A stretch of DNA of 49,837 nt, taken from contig CACLST010000005.1 in NCBI GenBank assembly GCA_902609675.1, positions 1 through 49,837 of the forward strand, given 5' to 3'. The notes under the pieces are model-generated. The model was not told the DNA's origin. It ran no database searches and worked only from the letters and a program-made list of their open reading frames with translations. The position numbers and the translations under genes are program-made. The stretch comes from an uncultured Pelagibacteraceae bacterium. Its GTDB lineage: Bacteria > Pseudomonadota > Alphaproteobacteria > Pelagibacterales > Pelagibacteraceae. Shown here piece by piece: positions 1 through 49,837 of the stretch (position 1 is the first letter of the stretch; the number at the start of each line of letters is the position of its first letter).

Positions 1-25
1 AGATATTAATTTAAAGTATTGATAG

Positions 26-1027
26 ATGTCCAAAAAAATATTTTCTGGTGTTCAGCCTACAGGCAATCTTCACTTAGGTAATTATCTTGGTGCTATTAAA
101 AATTTTGTTGAATTAAATAATGATAATCAAAATGAATGTATTTTTTGTGTTGTAGATTTACATGCAATCACTGTTAAGCAAGATAAAGATCAATTAAAGA
201 ACAATATTCTTGAAACAACTGCAACATTTATAGCAAGCGGTATTGATCCAAGTAAAAGTATTATTTTTAATCAATCAAAAGTTCATGCACATGCAGAAGG
301 ATCATGGATGTTAAGTTGCATGGCACCAATGGGTTGGTTAAATAGAATGACACAATTTAAAGAAAAAGCTGGTAAAGATAAGGAAAAGGCTTCTGTTGGT
401 CTATACATTTATCCCATATTGATGGCTAGCGATATATTACTTTATGATGCAACGCATGTACCAGTTGGAGAAGATCAGAAACAACATTTGGAATTAACAA
501 GAGACATTGCCCAAAAATTTAATAAAGATTTTGACTGTGAGGATTTTTTAAAAGTTCCGGAACCTTTAATAAAAAAAAGTTTTTCGAGAATAATGAGTTT
601 AAAAGATGGTTCAAAAAAAATGAGTAAATCAGATCCATCAGATCTTAGTAGGATTAATTTAAACGATACTAAAGACGAAATTATAAACAAAATTAAAAAA
701 GCAAAAACTGACTCTTTACCAATTCCTTTTGAAGAACAGAAATTAAAAGATAGACCTGAAGCTGAAAATCTTCTTGGAATATATTCAAGTATTTCAGATC
801 AAACTTTAGATAAAACTTTAGAAGAATTCGGGGGAAAAAATTTTTCAGATCTAAAAAGTCAATTAGTTGAAGTTTTATCAAGTAAAATTTCACCAATTTC
901 CGATGAGATAAAAAAATTGATCAATGATCAAAATTATTTAGACAAAGTTCTTGCAGAAGGAGCATTTAAGGCAGAAGAAATTGCAGGAAAAAAAATAAAA
1001 GAAATGAAGAAAATAATAGGTTTTTAA
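26..1027 (+). CDS. trpS: Tryptophanyl-tRNA synthetase
   Basis: Cytoplasmic class I aminoacyl-tRNA synthetase that charges tRNA-Trp with tryptophan using ATP. The protein has 333 residues, normal for bacterial TrpRS. The N-terminus carries the TrpRS signature with the HIGH-like element PTGNLHLGNYLG. The KMSKS loop appears as KKMSKSDPSD at about residues 198-207. The ATG at 26 places the HIGH motif at the expected distance from the N-terminus. The first 25 bases hold only the end of whatever lies upstream. A short gap separates it from the nfu-like gene on the same strand. Identification is very secure. Confidence 0.97.
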   Translation: MSKKIFSGVQPTGNLHLGNYLGAIKNFVELNNDNQNECIFCVVDLHAITVKQDKDQLKNNILETTATFIASGIDPSKSIIFNQSKVHAHAEGSWMLSCMAPMGWLNRMTQFKEKAGKDKEKASVGLYIYPILMASDILLYDATHVPVGEDQKQHLELTRDIAQKFNKDFDCEDFLKVPEPLIKKSFSRIMSLKDGSKKMSKSDPSDLSRINLNDTKDEIINKIKKAKTDSLPIPFEEQKLKDRPEAENLLGIYSSISDQTLDKTLEEFGGKNFSDLKSQLVEVLSSKISPISDEIKKLINDQNYLDKVLAEGAFKAEEIAGKKIKEMKKIIGF

Positions 1028-1065
1028 ATTCTTTAAATTTAAGAATTTATAGCTATATAAGAGGT

Positions 1066-1608
1066 ATGTTTATTCAAACTCAAGAAACTCCAAACCCAAA
1101 TTCTCTGAAATTCCTGCCAGGTAAAAGGGTATCAAACGATGGGCCTTATGAATTTTTAAATGCGAACCAAACACAAATTCCTTTATTAAAAAATATTTTA
1201 TCAATTAATGGTGTTACAGGAATATTTTTGAGTGAGGATTTTCTATCAATTAATAAAATTCAAGATGAAAAATGGGAAAATATAAAGCACATTGTTATTT
1301 CACATTTAAATGAATTCTATGATGAAGGTAATGAGTTTATCATAAATAAAAAGTCAGATTTAGACAATAGTAATGATTATAGTGAAATTGAAAATAAAAT
1401 TATAAAAATATTAGAAACTAAAATTAGGCCAGCGGTAGCGAGAGATGGTGGAGACATAACATTTAAAGAATTTAAAGATGGAAAAGTTACAGTTATATTG
1501 AAAGGTAGTTGTTCTGGATGCCCATCTTCAACCTTAACTTTAAAACAAGGTGTCCAAAACCTACTTTGTCATTATATCCCAGAAGTTAAAGAAGTTTTAG
1601 CTGTATAA
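1066..1608 (+). CDS. nfu: NfuA/NifU-type Fe-S scaffold protein
   Basis: Fe-S cluster carrier that delivers clusters to apo-proteins. Residues 1-88 match the Nfu N-terminal domain (start FIQTQETPNPNSLKFLPG). Residues about 105-180 match the NifU C-terminal domain, with the cluster-binding pair C149 and C152 in the motif CSGCPSS. The length of 180 is typical of alphaproteobacterial and mitochondrial-type Nfu. It lies 38 bases after trpS and 36 before the glucosaminidase gene, so co-transcription is likely. The window also holds Fe-S clients such as MiaB, ferredoxin and a CCG-domain protein. Confidence 0.93.
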   Translation: MFIQTQETPNPNSLKFLPGKRVSNDGPYEFLNANQTQIPLLKNILSINGVTGIFLSEDFLSINKIQDEKWENIKHIVISHLNEFYDEGNEFIINKKSDLDNSNDYSEIENKIIKILETKIRPAVARDGGDITFKEFKDGKVTVILKGSCSGCPSSTLTLKQGVQNLLCHYIPEVKEVLAV

Positions 1609-1644
1609 TATCAATTCTATCAATTATAAAAATTAAGAATAGTT

Positions 1645-2727
1645 ATGAAAAAAAAAACTTTTAGAACAAAACAAGATAATAGTAGTCTAAATTTTTTTAA
1701 AACTTTGTTAACAAGTTTAGCTATAATTTTAGTATTCTCAATTTTACCTAATTCAGTTAGTTTTATAAAAAATAATTTTAAATCTAATGAAGTTGTTCTT
1801 AATTCCTCAAAACAAAGTTTTAACGAAACATTAGATAAGCAGAATAAAAAAAATAAAATAATAAAAGATACTATAAAAGATAGATTTTCATGGAATATCT
1901 TTGAAGACATTGATGTTTTTGGTAAAGACGAAGAGGATAACGATCCTCAAAGATTGAGCGCCTCAACAATTGAAGAACTATTTAAAGATAATGGATATGA
2001 TCTTGATACTGTGAAAAAAACTAAATTAGTCAATGTGGGCAATCAATTAACAAAGCTTCCTAAAGAACTAAAAAATATTGAAAGTCCCAAAAAAAGAAAA
2101 AAACTGTTTATTAAAATTGTACTACCATTGATTATTGAGGAAAATCTTAAAATAAGATTTGATCGAAAAAAACTTTTTGAAATTTTAAATAAAAATAATA
2201 CCTCATCAAGCGATAAAGCCTGGTTTGAACTGAAATTTAAACAGTATGGTATTAAAAATAATGATTTAGCAAAACTTAAAATAAGAATGGATGAAATTCC
2301 AGTTTCATTAGCGATAGCTCAAGCTGCAAAAGAAACTGGTTGGGGAAGTTCGAGATTTGCACAAGAAGGTAATGCATTATTTGGTCAGTGGACCTGGTCC
2401 GGCGAAGGTATTAAGCCTTTAGAAGTTGAAAAAGACAAAAAACATAAAGTCGCAAAGTTTAAAATTTTGAAAGCTTCTGTAAGAGCTTATCAAAGAAATT
2501 TAAATACACATCCTAGCTATAAAGATTTTAGAATTGAACGAGCAATTCAAAGAGATAATGATGAAAAGTTAGATAGTTTAAAACTAGTTAATTTTTTAGA
2601 AAAATATGCTGAAACAGGTAAAGAATATACAGAAGTTCTTAAAAAAATTATTAATCAGAATTCTTTAACTGATTTTGATGATGTAGATATTTTACCGACA
2701 AGTTTAAAAATGAAGAGTCTAATTTAG
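1645..2727 (+). CDS. Bax-like glucosaminidase-domain protein (peptidoglycan hydrolase)
   Basis: Probable membrane-anchored beta-N-acetylglucosaminidase acting on peptidoglycan in the periplasm. It has 360 residues. A basic N-terminus is followed by one hydrophobic segment at about residues 18-37, best read as a signal anchor. A charged, low-complexity linker follows. The catalytic-type domain lies at about 190-340 and contains SLAIAQAAKETGWGSSRFA, where Glu230 is the presumed general acid, and GNALFGQWTW. This resembles the E. coli Bax protein and the flagellar FlgJ fold, but no flagellar genes are nearby. It converges with the deacetylase gene, overlapping its 3' end by 9 bases. Confidence 0.8.
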   Translation: MKKKTFRTKQDNSSLNFFKTLLTSLAIILVFSILPNSVSFIKNNFKSNEVVLNSSKQSFNETLDKQNKKNKIIKDTIKDRFSWNIFEDIDVFGKDEEDNDPQRLSASTIEELFKDNGYDLDTVKKTKLVNVGNQLTKLPKELKNIESPKKRKKLFIKIVLPLIIEENLKIRFDRKKLFEILNKNNTSSSDKAWFELKFKQYGIKNNDLAKLKIRMDEIPVSLAIAQAAKETGWGSSRFAQEGNALFGQWTWSGEGIKPLEVEKDKKHKVAKFKILKASVRAYQRNLNTHPSYKDFRIERAIQRDNDEKLDSLKLVNFLEKYAETGKEYTEVLKKIINQNSLTDFDDVDILPTSLKMKSLI

Positions 2728-3771
2728 AGTAAATTGAGTTCCAAACCATCTCCATCCATCTTTATCCTGCATTGAACAATTAATTCTCCCTCTTCTTGGT
2801 AAAAATTTTTCAGTAAAGATAACTTCAATTTTATCTTTTTTATAATTTAGTTTAGAGTTTTTCCAATCACCACCTTCATTTGAAAAGCAATTTATTTTAT
2901 TTATTTTAGGTTGATCATTAAAAAATTTAATTACCAGTTTAGGTGGATTATTAGTTTCTAATAAAAATTTTTCTTCTGGAGTTATGACTTTATATTGAAT
3001 TGGTAAAAGATTAATTAAAAATTTGAATCTTTTAAGGTCTCCGTACTTCTCATTTATTGGAAATCTAGGTAACTCATATTTATCTTTATTTAAATCTATA
3101 ACTCCTGAATGTTGACCAAAAGCATAGTCAAATTTTTCAGTAATATATTTCTTTTGTTCTAAACTATACTCGCCAAATGGGTATGAAAAAAACTTAGAAT
3201 TATAGCCAAGATTTTTCTCAAATATTTTTATTGATTTACGAATATCTTTTTCAAATTTTTCAAAATTATATTTTACTAAGTATTCATGTGAATGTGAGTG
3301 ATTTCCTATAAATACAAAATCCTCCTTTGATATCTCTATAATTTCATCCCAACTCATATAACCTTTGTTACCCACAGCCTCTGTTGAAACAAATAAAATG
3401 AAAGGGATCTTGTCTCTTTTTAGAATTGGCCATGCATTTAAATAAAAAGAAGAGAATGCATCATCAATAGTGAGTAAAATTTTTTTTTTTTCACTTACTT
3501 TGTTAAACTCTAATTCAAAGTTTTTCGGATTTAAAAAAGAGAAATTATTTTCTCTGATAATATTTAAATGTTCTTGAAATACATCAATTTTTATATTGGT
3601 AGAAGGATATTTATTTTCTTCAAATCTATGATACATCAAGGCCAAAATTCCCTTTTCTTTAGGTTCATATTTCTTATTTACAGGATCTGCGTAAGCATTT
3701 AAAAAAAATAAAAAAATAATGATAAATTTAATAATTAATGCGGCTAATGAAGAAATTGTTTTTGTGATCAT
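2719..3771 (-). CDS. Polysaccharide deacetylase (NodB-fold), exported
   Basis: Probable carbohydrate esterase family 4 deacetylase, acting on an envelope polysaccharide or peptidoglycan. NodB-type motifs are visible: LLTIDDAFSSF (a TFDDG-like motif with a metal-binding Asp), GNHSHSHE (HxxxH metal site) and FSYPFGEY. I chose the ATG at 3771 because it gives a basic N-terminus, a hydrophobic core (IIKFIIIFLFFLNAYA) and a signal-peptidase-like AYA end. A further in-frame ATG lies at 3798, and no ATG occurs between 3771 and the hydrophobic core. Either start overlaps the start of the divergent tsaB-like gene. The C-terminal third is a less conserved domain with two cysteines. Substrate unknown. 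Confidence 0.78.
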   Translation of the reverse strand: MITKTISSLAALIIKFIIIFLFFLNAYADPVNKKYEPKEKGILALMYHRFEENKYPSTNIKIDVFQEHLNIIRENNFSFLNPKNFELEFNKVSEKKKILLTIDDAFSSFYLNAWPILKRDKIPFILFVSTEAVGNKGYMSWDEIIEISKEDFVFIGNHSHSHEYLVKYNFEKFEKDIRKSIKIFEKNLGYNSKFFSYPFGEYSLEQKKYITEKFDYAFGQHSGVIDLNKDKYELPRFPINEKYGDLKRFKFLINLLPIQYKVITPEEKFLLETNNPPKLVIKFFNDQPKINKINCFSNEGGDWKNSKLNYKKDKIEVIFTEKFLPRRGRINCSMQDKDGWRWFGTQFTLN

Positions 3772-4084
3772 TGCTGATAAACAATCATATACTAGCAAAC
3801 ATACAAACAGTAGAGAAAACTTTGATAATTTTATGAAACTACTTTTGAGATTTATGAATATAAAAAAAATTAAAATAAGCGATATTCATAGAATATTTGT
3901 CAATTTAGGACCTGGCAAATTCACCAGTCTTAGAATTTCCTTATCAGTAGCCAAAGCTATTTGTTTGGTAAATAATGCGTCTCTAATTGGATTTAAATCG
4001 CATGATTTAATTAATAAAAATTATAAAAATTTAATAAAATTAGATAAAAATAAAAGTTTGATAAAACCTGTATATTCAAGTTAG
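3719..4084 (+). CDS. tsaB: Short TsaB-like protein (t6A tRNA modification)
   Basis: TsaB is the non-catalytic partner of TsaD in making N6-threonylcarbamoyl-adenosine on ANN-decoding tRNAs. The start (MINLIINAANEEIVFVIIAD) fits the ASKHA-fold first strands. NLGPGKFTSLRISLSVAKA is the family signature, normally GPGSFTGLRIGxxxAKG. The protein ends at 121 residues, whereas the family is usually about 200-230. The second ASKHA lobe is absent and fur begins 9 bases after the stop, so no remnant is left. rimI, which follows tsaB in many genomes, is also missing. It may be a minimal functional version or a decayed gene. Confidence 0.72.
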   Translation: MINLIINAANEEIVFVIIADKQSYTSKHTNSRENFDNFMKLLLRFMNIKKIKISDIHRIFVNLGPGKFTSLRISLSVAKAICLVNNASLIGFKSHDLINKNYKNLIKLDKNKSLIKPVYSS

Positions 4085-4092
4085 AATAAACT

Positions 4093-4521
4093 ATGACTGA
4101 AACTATAGAACAAATTTGCCTAAAGAAAGGTGTCAAACTTACTGATCAAAGAAAAATAATTGCTAAAGTCTTATCTGAGTCAAAAGAAGTTTATGGTGAG
4201 TCTGATCATCCCGATGTTGATGAATTATATCAAAGAGTTTCTAAGTTAGATTCAAAGATAAGTATTGCTACAGTTTATAGAACAGTTAAGCTTTTTGAGG
4301 AATCTGGCATACTAACCAAGCACGATTTTAAAGGTGGAAAAGCAAGATATGAAACATTAGTTGAAAGTCATCACGATCATCTTATTGATATTAAATCAGG
4401 AGAAATTATTGAGTTTGTTGATGAAGAAATAGAAAAACTACAAAAAAAAGTTGCAGAAAAGTATGGATATAACTTAGTAGATCATAAATTAGAGCTTTAT
4501 GGAATTAAAAAAAGTAAATGA
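4093..4521 (+). CDS. fur: Fur-family metalloregulator (Fur/Mur type)
   Basis: Cytoplasmic transcriptional repressor of metal homeostasis. The winged-helix domain spans about residues 8-85, with the recognition-helix sequence ISIATVYRTVKLFEE. The dimerisation domain has the regulatory metal site ESHHDHLIDIKSGEIIEF. The structural-zinc CxxC of E. coli Fur is replaced here by IDIKSG, as in rhizobial Mur/Fur proteins that respond to manganese or iron. The length of 142 residues is normal. The gene is 34 bases upstream of miaB. It is a different protein from the Irr-type regulator at 20226. Which metal it senses cannot be told from the sequence. Confidence 0.9.
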   Translation: MTETIEQICLKKGVKLTDQRKIIAKVLSESKEVYGESDHPDVDELYQRVSKLDSKISIATVYRTVKLFEESGILTKHDFKGGKARYETLVESHHDHLIDIKSGEIIEFVDEEIEKLQKKVAEKYGYNLVDHKLELYGIKKSK

Positions 4522-4555
4522 TAGGGACTTAAGAATTTTTTTTAAAAGCTAAAAT

Positions 4556-5890
4556 ATGTTGAATGGAAAAATCTTCATAAAAACTTTTGGTTGTCAAATG
4601 AACGAGTATGATTCTAATAGAATCTATGATTCTGTTAGTAAGTTGGGCTTTACAAAGACTACAAATCAATCTAATGCAGATTGTTATATTTTAAATACTT
4701 GTCACATTCGTGATAAAGCGAAAGAAAAAGTTTACCATGAAATCGGTAGAGTTAAAAAATTATATAGAGATAAAAAAAAACCAATAGTGGTAGTTGCAGG
4801 TTGTGTTGCACAAGCTGAAAATGAAGAAATGATGAAGAGGGAGCCATATATAGATATTGTATTAGGTCCTCAATCATATCACAAAGTTAATGAATTGTTA
4901 AAAAATCATATTGCAAATTTAAAACAAGAGGAAACAGAATTTGATACTATTTCAAAGTTTGGATATTTTGATCAAATAAAAAACAATGATAATAAAATAT
5001 CTGCTTTCTTAACTATTCAAGAGGGATGTGATAAGTTTTGTCATTTTTGTGTAGTACCTTATACAAGAGGACCTGAGTATTCTAGACCATTTAATAAAAT
5101 CATAGCTGAAGCAGAGCAATTAATAAAAAATGGAGCAAAAGAAATAACATTGCTCGGTCAAAATGTTAACGCTTATTCATATAAAGAAAATTCTAAAGAA
5201 TTTAGAATCTCTAATTTAATAAACCATTTAGATCATTTTTCAGAGTTAGAGAGAATAAGATATACCACGTCACACCCAAGGGATATGACTGATGATTTAA
5301 TTGATTGTTATTCTTATAGTAATAAATTAATGCCTTTTGTTCACTTACCTATCCAAAGTGGATCAAATAAAATATTAGAGTTAATGAATAGAAAACATAC
5401 TGTAGATGATTATATAAAAATTTATGAAAGACTAAAAAAAATTAATAAAGAGATAGAATTTTCAAGCGATTTCATAATTGGTTATCCTGGAGAAACCCAA
5501 AGAGATTTTGAAGATACATTTGAACTGATAAAAAAAATAAAATTTATTAATTCTTTTTCCTTTATTTTTAGTCCCAGACCTGGGACAAAAGCATCTACAT
5601 TTAAGATGGTTGATAGAAATTTAGCTAAAGAAAGACTTACTTTAATTCAGGAAAAATTATTCAATAACCAAAAAGAAAAAAATAAATCATTAGAAAATAG
5701 TATACTTGAGGTGCTAGTTGAAAATAAAATGAAAAAACAAAATAAATTATTTGGAAGAAATAAATATATTTCTCCTGTAATTTTTGATGGAAATGAAAGT
5801 CTTATTGGTGAGGTTGTAAAAGTAAAAGTTCAAAATAGTAACCAAAACACATTATTTGGATTACTAGATAAAAATATGAAAGCCGCTTGA
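4556..5890 (+). CDS. miaB: tRNA-2-methylthio-N6-dimethylallyladenosine synthase MiaB
   Basis: Radical-SAM methylthiotransferase that adds the 2-methylthio group to i6A37 of tRNAs. It has 444 residues. The N-terminal UPF0004 domain carries the three cluster cysteines in KTFGCQMNEYDS, LNTCHIRDKA and VAGCVAQ. The radical SAM motif is EGCDKFCHFCVVPYTRG (CxxxCxxC). A TRAM-like domain forms the C-terminus from about residue 375. The neighbours phoH, ybeY and lnt match the conserved miaB-ybeZ-ybeY-lnt order of proteobacteria, although the corC/ybeX gene usual before lnt is absent here. The phoH-like gene begins 1 base after the stop. Confidence 0.97.
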   Translation: MLNGKIFIKTFGCQMNEYDSNRIYDSVSKLGFTKTTNQSNADCYILNTCHIRDKAKEKVYHEIGRVKKLYRDKKKPIVVVAGCVAQAENEEMMKREPYIDIVLGPQSYHKVNELLKNHIANLKQEETEFDTISKFGYFDQIKNNDNKISAFLTIQEGCDKFCHFCVVPYTRGPEYSRPFNKIIAEAEQLIKNGAKEITLLGQNVNAYSYKENSKEFRISNLINHLDHFSELERIRYTTSHPRDMTDDLIDCYSYSNKLMPFVHLPIQSGSNKILELMNRKHTVDDYIKIYERLKKINKEIEFSSDFIIGYPGETQRDFEDTFELIKKIKFINSFSFIFSPRPGTKASTFKMVDRNLAKERLTLIQEKLFNNQKEKNKSLENSILEVLVENKMKKQNKLFGRNKYISPVIFDGNESLIGEVVKVKVQNSNQNTLFGLLDKNMKAA

Positions 5891-5891
5891 A

Positions 5892-6899
5892 TTGAGTAAG
5901 TTAAACAAAAAAAATATTATTTCAGAATTAAAATACGTATATTCTGAAAACAATACTTTAAGTATAATATTTAAAAATAACGACTTGTTTCTTGGTGTAG
6001 CAGGTGAGTTTAATAATAATTTAAAGGAACTAGAGAAAATTACAAAAACTAGCTTGTATTCTAGAGGGAATTCTATCCTTGTAAAAAGTGATCCAGAAAA
6101 GAATAATTTGATCAAAAATGCTATACAATTTTTGACTGAACAGTTTTTAAATAATGGAACAATTGAAAAAAAAGATATAATTTCATCTATTAACGAATTT
6201 ATGATAGATGAAAAAAATAAATCTGAAAAAAAAGTAGAATATATAATTAAAACCCCAAAAAAGTCTGTAATACCAAGGTCTGAAAGACAGAAAGATTATG
6301 TTAGAGCTTTAAAGGAGTCGGAAATAATTATTTCAGCTGGACCAGCTGGAACTGGGAAAACTTTTTTAGCAGTTGCTGTAGCATTAACAATGTTATTAGA
6401 AAAAAAAATAGAAAGAATAATTTTATCGAGACCTGCTGTTGAGGCCGGCGAAAGACTTGGATTTTTACCTGGTGATATGAGAGATAAAGTAGATCCATAT
6501 CTAAGACCTTTATATGACTCATTGTATGATTTATTAGATTTTGAAAAGATACAAAAAAAAATTGAAGTTGGCGACATAGAAATAGCCCCTCTAGCTTTTA
6601 TGAGAGGTAGAACTTTAAAAAATTCTTTTGCAATTCTAGATGAGGCACAAAACGCAACAGATACACAGATTAAAATGTTTTTAACTAGAATAGGAGAAAA
6701 CTCTAAGATAGTAATCAACGGAGATCCGTCACAAATTGATCTGCCAAATAAATCCCTTTCAGGCCTATATAGATCAAAAAAACTACTTGGGCATCTAAAA
6801 GAAATATCGGTCGTTGACTTTGATTACAAAGATGTAGTGAGGCACCCACTTGTATCTAAAATTGTTAAGGCATATTCTGATCAAAGTTCAGACGGATGA
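5892..6899 (+). CDS. phoH: PhoH-like ATPase (YbeZ)
   Basis: Cytoplasmic P-loop ATPase linked to RNA metabolism and ribosome maturation with YbeY. It has 335 residues. The Walker A motif is AGPAGTGKTFLA at about residues 151-162, and the Walker B motif is FAILDEAQN. The N-terminal 130 residues include a small KH-like region. It starts with TTG at 5892, two bases after the miaB stop; this start retains the conserved N-terminal strand. Its TGA overlaps the ybeY ATG as ATGA, indicating translational coupling. The biochemical role in this family is still not well settled. Confidence 0.92.
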   Translation: MSKLNKKNIISELKYVYSENNTLSIIFKNNDLFLGVAGEFNNNLKELEKITKTSLYSRGNSILVKSDPEKNNLIKNAIQFLTEQFLNNGTIEKKDIISSINEFMIDEKNKSEKKVEYIIKTPKKSVIPRSERQKDYVRALKESEIIISAGPAGTGKTFLAVAVALTMLLEKKIERIILSRPAVEAGERLGFLPGDMRDKVDPYLRPLYDSLYDLLDFEKIQKKIEVGDIEIAPLAFMRGRTLKNSFAILDEAQNATDTQIKMFLTRIGENSKIVINGDPSQIDLPNKSLSGLYRSKKLLGHLKEISVVDFDYKDVVRHPLVSKIVKAYSDQSSDG

Positions 6900-7333
6900 T
6901 AAAAGCCAATGTAATATCTGGCTATTCAAGCTGGAAAAAAAAAATAAAAAAACCAGACGATTACTTTAAGAAAAGACTTAAAATATTATCCAAAGCACCT
7001 CTATTTAAAAAAAAAAATCATGAATTCTCGATACTCTTGACCAACGATATGAAAATGAAATATTTAAATCTTAAATTTAGAAAAAAAAATAAAACTACTG
7101 ATGTTTTATCATTTCCAATGAAAATTAAAGAGAAAAAAAGACTATATGTGGGTGATATAGCAATTAGTTATGAAATTATCAAAGAAAGATCAAAAAAAAC
7201 AAATTTCCTCTTAGAGTTTGATAAAATGTGGATACATGGATATCTTCATTTAATTGGTTATGATCATAAGAAATCAAATGATTTTAAAAAAATGTTCAAA
7301 AAAGAAAAATTAATATTGAATTATTTCCATTAA
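6896..7333 (+). CDS. ybeY: Endoribonuclease / rRNA maturation factor YbeY
   Basis: Zinc-dependent endoribonuclease involved in 16S rRNA 3'-end maturation and ribosome quality control. The three-histidine zinc site HGYLHLIGYDH is intact near residues 117-127, and the upstream family motif TDVLSFPM is present. At 145 residues it is slightly shorter than the E. coli protein, with a short C-terminus. It overlaps the phoH stop by 4 bases and is followed after 5 bases by lnt. Confidence 0.95.
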   Translation: MIKANVISGYSSWKKKIKKPDDYFKKRLKILSKAPLFKKKNHEFSILLTNDMKMKYLNLKFRKKNKTTDVLSFPMKIKEKKRLYVGDIAISYEIIKERSKKTNFLLEFDKMWIHGYLHLIGYDHKKSNDFKKMFKKEKLILNYFH

Positions 7334-7338
7334 GTATA

Positions 7339-8862
7339 TTGACTTTGCTAAACAAAAATAAAATTCTATTATACTTATTTGTATTCTCATTTGGTCTGAT
7401 ATCATCTTTTAGTCTTCCACCTTACAATATATTTTACATAAATTTCTTTTCATACCCTGCTCTTTTGTGGACATTACTATTTTATTCAAAAAATAAAATT
7501 GTTTCATTTAATATTGGATGGATATTTGGATTTGGTTATTTTATGTCCAATTTGTATTGGATAACGAATTCATTAACTTTTGAAGATATTTTTAAACCTT
7601 TAATACCATTTGCTCTAATTTTAATTCCATTATTTTTAGGGTTATTTTATGGTTTTTCAACTTTAGTCTTTTCAATTTTAAATCCAAAAAAAAATCTTTT
7701 ATCAATTTTAATTTTAGCCACTACTATGTCTGTATTTGAATATATCAGAAGTTTCTTGTTTGGTGGTTTTCCCTGGAATTTAATTGCTTTTAGCTTTGTA
7801 AATCATTTAGAATTTATTCAAATACTGTCTATAACAGGGACTTATGCTTTTAATTCATTAGTTATTTTATTTTTTTTATCTCCGACCATTTTGTTCTTTA
7901 ATTACAAAATAAAAGTGAAAATAAGTATAATTATTTTTTCTCTATCAGCTCTTTTCACTAATTATTTTTTGGGTAACTCAAATTTGGAACAGTTTGAACG
8001 GACTGAAAAAAAAGATTTAGGTTTTAACATCAAGATAATCTCCCCTAAAGTTAATATTAATAGATATTTTCAAAATGAAAATCCCAGTGAATTTATCCTT
8101 GAATTGATTAATATTTCTAAGCCTAATCCATCAACCGAAACACTATTTATATTTCCTGAAGGTATTCTTTCAAGTATTTATTTTGATGATCTTAAAAAAT
8201 TTAAAACTCTCTTCTCAAATAATTTTTCAAAAAAACATAAAATTATTTTAGGTATGAACACAGATGAAAAACAAAATATTTATAATTCACTTTTAGTGAT
8301 GAATAATGATCTTAATGTTTTACAAAAATACCACAAAAATAAGTTAGTACCATTTGGAGAGTTCTTGCCATTTGATAATATACTAAGTAACTGGGGATTT
8401 AAAAAAATCACTCAAGGTTACCAATCTTTCTCCGCAGATAATCGAAGAGATCTCATTAAATTTAATAATTATAGTTTTATCCCACTTATTTGTTATGAAA
8501 TTATTTATTCTGGTCAAATAAATAATAGTGAAAAAAATTATGATTTTATATTAAACATCTCTGAGGATGGTTGGTTTGGAAATTCTATCGGTCCATACCA
8601 ACATTACTCTCACTCAATTTTCAGATCTATTGAGGAAGGTAAACCGGTCATCCGTTCATCAAATAACGGTATTTCAGCCTTTATTAATCCAAAAGGACAG
8701 GTAATTGGCAAAATTTTAACAACTGATAAGGGATTTATTGAGATTCAGTCTTTCAAAAAGTCAAATAAAACAATCTTTAGCTCTCATGGTAATAAGATCT
8801 TCTTTTATTTTCTATCTATTTATATTAGTTTAATTTTTTTTTTTAAAACACGGGAGAATTAA
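7339..8862 (+). CDS. lnt: Apolipoprotein N-acyltransferase
   Basis: Inner-membrane enzyme that adds the third acyl chain to the N-terminal cysteine of lipoproteins. It has 507 residues. The N-terminal part holds several hydrophobic segments (to about residue 215) and the nitrilase-like domain follows. The catalytic triad is visible: Glu in [10 protein letters not shown], Lys in [15 protein letters not shown] and Cys in [14 protein letters not shown] last hydrophobic segment precedes the stop. The TTG at 7339 is the start, because no ATG lies before the first membrane segment. Its TAA shares a base with the metK ATG (TAATG). The window encodes at least one likely substrate, the lipoprotein at 34160. 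Confidence 0.95.
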
Positions 8863-10025
8863 TGAAGAAGAATTTTTTATTTACTAGTGAGTCAGTGTCA
8901 GAAGGGCACCCAGACAAAGTTTGTGACAGAATTTCAGACATGGTTGTGGACAGTTTTTTAGCTTCCGAACCCCAAGCAAGAGTTGCTTGTGAAACATTAA
9001 CCACAACGAATAAAGTTGTATTAGCCGGAGAAGTAAGAGGTCCAGAACTTAAAGAAGATGAGTTAATCTCAAAAGTTAGAGGTTGTATCAAAGATATTGG
9101 CTATGATCAAGATGGCTTTTCTTGGAAAGAACAAACTAAAATTGAAACACATTTACACTCTCAATCAGCTGATATTGCAATGGGAGTAGACTCTGCAGGA
9201 AATAAAGATGAAGGTGCTGGGGATCAGGGAATTATGTTTGGTTATGCTTGTAACGAAACAGACGTATTGATGCCAGCCCCAATCCATTATTCACATAATA
9301 TATTAAGATTAATGGCTGAAGATAGAAAGTCAGGAAAGCTAAATGGAATAGAGCCAGATTCAAAAAGTCAAATTACTATTGAATATAAAGATGGTATGCC
9401 TGCTGCTGTAACTTCAGTAGTTATTTCCACCCAACATTCGAAAGACGTTAATTTAGCCCAAGTTAAAGAACTTTGTATGCCTTATATAGAAAGATCTATA
9501 CCTAAAAATTTATTGGGCAGTCTTGATGAAAAAGAGATTTATATTAACCCAACTGGAAATTTTGTAATTGGTGGTCCAGATGGAGATAGTGGTCTAACTG
9601 GAAGAAAAATTATTGTTGATACATATGGTGGAGCTGCACCACATGGTGGCGGTGCATTTTCTGGAAAAGATCCTACAAAAGTTGATAGATCAGCTGCTTA
9701 TGCATCAAGGTATTTGGCTAAGAATGTTGTAGCATCAAAAATTGCTGATAAATGTTTAATTCAATTAGCTTACGCTATTGGAGTTTCAAAACCACTGTCA
9801 ATTTATGTAGATTTATTTGACAATGATGATGAGAAAAACATACATGTAGAAAAACTTATTAAAGAAAACTTTGATCTTAGCCCGAGAGGAATTAGAGAAA
9901 TGTTAGGTTTAAACAAACCAATATATGAAAAAACTGCTGCTTACGGTCACTTTGGAAGAATTCCAGAGGATGATGGGTCATTTTCATGGGAAAAAACAGA
10001 TAAATCTGGAGTTTTTAATAAGTAA
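8862..10025 (+). CDS. metK: S-adenosylmethionine synthetase
   Basis: Makes S-adenosylmethionine from methionine and ATP, the methyl donor for UbiE and the radical source for MiaB in this window. It has 387 residues, the usual size. Signatures are [14 protein letters not shown] near the N-terminus, [10 protein letters not shown] and the phosphate-binding stretch [20 protein letters not shown]. The start codon overlaps the lnt stop by one base. This leaves no room for a SAM riboswitch directly upstream, so expression depends on the operon promoter or on one inside lnt. A strong intrinsic terminator follows. Confidence 0.98.
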
Positions 10026-10081
10026 ATATTGTTGTAAATCAACAAAAAATAATTATATTCCTAGCACATTGTTGAAATTTC

Positions 10082-10109
10082 AAAAATGGGCCTAGGCCCA
10101 TTTTTTTTT
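10082..10109 (+). terminator. Intrinsic terminator between metK and nusA
   Basis: The palindrome AAAAATGGGC-CTAG-GCCCATTTTT has a 10-bp stem with a G+C-rich core and a 4-base loop, followed by a run of nine T. It is the most G+C-rich element in this otherwise A+T-rich gap and separates the miaB-to-metK unit from the nusA-to-pnp unit. The A-run on the 5' side means it could also act on the other strand, but no minus-strand gene is nearby. Confidence 0.9.
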
Positions 10110-10121
10110 GGCTAAAAAATT

Positions 10122-11675
10122 ATGTTAAATAGAAGAGCTGATAAATTAGAATTATTAAGAATAGCAGAAGCAGTTGCTCTGGAAAAATCTATAGATAAAG
10201 AACTAATTATAGGATCAATGGAGACAGGTATCGCTAAAGCTGCCAAATCAAAATTTGGATCAGATAATGAGATAAAAGTTGAAATTAATAGAGATAACGG
10301 AGATATTGGAATATTCAGAAAATTGTTAATTGTTGAAAAGCCAGAGAATGCAAGTTTAGAAATTACTCTCGAAGATGCAATTAAACTTAACGATACAAAT
10401 AAAGGTAAAAAAATTGGTGATGAGGTTCTCCAGCCATTACCATCTTTTGATTTTGGAAGAATCGCTGCTCAAACAGCTAAACAAGTAATTAGTTTTAATG
10501 TAAGAGAAGCTGAAAGAGAAAGACAATATAATGACTTTATAGAAAAGAAAGATACAATTTTAAGTGGAATAGTTAAGAGATTAGAGTTTGGTAATGTGAT
10601 AGTTGATCTTGGTAGAACTGAGTCAATAATTCAAAAAAATGAGATGATACCTAGGGAAAATATTAAAGCTGGCGATAGAGTTAAAGCATATTGTTTAGAT
10701 GTAAGAAGAGAACCAAGAGGTCAACAAATATTTTTATCTAGAGCTCATCCAAAATTTATGGATAAATTATTTATTCAAGAAGTTCCCGAGATATATGATG
10801 GTTTGATTGAAATTAAATCTTCAGCGCGAGATCCTGGCAGTAGAGCAAAAATTTGTGTTAAAGCAATAGATACATCACTAGATCCAGTTGGAGCCTGTGT
10901 TGGAATGAGAGGCAGTAGAGTCCAGGCTGTAGTAAATGAACTTCAAGGTGAAAAAATAGATATAGTAAATTGGTCTGAGGACCCAGCAGTTGTTGTGGCA
11001 AATGCCTTATCTCCTGCAGAGGTGCAAAAAGTGAATGTTGACAGGGATGCAAAAAAACTTGACGTGATATTGACAGAAGAAAATCTTAGTAAAGCTATTG
11101 GAAGACGAGGTCAAAATGTTAGGTTAGCAACAAAGTTGTTGAATTATGAGATTAACATTATGACTGAACAAGAGGATTCTGAGAGAAGACAATTAGAATT
11201 TAAAGAAAAAACTGATAATATTGTAAAAAATTTAGAGCTTGATGAAACTCTAGGACAACTTTTAGTTGCTGAAGGATTTTCATCAATTGATGATATTAAA
11301 GATAGTGCTATAGATTCTCTTACTAAAATTGAAGGTATTGAAGAAGATACTGCAAAAGAATTGGTTGAAAGAGCAAAAGAATTTTACGAAAAAGATCAAG
11401 AAGAAATATCAAATAGAATTAAAGATCTTGGTTTACAAAATGATTTAATAAATCATCAAGGGCTTACTCCAGGAATGTTAGTTACATTAGGAGAACAGAA
11501 AATATTAACTTTAACTGATTTAGCAGATTTAGCTTCAGATGAACTCACAGGCACTTATGATATTATAAAAGGTGAAAGGGTAAAAGTTAAAGGTTATTTA
11601 GAGGAGTTCGCTTTATCGAAACAAGAAGCTGATAATTTGATTATGTCAGCAAGAGAAAAAGTTTACAAAGATTGA
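10122..11675 (+). CDS. nusA: Transcription termination/antitermination factor NusA
   Basis: RNA-polymerase-binding factor controlling pausing, termination and antitermination. It has 517 residues. Domain order is an N-terminal RNAP-binding domain (to about 125), an S1 domain (about 135-200, with SGIVKRLEFGNVIVDLG), and KH1 and KH2 (about 210-345, with VGACVGMRGSRVQAVV and KAIGRRGQNVRLA). Two helix-hairpin-helix acidic repeats lie at the C-terminus. rimP, which usually precedes nusA, is not present: the gene begins 12 bases after the terminator. infB follows after 10 bases, without the ylxR gene often found between them. Confidence 0.97.
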   Translation: MLNRRADKLELLRIAEAVALEKSIDKELIIGSMETGIAKAAKSKFGSDNEIKVEINRDNGDIGIFRKLLIVEKPENASLEITLEDAIKLNDTNKGKKIGDEVLQPLPSFDFGRIAAQTAKQVISFNVREAERERQYNDFIEKKDTILSGIVKRLEFGNVIVDLGRTESIIQKNEMIPRENIKAGDRVKAYCLDVRREPRGQQIFLSRAHPKFMDKLFIQEVPEIYDGLIEIKSSARDPGSRAKICVKAIDTSLDPVGACVGMRGSRVQAVVNELQGEKIDIVNWSEDPAVVVANALSPAEVQKVNVDRDAKKLDVILTEENLSKAIGRRGQNVRLATKLLNYEINIMTEQEDSERRQLEFKEKTDNIVKNLELDETLGQLLVAEGFSSIDDIKDSAIDSLTKIEGIEEDTAKELVERAKEFYEKDQEEISNRIKDLGLQNDLINHQGLTPGMLVTLGEQKILTLTDLADLASDELTGTYDIIKGERVKVKGYLEEFALSKQEADNLIMSAREKVYKD

Positions 11676-11685
11676 GAGATGGAAA

Positions 11686-13902
11686 ATGGAAAAAAAAAAA
11701 TTAAAGTTATCAGTATCAGGAAGCTCAAAGAAAGCATTTAACAGTATAGAAGAGGCTAAATCTAAATCTAAAAATACTGTTGTTATAGAAAAAAAAAGTT
11801 CTAAATTTCATGGTAAATCACAATTTTCGAGACAAAATAATGAAATTTTAAAATCTAGTAAAACTAATTATTCAAAGCCCACTAATTTTACAAGACCATC
11901 AACACCTCCTGCTTCGGACTTTGAAAAGAGGAAATTGGCAGAGCAAAGAGCAACTAGAAGAATCAAAGGTGAGATTATTCAAAAAGAAAATAAATTAAAT
12001 AAGTTAAGTGGAAAAAGAAGAGAATTAAAACTAACTGTTTCGCGAGCGCTAAGTGATGATCATGCAGAAACCAAGTCTAGAAGTTTGGCATCTTATAAAA
12101 GAGCTAAACAGAAAGAAAATCGGAGCCTAAACCAAATTGATAATAACGAAAACTTTAAGCAAATTAAGAGAGAGATAAAATTACCAGAAGTAATTACTAT
12201 TAGAGAACTTGCAAATAGGATGGCAGAACAATCAAGTAGTATTATTAAACACCTTTTAGGTATGGGTGTAACAGTAACAATAAATCATACGATAGATGCA
12301 GATACAGCTGAGTATTTGGTTAAAGAATTTGGCCATTATCCTATACGTGAAACAAAAGCAGAGGAAATAATTGAAAAAATAAAAGAGGTAAAATCAAAAA
12401 ATTTAAAAAATCGACCTCCTATTGTTACAGTCATGGGCCATGTTGATCATGGAAAAACATCAGTTTTAGATGTTTTAAGAGAGGCAAATGTAGTTTCAGG
12501 AGAATTTGGTGGTATTACTCAACACATAGGTGCTTATCAGATAAATCATGATAATAACAAAATTACATTTATAGATACACCAGGTCACGCTGCCTTTACA
12601 GAAATGAGATCGAGAGGATCCAAATTAACTGATATAGTTGTATTAGTTGTTGCAGCAGATGATGGTGTTAAGCCACAAACAATTGAGTCAATTAAACATG
12701 CAAAAGCAGCCAAAGTTCCAATAGTTGTAGCTATAAACAAATGTGATTTACCAGAAGCAAACCCACAAAAAATAAAAAATCAACTACTAGAATATGAATT
12801 AATTGCTGAAGATCTTTCAGGTGATACTTTAATGGTGGAAATATCTACTAAAACAAAAAATAATTTAGATAAATTAGTTGAATCGATTTTGTTGCAAGCA
12901 GAGTTGTTAGATTTAAAAACTGATTTTGAAACTAATGCTAAGGGAATAGTTTTGGAGTCCAAAATAGATGTTGGAAGAGGTCCAGTAGCAAATATAATAG
13001 TCACTGCAGGCACTTTAAAAAAGGGAGACTATTTTGTTAGTGGTTTAAAATGGGGAAAAATTAGAGCTATAATAAATGATCAAGGGAAAAATATTGAAAT
13101 AGCCAAACCAGCTACACCTGTTGAAATCATTGGTATAAATGGAGCAGCTAAATCTGGAGATGATTTTATTGTTTTACCAAATGAAAAAGAAGCTAAATCA
13201 TTATGTGAAGCAAGAGTAGAAGAGTCAAAAGATGACAAAATACCACTGACTTTTGTTAATCAAGATTCAGCTTTTCAAAATTCAGTTTCGGAAGAATTAA
13301 ATATAATTATTAAATCAGATGTACATGGATCATCTGAGGCAATTAAAAATGCAGTAGATCAAATTAAGCATGATGAGGTAAAACCAAAAATACTTCTTTC
13401 AGATATAGGAATGGTTACGGAAACAGATGTGACTTTGGCAAAAGCCTCAAATGCAGTAATAATAGCATTTAATGTCAAGCCAAGCAAAGAAGCCAAAAAA
13501 AGAGCTGAACAAGAAAAAATTTCCATTTCATCATTCAATATAATTTATGAAGTTTTAGATTTTATAAAAAGAAAAATGGCGGGTTTACTATCGCCAAACA
13601 TTGAAGAAAAAATTATTGGAAGTGCAGAAATACTTGAAATTTTTAAGGTTTCAAAAGTTGGTAAAGTTGCTGGATCAAAAGTAGTTGAGGGAGAAATAAC
13701 TCAAAACTCCAGTGCAAGGATTATCAGAGATGGTGCTATAATATTTAATGGAAAAATTGGTTCAATTTTTAGGGAAAAGGACCAAACTAAACAAGTTTCA
13801 GCTGGTTTAGAATGTGGAATAACTTTAAAAGATTTCGCTGATTATCAAAAAAAAGATATTATAGAGGTTTATAATTCAACAGTAACTGAGAGAACAATTT
13901 AA
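11686..13902 (+). CDS. infB: Translation initiation factor IF-2
   Basis: GTPase that places initiator fMet-tRNA on the ribosome. It has 738 residues, at the short end for proteobacteria because the Lys/Ser-rich N-terminal extension is only about 160 residues. The IF2_N module is near residues 165-215. The G domain has G1 GHVDHGKT at about 251-258, DTPGHAAF and the NKCD motif. Domains II, III and C2 follow. A second ATG at 11679 is in another frame and was discarded. The stop is immediately followed by the rbfA start, suggesting coupled translation. Confidence 0.97.
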   Translation: MEKKKLKLSVSGSSKKAFNSIEEAKSKSKNTVVIEKKSSKFHGKSQFSRQNNEILKSSKTNYSKPTNFTRPSTPPASDFEKRKLAEQRATRRIKGEIIQKENKLNKLSGKRRELKLTVSRALSDDHAETKSRSLASYKRAKQKENRSLNQIDNNENFKQIKREIKLPEVITIRELANRMAEQSSSIIKHLLGMGVTVTINHTIDADTAEYLVKEFGHYPIRETKAEEIIEKIKEVKSKNLKNRPPIVTVMGHVDHGKTSVLDVLREANVVSGEFGGITQHIGAYQINHDNNKITFIDTPGHAAFTEMRSRGSKLTDIVVLVVAADDGVKPQTIESIKHAKAAKVPIVVAINKCDLPEANPQKIKNQLLEYELIAEDLSGDTLMVEISTKTKNNLDKLVESILLQAELLDLKTDFETNAKGIVLESKIDVGRGPVANIIVTAGTLKKGDYFVSGLKWGKIRAIINDQGKNIEIAKPATPVEIIGINGAAKSGDDFIVLPNEKEAKSLCEARVEESKDDKIPLTFVNQDSAFQNSVSEELNIIIKSDVHGSSEAIKNAVDQIKHDEVKPKILLSDIGMVTETDVTLAKASNAVIIAFNVKPSKEAKKRAEQEKISISSFNIIYEVLDFIKRKMAGLLSPNIEEKIIGSAEILEIFKVSKVGKVAGSKVVEGEITQNSSARIIRDGAIIFNGKIGSIFREKDQTKQVSAGLECGITLKDFADYQKKDIIEVYNSTVTERTI

Positions 13903-14268
13903 ATGAAATACTTAGGCAAACCAATTACTCAAAGACAATTAAGAGTTGGAGAAATGATAAAACAAGCTTTAGGTACACTTTTTATAAGAGATGAAGTTAA
14001 AATACCAAATTTATCTACAAAAGAAATTACAGTAACTGAAGTTAGAATGTCACCAGATCTAAAAACAGCAAAAATATTTGTAATGCCCTTGGGGGGAAAA
14101 AATACAGTTGAAATTATAGAGAAATTAAAAATATCATCATTTATGATTAGAAAAGTTTTATCAAAGAAAATTATTATGAAATTTTTACCAAAACTTTTCT
14201 TTGTTAAAGATGATTCTTTTGATTATGCAGAAAAAATAGAGAATTTAATTAAACAAACAAACAAATAA
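13903..14268 (+). CDS. rbfA: Ribosome-binding factor A
   Basis: Small KH-like protein that binds the 30S subunit and aids 16S rRNA 5'-end processing. It has 121 residues. The family pattern runs from RVGEMIKQALGTLFIRDE through ITVTEVRMSPDLKTAKIFVMP. The ATG directly abuts the infB TAA. It is followed after 12 bases by rpsO; truB, which lies between them in many bacteria, is not there. Confidence 0.95.
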   Translation: MKYLGKPITQRQLRVGEMIKQALGTLFIRDEVKIPNLSTKEITVTEVRMSPDLKTAKIFVMPLGGKNTVEIIEKLKISSFMIRKVLSKKIIMKFLPKLFFVKDDSFDYAEKIENLIKQTNK

Positions 14269-14280
14269 ATAAAGGAAAAA

Positions 14281-14529
14281 ATGAAAGAAAAAGTAAAAGA
14301 ACTTCAAATCCATGATACTGACACTGGTTCTTCAGAAGTTCAAATAGCTCAATTAACAGGAAAAATTGAGAGTTTATCGAAACATATAAAACAATTCAAA
14401 AAAGACAAACATTCTTCTGTAGGCCTTTTGAAAGCAGTAAATAGAAGAAAAAAATTATTAGACTATTTAAAGAAAAATAATATGGAGTCTTATAAAGTAG
14501 TATTAACGAAATTAAATTTAAGGAAGTAA
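14281..14529 (+). CDS. rpsO: Small ribosomal subunit protein uS15
   Basis: Primary 16S rRNA-binding protein of the 30S platform. It has 82 residues against the usual 88-89, with the shortfall entirely at the N-terminal helix. The core IHDTDTGSSEVQIAQLT and the C-terminal HSSVGLLKAVNRRKKLLDYL are fully conserved. A Shine-Dalgarno-like AAAGGA lies just upstream of the ATG, which supports this start. The pnp ATG directly follows the TAA. The rpsO-pnp pairing is widely conserved. Confidence 0.96.
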   Translation: MKEKVKELQIHDTDTGSSEVQIAQLTGKIESLSKHIKQFKKDKHSSVGLLKAVNRRKKLLDYLKKNNMESYKVVLTKLNLRK

Positions 14530-16602
14530 ATGTTCAAAGTAGTAAAAAAAGAGATAGAATTAAGTGGAAAAAAATTAAGTTTAGAAACAGGAAAGATAGC
14601 AAGACAAGCGGATGGAGCAATTATAGCCCAATGCGGAGAGACAGTTGTTTTAGCCACAGTTGTTGGTGCAAAGAAAGTAAATCCAGAAATGGATTACTTT
14701 CCATTATCTGTAAATTATCAAGAGAAATATTATGCAGCTGGAAAGATACCAGGTGGATATTTTAAAAGAGAAGCTAGACCAACCGAGAGTGAAACATTAA
14801 TTTCAAGATTAATTGATAGACCTATAAGACCATTGTTTCCAGATGAATTTAAAAACGAAGTACAACTATTACCAACTGTAATATCGTATGACAAGGAGAA
14901 TGAAGCAGATATTTTATCCATAATTGCATCGTCAGCTGCTTTAGCAATCTCAGGAATGCCTTTTATGGGTCCTGTGGGAGCATCAAGAGTTGGCTTTATT
15001 GAAGGAAAATACGTCCTCAATCCATCAAAGAATGAATTACAGAAATCTAAATTAGACTTAGTTGTAGCAGGAACTAAAGATGCTGTTTTAATGGTGGAGT
15101 CCGAAGCAGATGGTTTAACAGAAGAAGAAATGTTGAATGCTGTTAAATTCGGACACGAAGGTTTCGTTCCAATAATAGAAATGATCGAAGATCTTGCGAA
15201 AGATTGTAGAAAACCAGAGTGGACAGTTGTGAAAAAAGATCTTTCTGAAGTAAAAAAGAAATTAGAAGAAGAGTTTACTGAGGATTTGAAAAAAGCTTTC
15301 TCTACTAGAGATAAACAAGATAGATCAAATCAAATTTCTGATATTACTGAAAAAGCTAAAAAATTATATGAGGAAAATGAAGCTTACACTGATTTAGATG
15401 TAAATTCTCAACTTAAGAATTTAGAAAAATCTATTGTAAGAACTGATATTCTCAAAAATAAAAATCGTATTGATGGACGAGGTCTTGCAGATGTAAGACC
15501 AATCATGTGTGAAGTAGGTATACTGCCAAGAGTACATGGATCAGCATTATTTACTAGAGGTGAAACACAAGCGATTGTAACAACAACTTTAGGTACATCA
15601 GATGATGAACAAAGAATTGAAAGTTTAGATGGTCTTCAGAAAGAAAGATTTATGTTGCATTATAACTTCCCTCCTTTTTCAGTCGGTGAAACAGGAAGGA
15701 TTGGAACAGGTAGAAGAGAAATCGGTCATGGTAAATTAGCGTGGAGAGCAATAAACTCATCATTACCATCAAAAGAAAACTTTCCTTACACATTTAGAAT
15801 TGTTTCAGAGATCACTGAATCTAACGGTTCTTCTTCAATGGCAACAGTTTGTGGAACTTCACTTGCTCTTATGGATGCAGGTGTTCCGATTAAAGAACCA
15901 GTTGCTGGAATTGCAATGGGTTTAATCAAAGAAGGTAAGGATTTCTCTGTACTTTCAGACATTCTTGGTGATGAAGATCATCTTGGAGATATGGATTTTA
16001 AAGTTGCAGGTACTAAAGATGGGATCACATCTTTACAAATGGATATTAAAATTACAGGAATTACATTTGAAATAATGGAGCAGGCTTTAAATCAAGCAAA
16101 AGATGGTAGAATTCATATTTTGGGTGAAATGAATAAAGCATTAGATAAATCCAGAGATGATGTTGGCAAACATACTCCAAAAATGGAAAAAATTACTGTC
16201 GATAAAAAAGATATTGCAGCAGTTATTGGAAAAGGTGGGGCAACAATTAGAGAAATTGTCGAAAAATCTAGTGCTAAAGTTGATGTAAATGATGAAGGTA
16301 TAGTAACGGTTGCTGCTCCAGATGAAGAGTCAAGAAACATTGCTATGCAAATGATTAAAGACATCACAGCTAAAGCTGAATTAAATAAAATTTATAATGG
16401 AAAAGTTATGAAAATTATGGAATTTGGTGCTTTTGTTAATTTCCTTGGAAAGCAAGATGGACTTGTGCATATATCTGAGCTTGCAGAAAAAAGAGTTGCA
16501 AAAGTTACGGATGTTGTGAAAGAAGGTGATGAAGTAAAAGTAAAAGTTATTGGATTTGATAGAGGAAAAGTTAAATTATCTATAAAGCAGGCTGCTATAT
16601 AG
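14530..16602 (+). CDS. pnp: Polynucleotide phosphorylase
   Basis: Trimeric 3'-to-5' phosphorolytic exoribonuclease. It has 690 residues. Two RNase PH-like domains (about 10-140 and 310-540) flank an all-helical linker. The second carries [12 protein letters not shown] and the catalytic-region sequence [22 protein letters not shown] domain (about 555-610, [14 protein letters not shown]) and an S1 domain (about 620-690, [17 protein letters not shown]) follow. The length is slightly below the usual ~700-710. The gene ends the translation/RNA cluster that begins with nusA. Confidence 0.98.
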
Positions 16603-16606
16603 ATAA

Positions 16607-16987
16607 ATGTCCAACCCATTTATTTTAATTGCTAGAATACGTGTTAAACAGGGCAAGGTTGAAGAGTATCTCAAGTTAGCAAAAGAAGCTGATGATGCTG
16701 TTAATGCATCAGAGCCAGACATGCTTATTCATACTTTTGATCAAGATCCAACTGATTCTTTAGAGTTTACTTGGAGCGAAGTTTACCGAAATAGTGAAGC
16801 TATGCTGCATCATCTAAATAATGCCCCAGTCCAAGCTTATGTTGAAAAGCACAACAAAATTGCCGATAGATTCGAAATAGAGGTCTATGGAAATATTACG
16901 GAAGAGACTATCAAGGCAATTAAAGATACAAATATACCTTTCAAGCATTTTAAAACTACTAATGTTGGTTATATTAGAAAAATATAA
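16607..16987 (+). CDS. Antibiotic biosynthesis monooxygenase (ABM) domain protein
   Basis: Small dimeric alpha-beta barrel protein of the ABM/YgiN type. It has 126 residues. The start FILIARIRVKQGKVEEYLKL and the pattern FTWSEVYRNSEAMLHHLNN followed by a conserved downstream helix fit ABM-domain proteins, some of which oxidise quinols while others have no known substrate. It starts 4 bases after pnp and converges with msrB across a 3-base gap. A role in oxidation or detoxification is only a family-level guess. Confidence 0.72.
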   Translation: MSNPFILIARIRVKQGKVEEYLKLAKEADDAVNASEPDMLIHTFDQDPTDSLEFTWSEVYRNSEAMLHHLNNAPVQAYVEKHNKIADRFEIEVYGNITEETIKAIKDTNIPFKHFKTTNVGYIRKI

Positions 16988-16990
16988 TTA

Positions 16991-17482
16991 CTAACTCTCC
17001 GGGACAAATAGCAAGCAAAGACCGTTGCTACAATATCTTTTTCCACCATCAGGTCCATCATTGAATACATGGCCGTGATGAGCACCACAATTTGCACAGC
17101 TGTATTCAGTCCTCTTCATACCAAATGAATAATCAGTTTTTGTTACAAATACACCAGGTAATGCCTCTGTAAAAGAAGGCCATCCAGTCCCACTGTCAAA
17201 CTTTTTAACAGACTCAAACAATTTCACACCACAATTCGCGCAATGATATGACCCTTTTCTTTTTTCATAGTTTAATTCACTAGTACCAGCGCGCTCAGTA
17301 CCCTCTTCAAACATTATTATCTTTTGCTCATTAGTAAGATCTGGATTTATTATATTATATTCACTCTCATCTTTTTTTAATTTTTTTTTAAATCCTACTA
17401 AATTGCTCGCTAATGATGTTATTGGATAAAATATTATTCCCAATATAGAAGCTCCAGCAATTTTTAAAAAATTTCTTCTCAC
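16991..17482 (-). CDS. msrB: Peptide-methionine (R)-S-oxide reductase with Tat-type signal
   Basis: Repairs oxidised methionine (R-sulfoxide) in proteins. The SelR domain occupies about residues 45-163. Two zinc CxxC pairs (CANCGVKLF and CANCGAHHGHVF) and the catalytic Cys in KRYCSNGLC are visible, along with GTGWPSF. The N-terminus MRRNFLKIAGASILG fits the twin-arginine pattern RRxFLK followed by a hydrophobic stretch, so the enzyme is probably exported folded to the periplasm or anchored facing it. It is the last gene of the minus-strand fab run, 13 bases after a small membrane-protein gene. Confidence 0.93.
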   Translation of the reverse strand: MRRNFLKIAGASILGIIFYPITSLASNLVGFKKKLKKDESEYNIINPDLTNEQKIIMFEEGTERAGTSELNYEKRKGSYHCANCGVKLFESVKKFDSGTGWPSFTEALPGVFVTKTDYSFGMKRTEYSCANCGAHHGHVFNDGPDGGKRYCSNGLCLLFVPES

Positions 17483-17495
17483 AATATTTAATTAT

Positions 17496-17642
17496 TTACT
17501 TTTTTTTACCAAGTTTATTTATCAAGAATAAAGCTATTGCAGTCAATAGGGCAAAAACTTCTAGTGCATGACCAGAGCCCTCAAGAATTAATTGAACAAA
17601 AATAAATATTATACAAACAACAAACCAAACTAAAATTAACAT
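17496..17642 (-). CDS. Small two-helix membrane protein, 48 residues
   Basis: This small gene lies between fabI and msrB on the same strand. The ATG at 17642 sits 9 bases after the fabI stop and the TAA ends 13 bases before msrB. The peptide begins MLILVWFVVCIIFIFVQLIL, a hydrophobic helix. A short EGSGHALE turn leads to a second helix (VFALLTAIALFLIN) and a basic end (KLGKKK), predicting a helical hairpin in the inner membrane. I do not recognise the family. The gap it fills, its reading frame and its topology support a real gene. It could assist the neighbouring exported MsrB, but that is speculation from position only. Confidence 0.68.
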   Translation of the reverse strand: MLILVWFVVCIIFIFVQLILEGSGHALEVFALLTAIALFLINKLGKKK

Positions 17643-17651
17643 AATAAACTT

Positions 17652-18437
17652 TTAAGATATATTTTTTGGATCTGGCATACCTACTTTATTATAACCAGCA
17701 TCAACATAGTGAATTTCACCTGTGACACCACCTGCCATATCGCTTAGGAGATATAATGCTGAGTTTCCAACATCGATATTATCTACATTTCTCTTTAAAA
17801 AGGAGTGATCAGCGTTCCATTTATATAAGAATTTAGCATCCCCAATAGCTGACGCAGCCAATGTTTTTATTGGTCCCGCACTTATTGCGTTCACCCTTAT
17901 TCCTTTAGCCCCTAAATCTCTAGCTAAGTATTTAACACTAGACTCTAATGCTGCCTTACAAACTCCCATTACATTGTAATTAGGGATTGCTTTATTAGCC
18001 TCATAACTAAGTGTAATCATGCTACCACCATTTTTCATGACTTTTGAAGCTTCTTTTGCAACTTCAGTAAATGAAAAGCACGAAATTAACATACTTCTTA
18101 AAAAATTTTCTCTAGTAGTATTTAAATATTCTCCTGAAAGCTCAGATTTATCAGAAAAAGCAATTGCGTGAACTACAAAGTCTATCTCACCCCATTGAGA
18201 TTTAACATCTTCAAATAGTTTTATTACATCTTCTTTTTTTTCAACATCACAGCTAAAAGTAACATTAGAATTCAGTTTTTCTGCAAGAGGAACTACTCTT
18301 TTTTTAAGAGCATCACCTAAATATGTAAAAGCTAATTCTGCACCTGCCTCTGAAAGTTTCTGAGAAATTCCCCAAGCAATAGATCTCTCATTAGCAACAC
18401 CCATTATCAGTCCTTTTTTACCTTTCATTAAAGACAT
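17652..18437 (-). CDS. fabI: Enoyl-[acyl-carrier-protein] reductase (NADH)
   Basis: Last step of the fatty acid elongation cycle. It has 261 residues in a short-chain dehydrogenase fold. The cofactor-binding start GLIMGVANERSIAWGIS is the FabI form of the glycine motif. The catalytic Tyr-x6-Lys is YNVMGVCK, with SYEAN upstream. It lies 3 bases after fabB in the minus-strand fabA-fabB-fabI operon, an order typical of alphaproteobacteria with irr alongside. Confidence 0.96.
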   Translation of the reverse strand: MSLMKGKKGLIMGVANERSIAWGISQKLSEAGAELAFTYLGDALKKRVVPLAEKLNSNVTFSCDVEKKEDVIKLFEDVKSQWGEIDFVVHAIAFSDKSELSGEYLNTTRENFLRSMLISCFSFTEVAKEASKVMKNGGSMITLSYEANKAIPNYNVMGVCKAALESSVKYLARDLGAKGIRVNAISAGPIKTLAASAIGDAKFLYKWNADHSFLKRNVDNIDVGNSALYLLSDMAGGVTGEIHYVDAGYNKVGMPDPKNIS

Positions 18438-18440
18438 AAA

Positions 18441-19652
18441 TTAGACTTTCTCAAATACTAGAGTTGCATTTGTTCCGCCAAAACCAAAACTATTAGACAT
18501 GACAGTATTTAATGTTGCTTCTGTTTTCGTTTTAGCAACTATTGGAAATTTTTTAGCTTCTTCATCCATTTCGCTTATATTTGCTGACCCAGTTATAAAA
18601 TTATTTTTCATCATAATTAAACAATAAATTGCTTCATGTACTGACGCAGCTCCTAACGGATGACCTGATAAAGATTTGGTCGAACTAATCTTAGGAATTT
18701 CATCTCCAAAAGTATCTTTAACAGCATTTAATTCAGTAATATCTCCAACTGGAGTAGAAGTTCCATGAGTATTTATATAATCTATTTTATTTTTTGAAGT
18801 TGCCATAGCCATTTGCATACATCTTGTTGCACCTTCACCAGATGGCGCTACCATATCATATCCATCTGATGTTGCTCCATAACCTGTTAATTCTGCGTAT
18901 ATTTTAGCTCCTCTAGCTTTAGCATGTTCATATTCTTCAAGAACTAAAACCCCTGCACCTCCAGCAATTACAAAACCATCTCTAGTTTTGTCATAAGCTC
19001 TTGAAGCTTTTTCAGGAGTATCATTATATTTAGAAGATAATGCAGTCATTGCATCAAACATTGCTGTCATCGCCCAGTGTATCTCTTCACTACCGCCTGC
19101 AAAAACAACATCTTGTTTACCCATTTGGATAAGTTCCATAGAGTTTCCAATACAGTGTCCGCTTGTTGCACAGGCTGAACTCATTGTATAGTTTGTACCT
19201 TTTATTTTAAAAGGCACAGCAAGTGTTGCTGATGCTGTACTTGCCATGGTCCTTGGTACAATAAAAGGTCCCATCAATTTTGGAGTTTTGGCTCTAGTTT
19301 TATCGGCTGCTAAAATGACATTTTCAATTGAAGGTCCTCCTGAACCCATTACGATTCCTGTTTTGAAATTACTTACTTCACTTTCTTCTAAGCCAGAGTC
19401 TTCAATTGCCTCTTTCATTGCAATATAATTGTAAGCAGATCCTGAACCCATAAATCTAATTGTTTTTCTATCTATATGATCCTCAAGTTTGATGTTAGGC
19501 TTTCCATGAATATGACTTTTAAGATTGTGTTCTTTATATTCTTCTGAAAATGAAATTCCTGATTTAGTATTTAATAAAGATTGATGAACTTCTTCCTGAT
19601 TATTCCCAAGGCATGAAACAATTCCCAAACCTGTAATTACTACTCTTCGCAT
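18441..19652 (-). CDS. fabB: Beta-ketoacyl-ACP synthase I
   Basis: Condensing enzyme for fatty acid elongation, needed for unsaturated fatty acids together with FabA. It has 403 residues in a thiolase fold. The active-site cysteine is in [12 protein letters not shown]. The two catalytic histidines are in [11 protein letters not shown] and [14 protein letters not shown]. The C-terminal [15 protein letters not shown] is the family signature. Its start overlaps the fabA stop by one base. Pairing with fabA supports FabB rather than FabF. Confidence 0.96.
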
Positions 19653-20152
19653 TATTTAAATAATCCTACTTTTAGACTGTCTGCAGAGTATATTTTTTTT
19701 CCATCAGCAAGAAGAATACCATTCGCTAATCCAACTGTTGTTTCGCCTTTAATCAATATTCTTTTCATATCAATAATATATGTTGCCATTTTGACATCTT
19801 TTAAAACCTCTCCTGTAAACTTTACTGTGCTTACTCCTAAAGCTCTTCCTCTTCCAGGATTTCCAAGCCAACCCAAGTAAAAGCCAACTAGTTGCCACAT
19901 CGCATCTAAGCCTAAACATCCCGGCATCACTGGATCTTCCTTAAAGTGACAATTAAAAAACCACAGATCATCTTTTATATCAAGTTCAGCCTTCATCAAG
20001 CCTTTGTTAAAAGCTCCATTTTTTTCACTAATTTCAGTAATTCTATCAAACATTAGCATTGGTGGAGAAGGTAATTTTGCATTTCCAGGGCCAAAAAGCT
20101 CGCCATTTGCGCAGCTTATTAATTCATCATAATCAAAGGAACTTTTTTTCAT
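19652..20152 (-). CDS. fabA: 3-hydroxydecanoyl-ACP dehydratase/isomerase
   Basis: Introduces the cis double bond in anaerobic-type unsaturated fatty acid synthesis. It is a hotdog-fold enzyme of 166 residues. The active-site region [20 protein letters not shown] contains the catalytic His, and the Asp lies in [15 protein letters not shown]. It is the first gene of the fab operon and diverges from irr across a 73-base gap. That shared gap contains an ICE-like operator, so Irr might influence both directions; this is not shown by the sequence. Confidence 0.97.
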
Positions 20153-20185
20153 AATTTTTTTAATCTTATTACTTGATTTACAAAC

Positions 20186-20220
20186 ATTATAATATAGATA
20201 TTCTTTAGAATAATTATAAT
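20186..20220. promoter_or_regulatory. fabA-irr intergenic promoter region with ICE-like Irr operator
   Basis: The segment 20204-20220 reads TTTAGAA-TAA-TTATAAT. Against the iron-control-element consensus TTTAGAA-N3-TTCTAAA described for alphaproteobacterial Irr, the left half is perfect and the right half matches 5 of 7. It ends 5 bases before the irr ATG. Two palindromic octamers ATTATAAT (20186-20193 and 20213-20220) contain perfect TATAAT -10 hexamers. If 20188-20193 is the irr -10 box, the ICE would lie over or just after the start of transcription, as expected for autorepression. Confidence 0.5.
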
Positions 20221-20225
20221 TAGTA

Positions 20226-20654
20226 ATGGCTTACTCAGACCAATATATAGACAAATTAAGAAAATCAGGTCTAAGACCCACAAAACAAAGAATTAAAATT
20301 TGTGAAGCGTTGTTTAATGCTGAAAAGACTTTTCACTTTACAATTAAAGAACTGGTTAAAATCATTGAAAACCAAGCAAATATTAAGGTTTCTTTAGCAA
20401 CTGTTTACAATACTGTTCACGCATTTATGAAGAAGGGTTATTTAAAAGAGATTCCACTAAATGCTTCACAAAGTTATTACGATACAAATGTAACTCATCA
20501 TCACCATTTCTTTGACGAGGAAGAAAATAAATTGATTGATATTCATCAAGATGATGTTGATGAAATTAATATTAAAAGAACAATCCCAGGAAAAAAAATA
20601 AGATCAGTAGAAGTTATTGCTAAAATTGTGAGTGATAATCAATCTCAAAAATAA
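20226..20654 (+). CDS. irr: Irr-type iron response regulator (Fur family)
   Basis: Fur-superfamily repressor that senses iron through heme status in alphaproteobacteria. It has 142 residues. The N-terminus [20 protein letters not shown] and the wing sequence [21 protein letters not shown] match Irr. The histidine cluster [18 protein letters not shown] corresponds to the heme-binding HxH region. No CP heme-regulatory motif is present, as in several non-Bradyrhizobium Irr proteins. Adjacency to fabA-fabB-fabI is the standard alphaproteobacterial irr context. Rubrerythrin downstream has ICE-like sites, which supports the assignment. Confidence 0.87.
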
Positions 20655-20683
20655 TTCAATAATATCAATAGTTTAAATAGTAG

Positions 20684-20754
20684 ATTATATTTATTCTAAA
20701 CTGTTGACATATTATAATTCCTCTATATATAAACCACTTTAGAATCATTATTAA
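20684..20754 (+). promoter_or_regulatory. Rubrerythrin promoter flanked by two ICE-like sites
   Basis: A -35 TTGACA (20704-20709) is followed by an overlapping TATATAAA run (20726-20733) giving -10 choices at 16-18 base spacing. Upstream, 20684-20700 reads ATTATAT-TTA-TTCTAAA: the right ICE half is perfect and the left matches 4 of 7. Downstream, 20738-20754 reads TTTAGAA-TCA-TTATTAA: the left half is perfect and the right matches 5 of 7. The second site covers the expected transcription start. A good Shine-Dalgarno AGGAG (20759-20763) lies 5 bases before the ATG, unusual among the weak leaders of this window. Confidence 0.6.
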
Positions 20755-20768
20755 TAGTAGGAGTAAAT

Positions 20769-21185
20769 ATGTCATTAAAAGGTAGTAAAACAGAGGAAAA
20801 TTTAAAAGAAGCATTTGCTGGAGAAAGCCAAGCAAATAGAAGATATCTTTATTTTGCTCAAAAAGCGGATGTTGAAGGCTTTAACGATGTAGCAGCAGTA
20901 TTTAGATCAACTGCAGAAGGTGAAACTGGACATGCTCATGGTCACTTAGAATATTTAGAAGAAGTAGGTGATCCTGCAACTGGTAAGCCAATTGGTGAAA
21001 CAAAAGCCAATCTTGAGTCTGCAATTCAAGGTGAAACACACGAGTACACAGATATGTATCCTGGAATGGCTAAAACAGCTAGAGACGAAGGCTTTGATGA
21101 AATAGCTGATTGGTTTGAGACTTTAGCAAAAGCTGAAAAATCACACGCGGGTAAATTTCAAAAGACTTTAGAAAGCATCGCTTAA
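20769..21185 (+). CDS. rbr: Rubrerythrin-type di-iron protein (erythrin domain only)
   Basis: Non-heme di-iron protein, probably a peroxide-scavenging or iron-handling ferritin-like protein in the cytoplasm. It has 138 residues. Metal-ligand motifs are visible in [39 protein letters not shown] and [11 protein letters not shown]. The C-terminal rubredoxin domain of classical rubrerythrins (about 190 residues) is absent and there is no cysteine, so electrons must come from a partner. The next gene, a multi-cluster Fe-S protein, is a candidate. It has the strongest promoter and Shine-Dalgarno of the neighbourhood, suggesting high or inducible expression. Confidence 0.93.
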
Positions 21186-21191
21186 ACAAAA

Positions 21192-21221
21192 TTTGTGGAC
21201 GAAACCCCTCTCGTCCACAAA
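21192..21221 (+). promoter_or_regulatory. Strong intercistronic hairpin after rubrerythrin
   Basis: TTTGTGGACGA (21192-21202) and TCGTCCACAAA (21211-21221) form a perfect 11-bp stem with an 8-base C-rich loop. It begins 6 bases after the rubrerythrin stop and ends 20 bases before the Fe-S gene. It is followed by A and mixed bases rather than a T-run on the plus strand, so it is not a canonical terminator. It more likely protects the 3' end of the rubrerythrin message or dampens downstream expression. Confidence 0.75.
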
Positions 21222-21241
21222 AAATCACATCCAAAAAAATT

Positions 21242-22567
21242 ATGAGTAAAGAAGGCAGCACACAAGCACCTACAAGGCACCCATTAAAATTCAGAGATCC
21301 AGATTTTGTAAATCCTGAAAAAATTGATCAGGAAATGAGAAGAGTATTTGATATCTGTCATGGATGTAGAAGATGTTTTAACTTGTGTGATAGTTTTCCA
21401 AAATTATTTGACTTTATCGATGAAACCGAGGGTGGCGAGGTATCAGATCTTTCAAGTGACAAATTTAAACCTGTTGTAGACTCTTGCACTTTGTGTGACA
21501 TGTGTTTTATGACTAAATGTCCTTATGTACCACCACACGAATTTGATTTAGATTTTCCTCATTTAATGTTGAGATATAGAACAGCCCAAAGAAAAAATGG
21601 TGATATTTCGAAAACTGCCATCCAATTAACCCAAATTGATAGAAATTCTAAAATAGGAATATTTTTTAGCTTTTTTATTAATTGGATTACAAATGTTAAA
21701 AATAAATTTGCTAGAAAAGTTCTAGAATTTTTTACTGGAATAGACAAAAGAGTTATTTTGCCAAAATATAATAAAGAAACATTTGCAAATTATTTTCAAA
21801 AATTTAAAAAAAATATTTTACCAAAACACAAAGGGAGAAAAGTTGTAATTTATTCCACATGTTTTGTTAATTTTAATAAGAAAAAAACTGGAGAAGCAGC
21901 TTTAAAAGTACTTCATCATAATAATATAGAAGTAGAGCACTCTTATGCAGGTTGTTGTGGTATGCCTTATCTGGAACAAGCGGATCTAGATCAAGTTACA
22001 AAGCAAGCAGAGTTAGTCTCTAGAGAATTAATCAAATATGTCGAAAAAGATTATAAAGTAGTAACCTTAACAGCAAGTTGTGGATTAATGTTAAAGTTCG
22101 AATGGCCATTATTAATGCCAAATGACGGAATAATTAAAAAACTTTCTCAAAATACTCTTGATATTGATGAGTATGTTATGGATATTGCGAATAAAGAGGG
22201 TTTAGTTGATGGTTTGAAAGAAATTGATGGTGGAGTAACAGTACATAATGCTTGTCATGCTAGAGCACAAAATATGGGTAATAAGGCAAGAGATATGCTT
22301 AAATTAATTCCAAATATTAAATTAGATGTTGTTGAAAGATGTGCAGGTCATGGAGGAACCTTCGGTATTATGAAAGAAACTCATGATATAGCAAATAAGG
22401 TGGGCAAAACCACCGCAAGCACTGTTAAAAGAAAAAATAATAAATATATGGCTTCTGACTGTCCATTGGCTGGTAAACACATCAAGCAGTTGGCTGATGA
22501 TACAAACATAGCAAGTGATGAAGCTGTGCATCCAATTGAGATAGTCTCAAAAAGTTATGGATTATAG
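21242..22567 (+). CDS. Fe-S oxidoreductase with two CCG domains (GlpC/HdrB-like)
   Basis: Probable electron-transfer protein of 441 residues. The N-terminal ferredoxin-like part has CHGCRRCFNLCDSFP and CTLCDMCFMTKCPYVPP, ligands for two 4Fe-4S clusters. Two cysteine-rich CCG-type domains follow, with SYAGCCGMPY and then ERCAGHGGTFG, where the second CCG is altered to CAG. Other Cys lie in YSTCFVNF, TASCGLML and HNACHARAQ. It resembles GlpC/heterodisulfide-reductase subunit families. The arrangement rubrerythrin, this protein, DUF3501 recurs in proteobacteria. I infer that it reduces the rubredoxin-less rubrerythrin; the sequence alone does not prove this. Confidence 0.85.
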   Translation: MSKEGSTQAPTRHPLKFRDPDFVNPEKIDQEMRRVFDICHGCRRCFNLCDSFPKLFDFIDETEGGEVSDLSSDKFKPVVDSCTLCDMCFMTKCPYVPPHEFDLDFPHLMLRYRTAQRKNGDISKTAIQLTQIDRNSKIGIFFSFFINWITNVKNKFARKVLEFFTGIDKRVILPKYNKETFANYFQKFKKNILPKHKGRKVVIYSTCFVNFNKKKTGEAALKVLHHNNIEVEHSYAGCCGMPYLEQADLDQVTKQAELVSRELIKYVEKDYKVVTLTASCGLMLKFEWPLLMPNDGIIKKLSQNTLDIDEYVMDIANKEGLVDGLKEIDGGVTVHNACHARAQNMGNKARDMLKLIPNIKLDVVERCAGHGGTFGIMKETHDIANKVGKTTASTVKRKNNKYMASDCPLAGKHIKQLADDTNIASDEAVHPIEIVSKSYGL

Positions 22568-22568
22568 A

Positions 22569-23162
22569 ATGTCAAAAGAACAAAAAATTATTACAAAAGA
22601 AGATCTTCTTCCTTTAGATGCATACACAAAGGTTAGAAGACAAATGAGAAAAGAATTAGTTGAGTTTAAAAAGAATAGAAGAATACTTTTAGGGCCTTAT
22701 GCAACATTTTATTTTGAATGTTATGAAACAATGATAGCTCAGGTACAAGAAATGCTTTACATTGAAAAGGGTGGAGATGAACAAGTTGCAGACGAACTTG
22801 CTGCATACAATCCTTTAATACCAAATGGAAAAGAATTAGTTGCCACTTTAATGTTTGAGATAGACAATCCTATAATTAGAGCAGAATTTCTTGGAAAGTT
22901 AGGTGGTGTTGAAAATAATATATTTATTAAAATTGGAGATGAAAAAATTTATGCAACCCCTGAAATGGATGTTGATAGAACTTCAGATGATGGAAAAGCA
23001 TCTTCGGTTCAGTTTATACATTTTCAATTTACAGATGATCAAGTAAATAAGTTCAAAGACAAAAGCAATTCAATTGAAGTTGGTATTGATCATAAGGAGT
23101 ATTCACACACAACAAAATTTTCGGAAGATAACATTAAAGCTCTTTCTGCAGATTTTAATTAA
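22569..23162 (+). CDS. DUF3501 family protein
   Basis: Protein of 197 residues from the chosen ATG at 22569, one base after the preceding stop. An in-frame ATG at 22557 would add four residues and overlap the upstream gene. It starts MSKEQKIITKEDLLPLDAY and contains RRILLGPYATFYFE, matching the family of unknown function found with rubrerythrin and CCG-domain proteins. There are no membrane segments. A run near residues 40-70 is rich in aromatic and acidic residues. Function unknown; membership of the peroxide/iron cluster is inferred from position. Its 3' end overlaps the convergent SH3 gene by 8 bases. Confidence 0.8.
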   Translation: MSKEQKIITKEDLLPLDAYTKVRRQMRKELVEFKKNRRILLGPYATFYFECYETMIAQVQEMLYIEKGGDEQVADELAAYNPLIPNGKELVATLMFEIDNPIIRAEFLGKLGGVENNIFIKIGDEKIYATPEMDVDRTSDDGKASSVQFIHFQFTDDQVNKFKDKSNSIEVGIDHKEYSHTTKFSEDNIKALSADFN

Positions 23163-23604
23163 CAATTCCCCAAATTTTTTCGTCATTCACAATCCAACCT
23201 GAGTAATCACCAGTCTTAATATTACACCATTTTTCTTCACATTTAATAACCTTTAAAAGACGACCCTCATCCAATTTAGCTAATGGTTTTGAGTATTTTG
23301 TTGGGTTTTTAAATAGAATTTTTTCAGATTTAGTGATTATTGAGCGTGAATTCCTCAATTGTGAAATATGAATCCAACCACTATTTTTTTTATGGTCGAT
23401 AACTCTTCTGAAATTTTCTTTTTTATCGATTACTTTCAGAGGTAACTCAATCTTTCTATATACATATTTAATTGGATAATCAAAGCTTGGACCGTATCTA
23501 ACATTTACTTTTTTATTTTTTAACATAAGAAAATAATTATTTTCTTGAGCAATCGATGAAAATGGTAAAAGAAAAAGGAATGAAAGTATTAAATATTTTC
23601 GCAT
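23155..23604 (-). CDS. Exported bacterial SH3-domain protein
   Basis: Secreted or periplasmic protein with an SH3-like fold, probably binding cell-wall peptides. I use the ATG at 23604 (MRKYLILSFLFLLPFSSIAQ), which gives a clean signal peptide; an in-frame ATG two codons earlier is possible. After cleavage near SIA-Q, two SH3-like repeats follow: KKVNVRYGPSFDYPIKYVY with SGWIHISQL, and KLDEGRLLKVIKCEEKWCNI with YSGWIV. The length is about 149 residues. It overlaps the MoeB-like gene start-to-end, so the two are probably co-transcribed. Function beyond the domain is unknown. Confidence 0.78.
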   Translation of the reverse strand: MRKYLILSFLFLLPFSSIAQENNYFLMLKNKKVNVRYGPSFDYPIKYVYRKIELPLKVIDKKENFRRVIDHKKNSGWIHISQLRNSRSIITKSEKILFKNPTKYSKPLAKLDEGRLLKVIKCEEKWCNIKTGDYSGWIVNDEKIWGIVN

Positions 23605-24338
23605 ATACATCCATTTCTTTTTTTAAATAATACTTTCCTAAATTTAAGATTTAATAAATCTATTATTAAAATATGAGAATTTAAATTTTTGCCAACATTT
23701 AAAATTGTCTTCAAAACCTCATTAGCTTGTAGGCTGCCTGTAATAAATGCTGTTGATCCCAATATACCATCTGTTTCACAATCCAAAACTCCTTCTGCTG
23801 GTTCTCCTTGGTAGAAACATTTTAAACAGGGACTTTTCTTTAAACTAAAATCAAATGTAAAAATATGTCCTTCAAATTTACTTATAGCTCCAATAATAAG
23901 TTTTTTTTTATATTTTAACGAAAATTTATTTAAAAGAAATTTTGCTTTAAAATTATCTGTACCATCAACAATAACATCATACTGTTTAAGAATTTTTCCT
24001 AAATTTTTATCTTCTGCTTTAATTCTATATGTTTTTACTTTTACCTTTTTATTAATTTTACTAATTTTTTTTTTTAAGATATTAACTTTATATTTTCCAA
24101 CATCATCAGAAGTGAACATAACTTGTCGATTCAAATTTGATATACTCACTTTATCATGGTCCATCATACCAATTTCACCAATACCTGCTCTACAAAGTAA
24201 ATCAATAACAGGTGTCCCTAAGCCACCACACCCAACAACTAAAACTTTAGCATTTTGAAATTTCTTTTGACCTAAAACCCCAACTTTTTTTAAAATAATC
24301 TGTCTTGAATATCGTTCTAGGTCCTTGTTACTAAACAT
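23589..24338 (-). CDS. moeB: MoeB/ThiF/HesA-family adenylyltransferase (E1-like)
   Basis: ATP-dependent enzyme that adenylates the C-terminus of a ubiquitin-like sulfur carrier (MoaD or ThiS). It has 249 residues. The nucleotide-binding motif is VLVVGCGGLGTPVIDLL and the family pattern IGMMDHDKVSISNLNRQVMF follows. The first zinc pair is CLKC in SPCLKCFYQGEPAEG. The second pair near the C-terminus appears as NGCICEN, spacing C-x-C rather than the usual CxxC, so zinc binding may be altered. No rhodanese domain is present. MoeB and ThiF cannot be separated from sequence here, and no carrier gene is in the window. Confidence 0.82.
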   Translation of the reverse strand: MFSNKDLERYSRQIILKKVGVLGQKKFQNAKVLVVGCGGLGTPVIDLLCRAGIGEIGMMDHDKVSISNLNRQVMFTSDDVGKYKVNILKKKISKINKKVKVKTYRIKAEDKNLGKILKQYDVIVDGTDNFKAKFLLNKFSLKYKKKLIIGAISKFEGHIFTFDFSLKKSPCLKCFYQGEPAEGVLDCETDGILGSTAFITGSLQANEVLKTILNVGKNLNSHILIIDLLNLKFRKVLFKKRNGCICENI

Positions 24339-24341
24339 TTA

Positions 24342-24779
24342 CTATTTACCAGTAGATCCAAATCCTCCAGACCCTCTGATTGTCTCTGGTAATTCATTTG
24401 TTTCTTCAATTTCTACTTTTAAAATAGGCATTAAAACCATTTGAGCAACTCTATCTTCATCATTGATAGTAAATTCGTCTTTACCATGGTTAAATAAAAT
24501 AATTTTAAGCTCTCCTCTATAATCACTATCAATTGTACCTGGTGTATTTAGTACACTAATACTTGATTTTGCAGCAAGACCAGATCTTGGTCTAATTTGA
24601 ACCTCTGTATCTTCAGGAATTGCAATTGCAATACCTGTTGGTATCAACATCGACTCATTTGGTTTGATTGTTATAGGTTCATCTACACATGCCATCAGAT
24701 CCATACCTGAAGATCCAGCAGTTTTATAACTTGGAAGTTTTGCTTTTTGGTTAAGTCTCTTAAATAAAACCTTTACCAT
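24342..24779 (-). CDS. dut: dUTP diphosphatase
   Basis: Trimeric enzyme hydrolysing dUTP to dUMP, which keeps uracil out of DNA and feeds dTMP synthesis. It has 145 residues. All five family motifs are present: SSGMDLMA, RPRSGLAAK, GTIDSDYRGE, DRVAQMVL and the C-terminal RGSGGFGSTG. It sits 3 bases after coaBC and 3 before the moeB-like gene, giving the common alphaproteobacterial coaBC-dut order. Confidence 0.97.
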   Translation of the reverse strand: MVKVLFKRLNQKAKLPSYKTAGSSGMDLMACVDEPITIKPNESMLIPTGIAIAIPEDTEVQIRPRSGLAAKSSISVLNTPGTIDSDYRGELKIILFNHGKDEFTINDEDRVAQMVLMPILKVEIEETNELPETIRGSGGFGSTGK

Positions 24780-24782
24780 TAC

Positions 24783-25973
24783 TTAATTAAGCTCGGAGAT
24801 AACTCTATTCACTATCTCAGATGCTATTAAAGATTTTTTTTTCTTTAACAATTTTTCACTTTCTTTATTTTTATAAAATATAGAAACTTCATTATCATCA
24901 GAGTCAAAACCTATTGTTTTATCGGAAATATCATTTGCAATAATCCAATCACAATTTTTTTGGTCTAATTTTTTCTTTGAATTTATCTCAAGATTTTGTG
25001 ATTCAGCCGCAAATCCAATTGTAATCCTTGGTCTAAGAGAATTATGATTTGATATGTTTGATAAAATATCAATATTTTTTTCTAACTTGAGATTTAAATT
25101 TTCACTTTTTTTAATTTTTTCACTATTAATCTCTTTAACTTTAAAATCAGCTACTGCTGCATTAAAAATAGCAACATCAGTCGGTAGATTGTTGAGAGTT
25201 TCCCTAAACATTTCCTCTGCAGTTTTTACTGAAACAAATTTAACTCCATCAACTGGATCTAAATTTGTTTCTCCAGAAATAAGTGTTGTTTCAAAACCAT
25301 TATCTCTTAATGATTTAGCTATTTCATAACCTTGTTTTCCACTTGATTTATTAGTTATAAATCTTACTGGATCTATAAATTCTTTAGTAGGTCCAGCTGT
25401 AACTAATGCCTTATATTTTTTATTTTTTTCAATATTCTTAAAATAATTTTCTATAGTCTCTAATATATATGAAGGTTCTGACATTTTGCCTTTTCCATAC
25501 TCTCCACAAGCCATATCACCAATTTCAGGGCCAATTATCTTATAACCGTAACTTTTTAATTTTGATAAATTATCTTTAGTTGATTTGTGTTCCCACATTC
25601 TGACATTCATAGCTGGGACTAAAAACACTTGTTTATCAGATGCTAAAACGACAGTACTAGCTAGGTCGTCGGTTAAACCATAACTTAATTTTGATATTGT
25701 ATTTGCTGTTGCAGGCACAATTAAAATTAAATCTGCCCATCTAGAAAGTGAAATATGATCCATTTCAGCTTCATTTTCTGCACTGAATATGTCTTCATAT
25801 ACTTTTTCCTGCGAAAGTGATGTAATAGATAGAGGTGTAACAAAGTTTTTACCACTCTTTGTAAGTATTGTTTTAATACTTACATCTCTTTTTTTTAAAC
25901 CTCTTATGACTTCTAAACTTTTGTAAGCAGATATTCCACCACATATGATTAGAAGTATTTTTTTATTTTTCAT
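24783..25973 (-). CDS. coaBC: Bifunctional phosphopantothenoylcysteine synthetase/decarboxylase
   Basis: Two consecutive steps of coenzyme A synthesis. It has 396 residues. The N-terminal CoaC flavoprotein domain (about 1-185) has ICGGISAYKSLE, the PAMNVRMW substrate clamp and the Cys loop GDMACGEYGKGKMSEP. The C-terminal CoaB domain has VTAGPTKEFIDPVRFITN and FNAAVADFKV. It lies 8 bases downstream of ubiB on the minus strand, continuing the ubiE-ubiB-coaBC-dut run seen in related alphaproteobacteria. Confidence 0.97.
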   Translation of the reverse strand: MKNKKILLIICGGISAYKSLEVIRGLKKRDVSIKTILTKSGKNFVTPLSITSLSQEKVYEDIFSAENEAEMDHISLSRWADLILIVPATANTISKLSYGLTDDLASTVVLASDKQVFLVPAMNVRMWEHKSTKDNLSKLKSYGYKIIGPEIGDMACGEYGKGKMSEPSYILETIENYFKNIEKNKKYKALVTAGPTKEFIDPVRFITNKSSGKQGYEIAKSLRDNGFETTLISGETNLDPVDGVKFVSVKTAEEMFRETLNNLPTDVAIFNAAVADFKVKEINSEKIKKSENLNLKLEKNIDILSNISNHNSLRPRITIGFAAESQNLEINSKKKLDQKNCDWIIANDISDKTIGFDSDDNEVSIFYKNKESEKLLKKKKSLIASEIVNRVISELN

Positions 25974-25981
25974 GAGGAGAA

Positions 25982-27550
25982 TTAAAATACCAATAGGGTT
26001 AAAATTACAAGAGATAATAAGCCAATAATAGACTGGTTTCTAAATGACTTCATTTCTTCTTTTTTAGTATTTAATTCATTATAAGAGTTCGAATTTTGGG
26101 GTATTTGACCACTTGCAAGGTAATTAAGAGCTTGGTTTGCTTTGTCCATTACTTCAGGTAAATTTGGAAGACGTTTTAATACCTCCACAGAGTCTTTTAA
26201 TGTTTCATTAATTGAATTTATAGGATCTTTAGTTTCTCTTAGCCATTTTTCTAGAACAGGTTTGGATGTTTCCCATATGTTTGTCTCAGGGTTTAATCTT
26301 CTTGCAACTCCTTCAACTACTACCATCGTTTTTTGCAACATAAGTAACTGAGGTTGGGTTTGCATATTAAATTTTTCGGTAACATCAAAAAGTTGTTTTA
26401 AAAGTTTTCCACCTGAAATATTTTTTATAGAGTGTCCAAAAATTGGTTCACCAATTGATCTTAATGCTTGAGCAAGATCATTGACAGGTACATTATTTGG
26501 GACTAGTCCTGCTGCAAGATGTACCTCAGCAACTTTTTTATAATCTCTTTGTATAAATCCAAATAAAATTTCAGCTAAAAATCTTTTACTGACATTATCT
26601 AGTCTTCCCATGATACCAAAATCTATGGGAACAATTTGACCACTATCATTTACAAAAATGTTTCCTTGATGCATATCCGCGTGAAAAAATCCATCTCTTA
26701 CAGCATGTCTTAAGAAATGTTGAATTATATCAGTAGCAATTTTTTTTGTGTCAATTGATCTTTTCTCTAGCTCTTCTGTCTCTCTAATTGATACACCGTC
26801 AATCCAATCAAGTGTCATTATATTTTCGCTTGTATAATCCCAATATATTTTGGGAACTTCAAAACCCACGTCATTTTTGGTATTTTCTGCATATTCGTTA
26901 GCTGCAGCGGCTTCAAATCTTAAATCCATCTCAAGACTGGTAATTTCTTTCAACAAAAAAACTACTTCAACAAGCTTTAATCGTTTAGTTTTCTTGATGA
27001 ATGACTCAATGATATAAGCAAAAAGCATCAGAGCATCAACTTCTTCGTTAAAAATTTTTTTAATATTTGGTCTTAATATTTTTATTGCTACGTTTTTAAT
27101 AACTCCATTATCGTTAATTTGAGCTTTATGTACTTGAGCAATTGAAGCAGCTGCAACTGGCTCACTTATATTAATTATTGAATTATACAGTTCATCACCT
27201 AAATCTTTTTTAATCATTTCTTTAGCTTTTGATTGTGAAAAAGGAGGAAGTTTATCTTGTAAATTTTCTAGTTCCTTTGATAATTTATCTCCTATTATGT
27301 CAGGCCTTGTCGCTAAAAACTGGCCGAGTTTAATAAATGTTGTACCCATAGATGCTAATGAATTAGATAATTTTTCGCCTTCACTTAAATTATCAAATGA
27401 CACATCTTTTTTAGTAAAGGATAGGGAAAGTAATTTAAATATTACACTTATTAGTAAAGGTGGTTTATTAAATTTTGATAAAATACTTAAAACATCAGAT
27501 TTAGCGAGTTTTCTACCGAGTTTAAATAATGTAATTAATCTTTTGAACAT
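25982..27550 (-). CDS. ubiB: Ubiquinone biosynthesis protein UbiB (ABC1/ADCK atypical kinase family)
   Basis: Membrane-associated atypical kinase/ATPase required for ubiquinone synthesis. About 522 residues from the ATG at 27550, which overlaps the ubiE stop as TAATG; an in-frame ATG four codons earlier is less likely. Motifs are GTTFIKLGQFLATRPD (KxGQ), the alanine-rich loop AAASIAQVHKA, the catalytic-loop equivalent FFHADMHQGNIFV and VPIDFGIMG. One hydrophobic segment (SIIGLLSLVILTLLVF) ends the protein, matching the membrane anchors of the family. UbiE and Coq7 in this window act in the same pathway. Confidence 0.95.
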   Translation of the reverse strand: MFKRLITLFKLGRKLAKSDVLSILSKFNKPPLLISVIFKLLSLSFTKKDVSFDNLSEGEKLSNSLASMGTTFIKLGQFLATRPDIIGDKLSKELENLQDKLPPFSQSKAKEMIKKDLGDELYNSIINISEPVAAASIAQVHKAQINDNGVIKNVAIKILRPNIKKIFNEEVDALMLFAYIIESFIKKTKRLKLVEVVFLLKEITSLEMDLRFEAAAANEYAENTKNDVGFEVPKIYWDYTSENIMTLDWIDGVSIRETEELEKRSIDTKKIATDIIQHFLRHAVRDGFFHADMHQGNIFVNDSGQIVPIDFGIMGRLDNVSKRFLAEILFGFIQRDYKKVAEVHLAAGLVPNNVPVNDLAQALRSIGEPIFGHSIKNISGGKLLKQLFDVTEKFNMQTQPQLLMLQKTMVVVEGVARRLNPETNIWETSKPVLEKWLRETKDPINSINETLKDSVEVLKRLPNLPEVMDKANQALNYLASGQIPQNSNSYNELNTKKEEMKSFRNQSIIGLLSLVILTLLVF

Positions 27551-28254
27551 TATATTTTCCAACCAGAATGAATAGCAACTATTCCACCAGTTAAATTTCT
27601 ATATGAACAATTTTTAAAATTATTTTGTTTCATTAAATCTATCAATTCTTCCTGATTAACAAATTCTTCTATACTTTTGGTCAAATATTCATAAGGGTCT
27701 TTATCACCAACAACTGCTTTTCCTATGTGAGGAATTAATTTCGAGTAATTTTTGTATAAAAAGTCTAAATTTGAATTTTGAATTTTTGAAAATTCTAAAC
27801 ACATATATCTCCCACCTGGTTTAAGAACTCTATAGGCTTCTGATAAAGATTTATCTAAATTTTTGGTATTTCGTAAACCGAAACTAATTGTATAGAAATC
27901 AAAACTATTATTATCGAATGGCAACTTTTCAGCTTCTGCAATAACCCATTTTATATTTTTATACTTGCTTAGTCTTTTTTTTCCTTTTTCAATCATTTTG
28001 TTGTTCGAATCTGAAGAGGTAATTTCTCCATACTTATCTGTATAGTCTAAAAATAATTTTCCTAAATCACCAGTCCCACAAGCAACATCTAAATAATTTT
28101 TGTTTCTAGTTGGATTCATCCAATTCATAAGGTTTTTTTTCCAAAGTCTATGAATTCCAAATGACATAAAATCGTTCATCAAGTCATATTTATTGTAGAC
28201 TTTATTAAAAACTTCCTCGACGAGTCCTGCTTTATTTTGAAGATTTTGTTGCAT
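27550..28254 (-). CDS. ubiE: Demethylmenaquinol/demethoxybenzoquinol C-methyltransferase UbiE
   Basis: SAM-dependent C-methyltransferase of ubiquinone synthesis. It has 234 residues. The SAM-binding motif I is YLDVACGTGDLGKLFLD. The family signatures YTISFGLRNTKNLDKSLSEA and VLKPGGRYMCLEFSK are present, and the C-terminal RNLTGGIVAIHSGWK is typical. It translationally overlaps ubiB. It diverges from mutM with only 33 bases between the start codons, so the two promoters must be interleaved. Confidence 0.97.
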   Translation of the reverse strand: MQQNLQNKAGLVEEVFNKVYNKYDLMNDFMSFGIHRLWKKNLMNWMNPTRNKNYLDVACGTGDLGKLFLDYTDKYGEITSSDSNNKMIEKGKKRLSKYKNIKWVIAEAEKLPFDNNSFDFYTISFGLRNTKNLDKSLSEAYRVLKPGGRYMCLEFSKIQNSNLDFLYKNYSKLIPHIGKAVVGDKDPYEYLTKSIEEFVNQEELIDLMKQNNFKNCSYRNLTGGIVAIHSGWKI

Positions 28255-28287
28255 ATAAATTATATTAAGAAACTAATATAGTATGAA

Positions 28288-29154
28288 ATGCCTGAATTAC
28301 CAGAAGTAGAAATTGTCAAACAATCTTTAAATAAAAGTATTAAAGGAAAGGTTATTAATGAAATATTAATAAAAAACAGAAATTTAAGGTTTAAGATCTC
28401 AAAAAATTTTGAAAAAAATATAGTAAAAAAAAAAATTATTAAAGTAGATAGGTTTTCAAAACATTTAATACTCAAATTTGAGGATAGTTCTTATTTAATG
28501 ATACATCTCGGGATGTCAGGAACTATTCATTTAATTAGCAAATCCAGAAAAAAAAATTCTATAACAAACACCAGTTTTTATCACTCTCCATTGTTACCTA
28601 AAAAGCATAATCATGTGGAAATGAAAATTGATAACTTAAAATTAATTTATAATGATCCAAGAAGATTTGGTTATTTTTCTTATTTTAAAAATGATGAAGA
28701 GATAAATAATAACTTTAGAAAATATGGGCCAGAACCTTTTGATCCATTGTTTGATAGAAATTATATTTTTAATTATTTTAAAAATAAAAAAAAAAATATT
28801 AAAAATTTTTTAATTGATCAAAATTTTGTTTCAGGAATTGGTAATATTTATGCTAGTGAAATATTATTTTTATGTAAGATTTTACCATCTAAAGAGGTAA
28901 GTTCACTTAGTTTAAATGATTGCCAAAAAATTTCTCATTTTTCAAAAGTAGTTTTAAGAAAAGCAATAGAAAAGGGAGGATCGAGTATCAGAGACTTTAT
29001 GAATACAAGTGGAGACCAAGGTTCTTTTCAAAAAAATTTTAATGTTTATCAAAGAGAAAATAAAAAATGTTTAAAATATAGTTGCAAGGGAACAATACAT
29101 AAAAAATTTATTTCAAATAGGTCTAGTTTTTTTTGTAATTTATGCCAAAAATAA
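28288..29154 (+). CDS. mutM: Formamidopyrimidine-DNA glycosylase (Fpg)
   Basis: Base-excision repair glycosylase/AP lyase for 8-oxoguanine. It has 288 residues. The N-terminus MPELPEVEIV provides the catalytic Pro1 and Glu2 after Met removal. Other features are the MIHLGMSG loop, the helix-two-turn-helix FVSGIGNIYASEIL and a C-terminal zinc finger. The finger reads CLKYSCKG ... FFCNLCQK: the first Cys pair is spaced C-x4-C instead of the usual C-x2-C, an insertion worth checking. The next gene is rpsT with its own promoter. Confidence 0.95.
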   Translation: MPELPEVEIVKQSLNKSIKGKVINEILIKNRNLRFKISKNFEKNIVKKKIIKVDRFSKHLILKFEDSSYLMIHLGMSGTIHLISKSRKKNSITNTSFYHSPLLPKKHNHVEMKIDNLKLIYNDPRRFGYFSYFKNDEEINNNFRKYGPEPFDPLFDRNYIFNYFKNKKKNIKNFLIDQNFVSGIGNIYASEILFLCKILPSKEVSSLSLNDCQKISHFSKVVLRKAIEKGGSSIRDFMNTSGDQGSFQKNFNVYQRENKKCLKYSCKGTIHKKFISNRSSFFCNLCQK

Positions 29155-29166
29155 ACAATTATTGTA

Positions 29167-29195
29167 TTGACCCAATCATTATCTGAAGATATACA
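29167..29195 (+). promoter_or_regulatory. Predicted rpsT promoter giving a nearly leaderless mRNA
   Basis: TTGACC (29167-29172) and TATACA (29190-29195) are separated by exactly 17 bases, each one or two mismatches from the sigma-70 consensus. Transcription would begin about 7 bases after the -10 box, near 29202-29203, only 2-3 bases before the rpsT ATG at 29205. No Shine-Dalgarno sequence precedes that ATG (CACGCTTATG). Confidence 0.6.
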
Positions 29196-29204
29196 CTCAC
29201 GCTT

Positions 29205-29465
29205 ATGGCGAACACTAAATCAGCAATTAAACGTACTAGAAAAATTAAAAGGCAAACAGCTGTTAACAGATCTAGAAAGAGTCGTTATAGAAGTGCATTG
29301 AAAAAAATGAACTCTATAATTGAAAAAAAGGATAAGAAAGAGGCTTTAGCGTTTCTTCCAAAACTAAATTCCGAATTGATGTCAATTGCAAAAACTGGAA
29401 TCATAAAAAGACAAAACGCCTCAAGGAATGTATCGAGAATTACAAAAAAAATTAATTCTTTATAA
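29205..29465 (+). CDS. rpsT: Small ribosomal subunit protein bS20
   Basis: 16S rRNA-binding protein of the 30S subunit. It has 86 residues, normal length. It starts MANTKSAIKRTRKIKRQ, the universal S20 N-terminus, and ends with the conserved IIKRQNASRNVSRITKKINSL region. Its gene often lies next to dnaA in alphaproteobacteria, as here. The start codon is fixed by homology and sits almost at the predicted transcription start. Confidence 0.97.
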   Translation: MANTKSAIKRTRKIKRQTAVNRSRKSRYRSALKKMNSIIEKKDKKEALAFLPKLNSELMSIAKTGIIKRQNASRNVSRITKKINSL

Positions 29466-29733
29466 CAACCTCCAATAAGTAAAAACTTATTTATATACAA
29501 CTTAAGCGTACAATTTATTAATAATTTACTACATCTAAAAGTTTAATTTAAAAAATTACTAGATGTAGATTTAGTCAAATTTTAAATTTCAAATCTTGTA
29601 CTCGACTAGGTTGCAAAAAAAATTTTTATAAAATTCAATCTAAAATTTATTCAATCATAAATTTTATTTTTTTTTGTTTTTACAAATAAATTTATTGCAA
29701 TAATTTTTTATAAGTCTTAAGTGGAATTCCCTC
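29466..29733 (+). promoter_or_regulatory. dnaA leader / rpsT trailer with inverted and direct repeats
   Basis: This 268-base gap has no open frame of note. It holds a weak stem AATAAGT-AAAA-ACTTATT (29474-29491) just after rpsT. A perfect 9-bp inverted repeat CTACATCTA/TAGATGTAG (29529-29537, 29560-29568) encloses a 22-base A+T-rich loop. A tandem pair ATTCAATCTAAAATTT / ATTCAATCATAAATTT follows (from 29633 and 29649). One TTATATACA (29491-29499) is one mismatch from a DnaA box, but a single near-match in such A+T-rich DNA means little. I see no box cluster to support calling this a replication origin. Confidence 0.5.
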
Positions 29734-31149
29734 ATGAAAAATAATTTACAAAACAATAAAGCACTCGATAAGAAAATTGATTGGCAAAGCATTAAAAAAG
29801 AATTACGTGAAAAACTTGGAAACGATATTTTTGAGAGTTGGATAAAAAAAATTGAATTAGTTGAAGAATTTCATAATTATATATTATTTTCAGTCTCAAC
29901 AAGATTTATAAGAGATTGGATAGTATCAAGATATTTAGACCAAATTTTGCAGACAATTAAAGAATACAAAAAAGACTTGGTGAGGATTGAATTCACAATA
30001 AAAAATAACAAAGAAACTGAAATTAGTGAGACAAATACTTCATCTCAAAATTCTTTTGAAACTAATAATGATAATGTATCGTTTATAAAAGACTCTTATC
30101 TTCAATATAATAGGATAGATCCAAATAAAAACTTTGAAAATTTCATAACTGGAGGAAGTAATAAATTAGCATTTGAAGCATCAAAAAAAGTCTCCAAGGA
30201 TATAGCTCACTACAATCCTTTATATTTATATGGTGGTGTAGGAATGGGTAAAACACACTTACTAAACGCTATTGGTTTAGAATTAAAAGAAAAGAATAAA
30301 GTTATGTTTATATCAGCAGAGAGATTTATGTACCAATTTGTAAAGTCTATAAAATCAAATGAAATGGTAAAGTTTAAAGAGTACTTTAGAAATACAGATA
30401 TTTTATTAATCGATGATATTCAGTTCATGAATGGTAAAGAAGCTATGCAAGAAGAATTTTTTCATACCTTTAACGCTTTATTAGATAAAAATTCTCAAAT
30501 AATAATTTCAGCAGATAGACCACCAAATAAACTAACTAGGATTCAAGAGAGAATAAAATCTAGATTTTCAGGTGGTTTAGTTGTGGATATTCAAAACCCT
30601 GATTATGAACTAAGATATAAAATTATTAAATCTAAAACTGATGAATTAAAATTATCTTATTCAAATCAAGTAGTTATTTCTGAAGAAATTCAAAAATTTT
30701 TAAGCACAGAAATTAAAACTAGTATTAGAGAACTAGTTGGAGCACTAAATAGAATTGTTTCATTCACAAGGATTTATAATAAAGTTCCAAGCTTGTCCGA
30801 GGTCAAAATAGTTTTAAAAGATTTGCTAAATCTTACCGAAAATAAAGTTGATATTGATACAATACAAACAATAGTCTGTAAATTTTATAAAATTAGCAAA
30901 AATGAAATGCTTTCACCAAGAAGATCAAGATATCTTGTCAGACCTAGACAGACTGCAATTTATCTTGCAAAAATGCTAACATCTAAATCATTACCAGAGA
31001 TAGGTAGATCTTTTTCTAATAGAGATCATACGACTGTAATTCACTCAGTCAAAACTATAGATAGATTGAGAAAAGAGGATAATGAATTAAATATTAATAT
31101 TGATAGTTTAAAAAATAAGATTTTATATAATAAAGAAAATGAAGTTTAG
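29734..31149 (+). CDS. dnaA: Chromosomal replication initiator DnaA
   Basis: AAA+ ATPase that opens the replication origin. It has 471 residues. Domain I (about 1-85) is followed by a short Ser/Asn-rich domain II. Domain III has Walker A YGGVGMGKTHLLNA, Walker B LLIDDIQFMNG and the sensor region ISADRPPNKLTRIQERIKSR. Domain IV carries the DNA-recognition signature SNRDHTTVIHSVKTI. It overlaps dnaN by 11 bases. The gene has an unusually long upstream gap for this window, suggesting regulation at that site. Confidence 0.98.
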   Translation: MKNNLQNNKALDKKIDWQSIKKELREKLGNDIFESWIKKIELVEEFHNYILFSVSTRFIRDWIVSRYLDQILQTIKEYKKDLVRIEFTIKNNKETEISETNTSSQNSFETNNDNVSFIKDSYLQYNRIDPNKNFENFITGGSNKLAFEASKKVSKDIAHYNPLYLYGGVGMGKTHLLNAIGLELKEKNKVMFISAERFMYQFVKSIKSNEMVKFKEYFRNTDILLIDDIQFMNGKEAMQEEFFHTFNALLDKNSQIIISADRPPNKLTRIQERIKSRFSGGLVVDIQNPDYELRYKIIKSKTDELKLSYSNQVVISEEIQKFLSTEIKTSIRELVGALNRIVSFTRIYNKVPSLSEVKIVLKDLLNLTENKVDIDTIQTIVCKFYKISKNEMLSPRRSRYLVRPRQTAIYLAKMLTSKSLPEIGRSFSNRDHTTVIHSVKTIDRLRKEDNELNINIDSLKNKILYNKENEV

Positions 31150-32251
31150 CTTAAATCAACAAGACCTTCAAAAATCTTTAAATTATTGTCAGGGTGTAAT
31201 TGAAAAAAGAAGTACTTTACCGATTCTTTCAAATGTATTATTGGATGTAAGTAATGGAAAACTAACAATTACAGCAACTGATCTTGATTTAATTTTTATT
31301 CATCAAATTCCAAATGTCGAAATATTAGAAGAGGGTAAAACTACTTCATCTTCATCAATAATGTATGATATTGTAAGAAAGTTTTCATCTGGAAGTAAAA
31401 TTAACTTTTCTAATCCTAGCGAAAATAAATTGCACTTAGAGTCTGATAAATCTGTTTTCAACTTAAATTGTATCAATGCTTCTGAATTTCCGTTAACAGA
31501 TGAAAATTTTAATGAAAATGAGTTTTCGATTAAATCAAAAGAGCTACTAAAACTGTTAAATAAATGTAAATTCTCAGTATCTAACGACGAAACAAGACAT
31601 TATTTAAGTGGAATTTTTTTACATCAGACAGAAGTTGAAGATAAAACTTTCTTAACAGCTGCAGCTACTGATAGCCATAGAATGTCTATTTCTAAGATTA
31701 GATTACAAAATAAAGTTCAATTTGATCAGATAATTTTACCAAAAAAGACTATTTTTCAACTTTGCTCATTACTAGAGGACTATGAGGGTGAAGTTAAAAT
31801 ATCAAATATTAAATCAAAAATTAAATTTGAAATTAACAATAGTATATTAATATCTAAACTTATTGATGGAAAATTTCCAAACTACGTACAGGTAATACCT
31901 AAAGAAAATCAAAAAAAATTAGAGGTTGATCTAAAATCATTTTTAAATTCGGTAGATAGGGTTGCTTCAGTATCTTTAGATAAAAAAGATGGTGTAAAAT
32001 TTAATCTTTCAAAAGATAATCTTGATCTTTCAGTTAATAATACAAATAGTGGCGACGGCAAAGAGAGCTTGAGTGTTAAGTTTGATCACGAGCTAGATAT
32101 AAGTTTTAACTCTAGGTATTTAATTGATGTTGCATCCCAACTTGACGGAGATAACATTGAGATTTATTTAAAAGATACAGGTTCACCAGCCTTAATTAGA
32201 GACCCAGCTGATTATGATAGCATATATGTAGTAATGCCAATGAAGGGCTAA
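31139..32251 (+). CDS. dnaN: DNA polymerase III beta sliding clamp
   Basis: Processivity clamp of the replicative polymerase. It has 370 residues and three clamp domains. It starts MKFSLNQQDLQKSLNYCQGV and shows ERRSTLPILSNVLLD-like spacing (here EKRSTLPILSNVLLD), TDSHRMSISK and the C-terminal PVMPM-type end (YVVMPMKG). It starts inside the dnaA 3' end, so translation is coupled. recF does not follow; the next gene is on the opposite strand and overlaps its stop by 4 bases. Confidence 0.97.
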   Translation: MKFSLNQQDLQKSLNYCQGVIEKRSTLPILSNVLLDVSNGKLTITATDLDLIFIHQIPNVEILEEGKTTSSSSIMYDIVRKFSSGSKINFSNPSENKLHLESDKSVFNLNCINASEFPLTDENFNENEFSIKSKELLKLLNKCKFSVSNDETRHYLSGIFLHQTEVEDKTFLTAAATDSHRMSISKIRLQNKVQFDQIILPKKTIFQLCSLLEDYEGEVKISNIKSKIKFEINNSILISKLIDGKFPNYVQVIPKENQKKLEVDLKSFLNSVDRVASVSLDKKDGVKFNLSKDNLDLSVNNTNSGDGKESLSVKFDHELDISFNSRYLIDVASQLDGDNIEIYLKDTGSPALIRDPADYDSIYVVMPMKG

Positions 32252-32958
32252 TTCATTTGATCTAATTCGTTATATATTTTACTTTCAATATGATTTGTAA
32301 AATCTGACGAGTTCATTCCAGGTTTTACTGCAGGGAGAATTGAAATTACTATTGTTTTTTTTGAGGTAATTTTTCCATTTTTAGGCCAAACATCTCCAGA
32401 ATTTATAGCAACAGGTTGGCAATTTATTTCTAATTCTTCATAAATTCTACCAACTCCCTTTTTAAATGGAACTGTTTCTTTTGGTAAAACTCTAGTTCCT
32501 TGTGGGAATATAATTAATGGTCTTTCTGAATTTCTTACAGAATTTTTTATTTTATCAATTAAACCTAAATTATCTTTACTAATTTTATTTCTATTTATTG
32601 AAATAGATCCTATCTTTTTTAAATACCAACCAAATATAGGAATTTTAATTAATTCATATTTTAAAATAAATATTGGTGAATTAAAAATTGTTTGTAGGTA
32701 AAAAGTTTCAAACATCGATTGATGAGAACAAGCAATAAAAAACTTTTCACTTTTAATAATATTTTCTCTACCCTTAACAATAATTTTTGTTTGTAAAAAA
32801 ATTTGAAGACAAAATGCTGCCCATCTTCCCATCATTTTTCCACCAAATAAAACTATTTTGGTTGGCATTATTAATGATGGAAGGAATATTATTGAAATTA
32901 TAGATATACCCAGAAAGAAAAAAAATAAAAATAGAAGTTTTCTTATCATTTTTGTCAA
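32248..32958 (-). CDS. plsC: 1-acyl-sn-glycerol-3-phosphate acyltransferase-like protein
   Basis: Inner-membrane acyltransferase making phosphatidic acid from lysophosphatidic acid. It has 236 residues. An N-terminal hydrophobic segment (LLFLFFFFLGISIISIIFLP) anchors it. Motif I is ACSHQSMFETF, i.e. H-x4-E instead of the canonical H-x4-D, a form I associate with alphaproteobacterial PlsC. Motif III is IIFPQGTRVLP, with Gln replacing the usual Glu of FPEGTR. Both acidic positions therefore deviate, which leaves the exact acyl acceptor open. It follows lysA by 3 bases. Confidence 0.83.
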   Translation of the reverse strand: MTKMIRKLLFLFFFFLGISIISIIFLPSLIMPTKIVLFGGKMMGRWAAFCLQIFLQTKIIVKGRENIIKSEKFFIACSHQSMFETFYLQTIFNSPIFILKYELIKIPIFGWYLKKIGSISINRNKISKDNLGLIDKIKNSVRNSERPLIIFPQGTRVLPKETVPFKKGVGRIYEELEINCQPVAINSGDVWPKNGKITSKKTIVISILPAVKPGMNSSDFTNHIESKIYNELDQMN

Positions 32959-32961
32959 AAA

Positions 32962-34176
32962 CTAAATTATATCTTTTAGTTTTTGTCTTTTTTTAATTAT
33001 ATTTATTTTTGAACCTTTAATTAGTATTTCAGCAGGTTTAGGTCTAATGTTATAATTTGAAGATAACGATGAGCCGTATGCTCCTACATCACAAATAATA
33101 ATATATTCTTTCTCATATAATTTTTGAAATTTATTTGTCGTTAAGAATTTATCTGTCGTTTCGCAAATCGGACCTACAAAATCATAACTTTTCTTTGTGA
33201 TATTATTGGTTTTTTTTAATGGAATAATTTTATGCTTAGCACCATACAAGGCAGGTCTCATAAAATCATTCATAGCTGCATCTACAATAATAAAATCTTT
33301 TTTAGAATTTTCTTTTATATAAATAATTTTTGAAATTAAAATTGCAGTATCTCCTATAATTGATCTACCTGGTTCAAAAATAATTTTTGATTTATGTTTT
33401 TTTAAAAATTTTTTAATAATTTGGTTATATTTTTTATAATTAAATTTTTTATTGTCCTTATTATAGTCAATGCCCATACCACCACCAAGATCTATAAACT
33501 CAAAATTAAAATTAATTTTTTTTATTAATTTATCTAGGACGTTGAGCATTTTTTGATAAGGTTTATAATCTAGTATTTGACTTCCAATATGCACACTTAA
33601 ACACTTTAGATTTAAAAATTTTGAATTTTTTATATATTTAGAAATTTCTATAAATGTCTTTTCATTAACGCCAAATTTATTTTCTTTTTTTCCAGTTGAG
33701 ATTTGTTTAATTGTTTTTGCGTCTGTGTTTGGATTTAATCTAATTCCAATATCTATCCTTTTATTCTTAGATTTTGCTATACTTTCTATTTCTAGTATTT
33801 CACTTTTTGACTCGCAATTAATCAATAAAATTTTTTTATCTATCGCGTAAATCAATTCTGATCTAGTTTTACCCACTCCAGAAAAAACAATTTTTTTGGA
33901 ATTTATTCCTGCCTTAAGAGCAATCATTAATTCACCTTTAGAGACAACATCGGCTCCCAATCCGTTACGTTTAATTAGTTTAAGTATTTCTAGATTACAG
34001 TTTGACTTTGTTGAAAAACATATAATTGGAGAAAATGATTTAAAACTATTCTTAAAGTTACTTATATTTTCATTAATTTTTTTTTCAGAGTAGCAAAAAA
34101 TGGGTGTTTCAAATTTTTTAATTACTTTAGTGAGTCTGGATTTTTCAATTGTAAAAATATTATTGATATATTTCAT
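32962..34176 (-). CDS. lysA: Diaminopimelate decarboxylase
   Basis: PLP enzyme for the last step of lysine synthesis. About 404 residues from the ATG at 34176 (MKYINNIFTIEK), preferred over an in-frame ATG at 34200 that would overlap most of the lipoprotein tail. The PLP lysine is in FSTKSNCNLEIL. Other family motifs are LSVHIGSQI, the phosphate-binding ggGMGIDY, EPGRSIIG and GPICETTDKF. It overlaps the upstream lipoprotein gene by 17 bases. The lipoprotein-lysA pairing matches the lptM-lysA order of other alphaproteobacteria. Confidence 0.95.
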   Translation of the reverse strand: MKYINNIFTIEKSRLTKVIKKFETPIFCYSEKKINENISNFKNSFKSFSPIICFSTKSNCNLEILKLIKRNGLGADVVSKGELMIALKAGINSKKIVFSGVGKTRSELIYAIDKKILLINCESKSEILEIESIAKSKNKRIDIGIRLNPNTDAKTIKQISTGKKENKFGVNEKTFIEISKYIKNSKFLNLKCLSVHIGSQILDYKPYQKMLNVLDKLIKKINFNFEFIDLGGGMGIDYNKDNKKFNYKKYNQIIKKFLKKHKSKIIFEPGRSIIGDTAILISKIIYIKENSKKDFIIVDAAMNDFMRPALYGAKHKIIPLKKTNNITKKSYDFVGPICETTDKFLTTNKFQKLYEKEYIIICDVGAYGSSLSSNYNIRPKPAEILIKGSKINIIKKRQKLKDII

Positions 34177-34324
34177 TTTTTTTTGGCATTTTAAATACAT
34201 TGCTAATATGATTTAATTTAAGAACATTATTATCTAATGATGCCTCATATTTTGGATCATTTTTTCTACCACATGACGTTAATAAAATTAGACATATAGT
34301 AATTAAAGTAATTTTTTTAATCAT
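34160..34324 (-). CDS. lptM: Small LptM-like lipoprotein, 54 residues
   Basis: A short lipoprotein gene between argH (2 bases away) and lysA (17-base overlap). The peptide begins MIKKITLITICLILLTSCGR: a basic n-region, a hydrophobic stretch and a lipobox LTSC with the acylated Cys18. CGRKNDP after the cleavage site resembles the CGxKGP start of LptM (YifL), a lipoprotein that assists LptD assembly. The tail after residue 25 is not recognisable. Position beside lysA supports the call. Lnt in this window would finish its acylation. Confidence 0.72.
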   Translation of the reverse strand: MIKKITLITICLILLTSCGRKNDPKYEASLDNNVLKLNHISNVFKMPKKNEIYQ

Positions 34325-34326
34325 AA

Positions 34327-35715
34327 TTATTTTTTTTTGTAACTTAATATCATTTTCCTAATGTTGTCGAAAGAAGTTCCACCGTAAGAAACTTTGGAAT
34401 TAACAGATTTTTTTAGTTCAAATACTTTTAGAACATCAGCGGTTAAACCTTTTTCAATTTTATTTATCTCTTTTATTGTGAGTTCTGACAGTTTTTTTTT
34501 ATTTTTTTCAGCATAATTTATGATTTTAGCTGTTTGTAAATAGGCTTTCCTAAATGGATAATTTAATTCTCTAACCATATAATCCGCTAAATCAGTTGCT
34601 GTAATATAGCCACTTTCTGCAAGTTCAACCATTCTTTTTTTATTCGGTGAAAAATTTTTAAGAACATCATTTAATATAATCAGTGAATTTTTTAATTGAT
34701 CAAATGATTTAAAAAGAGTCTCTTTATCATCTTGCAAGTCCTTAAAATAAGAAAGGGGTAACCCTTTTAATGTTGTAAGCATAGAAAATAGATTTCCAAA
34801 CATGAAACCTGTTTTGCCTCTCAAGTATTCTAGAGGATCAGGATTTTTTTTTTGAGGCATAATGGATGATCCAGTTACAATTTTATCATTCAAATTAATA
34901 AGCTTAAAAGCATCTGAATTCCATATTATAAACTCCTCTGCAATCCTAGAGATATGAACAGCACATGCAGAGCAAGAATAGAGAAAATCAATTACAAAAT
35001 CTCTATCAGAAACAGTATCAATTGAGTTTTTAGTTGGTCTATCGAAACCTAGTTTTTTTGAAGTATAAAATCTGTCTATTTTAAATGAAGTCCCCGTTAG
35101 AGCAGCCACACCAAGTGGATTTTCATTAAGACTCTCTAAATTGTTTTTAAATCTTTTTTTATCCCTGCTAAACATTTCTAAGTAAGCCATTAAATAATGA
35201 GCAAAAGAAACTGCTTGTGCATTTTTTAGGTGTGTGAAACCAGGCATAATTGTTTCAACATTTTTTTCTGCTTTTTTTAAAATGTTTTTAATTGTAACGT
35301 CGATATTTTTAACAATTTCTTTATTGGCTTTTCTTAACCAAATTTTAAAATCTGTGACAACTTGATCATTTCTTGATCTTGCAGTGTGAATATACCCTGC
35401 TTCTTCTCCAATTAGCTCAAAAAGTCTATGTTCTATATTCATATGAATATCCTCAAGCTTGTCATCAAAAATAAATTTTTTTTTTATAATTTCGTTTTTA
35501 ATTCTATTCAAACCCCAAACTATTTTATTTTTAATTTTAAAATTTATAATTTTTTGTCTAAACAGCATCTCAACATGTACAATTGAAGCTTCAATATCTT
35601 CTCTGAATAATCTTTTATCGATTTCTATTGATCCACCAACCTTTTTAAAAAGGTTTTTTGTTTCCTTTTTAATTCTAGTATTCCAAATTGGCTGATTGTT
35701 TTTATTTTTACCCAT
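34327..35715 (-). CDS. argH: Argininosuccinate lyase
   Basis: Cleaves argininosuccinate to arginine and fumarate. It has 462 residues in the fumarase/aspartase fold. The signature loop is GSSIMPQKKNPDPLE. Other motifs are HTARSRNDQVVTDF and TGTSFKIDR. It is the first gene of the minus-strand argH-lipoprotein-lysA-plsC run. It diverges from tlpA with only 23 bases between the start codons, so promoters must overlap coding sequence. Confidence 0.97.
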   Translation of the reverse strand: MGKNKNNQPIWNTRIKKETKNLFKKVGGSIEIDKRLFREDIEASIVHVEMLFRQKIINFKIKNKIVWGLNRIKNEIIKKKFIFDDKLEDIHMNIEHRLFELIGEEAGYIHTARSRNDQVVTDFKIWLRKANKEIVKNIDVTIKNILKKAEKNVETIMPGFTHLKNAQAVSFAHYLMAYLEMFSRDKKRFKNNLESLNENPLGVAALTGTSFKIDRFYTSKKLGFDRPTKNSIDTVSDRDFVIDFLYSCSACAVHISRIAEEFIIWNSDAFKLINLNDKIVTGSSIMPQKKNPDPLEYLRGKTGFMFGNLFSMLTTLKGLPLSYFKDLQDDKETLFKSFDQLKNSLIILNDVLKNFSPNKKRMVELAESGYITATDLADYMVRELNYPFRKAYLQTAKIINYAEKNKKKLSELTIKEINKIEKGLTADVLKVFELKKSVNSKVSYGGTSFDNIRKMILSYKKK

Positions 35716-35738
35716 GATATTTAATTGTTCTAAATTTT

Positions 35739-36269
35739 ATGAAAATCATTTTTTTTAATTATCTAATAATAATATTTTACTTAATATCATCTAGCGTTTC
35801 ATATTCAATAGAGCGTCCAGAAATTAAGAATCTTATAGTGCATAAAGACAAGAAAAAAATTGAAAATATAGAATTTATCAAATCTGATGGCCAAAAAGTA
35901 AGTTTAAATAATTATAAATCAAACCCCTTAATAATAAATTTCTGGGCCACTTGGTGTGCTCCTTGTAAAAAAGAGATGCCATCTTTGGATAAACTTAAAA
36001 CTTTAAATGAATTTAAAAATATTAATATTATTCCAATTAATATTGGTGGCGAAAGTTATAAAAAATCAAAAGAATTTTTTGATGAAATCAAAATTAAAAA
36101 TTTAGATATATTTACAGGATCTGGACCAGAATTTTCTCAGTTGTTTAAACTAAGAGGATTACCAACAACAATTTTAATAGACCGAAATGGTTTTGAAGTT
36201 GGGAGAATTGTTGGGTATATTGACTTTAATGATCAATCTTTACTTGATTGGTTACCAAAAATTTTATGA
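35739..36269 (+). CDS. tlpA: TlpA-like periplasmic thiol-disulfide oxidoreductase
   Basis: Thioredoxin-fold protein facing the periplasm. It has 176 residues. An N-terminal hydrophobic segment (FFNYLIIIFYLISSSVSYS) is a signal peptide or anchor. The active site is FWATWCAPCKKEMPSL (WCxPC). The cis-Pro loop is RGLPTTILID. It most likely reduces disulfides, for example in cytochrome c maturation, as TlpA does; DsbB in this window would serve the opposite, oxidising branch. Its stop overlaps the esterase start as ATGA. Confidence 0.9.
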   Translation: MKIIFFNYLIIIFYLISSSVSYSIERPEIKNLIVHKDKKKIENIEFIKSDGQKVSLNNYKSNPLIINFWATWCAPCKKEMPSLDKLKTLNEFKNINIIPINIGGESYKKSKEFFDEIKIKNLDIFTGSGPEFSQLFKLRGLPTTILIDRNGFEVGRIVGYIDFNDQSLLDWLPKIL

Positions 36270-36922
36270 AATTTTCATTAAATACAACAATAATAAAACC
36301 AGAAAATAATGAGAAAGTTAAAAGTGCAGTAATTTTACTTCATGGATATGGAGGTGATGGAAAAGATATCAGTATGCTTTCCTTAAATTGGAAAAGATTT
36401 TTAAAAAATACAGTTTTTTTATGTCCTGATGCACATGAAGTATGCAGCATAAATCCAACTGGTTTTCAATGGTTTGATTTAAATAATGAAGATCCAGAAT
36501 ATACTCTTCAAGAGTCAAAAAGGGCAGAAAATGTTTTAAACGGTTATATTTTAGAAGTAAGTAATTATTTTAACTTAGAATATTCACAAATTTGTGTTTC
36601 TGGTTTCAGCCAAGGATGCATGATGTCATTAAATGTTGGTCTAACATCAGAAAAAGAATTTAGTTGTATTGTAGGGTTTTCTGGAAGAATCATAAATATG
36701 AAAGACCTTTCTTCAAGAATTAAAAATAAAACTAATATTTTAATGATACATGGTGAAAATGATCCAATCGTCCCCCCAAGTAATTTACTTGAAGCTGAAG
36801 ATTTTTTTATAAGAAATAAAATTAAAATTGAAACTTTAATGATTAAAAACTGTGATCACCATATACCTATGGAGGCATCAAGTGCGGCATTAAACTTTAT
36901 TAAAAAAAATATAATTAATTAA
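36266..36922 (+). CDS. Carboxylesterase/phospholipase-type alpha/beta hydrolase
   Basis: Serine hydrolase of the small carboxylesterase (YpfH/EstB, dienelactone-hydrolase-like) family. About 218 residues from the ATG at 36266, chosen because it overlaps the tlpA stop as ATGA. The oxyanion region is LLHGYGGDGKD. The nucleophile elbow is GFSQGCMM (GxSxG), the Asp is in IHGENDPIVP and the His in CDHHIPMEA. There is no signal peptide, so it should be cytoplasmic. Natural substrate unknown. Confidence 0.86.
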   Translation: MKFSLNTTIIKPENNEKVKSAVILLHGYGGDGKDISMLSLNWKRFLKNTVFLCPDAHEVCSINPTGFQWFDLNNEDPEYTLQESKRAENVLNGYILEVSNYFNLEYSQICVSGFSQGCMMSLNVGLTSEKEFSCIVGFSGRIINMKDLSSRIKNKTNILMIHGENDPIVPPSNLLEAEDFFIRNKIKIETLMIKNCDHHIPMEASSAALNFIKKNIIN

Positions 36923-36983
36923 TAAATCCTTAATATACAATTAGTAAAGTTGATTAAAAATATATTTAATATATATTTTAATT

Positions 36984-37553
36984 ATGATTGAACTTTCAGA
37001 TCAAAGTATTTCGCTAGAAAAATGTCCAGCGTTAGTTTTAAATGCAGATTATAGACCTTTAAGTTATTATCCGCTTTCATTGTGGAGCTGGCAAGATTCA
37101 ATTAAATCTGTTTTCTTAGATAGAGTTTCTATTGTTAGTTATTATGACAGACAAATCAGAAGTCCTTCGTTTAGTATGAAACTTCCAAGTGTAATTGCTC
37201 TTAAATCATACATTAGACCTCAATCAAATCCTAACTTTACAAGGTTTAACGTATTTTTAAGAGATAAGTTTAGCTGTCAATATTGTGGAAGTAAAAGTGA
37301 ATTAACCTTTGATCACTTACTGCCGAGATCAAAAGGTGGAAAAACCAATTGGGATAATGTTGTAACAGCTTGTTCTTCCTGTAATGTTAAAAAGGGAGGA
37401 AGACTAATAAAAAACTCAGGTATGACATTAAATCAATGGCCTTTTCAACCTACTACTGAGGATCTTCATAAAAATGGAAAGAATTTTCCACCTAACTTTT
37501 TACATAAAAGTTGGATGGACTATTTGTATTGGGATGTCGAACTTGAACCATAA
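36984..37553 (+). CDS. HNH endonuclease-domain protein
   Basis: Protein of 189 residues with a C-terminal-half HNH domain. The zinc pairs CQYCGSK and CSSCNVKKGG bracket the HNH core FDHLLPRSKGGKTNWDNVV. The N-terminal 85 residues (PALVLNADYRPLSYYPLSLW) are the extension characteristic of a conserved, chromosomally encoded alphaproteobacterial HNH family. No phage or restriction genes are nearby, so a housekeeping DNA role is more likely than defence. It converges with coq7 with no spacer. Confidence 0.87.
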   Translation: MIELSDQSISLEKCPALVLNADYRPLSYYPLSLWSWQDSIKSVFLDRVSIVSYYDRQIRSPSFSMKLPSVIALKSYIRPQSNPNFTRFNVFLRDKFSCQYCGSKSELTFDHLLPRSKGGKTNWDNVVTACSSCNVKKGGRLIKNSGMTLNQWPFQPTTEDLHKNGKNFPPNFLHKSWMDYLYWDVELEP

Positions 37554-38087
37554 CTAAATTTTTTCAGAGATTTTTATAGCAACCTTAGAACCAGTTTTAA
37601 TTACTTTATCCATAATTGAATAAACACCTTTTTTTGTAGCACCCTTCTCGTAAGCTATATCTTTATGGTCTAATTCGTCTTGTCTAAATTTTATTATTTT
37701 TTCCTTTAAATCCTTTTCATCTCTTTCTATTTGGTCAATTTGGCTTTTATAATGTTCGTCTATTACCTCCTCGACAGAGGCCGTACATAACATCGCTGCT
37801 TTTTTTCCTAGTATTGTTGAGCCAAATCCTAGACCTAATCCAAGCAAATCCCATAATGGTAGTAATTTTGTTGGTTTTATATTTCTTTTTTCTATTTCAT
37901 CCTCAAAAAAATTTGAGTGTTCCTCCTCATGCTTCTTCATTTCTCCAATAATTTGTTTCAAATCATCATTTTTTACAATAGTATTTAAAGCAAGTAGTTG
38001 ACCCTCATAAATTTTAATTGCACCTCTTTCTCCAGCGTGATCTACTCTTATAAATTCTTCTAATTTTTTTTTATTAGTTTTTTTCAT
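37554..38087 (-). CDS. coq7: Coq7-type demethoxyubiquinone hydroxylase
   Basis: Di-iron monooxygenase for a late hydroxylation in ubiquinone synthesis. About 177 residues from the ATG at 38087, preferred over an in-frame ATG at 38117 deeper inside dsbB. Carboxylate/His ligands are visible in DHAGERGAIKIYEGQ, KKHEEEHSNFF, SVEEVIDEHY and RQDELDHKDIA. A hydrophobic helix (LLGLGLGFGSTILG) suits membrane association. Together with ubiE and ubiB it gives three ubiquinone genes in this window. It overlaps dsbB by 14 bases. Confidence 0.93.
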   Translation of the reverse strand: MKKTNKKKLEEFIRVDHAGERGAIKIYEGQLLALNTIVKNDDLKQIIGEMKKHEEEHSNFFEDEIEKRNIKPTKLLPLWDLLGLGLGFGSTILGKKAAMLCTASVEEVIDEHYKSQIDQIERDEKDLKEKIIKFRQDELDHKDIAYEKGATKKGVYSIMDKVIKTGSKVAIKISEKI

Positions 38088-38553
38088 AGACCAATGTTCT
38101 AATAGAAAAAACAACAATTAAAATTGATAAAATTGTATTAATTGCCGCTAGTGAAATTCCAAGAATTTTAAAAGTGGCATCTTTACAATTAACAGGCATA
38201 GATTTGTTAAGAGACTCTAGTAATTTCAATTTATTTAAAATATCTAATGATCCATTTTTACAGGCTGATAGCTCATCAAATAAACTATTCTCAATTCCAA
38301 AATGATAACCAGATAGTACAGCGCTCAAAGTAAATATCATAATTGTAACTATTAAAATTTGATCATTATTCGAATAATTAAACCCGATAAAGCTTACAAA
38401 TATTGTAGCTAGGTAAGGTAACCTTTGATAAATACATAACTTACATGGTTGATAATGCAATATATACTCAATGTATAAAGCTGAAAATATTGAAATTAAT
38501 GAGATAAAAAAAATAATCAAATAAAAATTTTTTCTATTTGGAAATAGGATCAT
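38074..38553 (-). CDS. dsbB: DsbB-like disulfide bond formation protein
   Basis: Inner-membrane oxidase that passes electrons from a DsbA-type partner to quinone. It has 159 residues with four hydrophobic segments. The first periplasmic cysteine pair is CKLC in HYQPCKLCIYQRLPYLAT. The second pair is split between ELSACKNGS and SMPVNCKDATFK. The following gene, coq7, makes the quinone it would use, and the preceding gene encodes a DedA-type protein 2 bases away. No dsbA is in the window. Confidence 0.9.
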   Translation of the reverse strand: MILFPNRKNFYLIIFFISLISIFSALYIEYILHYQPCKLCIYQRLPYLATIFVSFIGFNYSNNDQILIVTIMIFTLSAVLSGYHFGIENSLFDELSACKNGSLDILNKLKLLESLNKSMPVNCKDATFKILGISLAAINTILSILIVVFSIRTLVYEKN

Positions 38554-38555
38554 AT

Positions 38556-39164
38556 TTAATTAATAAAATTATTTAAAAATTTATATATAAAATAAGCAAA
38601 AATAATTAAAATAATTGATAAAATAATAGAGAATTTTAGAAGTTTTTTTTCAATAATTTTTTTCATTGTAGATCCGAAGTTTCCGACTAAAAAAGCTATT
38701 AAAAAAAAACGCAAGCCTCTTGTTAAAAGAGAAATGATAACAAAATAAAAAATATTAAAGTTTATAAAACCACTTGTAATTGTGAGTAATTTAAAAGGTA
38801 CTGGAGAGAAACCAGCAATTGCTAGTAGAGTTATCCAGGCTATAACCCCGCCTTCTGATGAAACTTTATCTTTCAAAAATGAAGCGTTATCTACACCATA
38901 TATCTCAAAAATCTTAAGGCCAATTTCATTAAAGAAGACGTATCCTATAAAATACCCAAGGCAAGCTCCCAAAACAGATCCTATTGTTGCAATCAAGGCT
39001 ATTCTAAACCATTCATTTTTTCTAGCTATTGTCATTGGAATTATTAAAACATCTGGTGGAATTGGAAATATAAAGCTCTCAATAAATGAAATAAAACCTA
39101 AAAAAGATTTAGATCTTTTATGACCTGCGAGGTTAATGGTTTTATCGTATAACTCTTTAAACAT
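38556..39164 (-). CDS. DedA/YqaA-family membrane protein (VTT domain)
   Basis: Inner-membrane protein of 202 residues. The N-terminus is KELYDKTINLAGHKRSKSFL. The re-entrant-loop region contains FIFPIPPDVLIIPM and GSVLGACLGYFIGYV, and is followed by GFSPVPFKLLTITSGF. At least four to five hydrophobic segments are visible. DedA-family proteins are implicated in lipid-carrier or phospholipid flipping and in membrane-potential homeostasis; the YqaA branch has no firm function. It is first of the dedA-dsbB-coq7 minus-strand run. Confidence 0.87.
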   Translation of the reverse strand: MFKELYDKTINLAGHKRSKSFLGFISFIESFIFPIPPDVLIIPMTIARKNEWFRIALIATIGSVLGACLGYFIGYVFFNEIGLKIFEIYGVDNASFLKDKVSSEGGVIAWITLLAIAGFSPVPFKLLTITSGFINFNIFYFVIISLLTRGLRFFLIAFLVGNFGSTMKKIIEKKLLKFSIILSIILIIFAYFIYKFLNNFIN

Positions 39165-39220
39165 ATTTTCTTTTAATATATTAAATGATCTAATACCATT
39201 AATTTAAAATGTAAAGTTTT

Positions 39221-39307
39221 GGGCGAATGGCGGAACTGGTAGACGCGTTGGACTCAAAATCCAATAGTAGCAATACTGTGAGAGTTCGATTCTCTCTTTG
39301 CCCACCA
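39221..39307 (+). tRNA. tRNA-Leu(CAA)
   Basis: Class II tRNA, 87 bases including an encoded CCA. The acceptor stem GGGCGAA (39221-39227) pairs with TTTGCCC (39297-39303). The anticodon arm is TTGGA-CTCAAAA-TCCAA with anticodon CAA, reading UUG. A long variable arm (about TAGTAGCAATACTG) and the T-arm GAGAGTTCGATTCTCTC are present. The discriminator is A39304. The acyl-CoA ligase ATG lies only 7 bases after the CCA. Confidence 0.96.
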
Positions 39308-39314
39308 AAAATTT

Positions 39315-41015
39315 ATGAATAAAGAAGATATTAAAAATTTAGTAGATTTATTTTTTATTAATTATAAAAAACAAAAAAAAGAGAATGTTCTTTTAACATC
39401 CTTAAAAGACCCTAATAATTATTTTACATGGGAAAAAACATTCCATTCAATTAAAAAACTTTCGTCAGAAATAAAAAAATATGTAAATAAGGGTGATAGA
39501 TGTTTATTAATATCAGAAAATAGACCTGAGTGGTTTATAACTGATCTTTCAGTAATGTTGTCGGAAGCTATTACTGTACCAGCTTATACGACTTATGCTG
39601 AGAAAGATTATGAATATATAATTGAAAATTGTAACCCAAAATTAATATTTGTTTCTAATCAAGAGCAATTTAATAAAATAAAAGAAATTATAAAAACAAA
39701 GAGTTTTGTTATAAAAATATTTTCTTTTGAGGAATTGGATACAGATACCAATACTTATATTAATGTTAATAAATTATTTTCTAATTTAGATTATCAAGAT
39801 TTAATCATTCCAGATCTATCAGCTAAAAGAAATGATCCAGCTTGTATTATTTATACTTCAGGAACACAAGGTAACCCAAAAGGTGTAATCTTAAGCCATG
39901 GTGGTATTTTAAATAATTGTGATGGTGCACTTGATATATTAAAACCTTTACTTACAAAACAGACTAGATTTTTGACCTGGTTGCCTCTTTCACATTCATA
40001 TGAACATACGGTCCAATTTGTTCAAATAAGTGTTGGAGCAAAAATATTCTATGCAGAAAGTATTGATAAATTAATTAAAAATATGAATGAATGCAAACCT
40101 CAATTAATGACAGCAGTGCCTAGGTTTTATCAAAATTTATTTCAAAAGATTAATGCTAATTTTAGTAAAGTAACAGGTTTAAAGAAAAGTTTAATATTAA
40201 AAATGTTAGAGCTGGGCACAAAAAAAATCAATAAACAATCTTTAACATTTATAGAAAAATTAATTGATAAAATTTTAGAACAAATTGTGAGGAAAAAAAT
40301 TAAAAGTCAATTTGGAGGAGAACTTAAAACTTTTGTTTCTGGTGGAGGAGCACTTGATAAAGAGGTTGGTATTTTTTTAAATGCCATAGGTCTTCCTACC
40401 TTGCAAGGTTATGGATTAACTGAGACCTCTCCAGTTGTAAGTTGCAATCCAATCGATGATATTAGGGTTGAGACTGTAGGACCACCATTTAAAGGAAATG
40501 AGGTAAAAATAGCCTCAGATGGAGAAATTTTAGTTAAAGGTGAGAATGTAATGTTGGGTTATTGGAATAATGAAAAAGAAACTAAGAAAGTATTAAAAGA
40601 TGGATGGTTACATACAGGGGATATTGGAATTTTTGAAAATGGTTATTTAAAAATTACTGATAGAAAAAAAAATATTTTAATTACACCTGGTGGAGATAAT
40701 ATTTCTCCAGTTAAAATAGAAAATGAATTGTCAAATTCGAAATTTATAGATCAATCAATCGTTTATGGAGATAATAAACCATATTTAGTTGCTTTATTAG
40801 TCTTATCTGATGACAATATAAATGTAACACAAGATCAGATTAAAAAAGAATTAGAAAATATAAATAAAAATCTTTCTAAAATAGAAAAAATAAAAAAATT
40901 TTTTATAACCAATGAAAAATTTTCAATTGAAAATGGAATGTTAACACCAACTTTAAAACTTAAAAGATATAAAATTGTTGAGAAATATAAAAACGAATTC
41001 GAAAAACTTTATTAA
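39315..41015 (+). CDS. Long-chain acyl-CoA synthetase (AMP-binding)
   Basis: Activates a fatty acid to acyl-CoA via an acyl-adenylate. It has 566 residues. The AMP-binding P-loop is CIIYTSGTQGNPKGVILSHGG, followed by WLPLSHSYEH, LQGYGLTETSPVVSCNP and HTGDIGIFENGYLKITDRKK. The pattern and length fit the FadD15/long-chain ligase branch. The start codon is 7 bases behind the tRNA-Leu 3' end, so the message probably arises from a tRNA-mRNA transcript. Chain-length preference cannot be read from the sequence. Confidence 0.9.
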   Translation: MNKEDIKNLVDLFFINYKKQKKENVLLTSLKDPNNYFTWEKTFHSIKKLSSEIKKYVNKGDRCLLISENRPEWFITDLSVMLSEAITVPAYTTYAEKDYEYIIENCNPKLIFVSNQEQFNKIKEIIKTKSFVIKIFSFEELDTDTNTYINVNKLFSNLDYQDLIIPDLSAKRNDPACIIYTSGTQGNPKGVILSHGGILNNCDGALDILKPLLTKQTRFLTWLPLSHSYEHTVQFVQISVGAKIFYAESIDKLIKNMNECKPQLMTAVPRFYQNLFQKINANFSKVTGLKKSLILKMLELGTKKINKQSLTFIEKLIDKILEQIVRKKIKSQFGGELKTFVSGGGALDKEVGIFLNAIGLPTLQGYGLTETSPVVSCNPIDDIRVETVGPPFKGNEVKIASDGEILVKGENVMLGYWNNEKETKKVLKDGWLHTGDIGIFENGYLKITDRKKNILITPGGDNISPVKIENELSNSKFIDQSIVYGDNKPYLVALLVLSDDNINVTQDQIKKELENINKNLSKIEKIKKFFITNEKFSIENGMLTPTLKLKRYKIVEKYKNEFEKLY

Positions 41016-41124
41016 AATATTTTTAAAAACACTTTATTAATAGCGATTTATTTAACTTTTTCTTAATTAATAAAAAAAAATAAAAAAAATAATTTTTTTT
41101 AAACTTTTTCAAAAAATTATATGT

Positions 41125-41199
41125 TTGACATAACTATTCAAAAAAAATAAAAATTAGTTATTAACGAATCATAAAGATTCGTTTAAAAAAAAAAGGGAG
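41125..41199 (+). promoter_or_regulatory. Promoter, leader hairpin and Shine-Dalgarno of the Lys-rich small gene
   Basis: The 190-base gap after the acyl-CoA ligase is very A/T-rich. It contains a consensus TTGACA (41125-41130) with a weak TAAAAA -10 at 41148-41153 (17-base spacing). A perfect 8-bp hairpin AACGAATC-ATAAA-GATTCGTT lies at 41163-41183, placing it in the 5' leader. After an A-run comes a strong Shine-Dalgarno GGGAG (41195-41199), 6 bases before the ATG. Confidence 0.55.
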
Positions 41200-41205
41200 C
41201 TAAAG

Positions 41206-41289
41206 ATGGCTAAAAGAAAAAAGAAAGCTGCTAAAAAGAAAACTAAGAAAAAAGCTAAGAAAAAAGCTAAAAAGAAAAAAAGAAGATAG
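41206..41289 (+). CDS. Tiny lysine-rich histone-H1-like protein, 27 residues
   Basis: The peptide begins MAKRKKKAAKKKTKKKAKKK and ends AKKKKRR, with 17 Lys, 3 Arg and 5 Ala among 27 residues. The repeating AKKK pattern resembles the C-terminal tails of histone H1 and bacterial HC1-type proteins, suggesting nucleic-acid binding by charge alone. A strong Shine-Dalgarno, its own predicted promoter, a leader hairpin and an intrinsic terminator frame it as a single-gene unit, which argues that it is a real, well-expressed gene. Function is inferred only. Confidence 0.72.
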   Translation: MAKRKKKAAKKKTKKKAKKKAKKKKRR

Positions 41290-41311
41290 TTTAGTATTCT
41301 TTTTAACTGAT

Positions 41312-41351
41312 AACGCTTCTCATGGCGCTTGCGTGAGGAGCGTTTTTTTTT
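41312..41351 (+). terminator. Intrinsic terminator after the Lys-rich small gene
   Basis: AACGCTTCTCA (41312-41322) pairs with TGAGGAGCGTT (41334-41344) in an 11-bp stem with one G-U pair and an 11-base loop that can itself form GCGC pairing. A run of nine T starting at 41343 follows. It begins 23 bases after the TAG. The convergent carD-like gene ends at its edge. Confidence 0.9.
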
Positions 41352-42177
41352 ATTCTGTTAGTTCTTGAGTTATTGGCTCTTCAGCCACTGGTTTTTCTTC
41401 AACTTTTTGTATTTGTTTTTCTAGATTTCTCTTTAAAGCTTTATCAAGTTTTTTTTGAGCATCCTCAAGTCTTGATCCCATTACAATCTGAAATTCAGTT
41501 AATAGTCTGTCGTAAGCTTTTTCAAATAACTGTCTTTCACTGTAAGACTGATCGATCATAATATCATCACCTTTATTAAGATCCCTTACTACTTCAGCTA
41601 AGTCATAAATTTTGCCTGATGATATCTTAGCTTCATACTCCTGAGCCCTTCTACTCCACATGGATCGTTTAATTTTTGGTTTACTTTTTAAAATACTTAC
41701 ACATTTATTTATCTGATTTATTGTTGCTAATGGTCTTAAGTGTGATTGCTTGTTTACTGGAACCATTCCACTTGCCTTATCTTTTTCAAACTTCATTATA
41801 TAGGTTTCGACATCAATGCCACCTATATTTATTTTTTTTGTTTCAGTAATTTGGCCTACCCCATGTTTTGGATAAACAACATAATCTTTTACTTTAAATA
41901 CCTTTTTTTCCGTATCTTGTTTCTTTACTTTTTTAATTTCAGGTTTTTGTTCGTTGTTTTTAGGTATTCTTAGTGGATCAGTTTTGACTTCAATTTTATC
42001 TTTTTTTCTTACAGCTTTAATTACTTTCTTTTTTTTAATTTCTTTTGTAACTTTTTTTACCTCCGTTAATTTAGAAACTTTTATTGGTTTTATAACTTTT
42101 TTTATTGTTTTAGTTTTTTTTTTAACAACTTTTTTTTTCTTTTTATTACTCAAGATTTTCTTTAAAATATTTTTCAT
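41350..42177 (-). CDS. carD: CarD/CdnL-type RNA polymerase-binding regulator with Lys-rich N-terminal extension
   Basis: Transcription factor that binds RNA polymerase beta and stabilises promoter open complexes. It has 275 residues against roughly 160-170 for common CarD proteins. The CarD/TRCF Tudor-like domain starts near residue 93 ([19 protein letters not shown]) and the helical C-terminal domain follows, with [16 protein letters not shown] containing the promoter-contacting Trp. The extra N-terminal ~92 residues are strongly basic, with 29 Lys in the first 65. The ATG lies 32 bases inside the ferredoxin 3' end; no later ATG occurs before the domain. Ferredoxin-carD adjacency is common in alphaproteobacteria. 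Confidence 0.87.
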
Positions 42178-42475
42178 ATTTATCTTTTACGTCTTTAAAT
42201 TGTTCATGATCCGCTGGAGGATCTTTTTTTTCATTTATGTTCGGCCATATTTCCGAATATTTTTTATTCACCTCCAACCATTTTCCACCATCATCATCAT
42301 TATCAGATATTATAGCGTCTACTGGACATTCTGGCTCGCAAACGCCACAATCTATACACTCATCGGGTTTAATTACAAGCATATTTTTACCTTCGTAAAA
42401 GCAATCCACCGGACATACTTCAACACAATCCATCAATTTACATTTGATGCACTTTTCATTAACTAAATAGGTCAT
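42146..42475 (-). CDS. fdxA: Seven-iron ferredoxin (FdxA type)
   Basis: Small electron carrier of 109 residues with a 3Fe-4S plus 4Fe-4S core. Ligand motifs are [19 protein letters not shown] and [16 protein letters not shown]. The C-terminal extension (from [19 protein letters not shown]) is typical of alphaproteobacterial FdxA/FdII. It starts within the terB stop (ATGA) and overlaps the carD start by 32 bases. Its redox partner is not evident; MiaB and the CCG protein in this window are Fe-S enzymes that could use reductant. Confidence 0.95.
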
Positions 42476-42897
42476 GTTTTTTTTTGCCGAACTTTCTCTT
42501 TAATGTCTCCTACAACTTTTGGGTCAAGATAAAGAAGACCAGATAATCTTCTCATTAGATTTGTTTCATACATATCAGCATCTTCATCTGAATATATAAT
42601 ATCCCATAATGCCTCTATTATGATTTCTTTGTCTTCCTTATTTATATTTTTAACTTCTCTGGTAAAATCAAGTATCTGATTTGAATCTTTTTCTTTTTCC
42701 TCTGCATCATTTATAATTTTATCTATTTCTTTAGTTTCAGCGCCCATCTCAATAATTGCATCTTTTATAATTTTTTTTTCTTTATTTGTATAATTCTCAT
42801 CAATTTTTGCTGAATGAATTAATAAACAAGCAACTGCTATTATTGATGGATGATTATTTTCTTTTTCAGTTTCTTCTTTTTTAAAAATATTAAACAT
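42472..42897 (-). CDS. TerB-like (tellurite-resistance-family) protein
   Basis: Small acidic, all-helical protein of 141 residues. [20 protein letters not shown] and the pattern [22 protein letters not shown] fit the TerB/co-chaperone DjlA N-terminal fold, whose paired acidic residues bind metal. It lies between the Suv3-like helicase (1-base overlap with its stop) and ferredoxin (4-base overlap). No other ter genes are present, so tellurite resistance should not be assumed. A role in metal or membrane stress is a family-level guess. Confidence 0.8.
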
Positions 42898-45410
42898 TAT
42901 TTTAAGTTAAGTTGTGAAAGGACATTAAAAGGATTGTCATTAATATTTTTATTAGTGTCTTTTTTTGTCATTTTTCTTAATGGAATATATCTAAAGTGAA
43001 GATTATTATTTTTTTCATAAGTTTTATAATTCATCTTTTTAATTAATTTCACAAAATTTTCTTTATTACAACCTAACAAATTCAACATTTCAGGAATTAA
43101 CTTTATCTCTTTTATTTTATGCTCAGATTTAGTATTAAAAATCATTAAAAATAACCTTTCTAAAATATCTATTCTAACATATAAATTTTCAAATTTTTCA
43201 AAACCACATAAGAGCATTAAATTTTTATCTAAAATTTTCTTTTCTTCTAAAAAATTTAATCCAAAAGTTGGAGGTAGAAAGTCAAAATTTTTCTCATTAA
43301 AGTTTTTCCATAAGAGAATTCTCAAGGAAACAGAACTTGGTTTAAATAATTTAAACAAAAAAACATGATATCTTCCAAATTTTACACCTAAGTTTCTCAA
43401 TTTTTTTCTTTCATCTTGATTAAGTTTATTTAAATAATTTAAAACCTCATCTCTTTTAACAACTCCATTATTTTCATAAAGATGATAAGCTAAAGCTCTT
43501 ATTTCTGAATTATTATCCTTTACATTTTTTAAATCTATTAGACTTTTTAACTCTGTTTCAATTTTATCATTGAGCCAGGACTGTAAATAAGAATTAAGTT
43601 TTGATTTCTCACTATTTTCAATCATTTCATCAATAATTAATTGAATTTGTGGATTTAGATAATCTGAACCTGGAATTAATTTACCTATTTGATTATTATT
43701 CCAATAAATTTTAAAATCATCTTTCAATTCAATTAAGCCGGTATCAATTATTTGAGTTATTCTTCTGATAATTTCAGGGACTACATTTTGCCTTGCAGCC
43801 TTTTTTAATGATTTGACGTCAGCATCCAATGTATCAACTTTAAGATCTAATTCTAATTTTAAACCTTTTAAACGACCAATAAACTGCTCGTTTATCATTA
43901 CCTCTTCATCATTAATTATCTCTGTTTCAAACATAATATCTTGTTTTAAACCTCTGGCCAAAACGCTTGCCCTTTTATCTATAAATGTTTTTGTTAACTC
44001 TTCATGAAGTCTATCTGATAGCTTATCTTCTAGATTTTTAGTTCTTTCTATCCAATAGTCCTGATTTTCAACCCAGTTTGATTTATTTGATACATAAGCC
44101 CAAGTTCTGACATTAGCAATTCTATTAGACAAAGAGTCAACATTTCCATCTAATTTATCCAATAAAGATAGCTGGTCTTTCATATAGTGATTTGGAACTT
44201 TTTTATTCTTACTTGTTAAGAAATTAAAAATTTTACTTACAACTTCAAAGTGATGACCATATGTTTTTTTTACAAAATCAGGTATTTGGCAACATTCCCA
44301 TAATATTTGTAAAACTTCACTATTATCTTGAATTTCAACATTAGTTGCTTCTTTTAAAAAATATTTTAATACCTTTTCGTCTTGGCATTCATTTATTCGT
44401 CTTAACCAGTCTTTATAGGGTCTCTCTTCTAAAGATTTTAATAATGAAACTTTGTTTCTAAAATTCAATTTTGAGTTTCTCCAAAAAATAGTTTGTATAT
44501 CTGGAAAGCTATGAGTCTCTAATGCCTCAATTTCCTCAGGTCTAACTTCTTTACATTCACCTGTTGTGCCAAATATACCATCATTTAAGTATCTGCCTGC
44601 TCTACCTGCTATTTGTCCAATTTCAGAAATATTCAAATTTCTTAATTTTTTGCCATCAAATTTTTTTAAATTTGAAAAATAAACATTATCTAGATCCATA
44701 TTTATCCCCATTCCAATTGCATCAGTTGCAACTAAGTAATCAACATCACCAGATTGGTATAAACTTACCTGCGAATTTCTTGTTTTAGGACTAAGTGAAC
44801 CCATAACAATAGCAGCTCCACCTTTTTGACGTCTTATCAATTCTGCAATCGCGTAAACTTCCTCAGTAGAAAAAGCAATTACAGCACTTTTTCTTTCTAT
44901 TCTTGAAATCTTTTTGTGACCACCAAATGATAATTTTGAAAGTCGTTCTCTATTTTTAAATTCAATATCATCATCAAGATTTTGAATAATTTTTTTGATC
45001 GAATTTGAACCCATGAACATAGTAAGCTTCTGACCTCTCATATGTAACAATCTATCTGTAAAAATATGACCTCTCTCATGATCATTACACATTTGTATTT
45101 CATCAATACCAACAAATTCTAAACTTTTGTCCAACGGCATAGACTCAACGGTGCAAAGAAAATATTTTGCATTTAATGGAATTATTTTTTCTTCACCTGT
45201 AATCAAAGCAACTTTTGATGGATCTACTTTTTCTATAATTTTATCATAAACCTCCCTAGCTAAAAGTCTTAAGGGGAAACCAATCATACCCGAATCAAAA
45301 GAAAGCATAGTTTCTATTGCTAAGAATGTTTTTCCTGTATTTGTAGGTCCGAGAACTGCTGTGATTTTATTTTTTGTCATTTCTAGCTTTGGTATGATTT
45401 TTTTTACCAA
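42897..45410 (-). CDS. Suv3/MgpS-like ATP-dependent RNA helicase
   Basis: Superfamily 2 helicase of 837 residues, close in motif pattern to mitochondrial SUV3. Motif I is AVLGPTNTGKTFLA, motif II is VGIDEIQMCND (the Suv3 DEIQ form), motif III is MFMGSNS and motif VI is QIAGRAGRYLND. GMGINMDLDNVYFSNLKKFDG and EALETHSFPDIQ are Suv3 family hallmarks. The long C-terminal part (from about 480) has no recognised catalytic motif and holds charged helices. SUV3 works with polynucleotide phosphorylase in mitochondria; pnp is elsewhere in this window, so a degradosome partnership is plausible but inferred. Confidence 0.88.
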   Translation of the reverse strand: MVKKIIPKLEMTKNKITAVLGPTNTGKTFLAIETMLSFDSGMIGFPLRLLAREVYDKIIEKVDPSKVALITGEEKIIPLNAKYFLCTVESMPLDKSLEFVGIDEIQMCNDHERGHIFTDRLLHMRGQKLTMFMGSNSIKKIIQNLDDDIEFKNRERLSKLSFGGHKKISRIERKSAVIAFSTEEVYAIAELIRRQKGGAAIVMGSLSPKTRNSQVSLYQSGDVDYLVATDAIGMGINMDLDNVYFSNLKKFDGKKLRNLNISEIGQIAGRAGRYLNDGIFGTTGECKEVRPEEIEALETHSFPDIQTIFWRNSKLNFRNKVSLLKSLEERPYKDWLRRINECQDEKVLKYFLKEATNVEIQDNSEVLQILWECCQIPDFVKKTYGHHFEVVSKIFNFLTSKNKKVPNHYMKDQLSLLDKLDGNVDSLSNRIANVRTWAYVSNKSNWVENQDYWIERTKNLEDKLSDRLHEELTKTFIDKRASVLARGLKQDIMFETEIINDEEVMINEQFIGRLKGLKLELDLKVDTLDADVKSLKKAARQNVVPEIIRRITQIIDTGLIELKDDFKIYWNNNQIGKLIPGSDYLNPQIQLIIDEMIENSEKSKLNSYLQSWLNDKIETELKSLIDLKNVKDNNSEIRALAYHLYENNGVVKRDEVLNYLNKLNQDERKKLRNLGVKFGRYHVFLFKLFKPSSVSLRILLWKNFNEKNFDFLPPTFGLNFLEEKKILDKNLMLLCGFEKFENLYVRIDILERLFLMIFNTKSEHKIKEIKLIPEMLNLLGCNKENFVKLIKKMNYKTYEKNNNLHFRYIPLRKMTKKDTNKNINDNPFNVLSQLNLK

Positions 45411-45542
45411 TACTATATATTGTTACCTTTAAAGAACAAAAATAGGCTAAAACTAGTCCGAATCATTGAGGAAAAAGTTCTCATTTTTATTATTTAATGT
45501 TTTAAGGTTATCATAATTTCTTAAAATTAAATATATTTTTTT

Positions 45543-47498
45543 ATGTCTCAAAAATTGTGGGAAGCTAATTCTCAAACAAAATTAAAATCAAATTTATTTG
45601 AATTTGAAAATTTTTTAGCAAAAAAATTTAATTACAAACCTAGGACAAACTATAAAAAATTGTATAATTGGACAATTGAAAACCCAAAGCTTTTTTGGTC
45701 TTCTATTTGGGAATTTTCAAATATCAAAGGTATTAAAAATGATAGATTTTATTTTCCTAGAGAAATTATTAAAAGTAAATTTTTAGTAAATTCAAAATTA
45801 AATTATTCAGAAAATTTATTGTCAAAAAATGATAATTCAAAAGCTGTTACATTTATTAGTGAAAATGGGTACCGAGAAAAAAAGTCTTGGAAGGAACTAA
45901 ATAATAATACTTTAAAATTAATTAATTTTTTTAAAAAAAATAAAATCAAAGAAAAAGATAGAATTGCAGCGTATACAGCAAATCAAATTGAGACAGTTGA
46001 GAGTTTTTTAGCAACTAGTGCATTAGGAGCCATTTGGTCATCGTGCTCTCCAGACTTTGGTGTACAAGGCGTTATAGAAAGATTTTCTCAAATTAAACCA
46101 AATCTATTAATAATTACAGATAGATATTATTATAATGGTAAAGAGATTAATGTACTTGAAAGATTACCAGCTATTCTAAAAAAAATCAAATCTATTAAAT
46201 GTGCTCTAATAATTAATTATCCTGGCAAAAAAAGCTTAAAACAAAACAAGATCAAAGGAGTTAAAATTTTCTATTACAATAAGTTAAAATGTAAAAAAGA
46301 AAAAGTATTCTCATTTAAAAAATTTGATTTTGATAAAGAGTTAGCAATTTTATATTCGAGTGGAACCACAGGTAAACCAAAGTGTATTTGTCATAGATCT
46401 GGTGGTGTTTTATTGCAACATTTAAAGGAGCACAAACTTCATTGTAACGTAAAGCCAGGTGATAACGTATTTTATTTTACAACTTGTGGGTGGATGATGT
46501 GGAATTGGTTGATGAGTTTTTTGGCATCAAAGGCTTCTATTGTTCTATTTGACGGCTTCCCTATGCATAAAAGAAATGATTTGTTATTTAAAATAGCTGA
46601 GAAAGAAAAAATTTCACTCTTAGGTATAAGTGCAAAATATATTGATCAAATAAAGAAGTATAATTTAAACATCAAAAATAAATATAAGCTAAAGCATCTA
46701 AAAACTATTTGTTCCACTGGATCACCTTTATCCCCTGACGGTTTTGATTATGTTTATAAAAATATAAAAAAAAATGTTCATTTAGCATCCATAGCTGGAG
46801 GAACAGATCTTGTTTCATGCTTCGTATTAGGAAATATATATTCACCAGTCTATAGGGGGCAAATTCAAAATAATGGTTTAGGAATGAATACGGATGTTTT
46901 TTCTGAAAAAGGAAAATCTTTAATTAACAAAAAAGGGGAATTGGTTTGTAAATCTGCATTTCCTTCAATGCCAAAATTATTTTGGAACGATATAAACAAT
47001 AAAAAATACAAAAATGCGTACTTCAAGAAATTTAAAAATGTATGGCATCATGGTGATTTTGCTGAAAGAAAAAATAATGGAGGATATATAATTTATGGAA
47101 GATCAGATGCCACACTAAATCCTGGAGGAGCAAGGTTAGGTACTGCTGAAATATATTCTGTAGTAGAAAAATTTAAGGAAATAAAAGAGTCAATCGTGAT
47201 AGGTCAATCTTGGGATAACGATATTAGAATTGTATTATTTTTAGTTTTAGATAAACATAATAGTTTAAATGAGGACCTTATAGCAAAAATTAAAAAAAAT
47301 ATAAGGTTTCAAGCTTCACCAAGACATGTACCATCAAAAATTATTGAAGTTACTGATATTCCAAGAACTAAAAATAATAAAATTGTAGAGCTAGCAGTTA
47401 AAAACGTAGTTGAAGGAAATAAAATTAAAAATATTCAGGCATTAAGCAACCCAGAATCTTTGAAGCAATTTAAAAATTTAATTGAATTAAAAAATTAG
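45543..47498 (+). CDS. aacS: Acetoacetyl-CoA synthetase
   Basis: Activates acetoacetate to acetoacetyl-CoA with ATP, feeding ketone-body or polyhydroxyalkanoate intermediates into central metabolism. It has 651 residues. The N-terminal ACAS-type extension starts MSQKLWEANSQTKLKSNLFE. The AMP-binding loop is AILYSSGTTGKPKCICHRSGG, with TTCGWMMWNWLMS, SIAGGTDLVSCF and HHGDFAERKNNGGYIIYGRSD downstream. WMMWNW and GGTDLVSCF match the acetoacetate branch rather than acetate synthetase. A 132-base gap divides it from the divergent helicase; I see no clear promoter there. Confidence 0.92.
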   Translation: MSQKLWEANSQTKLKSNLFEFENFLAKKFNYKPRTNYKKLYNWTIENPKLFWSSIWEFSNIKGIKNDRFYFPREIIKSKFLVNSKLNYSENLLSKNDNSKAVTFISENGYREKKSWKELNNNTLKLINFFKKNKIKEKDRIAAYTANQIETVESFLATSALGAIWSSCSPDFGVQGVIERFSQIKPNLLIITDRYYYNGKEINVLERLPAILKKIKSIKCALIINYPGKKSLKQNKIKGVKIFYYNKLKCKKEKVFSFKKFDFDKELAILYSSGTTGKPKCICHRSGGVLLQHLKEHKLHCNVKPGDNVFYFTTCGWMMWNWLMSFLASKASIVLFDGFPMHKRNDLLFKIAEKEKISLLGISAKYIDQIKKYNLNIKNKYKLKHLKTICSTGSPLSPDGFDYVYKNIKKNVHLASIAGGTDLVSCFVLGNIYSPVYRGQIQNNGLGMNTDVFSEKGKSLINKKGELVCKSAFPSMPKLFWNDINNKKYKNAYFKKFKNVWHHGDFAERKNNGGYIIYGRSDATLNPGGARLGTAEIYSVVEKFKEIKESIVIGQSWDNDIRIVLFLVLDKHNSLNEDLIAKIKKNIRFQASPRHVPSKIIEVTDIPRTKNNKIVELAVKNVVEGNKIKNIQALSNPESLKQFKNLIELKN

Positions 47499-47504
47499 GG
47501 AATA

Positions 47505-47930
47505 TTAGCCACCCAAACCTGCATTTGGAAGTGGTCTTCTTAAAATTTTCCAAATTCCAACTGCACTTGCAATTAGTTTTTTTTTACATTTAAGTTTGCA
47601 ATTAATAAAAACCATTGATTTAGTAACTTTTTGAATCTCCACTGTTCCCAATAATTCGTCTCTAAGATTTGAGGGAGCTATAAATTTTATATCCAATGAA
47701 ATTGTTACACATGGTTTATTACCACTTGCTCTATGACATGCAGTACCAGCACCAGCATCAATGATTGTACAAATATAACCACCATGAGTTATTCCAGCTT
47801 TGTTTAAATGTGTTTTTTTAATCTTAGTTTTAAACTCAAATTTTTTGTTAGTAATAGATCTAAACAATAAACCACCATTATGTTTCATGTAGCTTGGCTT
47901 ATTACTTAATTGTTCAAATTTTTTTTTCAT
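47505..47930 (-). CDS. Hotdog-fold thioesterase (PaaI/YbgC-like)
   Basis: Acyl-CoA thioesterase family protein, about 141 residues from the ATG at 47930 (MKKKFEQLSNKPSYMKHNGG); an in-frame ATG at 47975 would add a hydrophobic N-terminus. The hotdog core motif is NKAGITHGGYICTIIDAGAG, with the HGG loop typical of PaaI-type enzymes, and KPCVTISLDIKFIAPS follows. It converges with acetoacetyl-CoA synthetase across 6 bases. Substrate unknown. The tRNA-Arg upstream on the same strand ends about 50-100 bases before it. Confidence 0.82.
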   Translation of the reverse strand: MKKKFEQLSNKPSYMKHNGGLLFRSITNKKFEFKTKIKKTHLNKAGITHGGYICTIIDAGAGTACHRASGNKPCVTISLDIKFIAPSNLRDELLGTVEIQKVTKSMVFINCKLKCKKKLIASAVGIWKILRRPLPNAGLGG

Positions 47931-48027
47931 TAAAGGATTATTGTCATAATTAGTATAAATAATAAAACTAAACAAAAGAAATATATTACAGACTTTTCAA
48001 GTGATATTTTCATTTATCCTTTCATTT

Positions 48028-48104
48028 TGGTGCGCCTGCTAGGAGTTGAACCCAGAACCTCCTGGTCCGTAGCCAAGCGCTCTATCCAATTGAGCTACAG
48101 GCGC
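48028..48104 (-). tRNA. tRNA-Arg(ACG)
   Basis: Read on the minus strand, it is 77 bases with encoded CCA (plus-strand TGG at 48028-48030). The acceptor GCGCCTG pairs with CAGGCGC and the discriminator is A. The D-arm contains AGCTCAATTGGATAGAGC. The anticodon arm is CTTGG-CTACGGA-CCAGG with anticodon ACG, expected to be edited to ICG for CGN codons. The T-arm has GGTTCAACTCC. It lies 77 bases upstream of, and divergent from, the lipoyl-E1 gene. Confidence 0.96.
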
Positions 48105-48181
48105 AATTTGTACAGTTTTTATACATAATTAATAATGTAAATTATTTTTTAAGCAAATATTGATATATATATATTACAAAA

Positions 48182-49837
48182 ATGAATCTAGATTTATTAG
48201 TTCCTGATATAGGAGACTTTGAAAATGTTGAAATAATTGAAGTACTTGTAAAAAAAGGTGACAAAATCGATAAAAATGACCCTGTTGTCACATTAGAAAG
48301 TGATAAATCAAGCGTTGAAGTACCATCCAATTATGAAGGCACAATTGAAAATATAAATGTAAAAATTGGTGATAAAGTTTCAAAAGGGGATTTAATATTA
48401 ACTCTATCTTCAAAAAATAAAGATGAACATGACAAAACTAATAAAACTTTAGACGAAAAAATTCCGCCTTCAACAGAGAAATTAATAAAGGAAGCAGAAA
48501 CTGCTACTAAATCTGACATAAAAGTTGAAACAAAAGTTAAAGAGCCAAAACAAATCAAGCAAACAAGATTGATTAATGAAGTTAAAATGGTTAGTAGTAA
48601 CGACGACATTGATCCTGTTGAAACTCAAGAGTGGTTAGATTCTTTAAGTGCAGTTCTGCAAAATGATGGTTCTGAAAGGGCTCATTTTTTAATTAAACAA
48701 TTAATTGATCAATCTTATAAAGCCGGATCTAAAATTCCTCATACTCAAACTACTCCTTATGTGAATACAATACCACCTGAGGAGGAAAAAAGATCACCTG
48801 GAGACCAAAACATAGAACGTAAGTTAAGATCATTAATTAGATGGAATGCTGCTGCAATGGTAGTAAGAGCAAATAAAAAACATCCTGAACTTGGCGGTCA
48901 TATAGGAACATTTGCATCAGCTGCAACCTTGTATGATGTTGGTATGAATCATTTTTGGCGAGCAAAAAATAATAAATTCGGAGGTGATCTAGTATATTTT
49001 CAAGGTCATAGTGCACCAGGAATGTATGCAAGAGCTTTTCTTGAGGGAAGACTAAATGAAAAGCAGTTAGATAGATTTAGACAAGAAGTACAAACTGGTG
49101 GACTTTCATCTTATCCACATCCTTGGCTCATGCCAAACTTTTGGCAGTTTCCAACAGTTTCAATGGGTATTGGTCCTATGTTAGCAATATATCAAGCAAG
49201 ATTTATGAAATATCTAATCAATAGAGGATTAATTAAAGATGAGGGAAGAAAAGTTTGGGCTTTTCTTGGAGATGGAGAAATGGATGAACCCGAGTCACTT
49301 GGAGCAATTGGTTTAGCGGCGCGTGAAAATTTAGATAATTTAATATTTGTTGTAAATTGCAACTTACAAAGATTAGACGGTCCAGTAAGAGGAAATGGAA
49401 AAATAATTCAAGAATTAGAGGGTATTTTTAGAGGAGGTGGCTGGAACGTTTTAAAAGTTATCTGGGGATCTTATTGGGATTCACTTTTAGCGAATGATAA
49501 GACAGGACATTTAGTAAAAATCATGAATGAGACCGTAGATGGTGAATATCAAGCTTTTAAAGCAAGAAATGGACTGTACGTGAGAGAAAAGTTTTTTGGC
49601 AAATATCCTGAAACAACAGAATTAGTTTCATCAATGTCAGATACTGATATTTGGAGGCTTAATAGAGGAGGCCATGATCCTCATAAAGTTTATGCTGCAT
49701 ATGATAAAGCGGTCAATCACAAAGGAAGCCCTACAGTCATAATAGCTAAAACTATAAAAGGTTATGGTATGGGTAAAAGTGGTGAAAGTGTAAACACTAC
49801 CCACCAACAAAAAAAATTGGATGTAGATGATTTAATG
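48182..49837 (+). CDS. aceE: Pyruvate dehydrogenase E1 (AceE type) with N-terminal lipoyl domain, 3' end cut by window
   Basis: Homodimeric-type E1 that decarboxylates pyruvate with thiamine diphosphate. The frame is open for 552 codons to the window edge. Residues 1-76 form a complete lipoyl domain: [20 protein letters not shown] with the lipoyl lysine K42 in [12 protein letters not shown] charged Lys/Thr/Glu linker (about 77-140) follows, then the E1 start [13 protein letters not shown]1 motifs are [39 protein letters not shown], and the ThDP motif [11 protein letters not shown] with [16 protein letters not shown]. Lipoyl domains normally sit on E2 (AceF), so this is a fusion. Whether E2 follows is outside the window. 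Confidence 0.95.

Follow-up and report, generated by a model that had tools for sequence, protein, structure and literature searches.

Putative Irr operators of asymmetric form at irr and at an adjoining rubrerythrin or katG gene in SAR11 bacteria

In the alphaproteobacterial Irr/ICE system, known from Bradyrhizobium and from mbfA and ccpA of R. sphaeroides, a regulator of the Irr branch is paired with operators that lie at the start site and carry a TTTAGAA half at N3 spacing. The R. sphaeroides targets, rubrerythrin-like mbfA together with ccpA, are described as having a role in oxidative stress defence, and deletion of irr in that organism is reported to increase both katE expression and peroxide resistance (PMC3413700). 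Irr of Bradyrhizobium is described as undergoing oxidative self-modification (PMC4700492), and Irrs are said in PMC8638967 to retain the Asp of the PerR metal site and to regulate catalases and peroxidases. The PerR regulon, including that of Leptospira PerRA, offers a second parallel, with peroxide-scavenger targets and autoregulation, and the autoregulatory sequence of Leptospira perRA is itself described as Irr-box-like (PMC8638967).

We analysed a 49,837-nt stretch of contig CACLST010000005.1 (GCA_902609675.1) from an uncultured Pelagibacteraceae bacterium, referred to below as the window. Its similarities to the Irr/ICE system are an Irr-branch regulator, the TTTAGAA half at N3 spacing and a candidate operator at the start site, and its similarities to PerR regulons are candidate sites both at the regulator gene itself and at scavenger genes (rbr or katG, and the peroxiredoxin gene prx), together with an H/D/H/H/D ligand pattern that aligns in the window Irr. 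Unlike the classical Irr/ICE system, the window's genus has TTATAA as the second half of the site, merged with a candidate -10 box, and the candidate targets in SAR11 are rubredoxin-less rbr, katG and prx. Unlike PerR, the window protein scores best with Irr models and has no CxxC in the aligned region, and the other half-site is of the ICE type; the half of a PerR box is ATTATAA. Rodionov et al. 2006, a study cited in PMC2864753 and PMC3413700, reportedly reconstructed the iron regulons of Alphaproteobacteria computationally and defined Irr boxes by comparative genomics. Our literature search for Pelagibacter or SAR11 with Irr or Fur found no description of the sites presented here, although that reconstruction may contain some.

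Gene order and the three sites

Among the closest relatives of the window Irr, 64 of the 65 loci found belong to Pelagibacteraceae (SAR11) and are 89-96% identical; a Desulfobacula locus (L095, 26% identity) was excluded from every count. As listed in Table 1, fabA on the minus strand is followed by irr and then by the rubrerythrin unit, both on the plus strand. The rbr product aligns to positions 3-145 of the 194-position RuberyRbr model, and among solved chains it is closest in sequence to rubrerythrins of 140-169 aa and to sulerythrin. Where at least 2.6 kb of downstream sequence is available in the window clade (61 loci), the CHGCRRC motif is present in every locus and the GGD[EA]Q motif of the DUF3501 protein in 59. 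The three genes at 20769-23162, encoding the rubredoxin-less rubrerythrin, the CHGCRRC Fe-S protein and the DUF3501 protein, stay together in this clade, and the Fe-S partner may act as an electron supplier.

Table 1. Features of the irr-rbr locus and the second Fur-family gene, in window coordinates
Feature	Position	Strand	Description
Fur-like paralogue	4093-4521		Second Fur-family gene, ~16 kb from irr; 105 bits, under cut-off 146
fabA	19652-20152	-	Divergent neighbour, shares the irr intergenic region; TIGR01749 256.8 bits, above cut-off
Site 1	20204-20220	+	Asymmetric ICE TTTAGAA-TAA-TTATAA(T), candidate irr operator; TTTAGAATAATTATAAT
irr	20226-20654	+	Fur-superfamily regulator, Irr branch, 142 aa; PF01475 75.8 bits; NCBIfam IrrA 127.3 bits (cut-off 150)
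Site 2	20684-20700	-	Asymmetric ICE, TTTAGAA-TAA-ATATAA on the minus strand, abuts rbr -35 box; ATTATATTTATTCTAAA
rbr -35 box	20704-20709	+	TTGACA, from sequence; TTGAC kept in relatives
Candidate rbr -10	20726-20733	+	TATATA (spacing 16) or TATAAA (spacing 18), putative
Site 3	20738-20754	+	Asymmetric ICE TTTAGAA-TCA-TTATTA, at about +1 of rbr; TTTAGAATCATTATTAA
rbr	20769-21185	+	Rubrerythrin without rubredoxin domain, 138 aa; PF02915
GlpC-like gene	21242-22567	+	CCG Fe-S protein (CHGCRRC), 3' of rbr; PF02754
DUF3501 gene	22557-23162	+	Last gene of presumed rbr unit; PF12007 205.5 bits

The original prediction placed three Irr operator candidates at this locus, each with one perfect TTTAGAA half at N3 spacing, and all three strings, with that half-site, are present at the positions given in Table 1; the last base of the site 1 16-mer lies 6 nt ahead of the irr start codon. 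Its estimate of one such half-site per 1.5 kb or so was too low, as TTTAGAA occurs 46 times on both strands of the window, about once per 1.08 kb, against 42.7 expected. Three half-sites within 551 bp have an uncorrected Poisson P of 0.015. ICE-like strings as such are not enriched in the window: those with at most 3 mismatches number 39 against 32.4 expected, and 14 of 100 shuffles reach 39. Similarity to the consensus, being no better than background, was dropped as the sole criterion for the sites. Since the three strings are ordinary as letters, the case for them comes from recurrence at orthologous promoters.

These counts favour a reading in which the sites are chance A+T-rich matches and conserved promoter boxes, with no operator among them. 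So does the window's own genome, where matches with at most 2 mismatches number 194 against 206 in the control, again without enrichment. The TTATAA half, moreover, is partly explained by the -10 box, and almost all of the fabA-irr spacer is conserved within the window clade. As to the form of the site, the ICE operator is defined as TTTAGAA-N3-inverted TTCTAAA, of which all three sites have the first half; in the second half, what recurs across the window's genus is TTATAA, which points to a putative asymmetric ICE of the form TTTAGAA-NNA-TTATAA.

Recurrence at irr and at the rbr or katG promoter

The divergent set comprised 27 irr loci (L004-L030) with 44-73% Irr identity. In 20 of these, the irr upstream region contains TTTAGAANNATTATAA with no more than 1 mismatch (13 times exactly), mostly 22 nt before the irr start codon; resampled irr upstream regions (order-1, 5400 trials) give such a match in 0.28%. 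This form was not found in the other 7 upstream regions (L022, L023, L025 and L027-L030), among which are the four most distant. A matrix was built from the 20 irr-upstream sites, which come from genomes outside the window clade and represent 8 distinct 16-mers, one having the same sequence as site 1. Over the 49.8-kb window, it ranks site 1 first (19.9 bits), site 2 second (16.3 bits, minus strand) and site 3 fourth (13.3 bits). No position in 2 Mb of order-1 random sequence reaches the score of site 1 or site 2, while a score like that of site 3 is expected 0.65 times per window by chance and is not significant alone; sites 1 and 2 thus stand independently, and site 3 only together with its position. 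The expectation that matrix scores would exceed those of random DNA of like composition is accordingly borne out for sites 1 and 2, with site 3 on its own at background.

Within the window clade, the site 1 16-mer is invariant in 67 copies, which comprise 20 distinct sequences of the fabA-irr spacer and include two loci twice. As proof of site 1 this invariance is weak, since nearly the whole spacer is conserved. A standard -35/-10 promoter for irr was also considered and rejected: TTGAT-N15-21-TATAAT or TACAAT occurs in 2 of 28 loci, and the window has a gap of 9 nt between TTGATT and TATAAT. These two boxes belong to a conserved element, TTACTTGATTTA...TATAATATAG, at 20170-20197 between fabA and irr, which may be the divergent fabA promoter or leader, or the box of another regulator.

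Depending on the lineage, the gene after irr encodes rubrerythrin or KatG. In our set of 61 genomes (the window's and 60 relatives; 58 with an Irr match, the Fur paralogue counted in), rbr is present in 30 and katG in 18, none has both and 13 have neither; the two genes are alternatives for a single slot. Missing contigs can account for the genomes with neither, and nothing is therefore drawn from that group. A joint loss of irr, rbr and katG in 12 genomes, with irr scored absent when its matches were all weaker than E 1e-10, was likewise dropped because assembly gaps can explain it; 11 of these 12 have no fabA match better than E 1e-4, and G013 has only a 51-residue piece of fabA.

In 25 of the 27 divergent loci, the spacer between irr and the next gene contains a matrix match reaching 11 bits or more, the best being at least 13.5 bits in each. 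The two loci without a spacer site are L027, where the gene start was set too early (its genome does have the site), and L029, which has no adjoining rbr or katG. The sites are thus conserved upstream of orthologous irr and rbr or katG genes, a test on which the original prediction had staked itself. The predicted flanking of the rubrerythrin promoter by two sites, one of them over the start, also agrees with the sequence, in which site 2 abuts the -35 box and site 3 lies at the likely start.

Of 67 window-clade copies examined, 57 could be parsed, and in all 57 site 2 begins 19 nt ahead of TTGACA. The 10 unparsed spacers have TTGACT as their -35 box and/or a site 3 starting with ATTAGAAT, CTAGAAT or CTTAGAAT, so that the first T of site 3 is not invariant; the 67 copies all share TTCTAAA in site 2 and TAGAATC in site 3. 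A minus-strand match of at least 11 bits starts exactly 19 nt ahead of TTGAC in 15 of the 27 divergent loci. On the other side of the -35 box, 19 of the 27 divergent loci have a match beginning 10-12 nt downstream of the first base of that box. The TTATAA-type half falls on a candidate -10 in 18 of 27 divergent rbr or katG promoters, at spacings of 15-17 nt, 7 of these 18 overlaps requiring the short 15-nt spacing. Site 3 of the window clade is found further along, 33-36 nt from the start of the -35 box, where transcription probably begins; L004, the closest divergent locus, shows a match at each of the two positions (11 and 34 nt). The distance from site 2 to site 3 is 52-55 nt in the window clade versus 29-31 nt in the divergent loci with both, which would correspond to about five and about three helical turns, respectively. 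The placement of site 3 over the likely start, or over the candidate -10 in relatives, fits repression.

The fixed 19-nt distance between site 2 and the -35 box, found in 57 of 57 parsed window-clade copies and in 15 of 27 divergent loci, also speaks for a dual role of Irr at rbr, with activation from site 2 under low iron and repression from site 3. Moreover, rbr promoters of a second family have a palindromic ICE in the same upstream place, and Irr is described as activating or repressing according to the position of the ICE (PMC7762939). Against this, in most loci site 3 or its equivalent lies over the candidate -10 or the region around +1. Whatever the sense of control at rbr, position and conservation support well the predicted autoregulation by Irr (putative site 1 in 20 of 27 divergent irr upstream regions) as well as the candidate operators on rbr, and we consider it highly probable that the sites are conserved operators of an Irr-linked regulon.

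Other candidate targets and the Fur-type boxes

Across the 61 genomes, the exact pattern TTTAGAAYNATTATAA occurs at 63 places: irr 17, katG 17, prx 6, an sfuC-like gene 5, rbr 2 and elsewhere 16. Five gene types thus account for 47 of the 63, and the remaining 16 equal the count of the reversed-pattern control (16). As the pattern was written after the sites at irr, rbr or katG and prx were known, the counts for these genes are not blind; the sfuC-like gene was unforeseen. The palindrome TTAGAAYNRTTCTAA (TTAGAA-N3-TTCTAA) occurs at 28 places (rbr 20, katG 2, elsewhere 6) against 14 in the control, both control totals being manual sums over tables; it is found at rbr in the second family, in the upstream, site 2-like place. 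That the sites are chance matches and promoter boxes is contradicted by the concentration of exact matches at five gene types, with the others at control level, and by the recurrence at irr and the matrix scores; the TTTAGAA half, furthermore, recurs though it is no promoter element. We regard that reading as extremely improbable.

Inspection by eye of the 22 places counted as elsewhere found no adjoining ferritin, haem-synthesis or Fe-S assembly gene. Several other neighbours, also named by eye, were noted. A palindromic ICE lies 22-68 nt before a TAXI-type TRAP substrate-binding gene in L230 (G023), L232 (G020) and L233 (G015), possibly as a lineage-specific target or by chance. In the second family, a palindromic ICE precedes a second, Prx5-like peroxiredoxin gene near the sfuC-like gene (L237 in G056 and L249 in G042). 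The single exact site 130 nt before a proteorhodopsin-like gene (L179 in G050) is probably due to chance.

The survey of the window's own genome at up to 2 mismatches took in 53 loci among the matches listed and considered scores of at least 12.4 near the locus centre, so weaker targets may be missed. This genome has a 16.9-bit site 22 nt before a peroxiredoxin gene, which was called from an NCBIfam score of 129.5 bits over a 150-residue piece (under the cut-off) and which we take to be of the 1-Cys type. Among 24 prx loci, such a site was found in 10, from the window clade (the window's genome included) as well as from the second family, and not found in 14. A site of 18.0 bits runs over the stop codon of a gene for an ABC ATPase; a small HTH-regulator gene begins about 150 nt further on (both genes identified by eye). 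In 8 of 24 loci (L293 (G000:C34), L294, L295, L298, L301, L303, L310 and L314), the HTH-regulator gene is preceded at 143-156 nt by a match scoring 13 bits or more, and this site could be a further target or chance. Two further intergenic sites in the window's genome are weaker, at 13.5 and 15.0 bits.

We call the gene sfuC-like because it resembles ferric-binding proteins and has Fur-type boxes; its NCBIfam matches are weak, under cut-off and to phosphonate-binding proteins only. GATAATCATT-like Fur-type boxes stand upstream of it in both families, in those of the 34 loci inspected (of 50; one truncated where its contig ends) that have an intact upstream region. Second-family loci also have an ICE-like site within 35 nt of the sfuC-like start in 19 of 22 cases, 6 of them with more than 14 bits, which suggests joint control by Fur and Irr at these promoters. 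Among the upstream regions of this family (L250-L271), the Fur-type box and the ICE-like site stand about 36 nt apart. The second-family sfuC-like sites and the matches at the HTH gene imply that the regulon may not be purely one of peroxide defence. Within the window's genus, the targets found besides irr are for the most part peroxide scavengers, and the sfuC-like gene, a putative iron-uptake gene, has Fur-type boxes; in the window's genome, the 200 nt upstream of this gene contain a Fur-type box only, with a matrix maximum of 7.9 bits.

The sfuC-like promoters bear on whether the three sites could belong to the Fur-like protein encoded in the window rather than to Irr. Fur-family boxes look alike, and that gene is at hand; but Fur boxes with GATAAT-type repeats are not matched by the three sites and stand at the sfuC-like gene, both kinds occur side by side in the second family, and the maximum of 7.9 bits contrasts with 19.9, 16.3 and 13.3 bits for the three sites. 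Control by the Fur-like protein is accordingly very improbable, and Irr is the likely binder of these putative operators. The OxyR model gave nothing above its cut-off in the 61 genomes, with one control genome above it; matches below the cut-off in 27 of the 61 (best 117 bits against a cut-off of 329) mean that a distant LysR-type peroxide regulator may still be present.

The Irr protein and its possible signal

The gene next to the sites had been predicted to be irr, and its product is Irr-like by its best NCBIfam models (IrrA 127.3, Irr 119.8, PerRB 64.6, PerRA 61.3 and Fur 34.4 bits); with the first two scores below the curated cut-offs of 150 and 170, it is a divergent member of the Irr regulators. 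Among proteins of solved structure, it matches 2fe3, a peroxide operon regulator, and 5nl9, a Fur-family protein, best in sequence; these are presumably B. subtilis PerR and Leptospira PerRA. In the alignment with 2fe3, residues H37, D86, H92-H94 and D105 align with the five regulatory-metal ligands of PerR, H/D/H/H/D, and they are invariant in all 27 aligned Irr sequences (of 28, one was left out for an internal stop). Such ligand-like residues are common to Irr proteins generally and are no proof of peroxide sensing. The invariant H92-H94 also forms the His cluster, or candidate HxH haem-binding motif. The window Irr has no N-terminal haem regulatory motif (Cys-Pro) of the Bradyrhizobium type; this motif is described for B. 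japonicum and some others, and because the mechanism in R. leguminosarum differs (PMC7762939), its lack does not bar Irr membership. The Cys4 structural zinc site of PerR is likewise absent, CENC of 2fe3 aligning to DEEE of the window protein, and a CxxC motif is described as absent from PerRA, PerRB and Irrs as well (PMC8638967).

From the sites, their recurrence and positions and the gene set, we infer a mechanism in which Irr from the neighbouring gene would bind site 1, downstream of the conserved TATAAT box, and limit its own synthesis. At sites 2 and 3 around the rbr promoter, it would block RNA polymerase and hold down the rubrerythrin/Fe-S/DUF3501 unit, and in the window's genome it would also act on the peroxiredoxin gene elsewhere. 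As the TTATAA half is the candidate -10 at most relatives' rbr or katG promoters, binding of Irr there would preclude recognition by polymerase and vice versa. Inactivation of Irr by hydrogen peroxide and/or haem, acting at the His cluster, would free the scavenger genes together, and Irr here would then do the job of PerR. Taken as a whole, with asymmetric ICEs bound by Irr, repression, and release by peroxide or haem in a PerR-like regulon, this is our best explanation and one that we hold to be slightly probable; on relief of repression by peroxide or haem, our judgement is evenly balanced.

The original prediction had the rbr unit repressed at low iron, which the one published measurement that we found does not support. 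In iron-limited Ca. P. ubique, rbr (SAR11_0399) mRNA is reported to rise 1.57-fold (P = 0.025), and irr is grouped with stationary-phase genes and is not iron-responsive (PMC2864753). These data count against a classical Irr of the rhizobial type, which would be active at low iron or haem, repress rbr as an iron-consuming protein and autoregulate. All the site evidence (recurrence at irr, matrix ranks and genome-wide places) is compatible with such an Irr, and apo-Irr is described as binding ICE boxes (PMC7762939). However, irr and peroxide scavengers make up the named targets in the window's genus, with no ferritin, haem-synthesis or Fe-S assembly gene seen by eye next to the 22 other places, and we consider a classical Irr unlikely here. 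The dual role at rbr would account for the 1.57-fold rise, but this is a small effect at P = 0.025 (PMC2864753), and activation from site 2 seems to us more doubtful still. Peroxide is absent from the main text of PMC2864753, so these iron-limitation data do not test the peroxide signal of the mechanism that we prefer.

Marine surveys regularly find SAR11 cells to be the most numerous microbes (PMC2864753). Their genomes are small, and it matters which switch sets their peroxide defence. We suggest tentatively, and with some doubt, that SAR11 Irr replaces PerR and OxyR: one repressor inactivated by peroxide or haem, acting at a hybrid of ICE and -10 box, would control an exchangeable rbr-or-katG slot together with a peroxiredoxin gene, and iron uptake would be left to Fur in the window's genus. 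The Irr-type and Fur-type sites can be told apart at the base level, side by side in second-family promoters, and the site motif is usable for reading metatranscriptomes. The alternation of rbr and katG under the same putative operator yields a direct prediction for peroxide and iron responses; if the proposal is true, the scavenger under the operator would swap between lineages while the switch stays.
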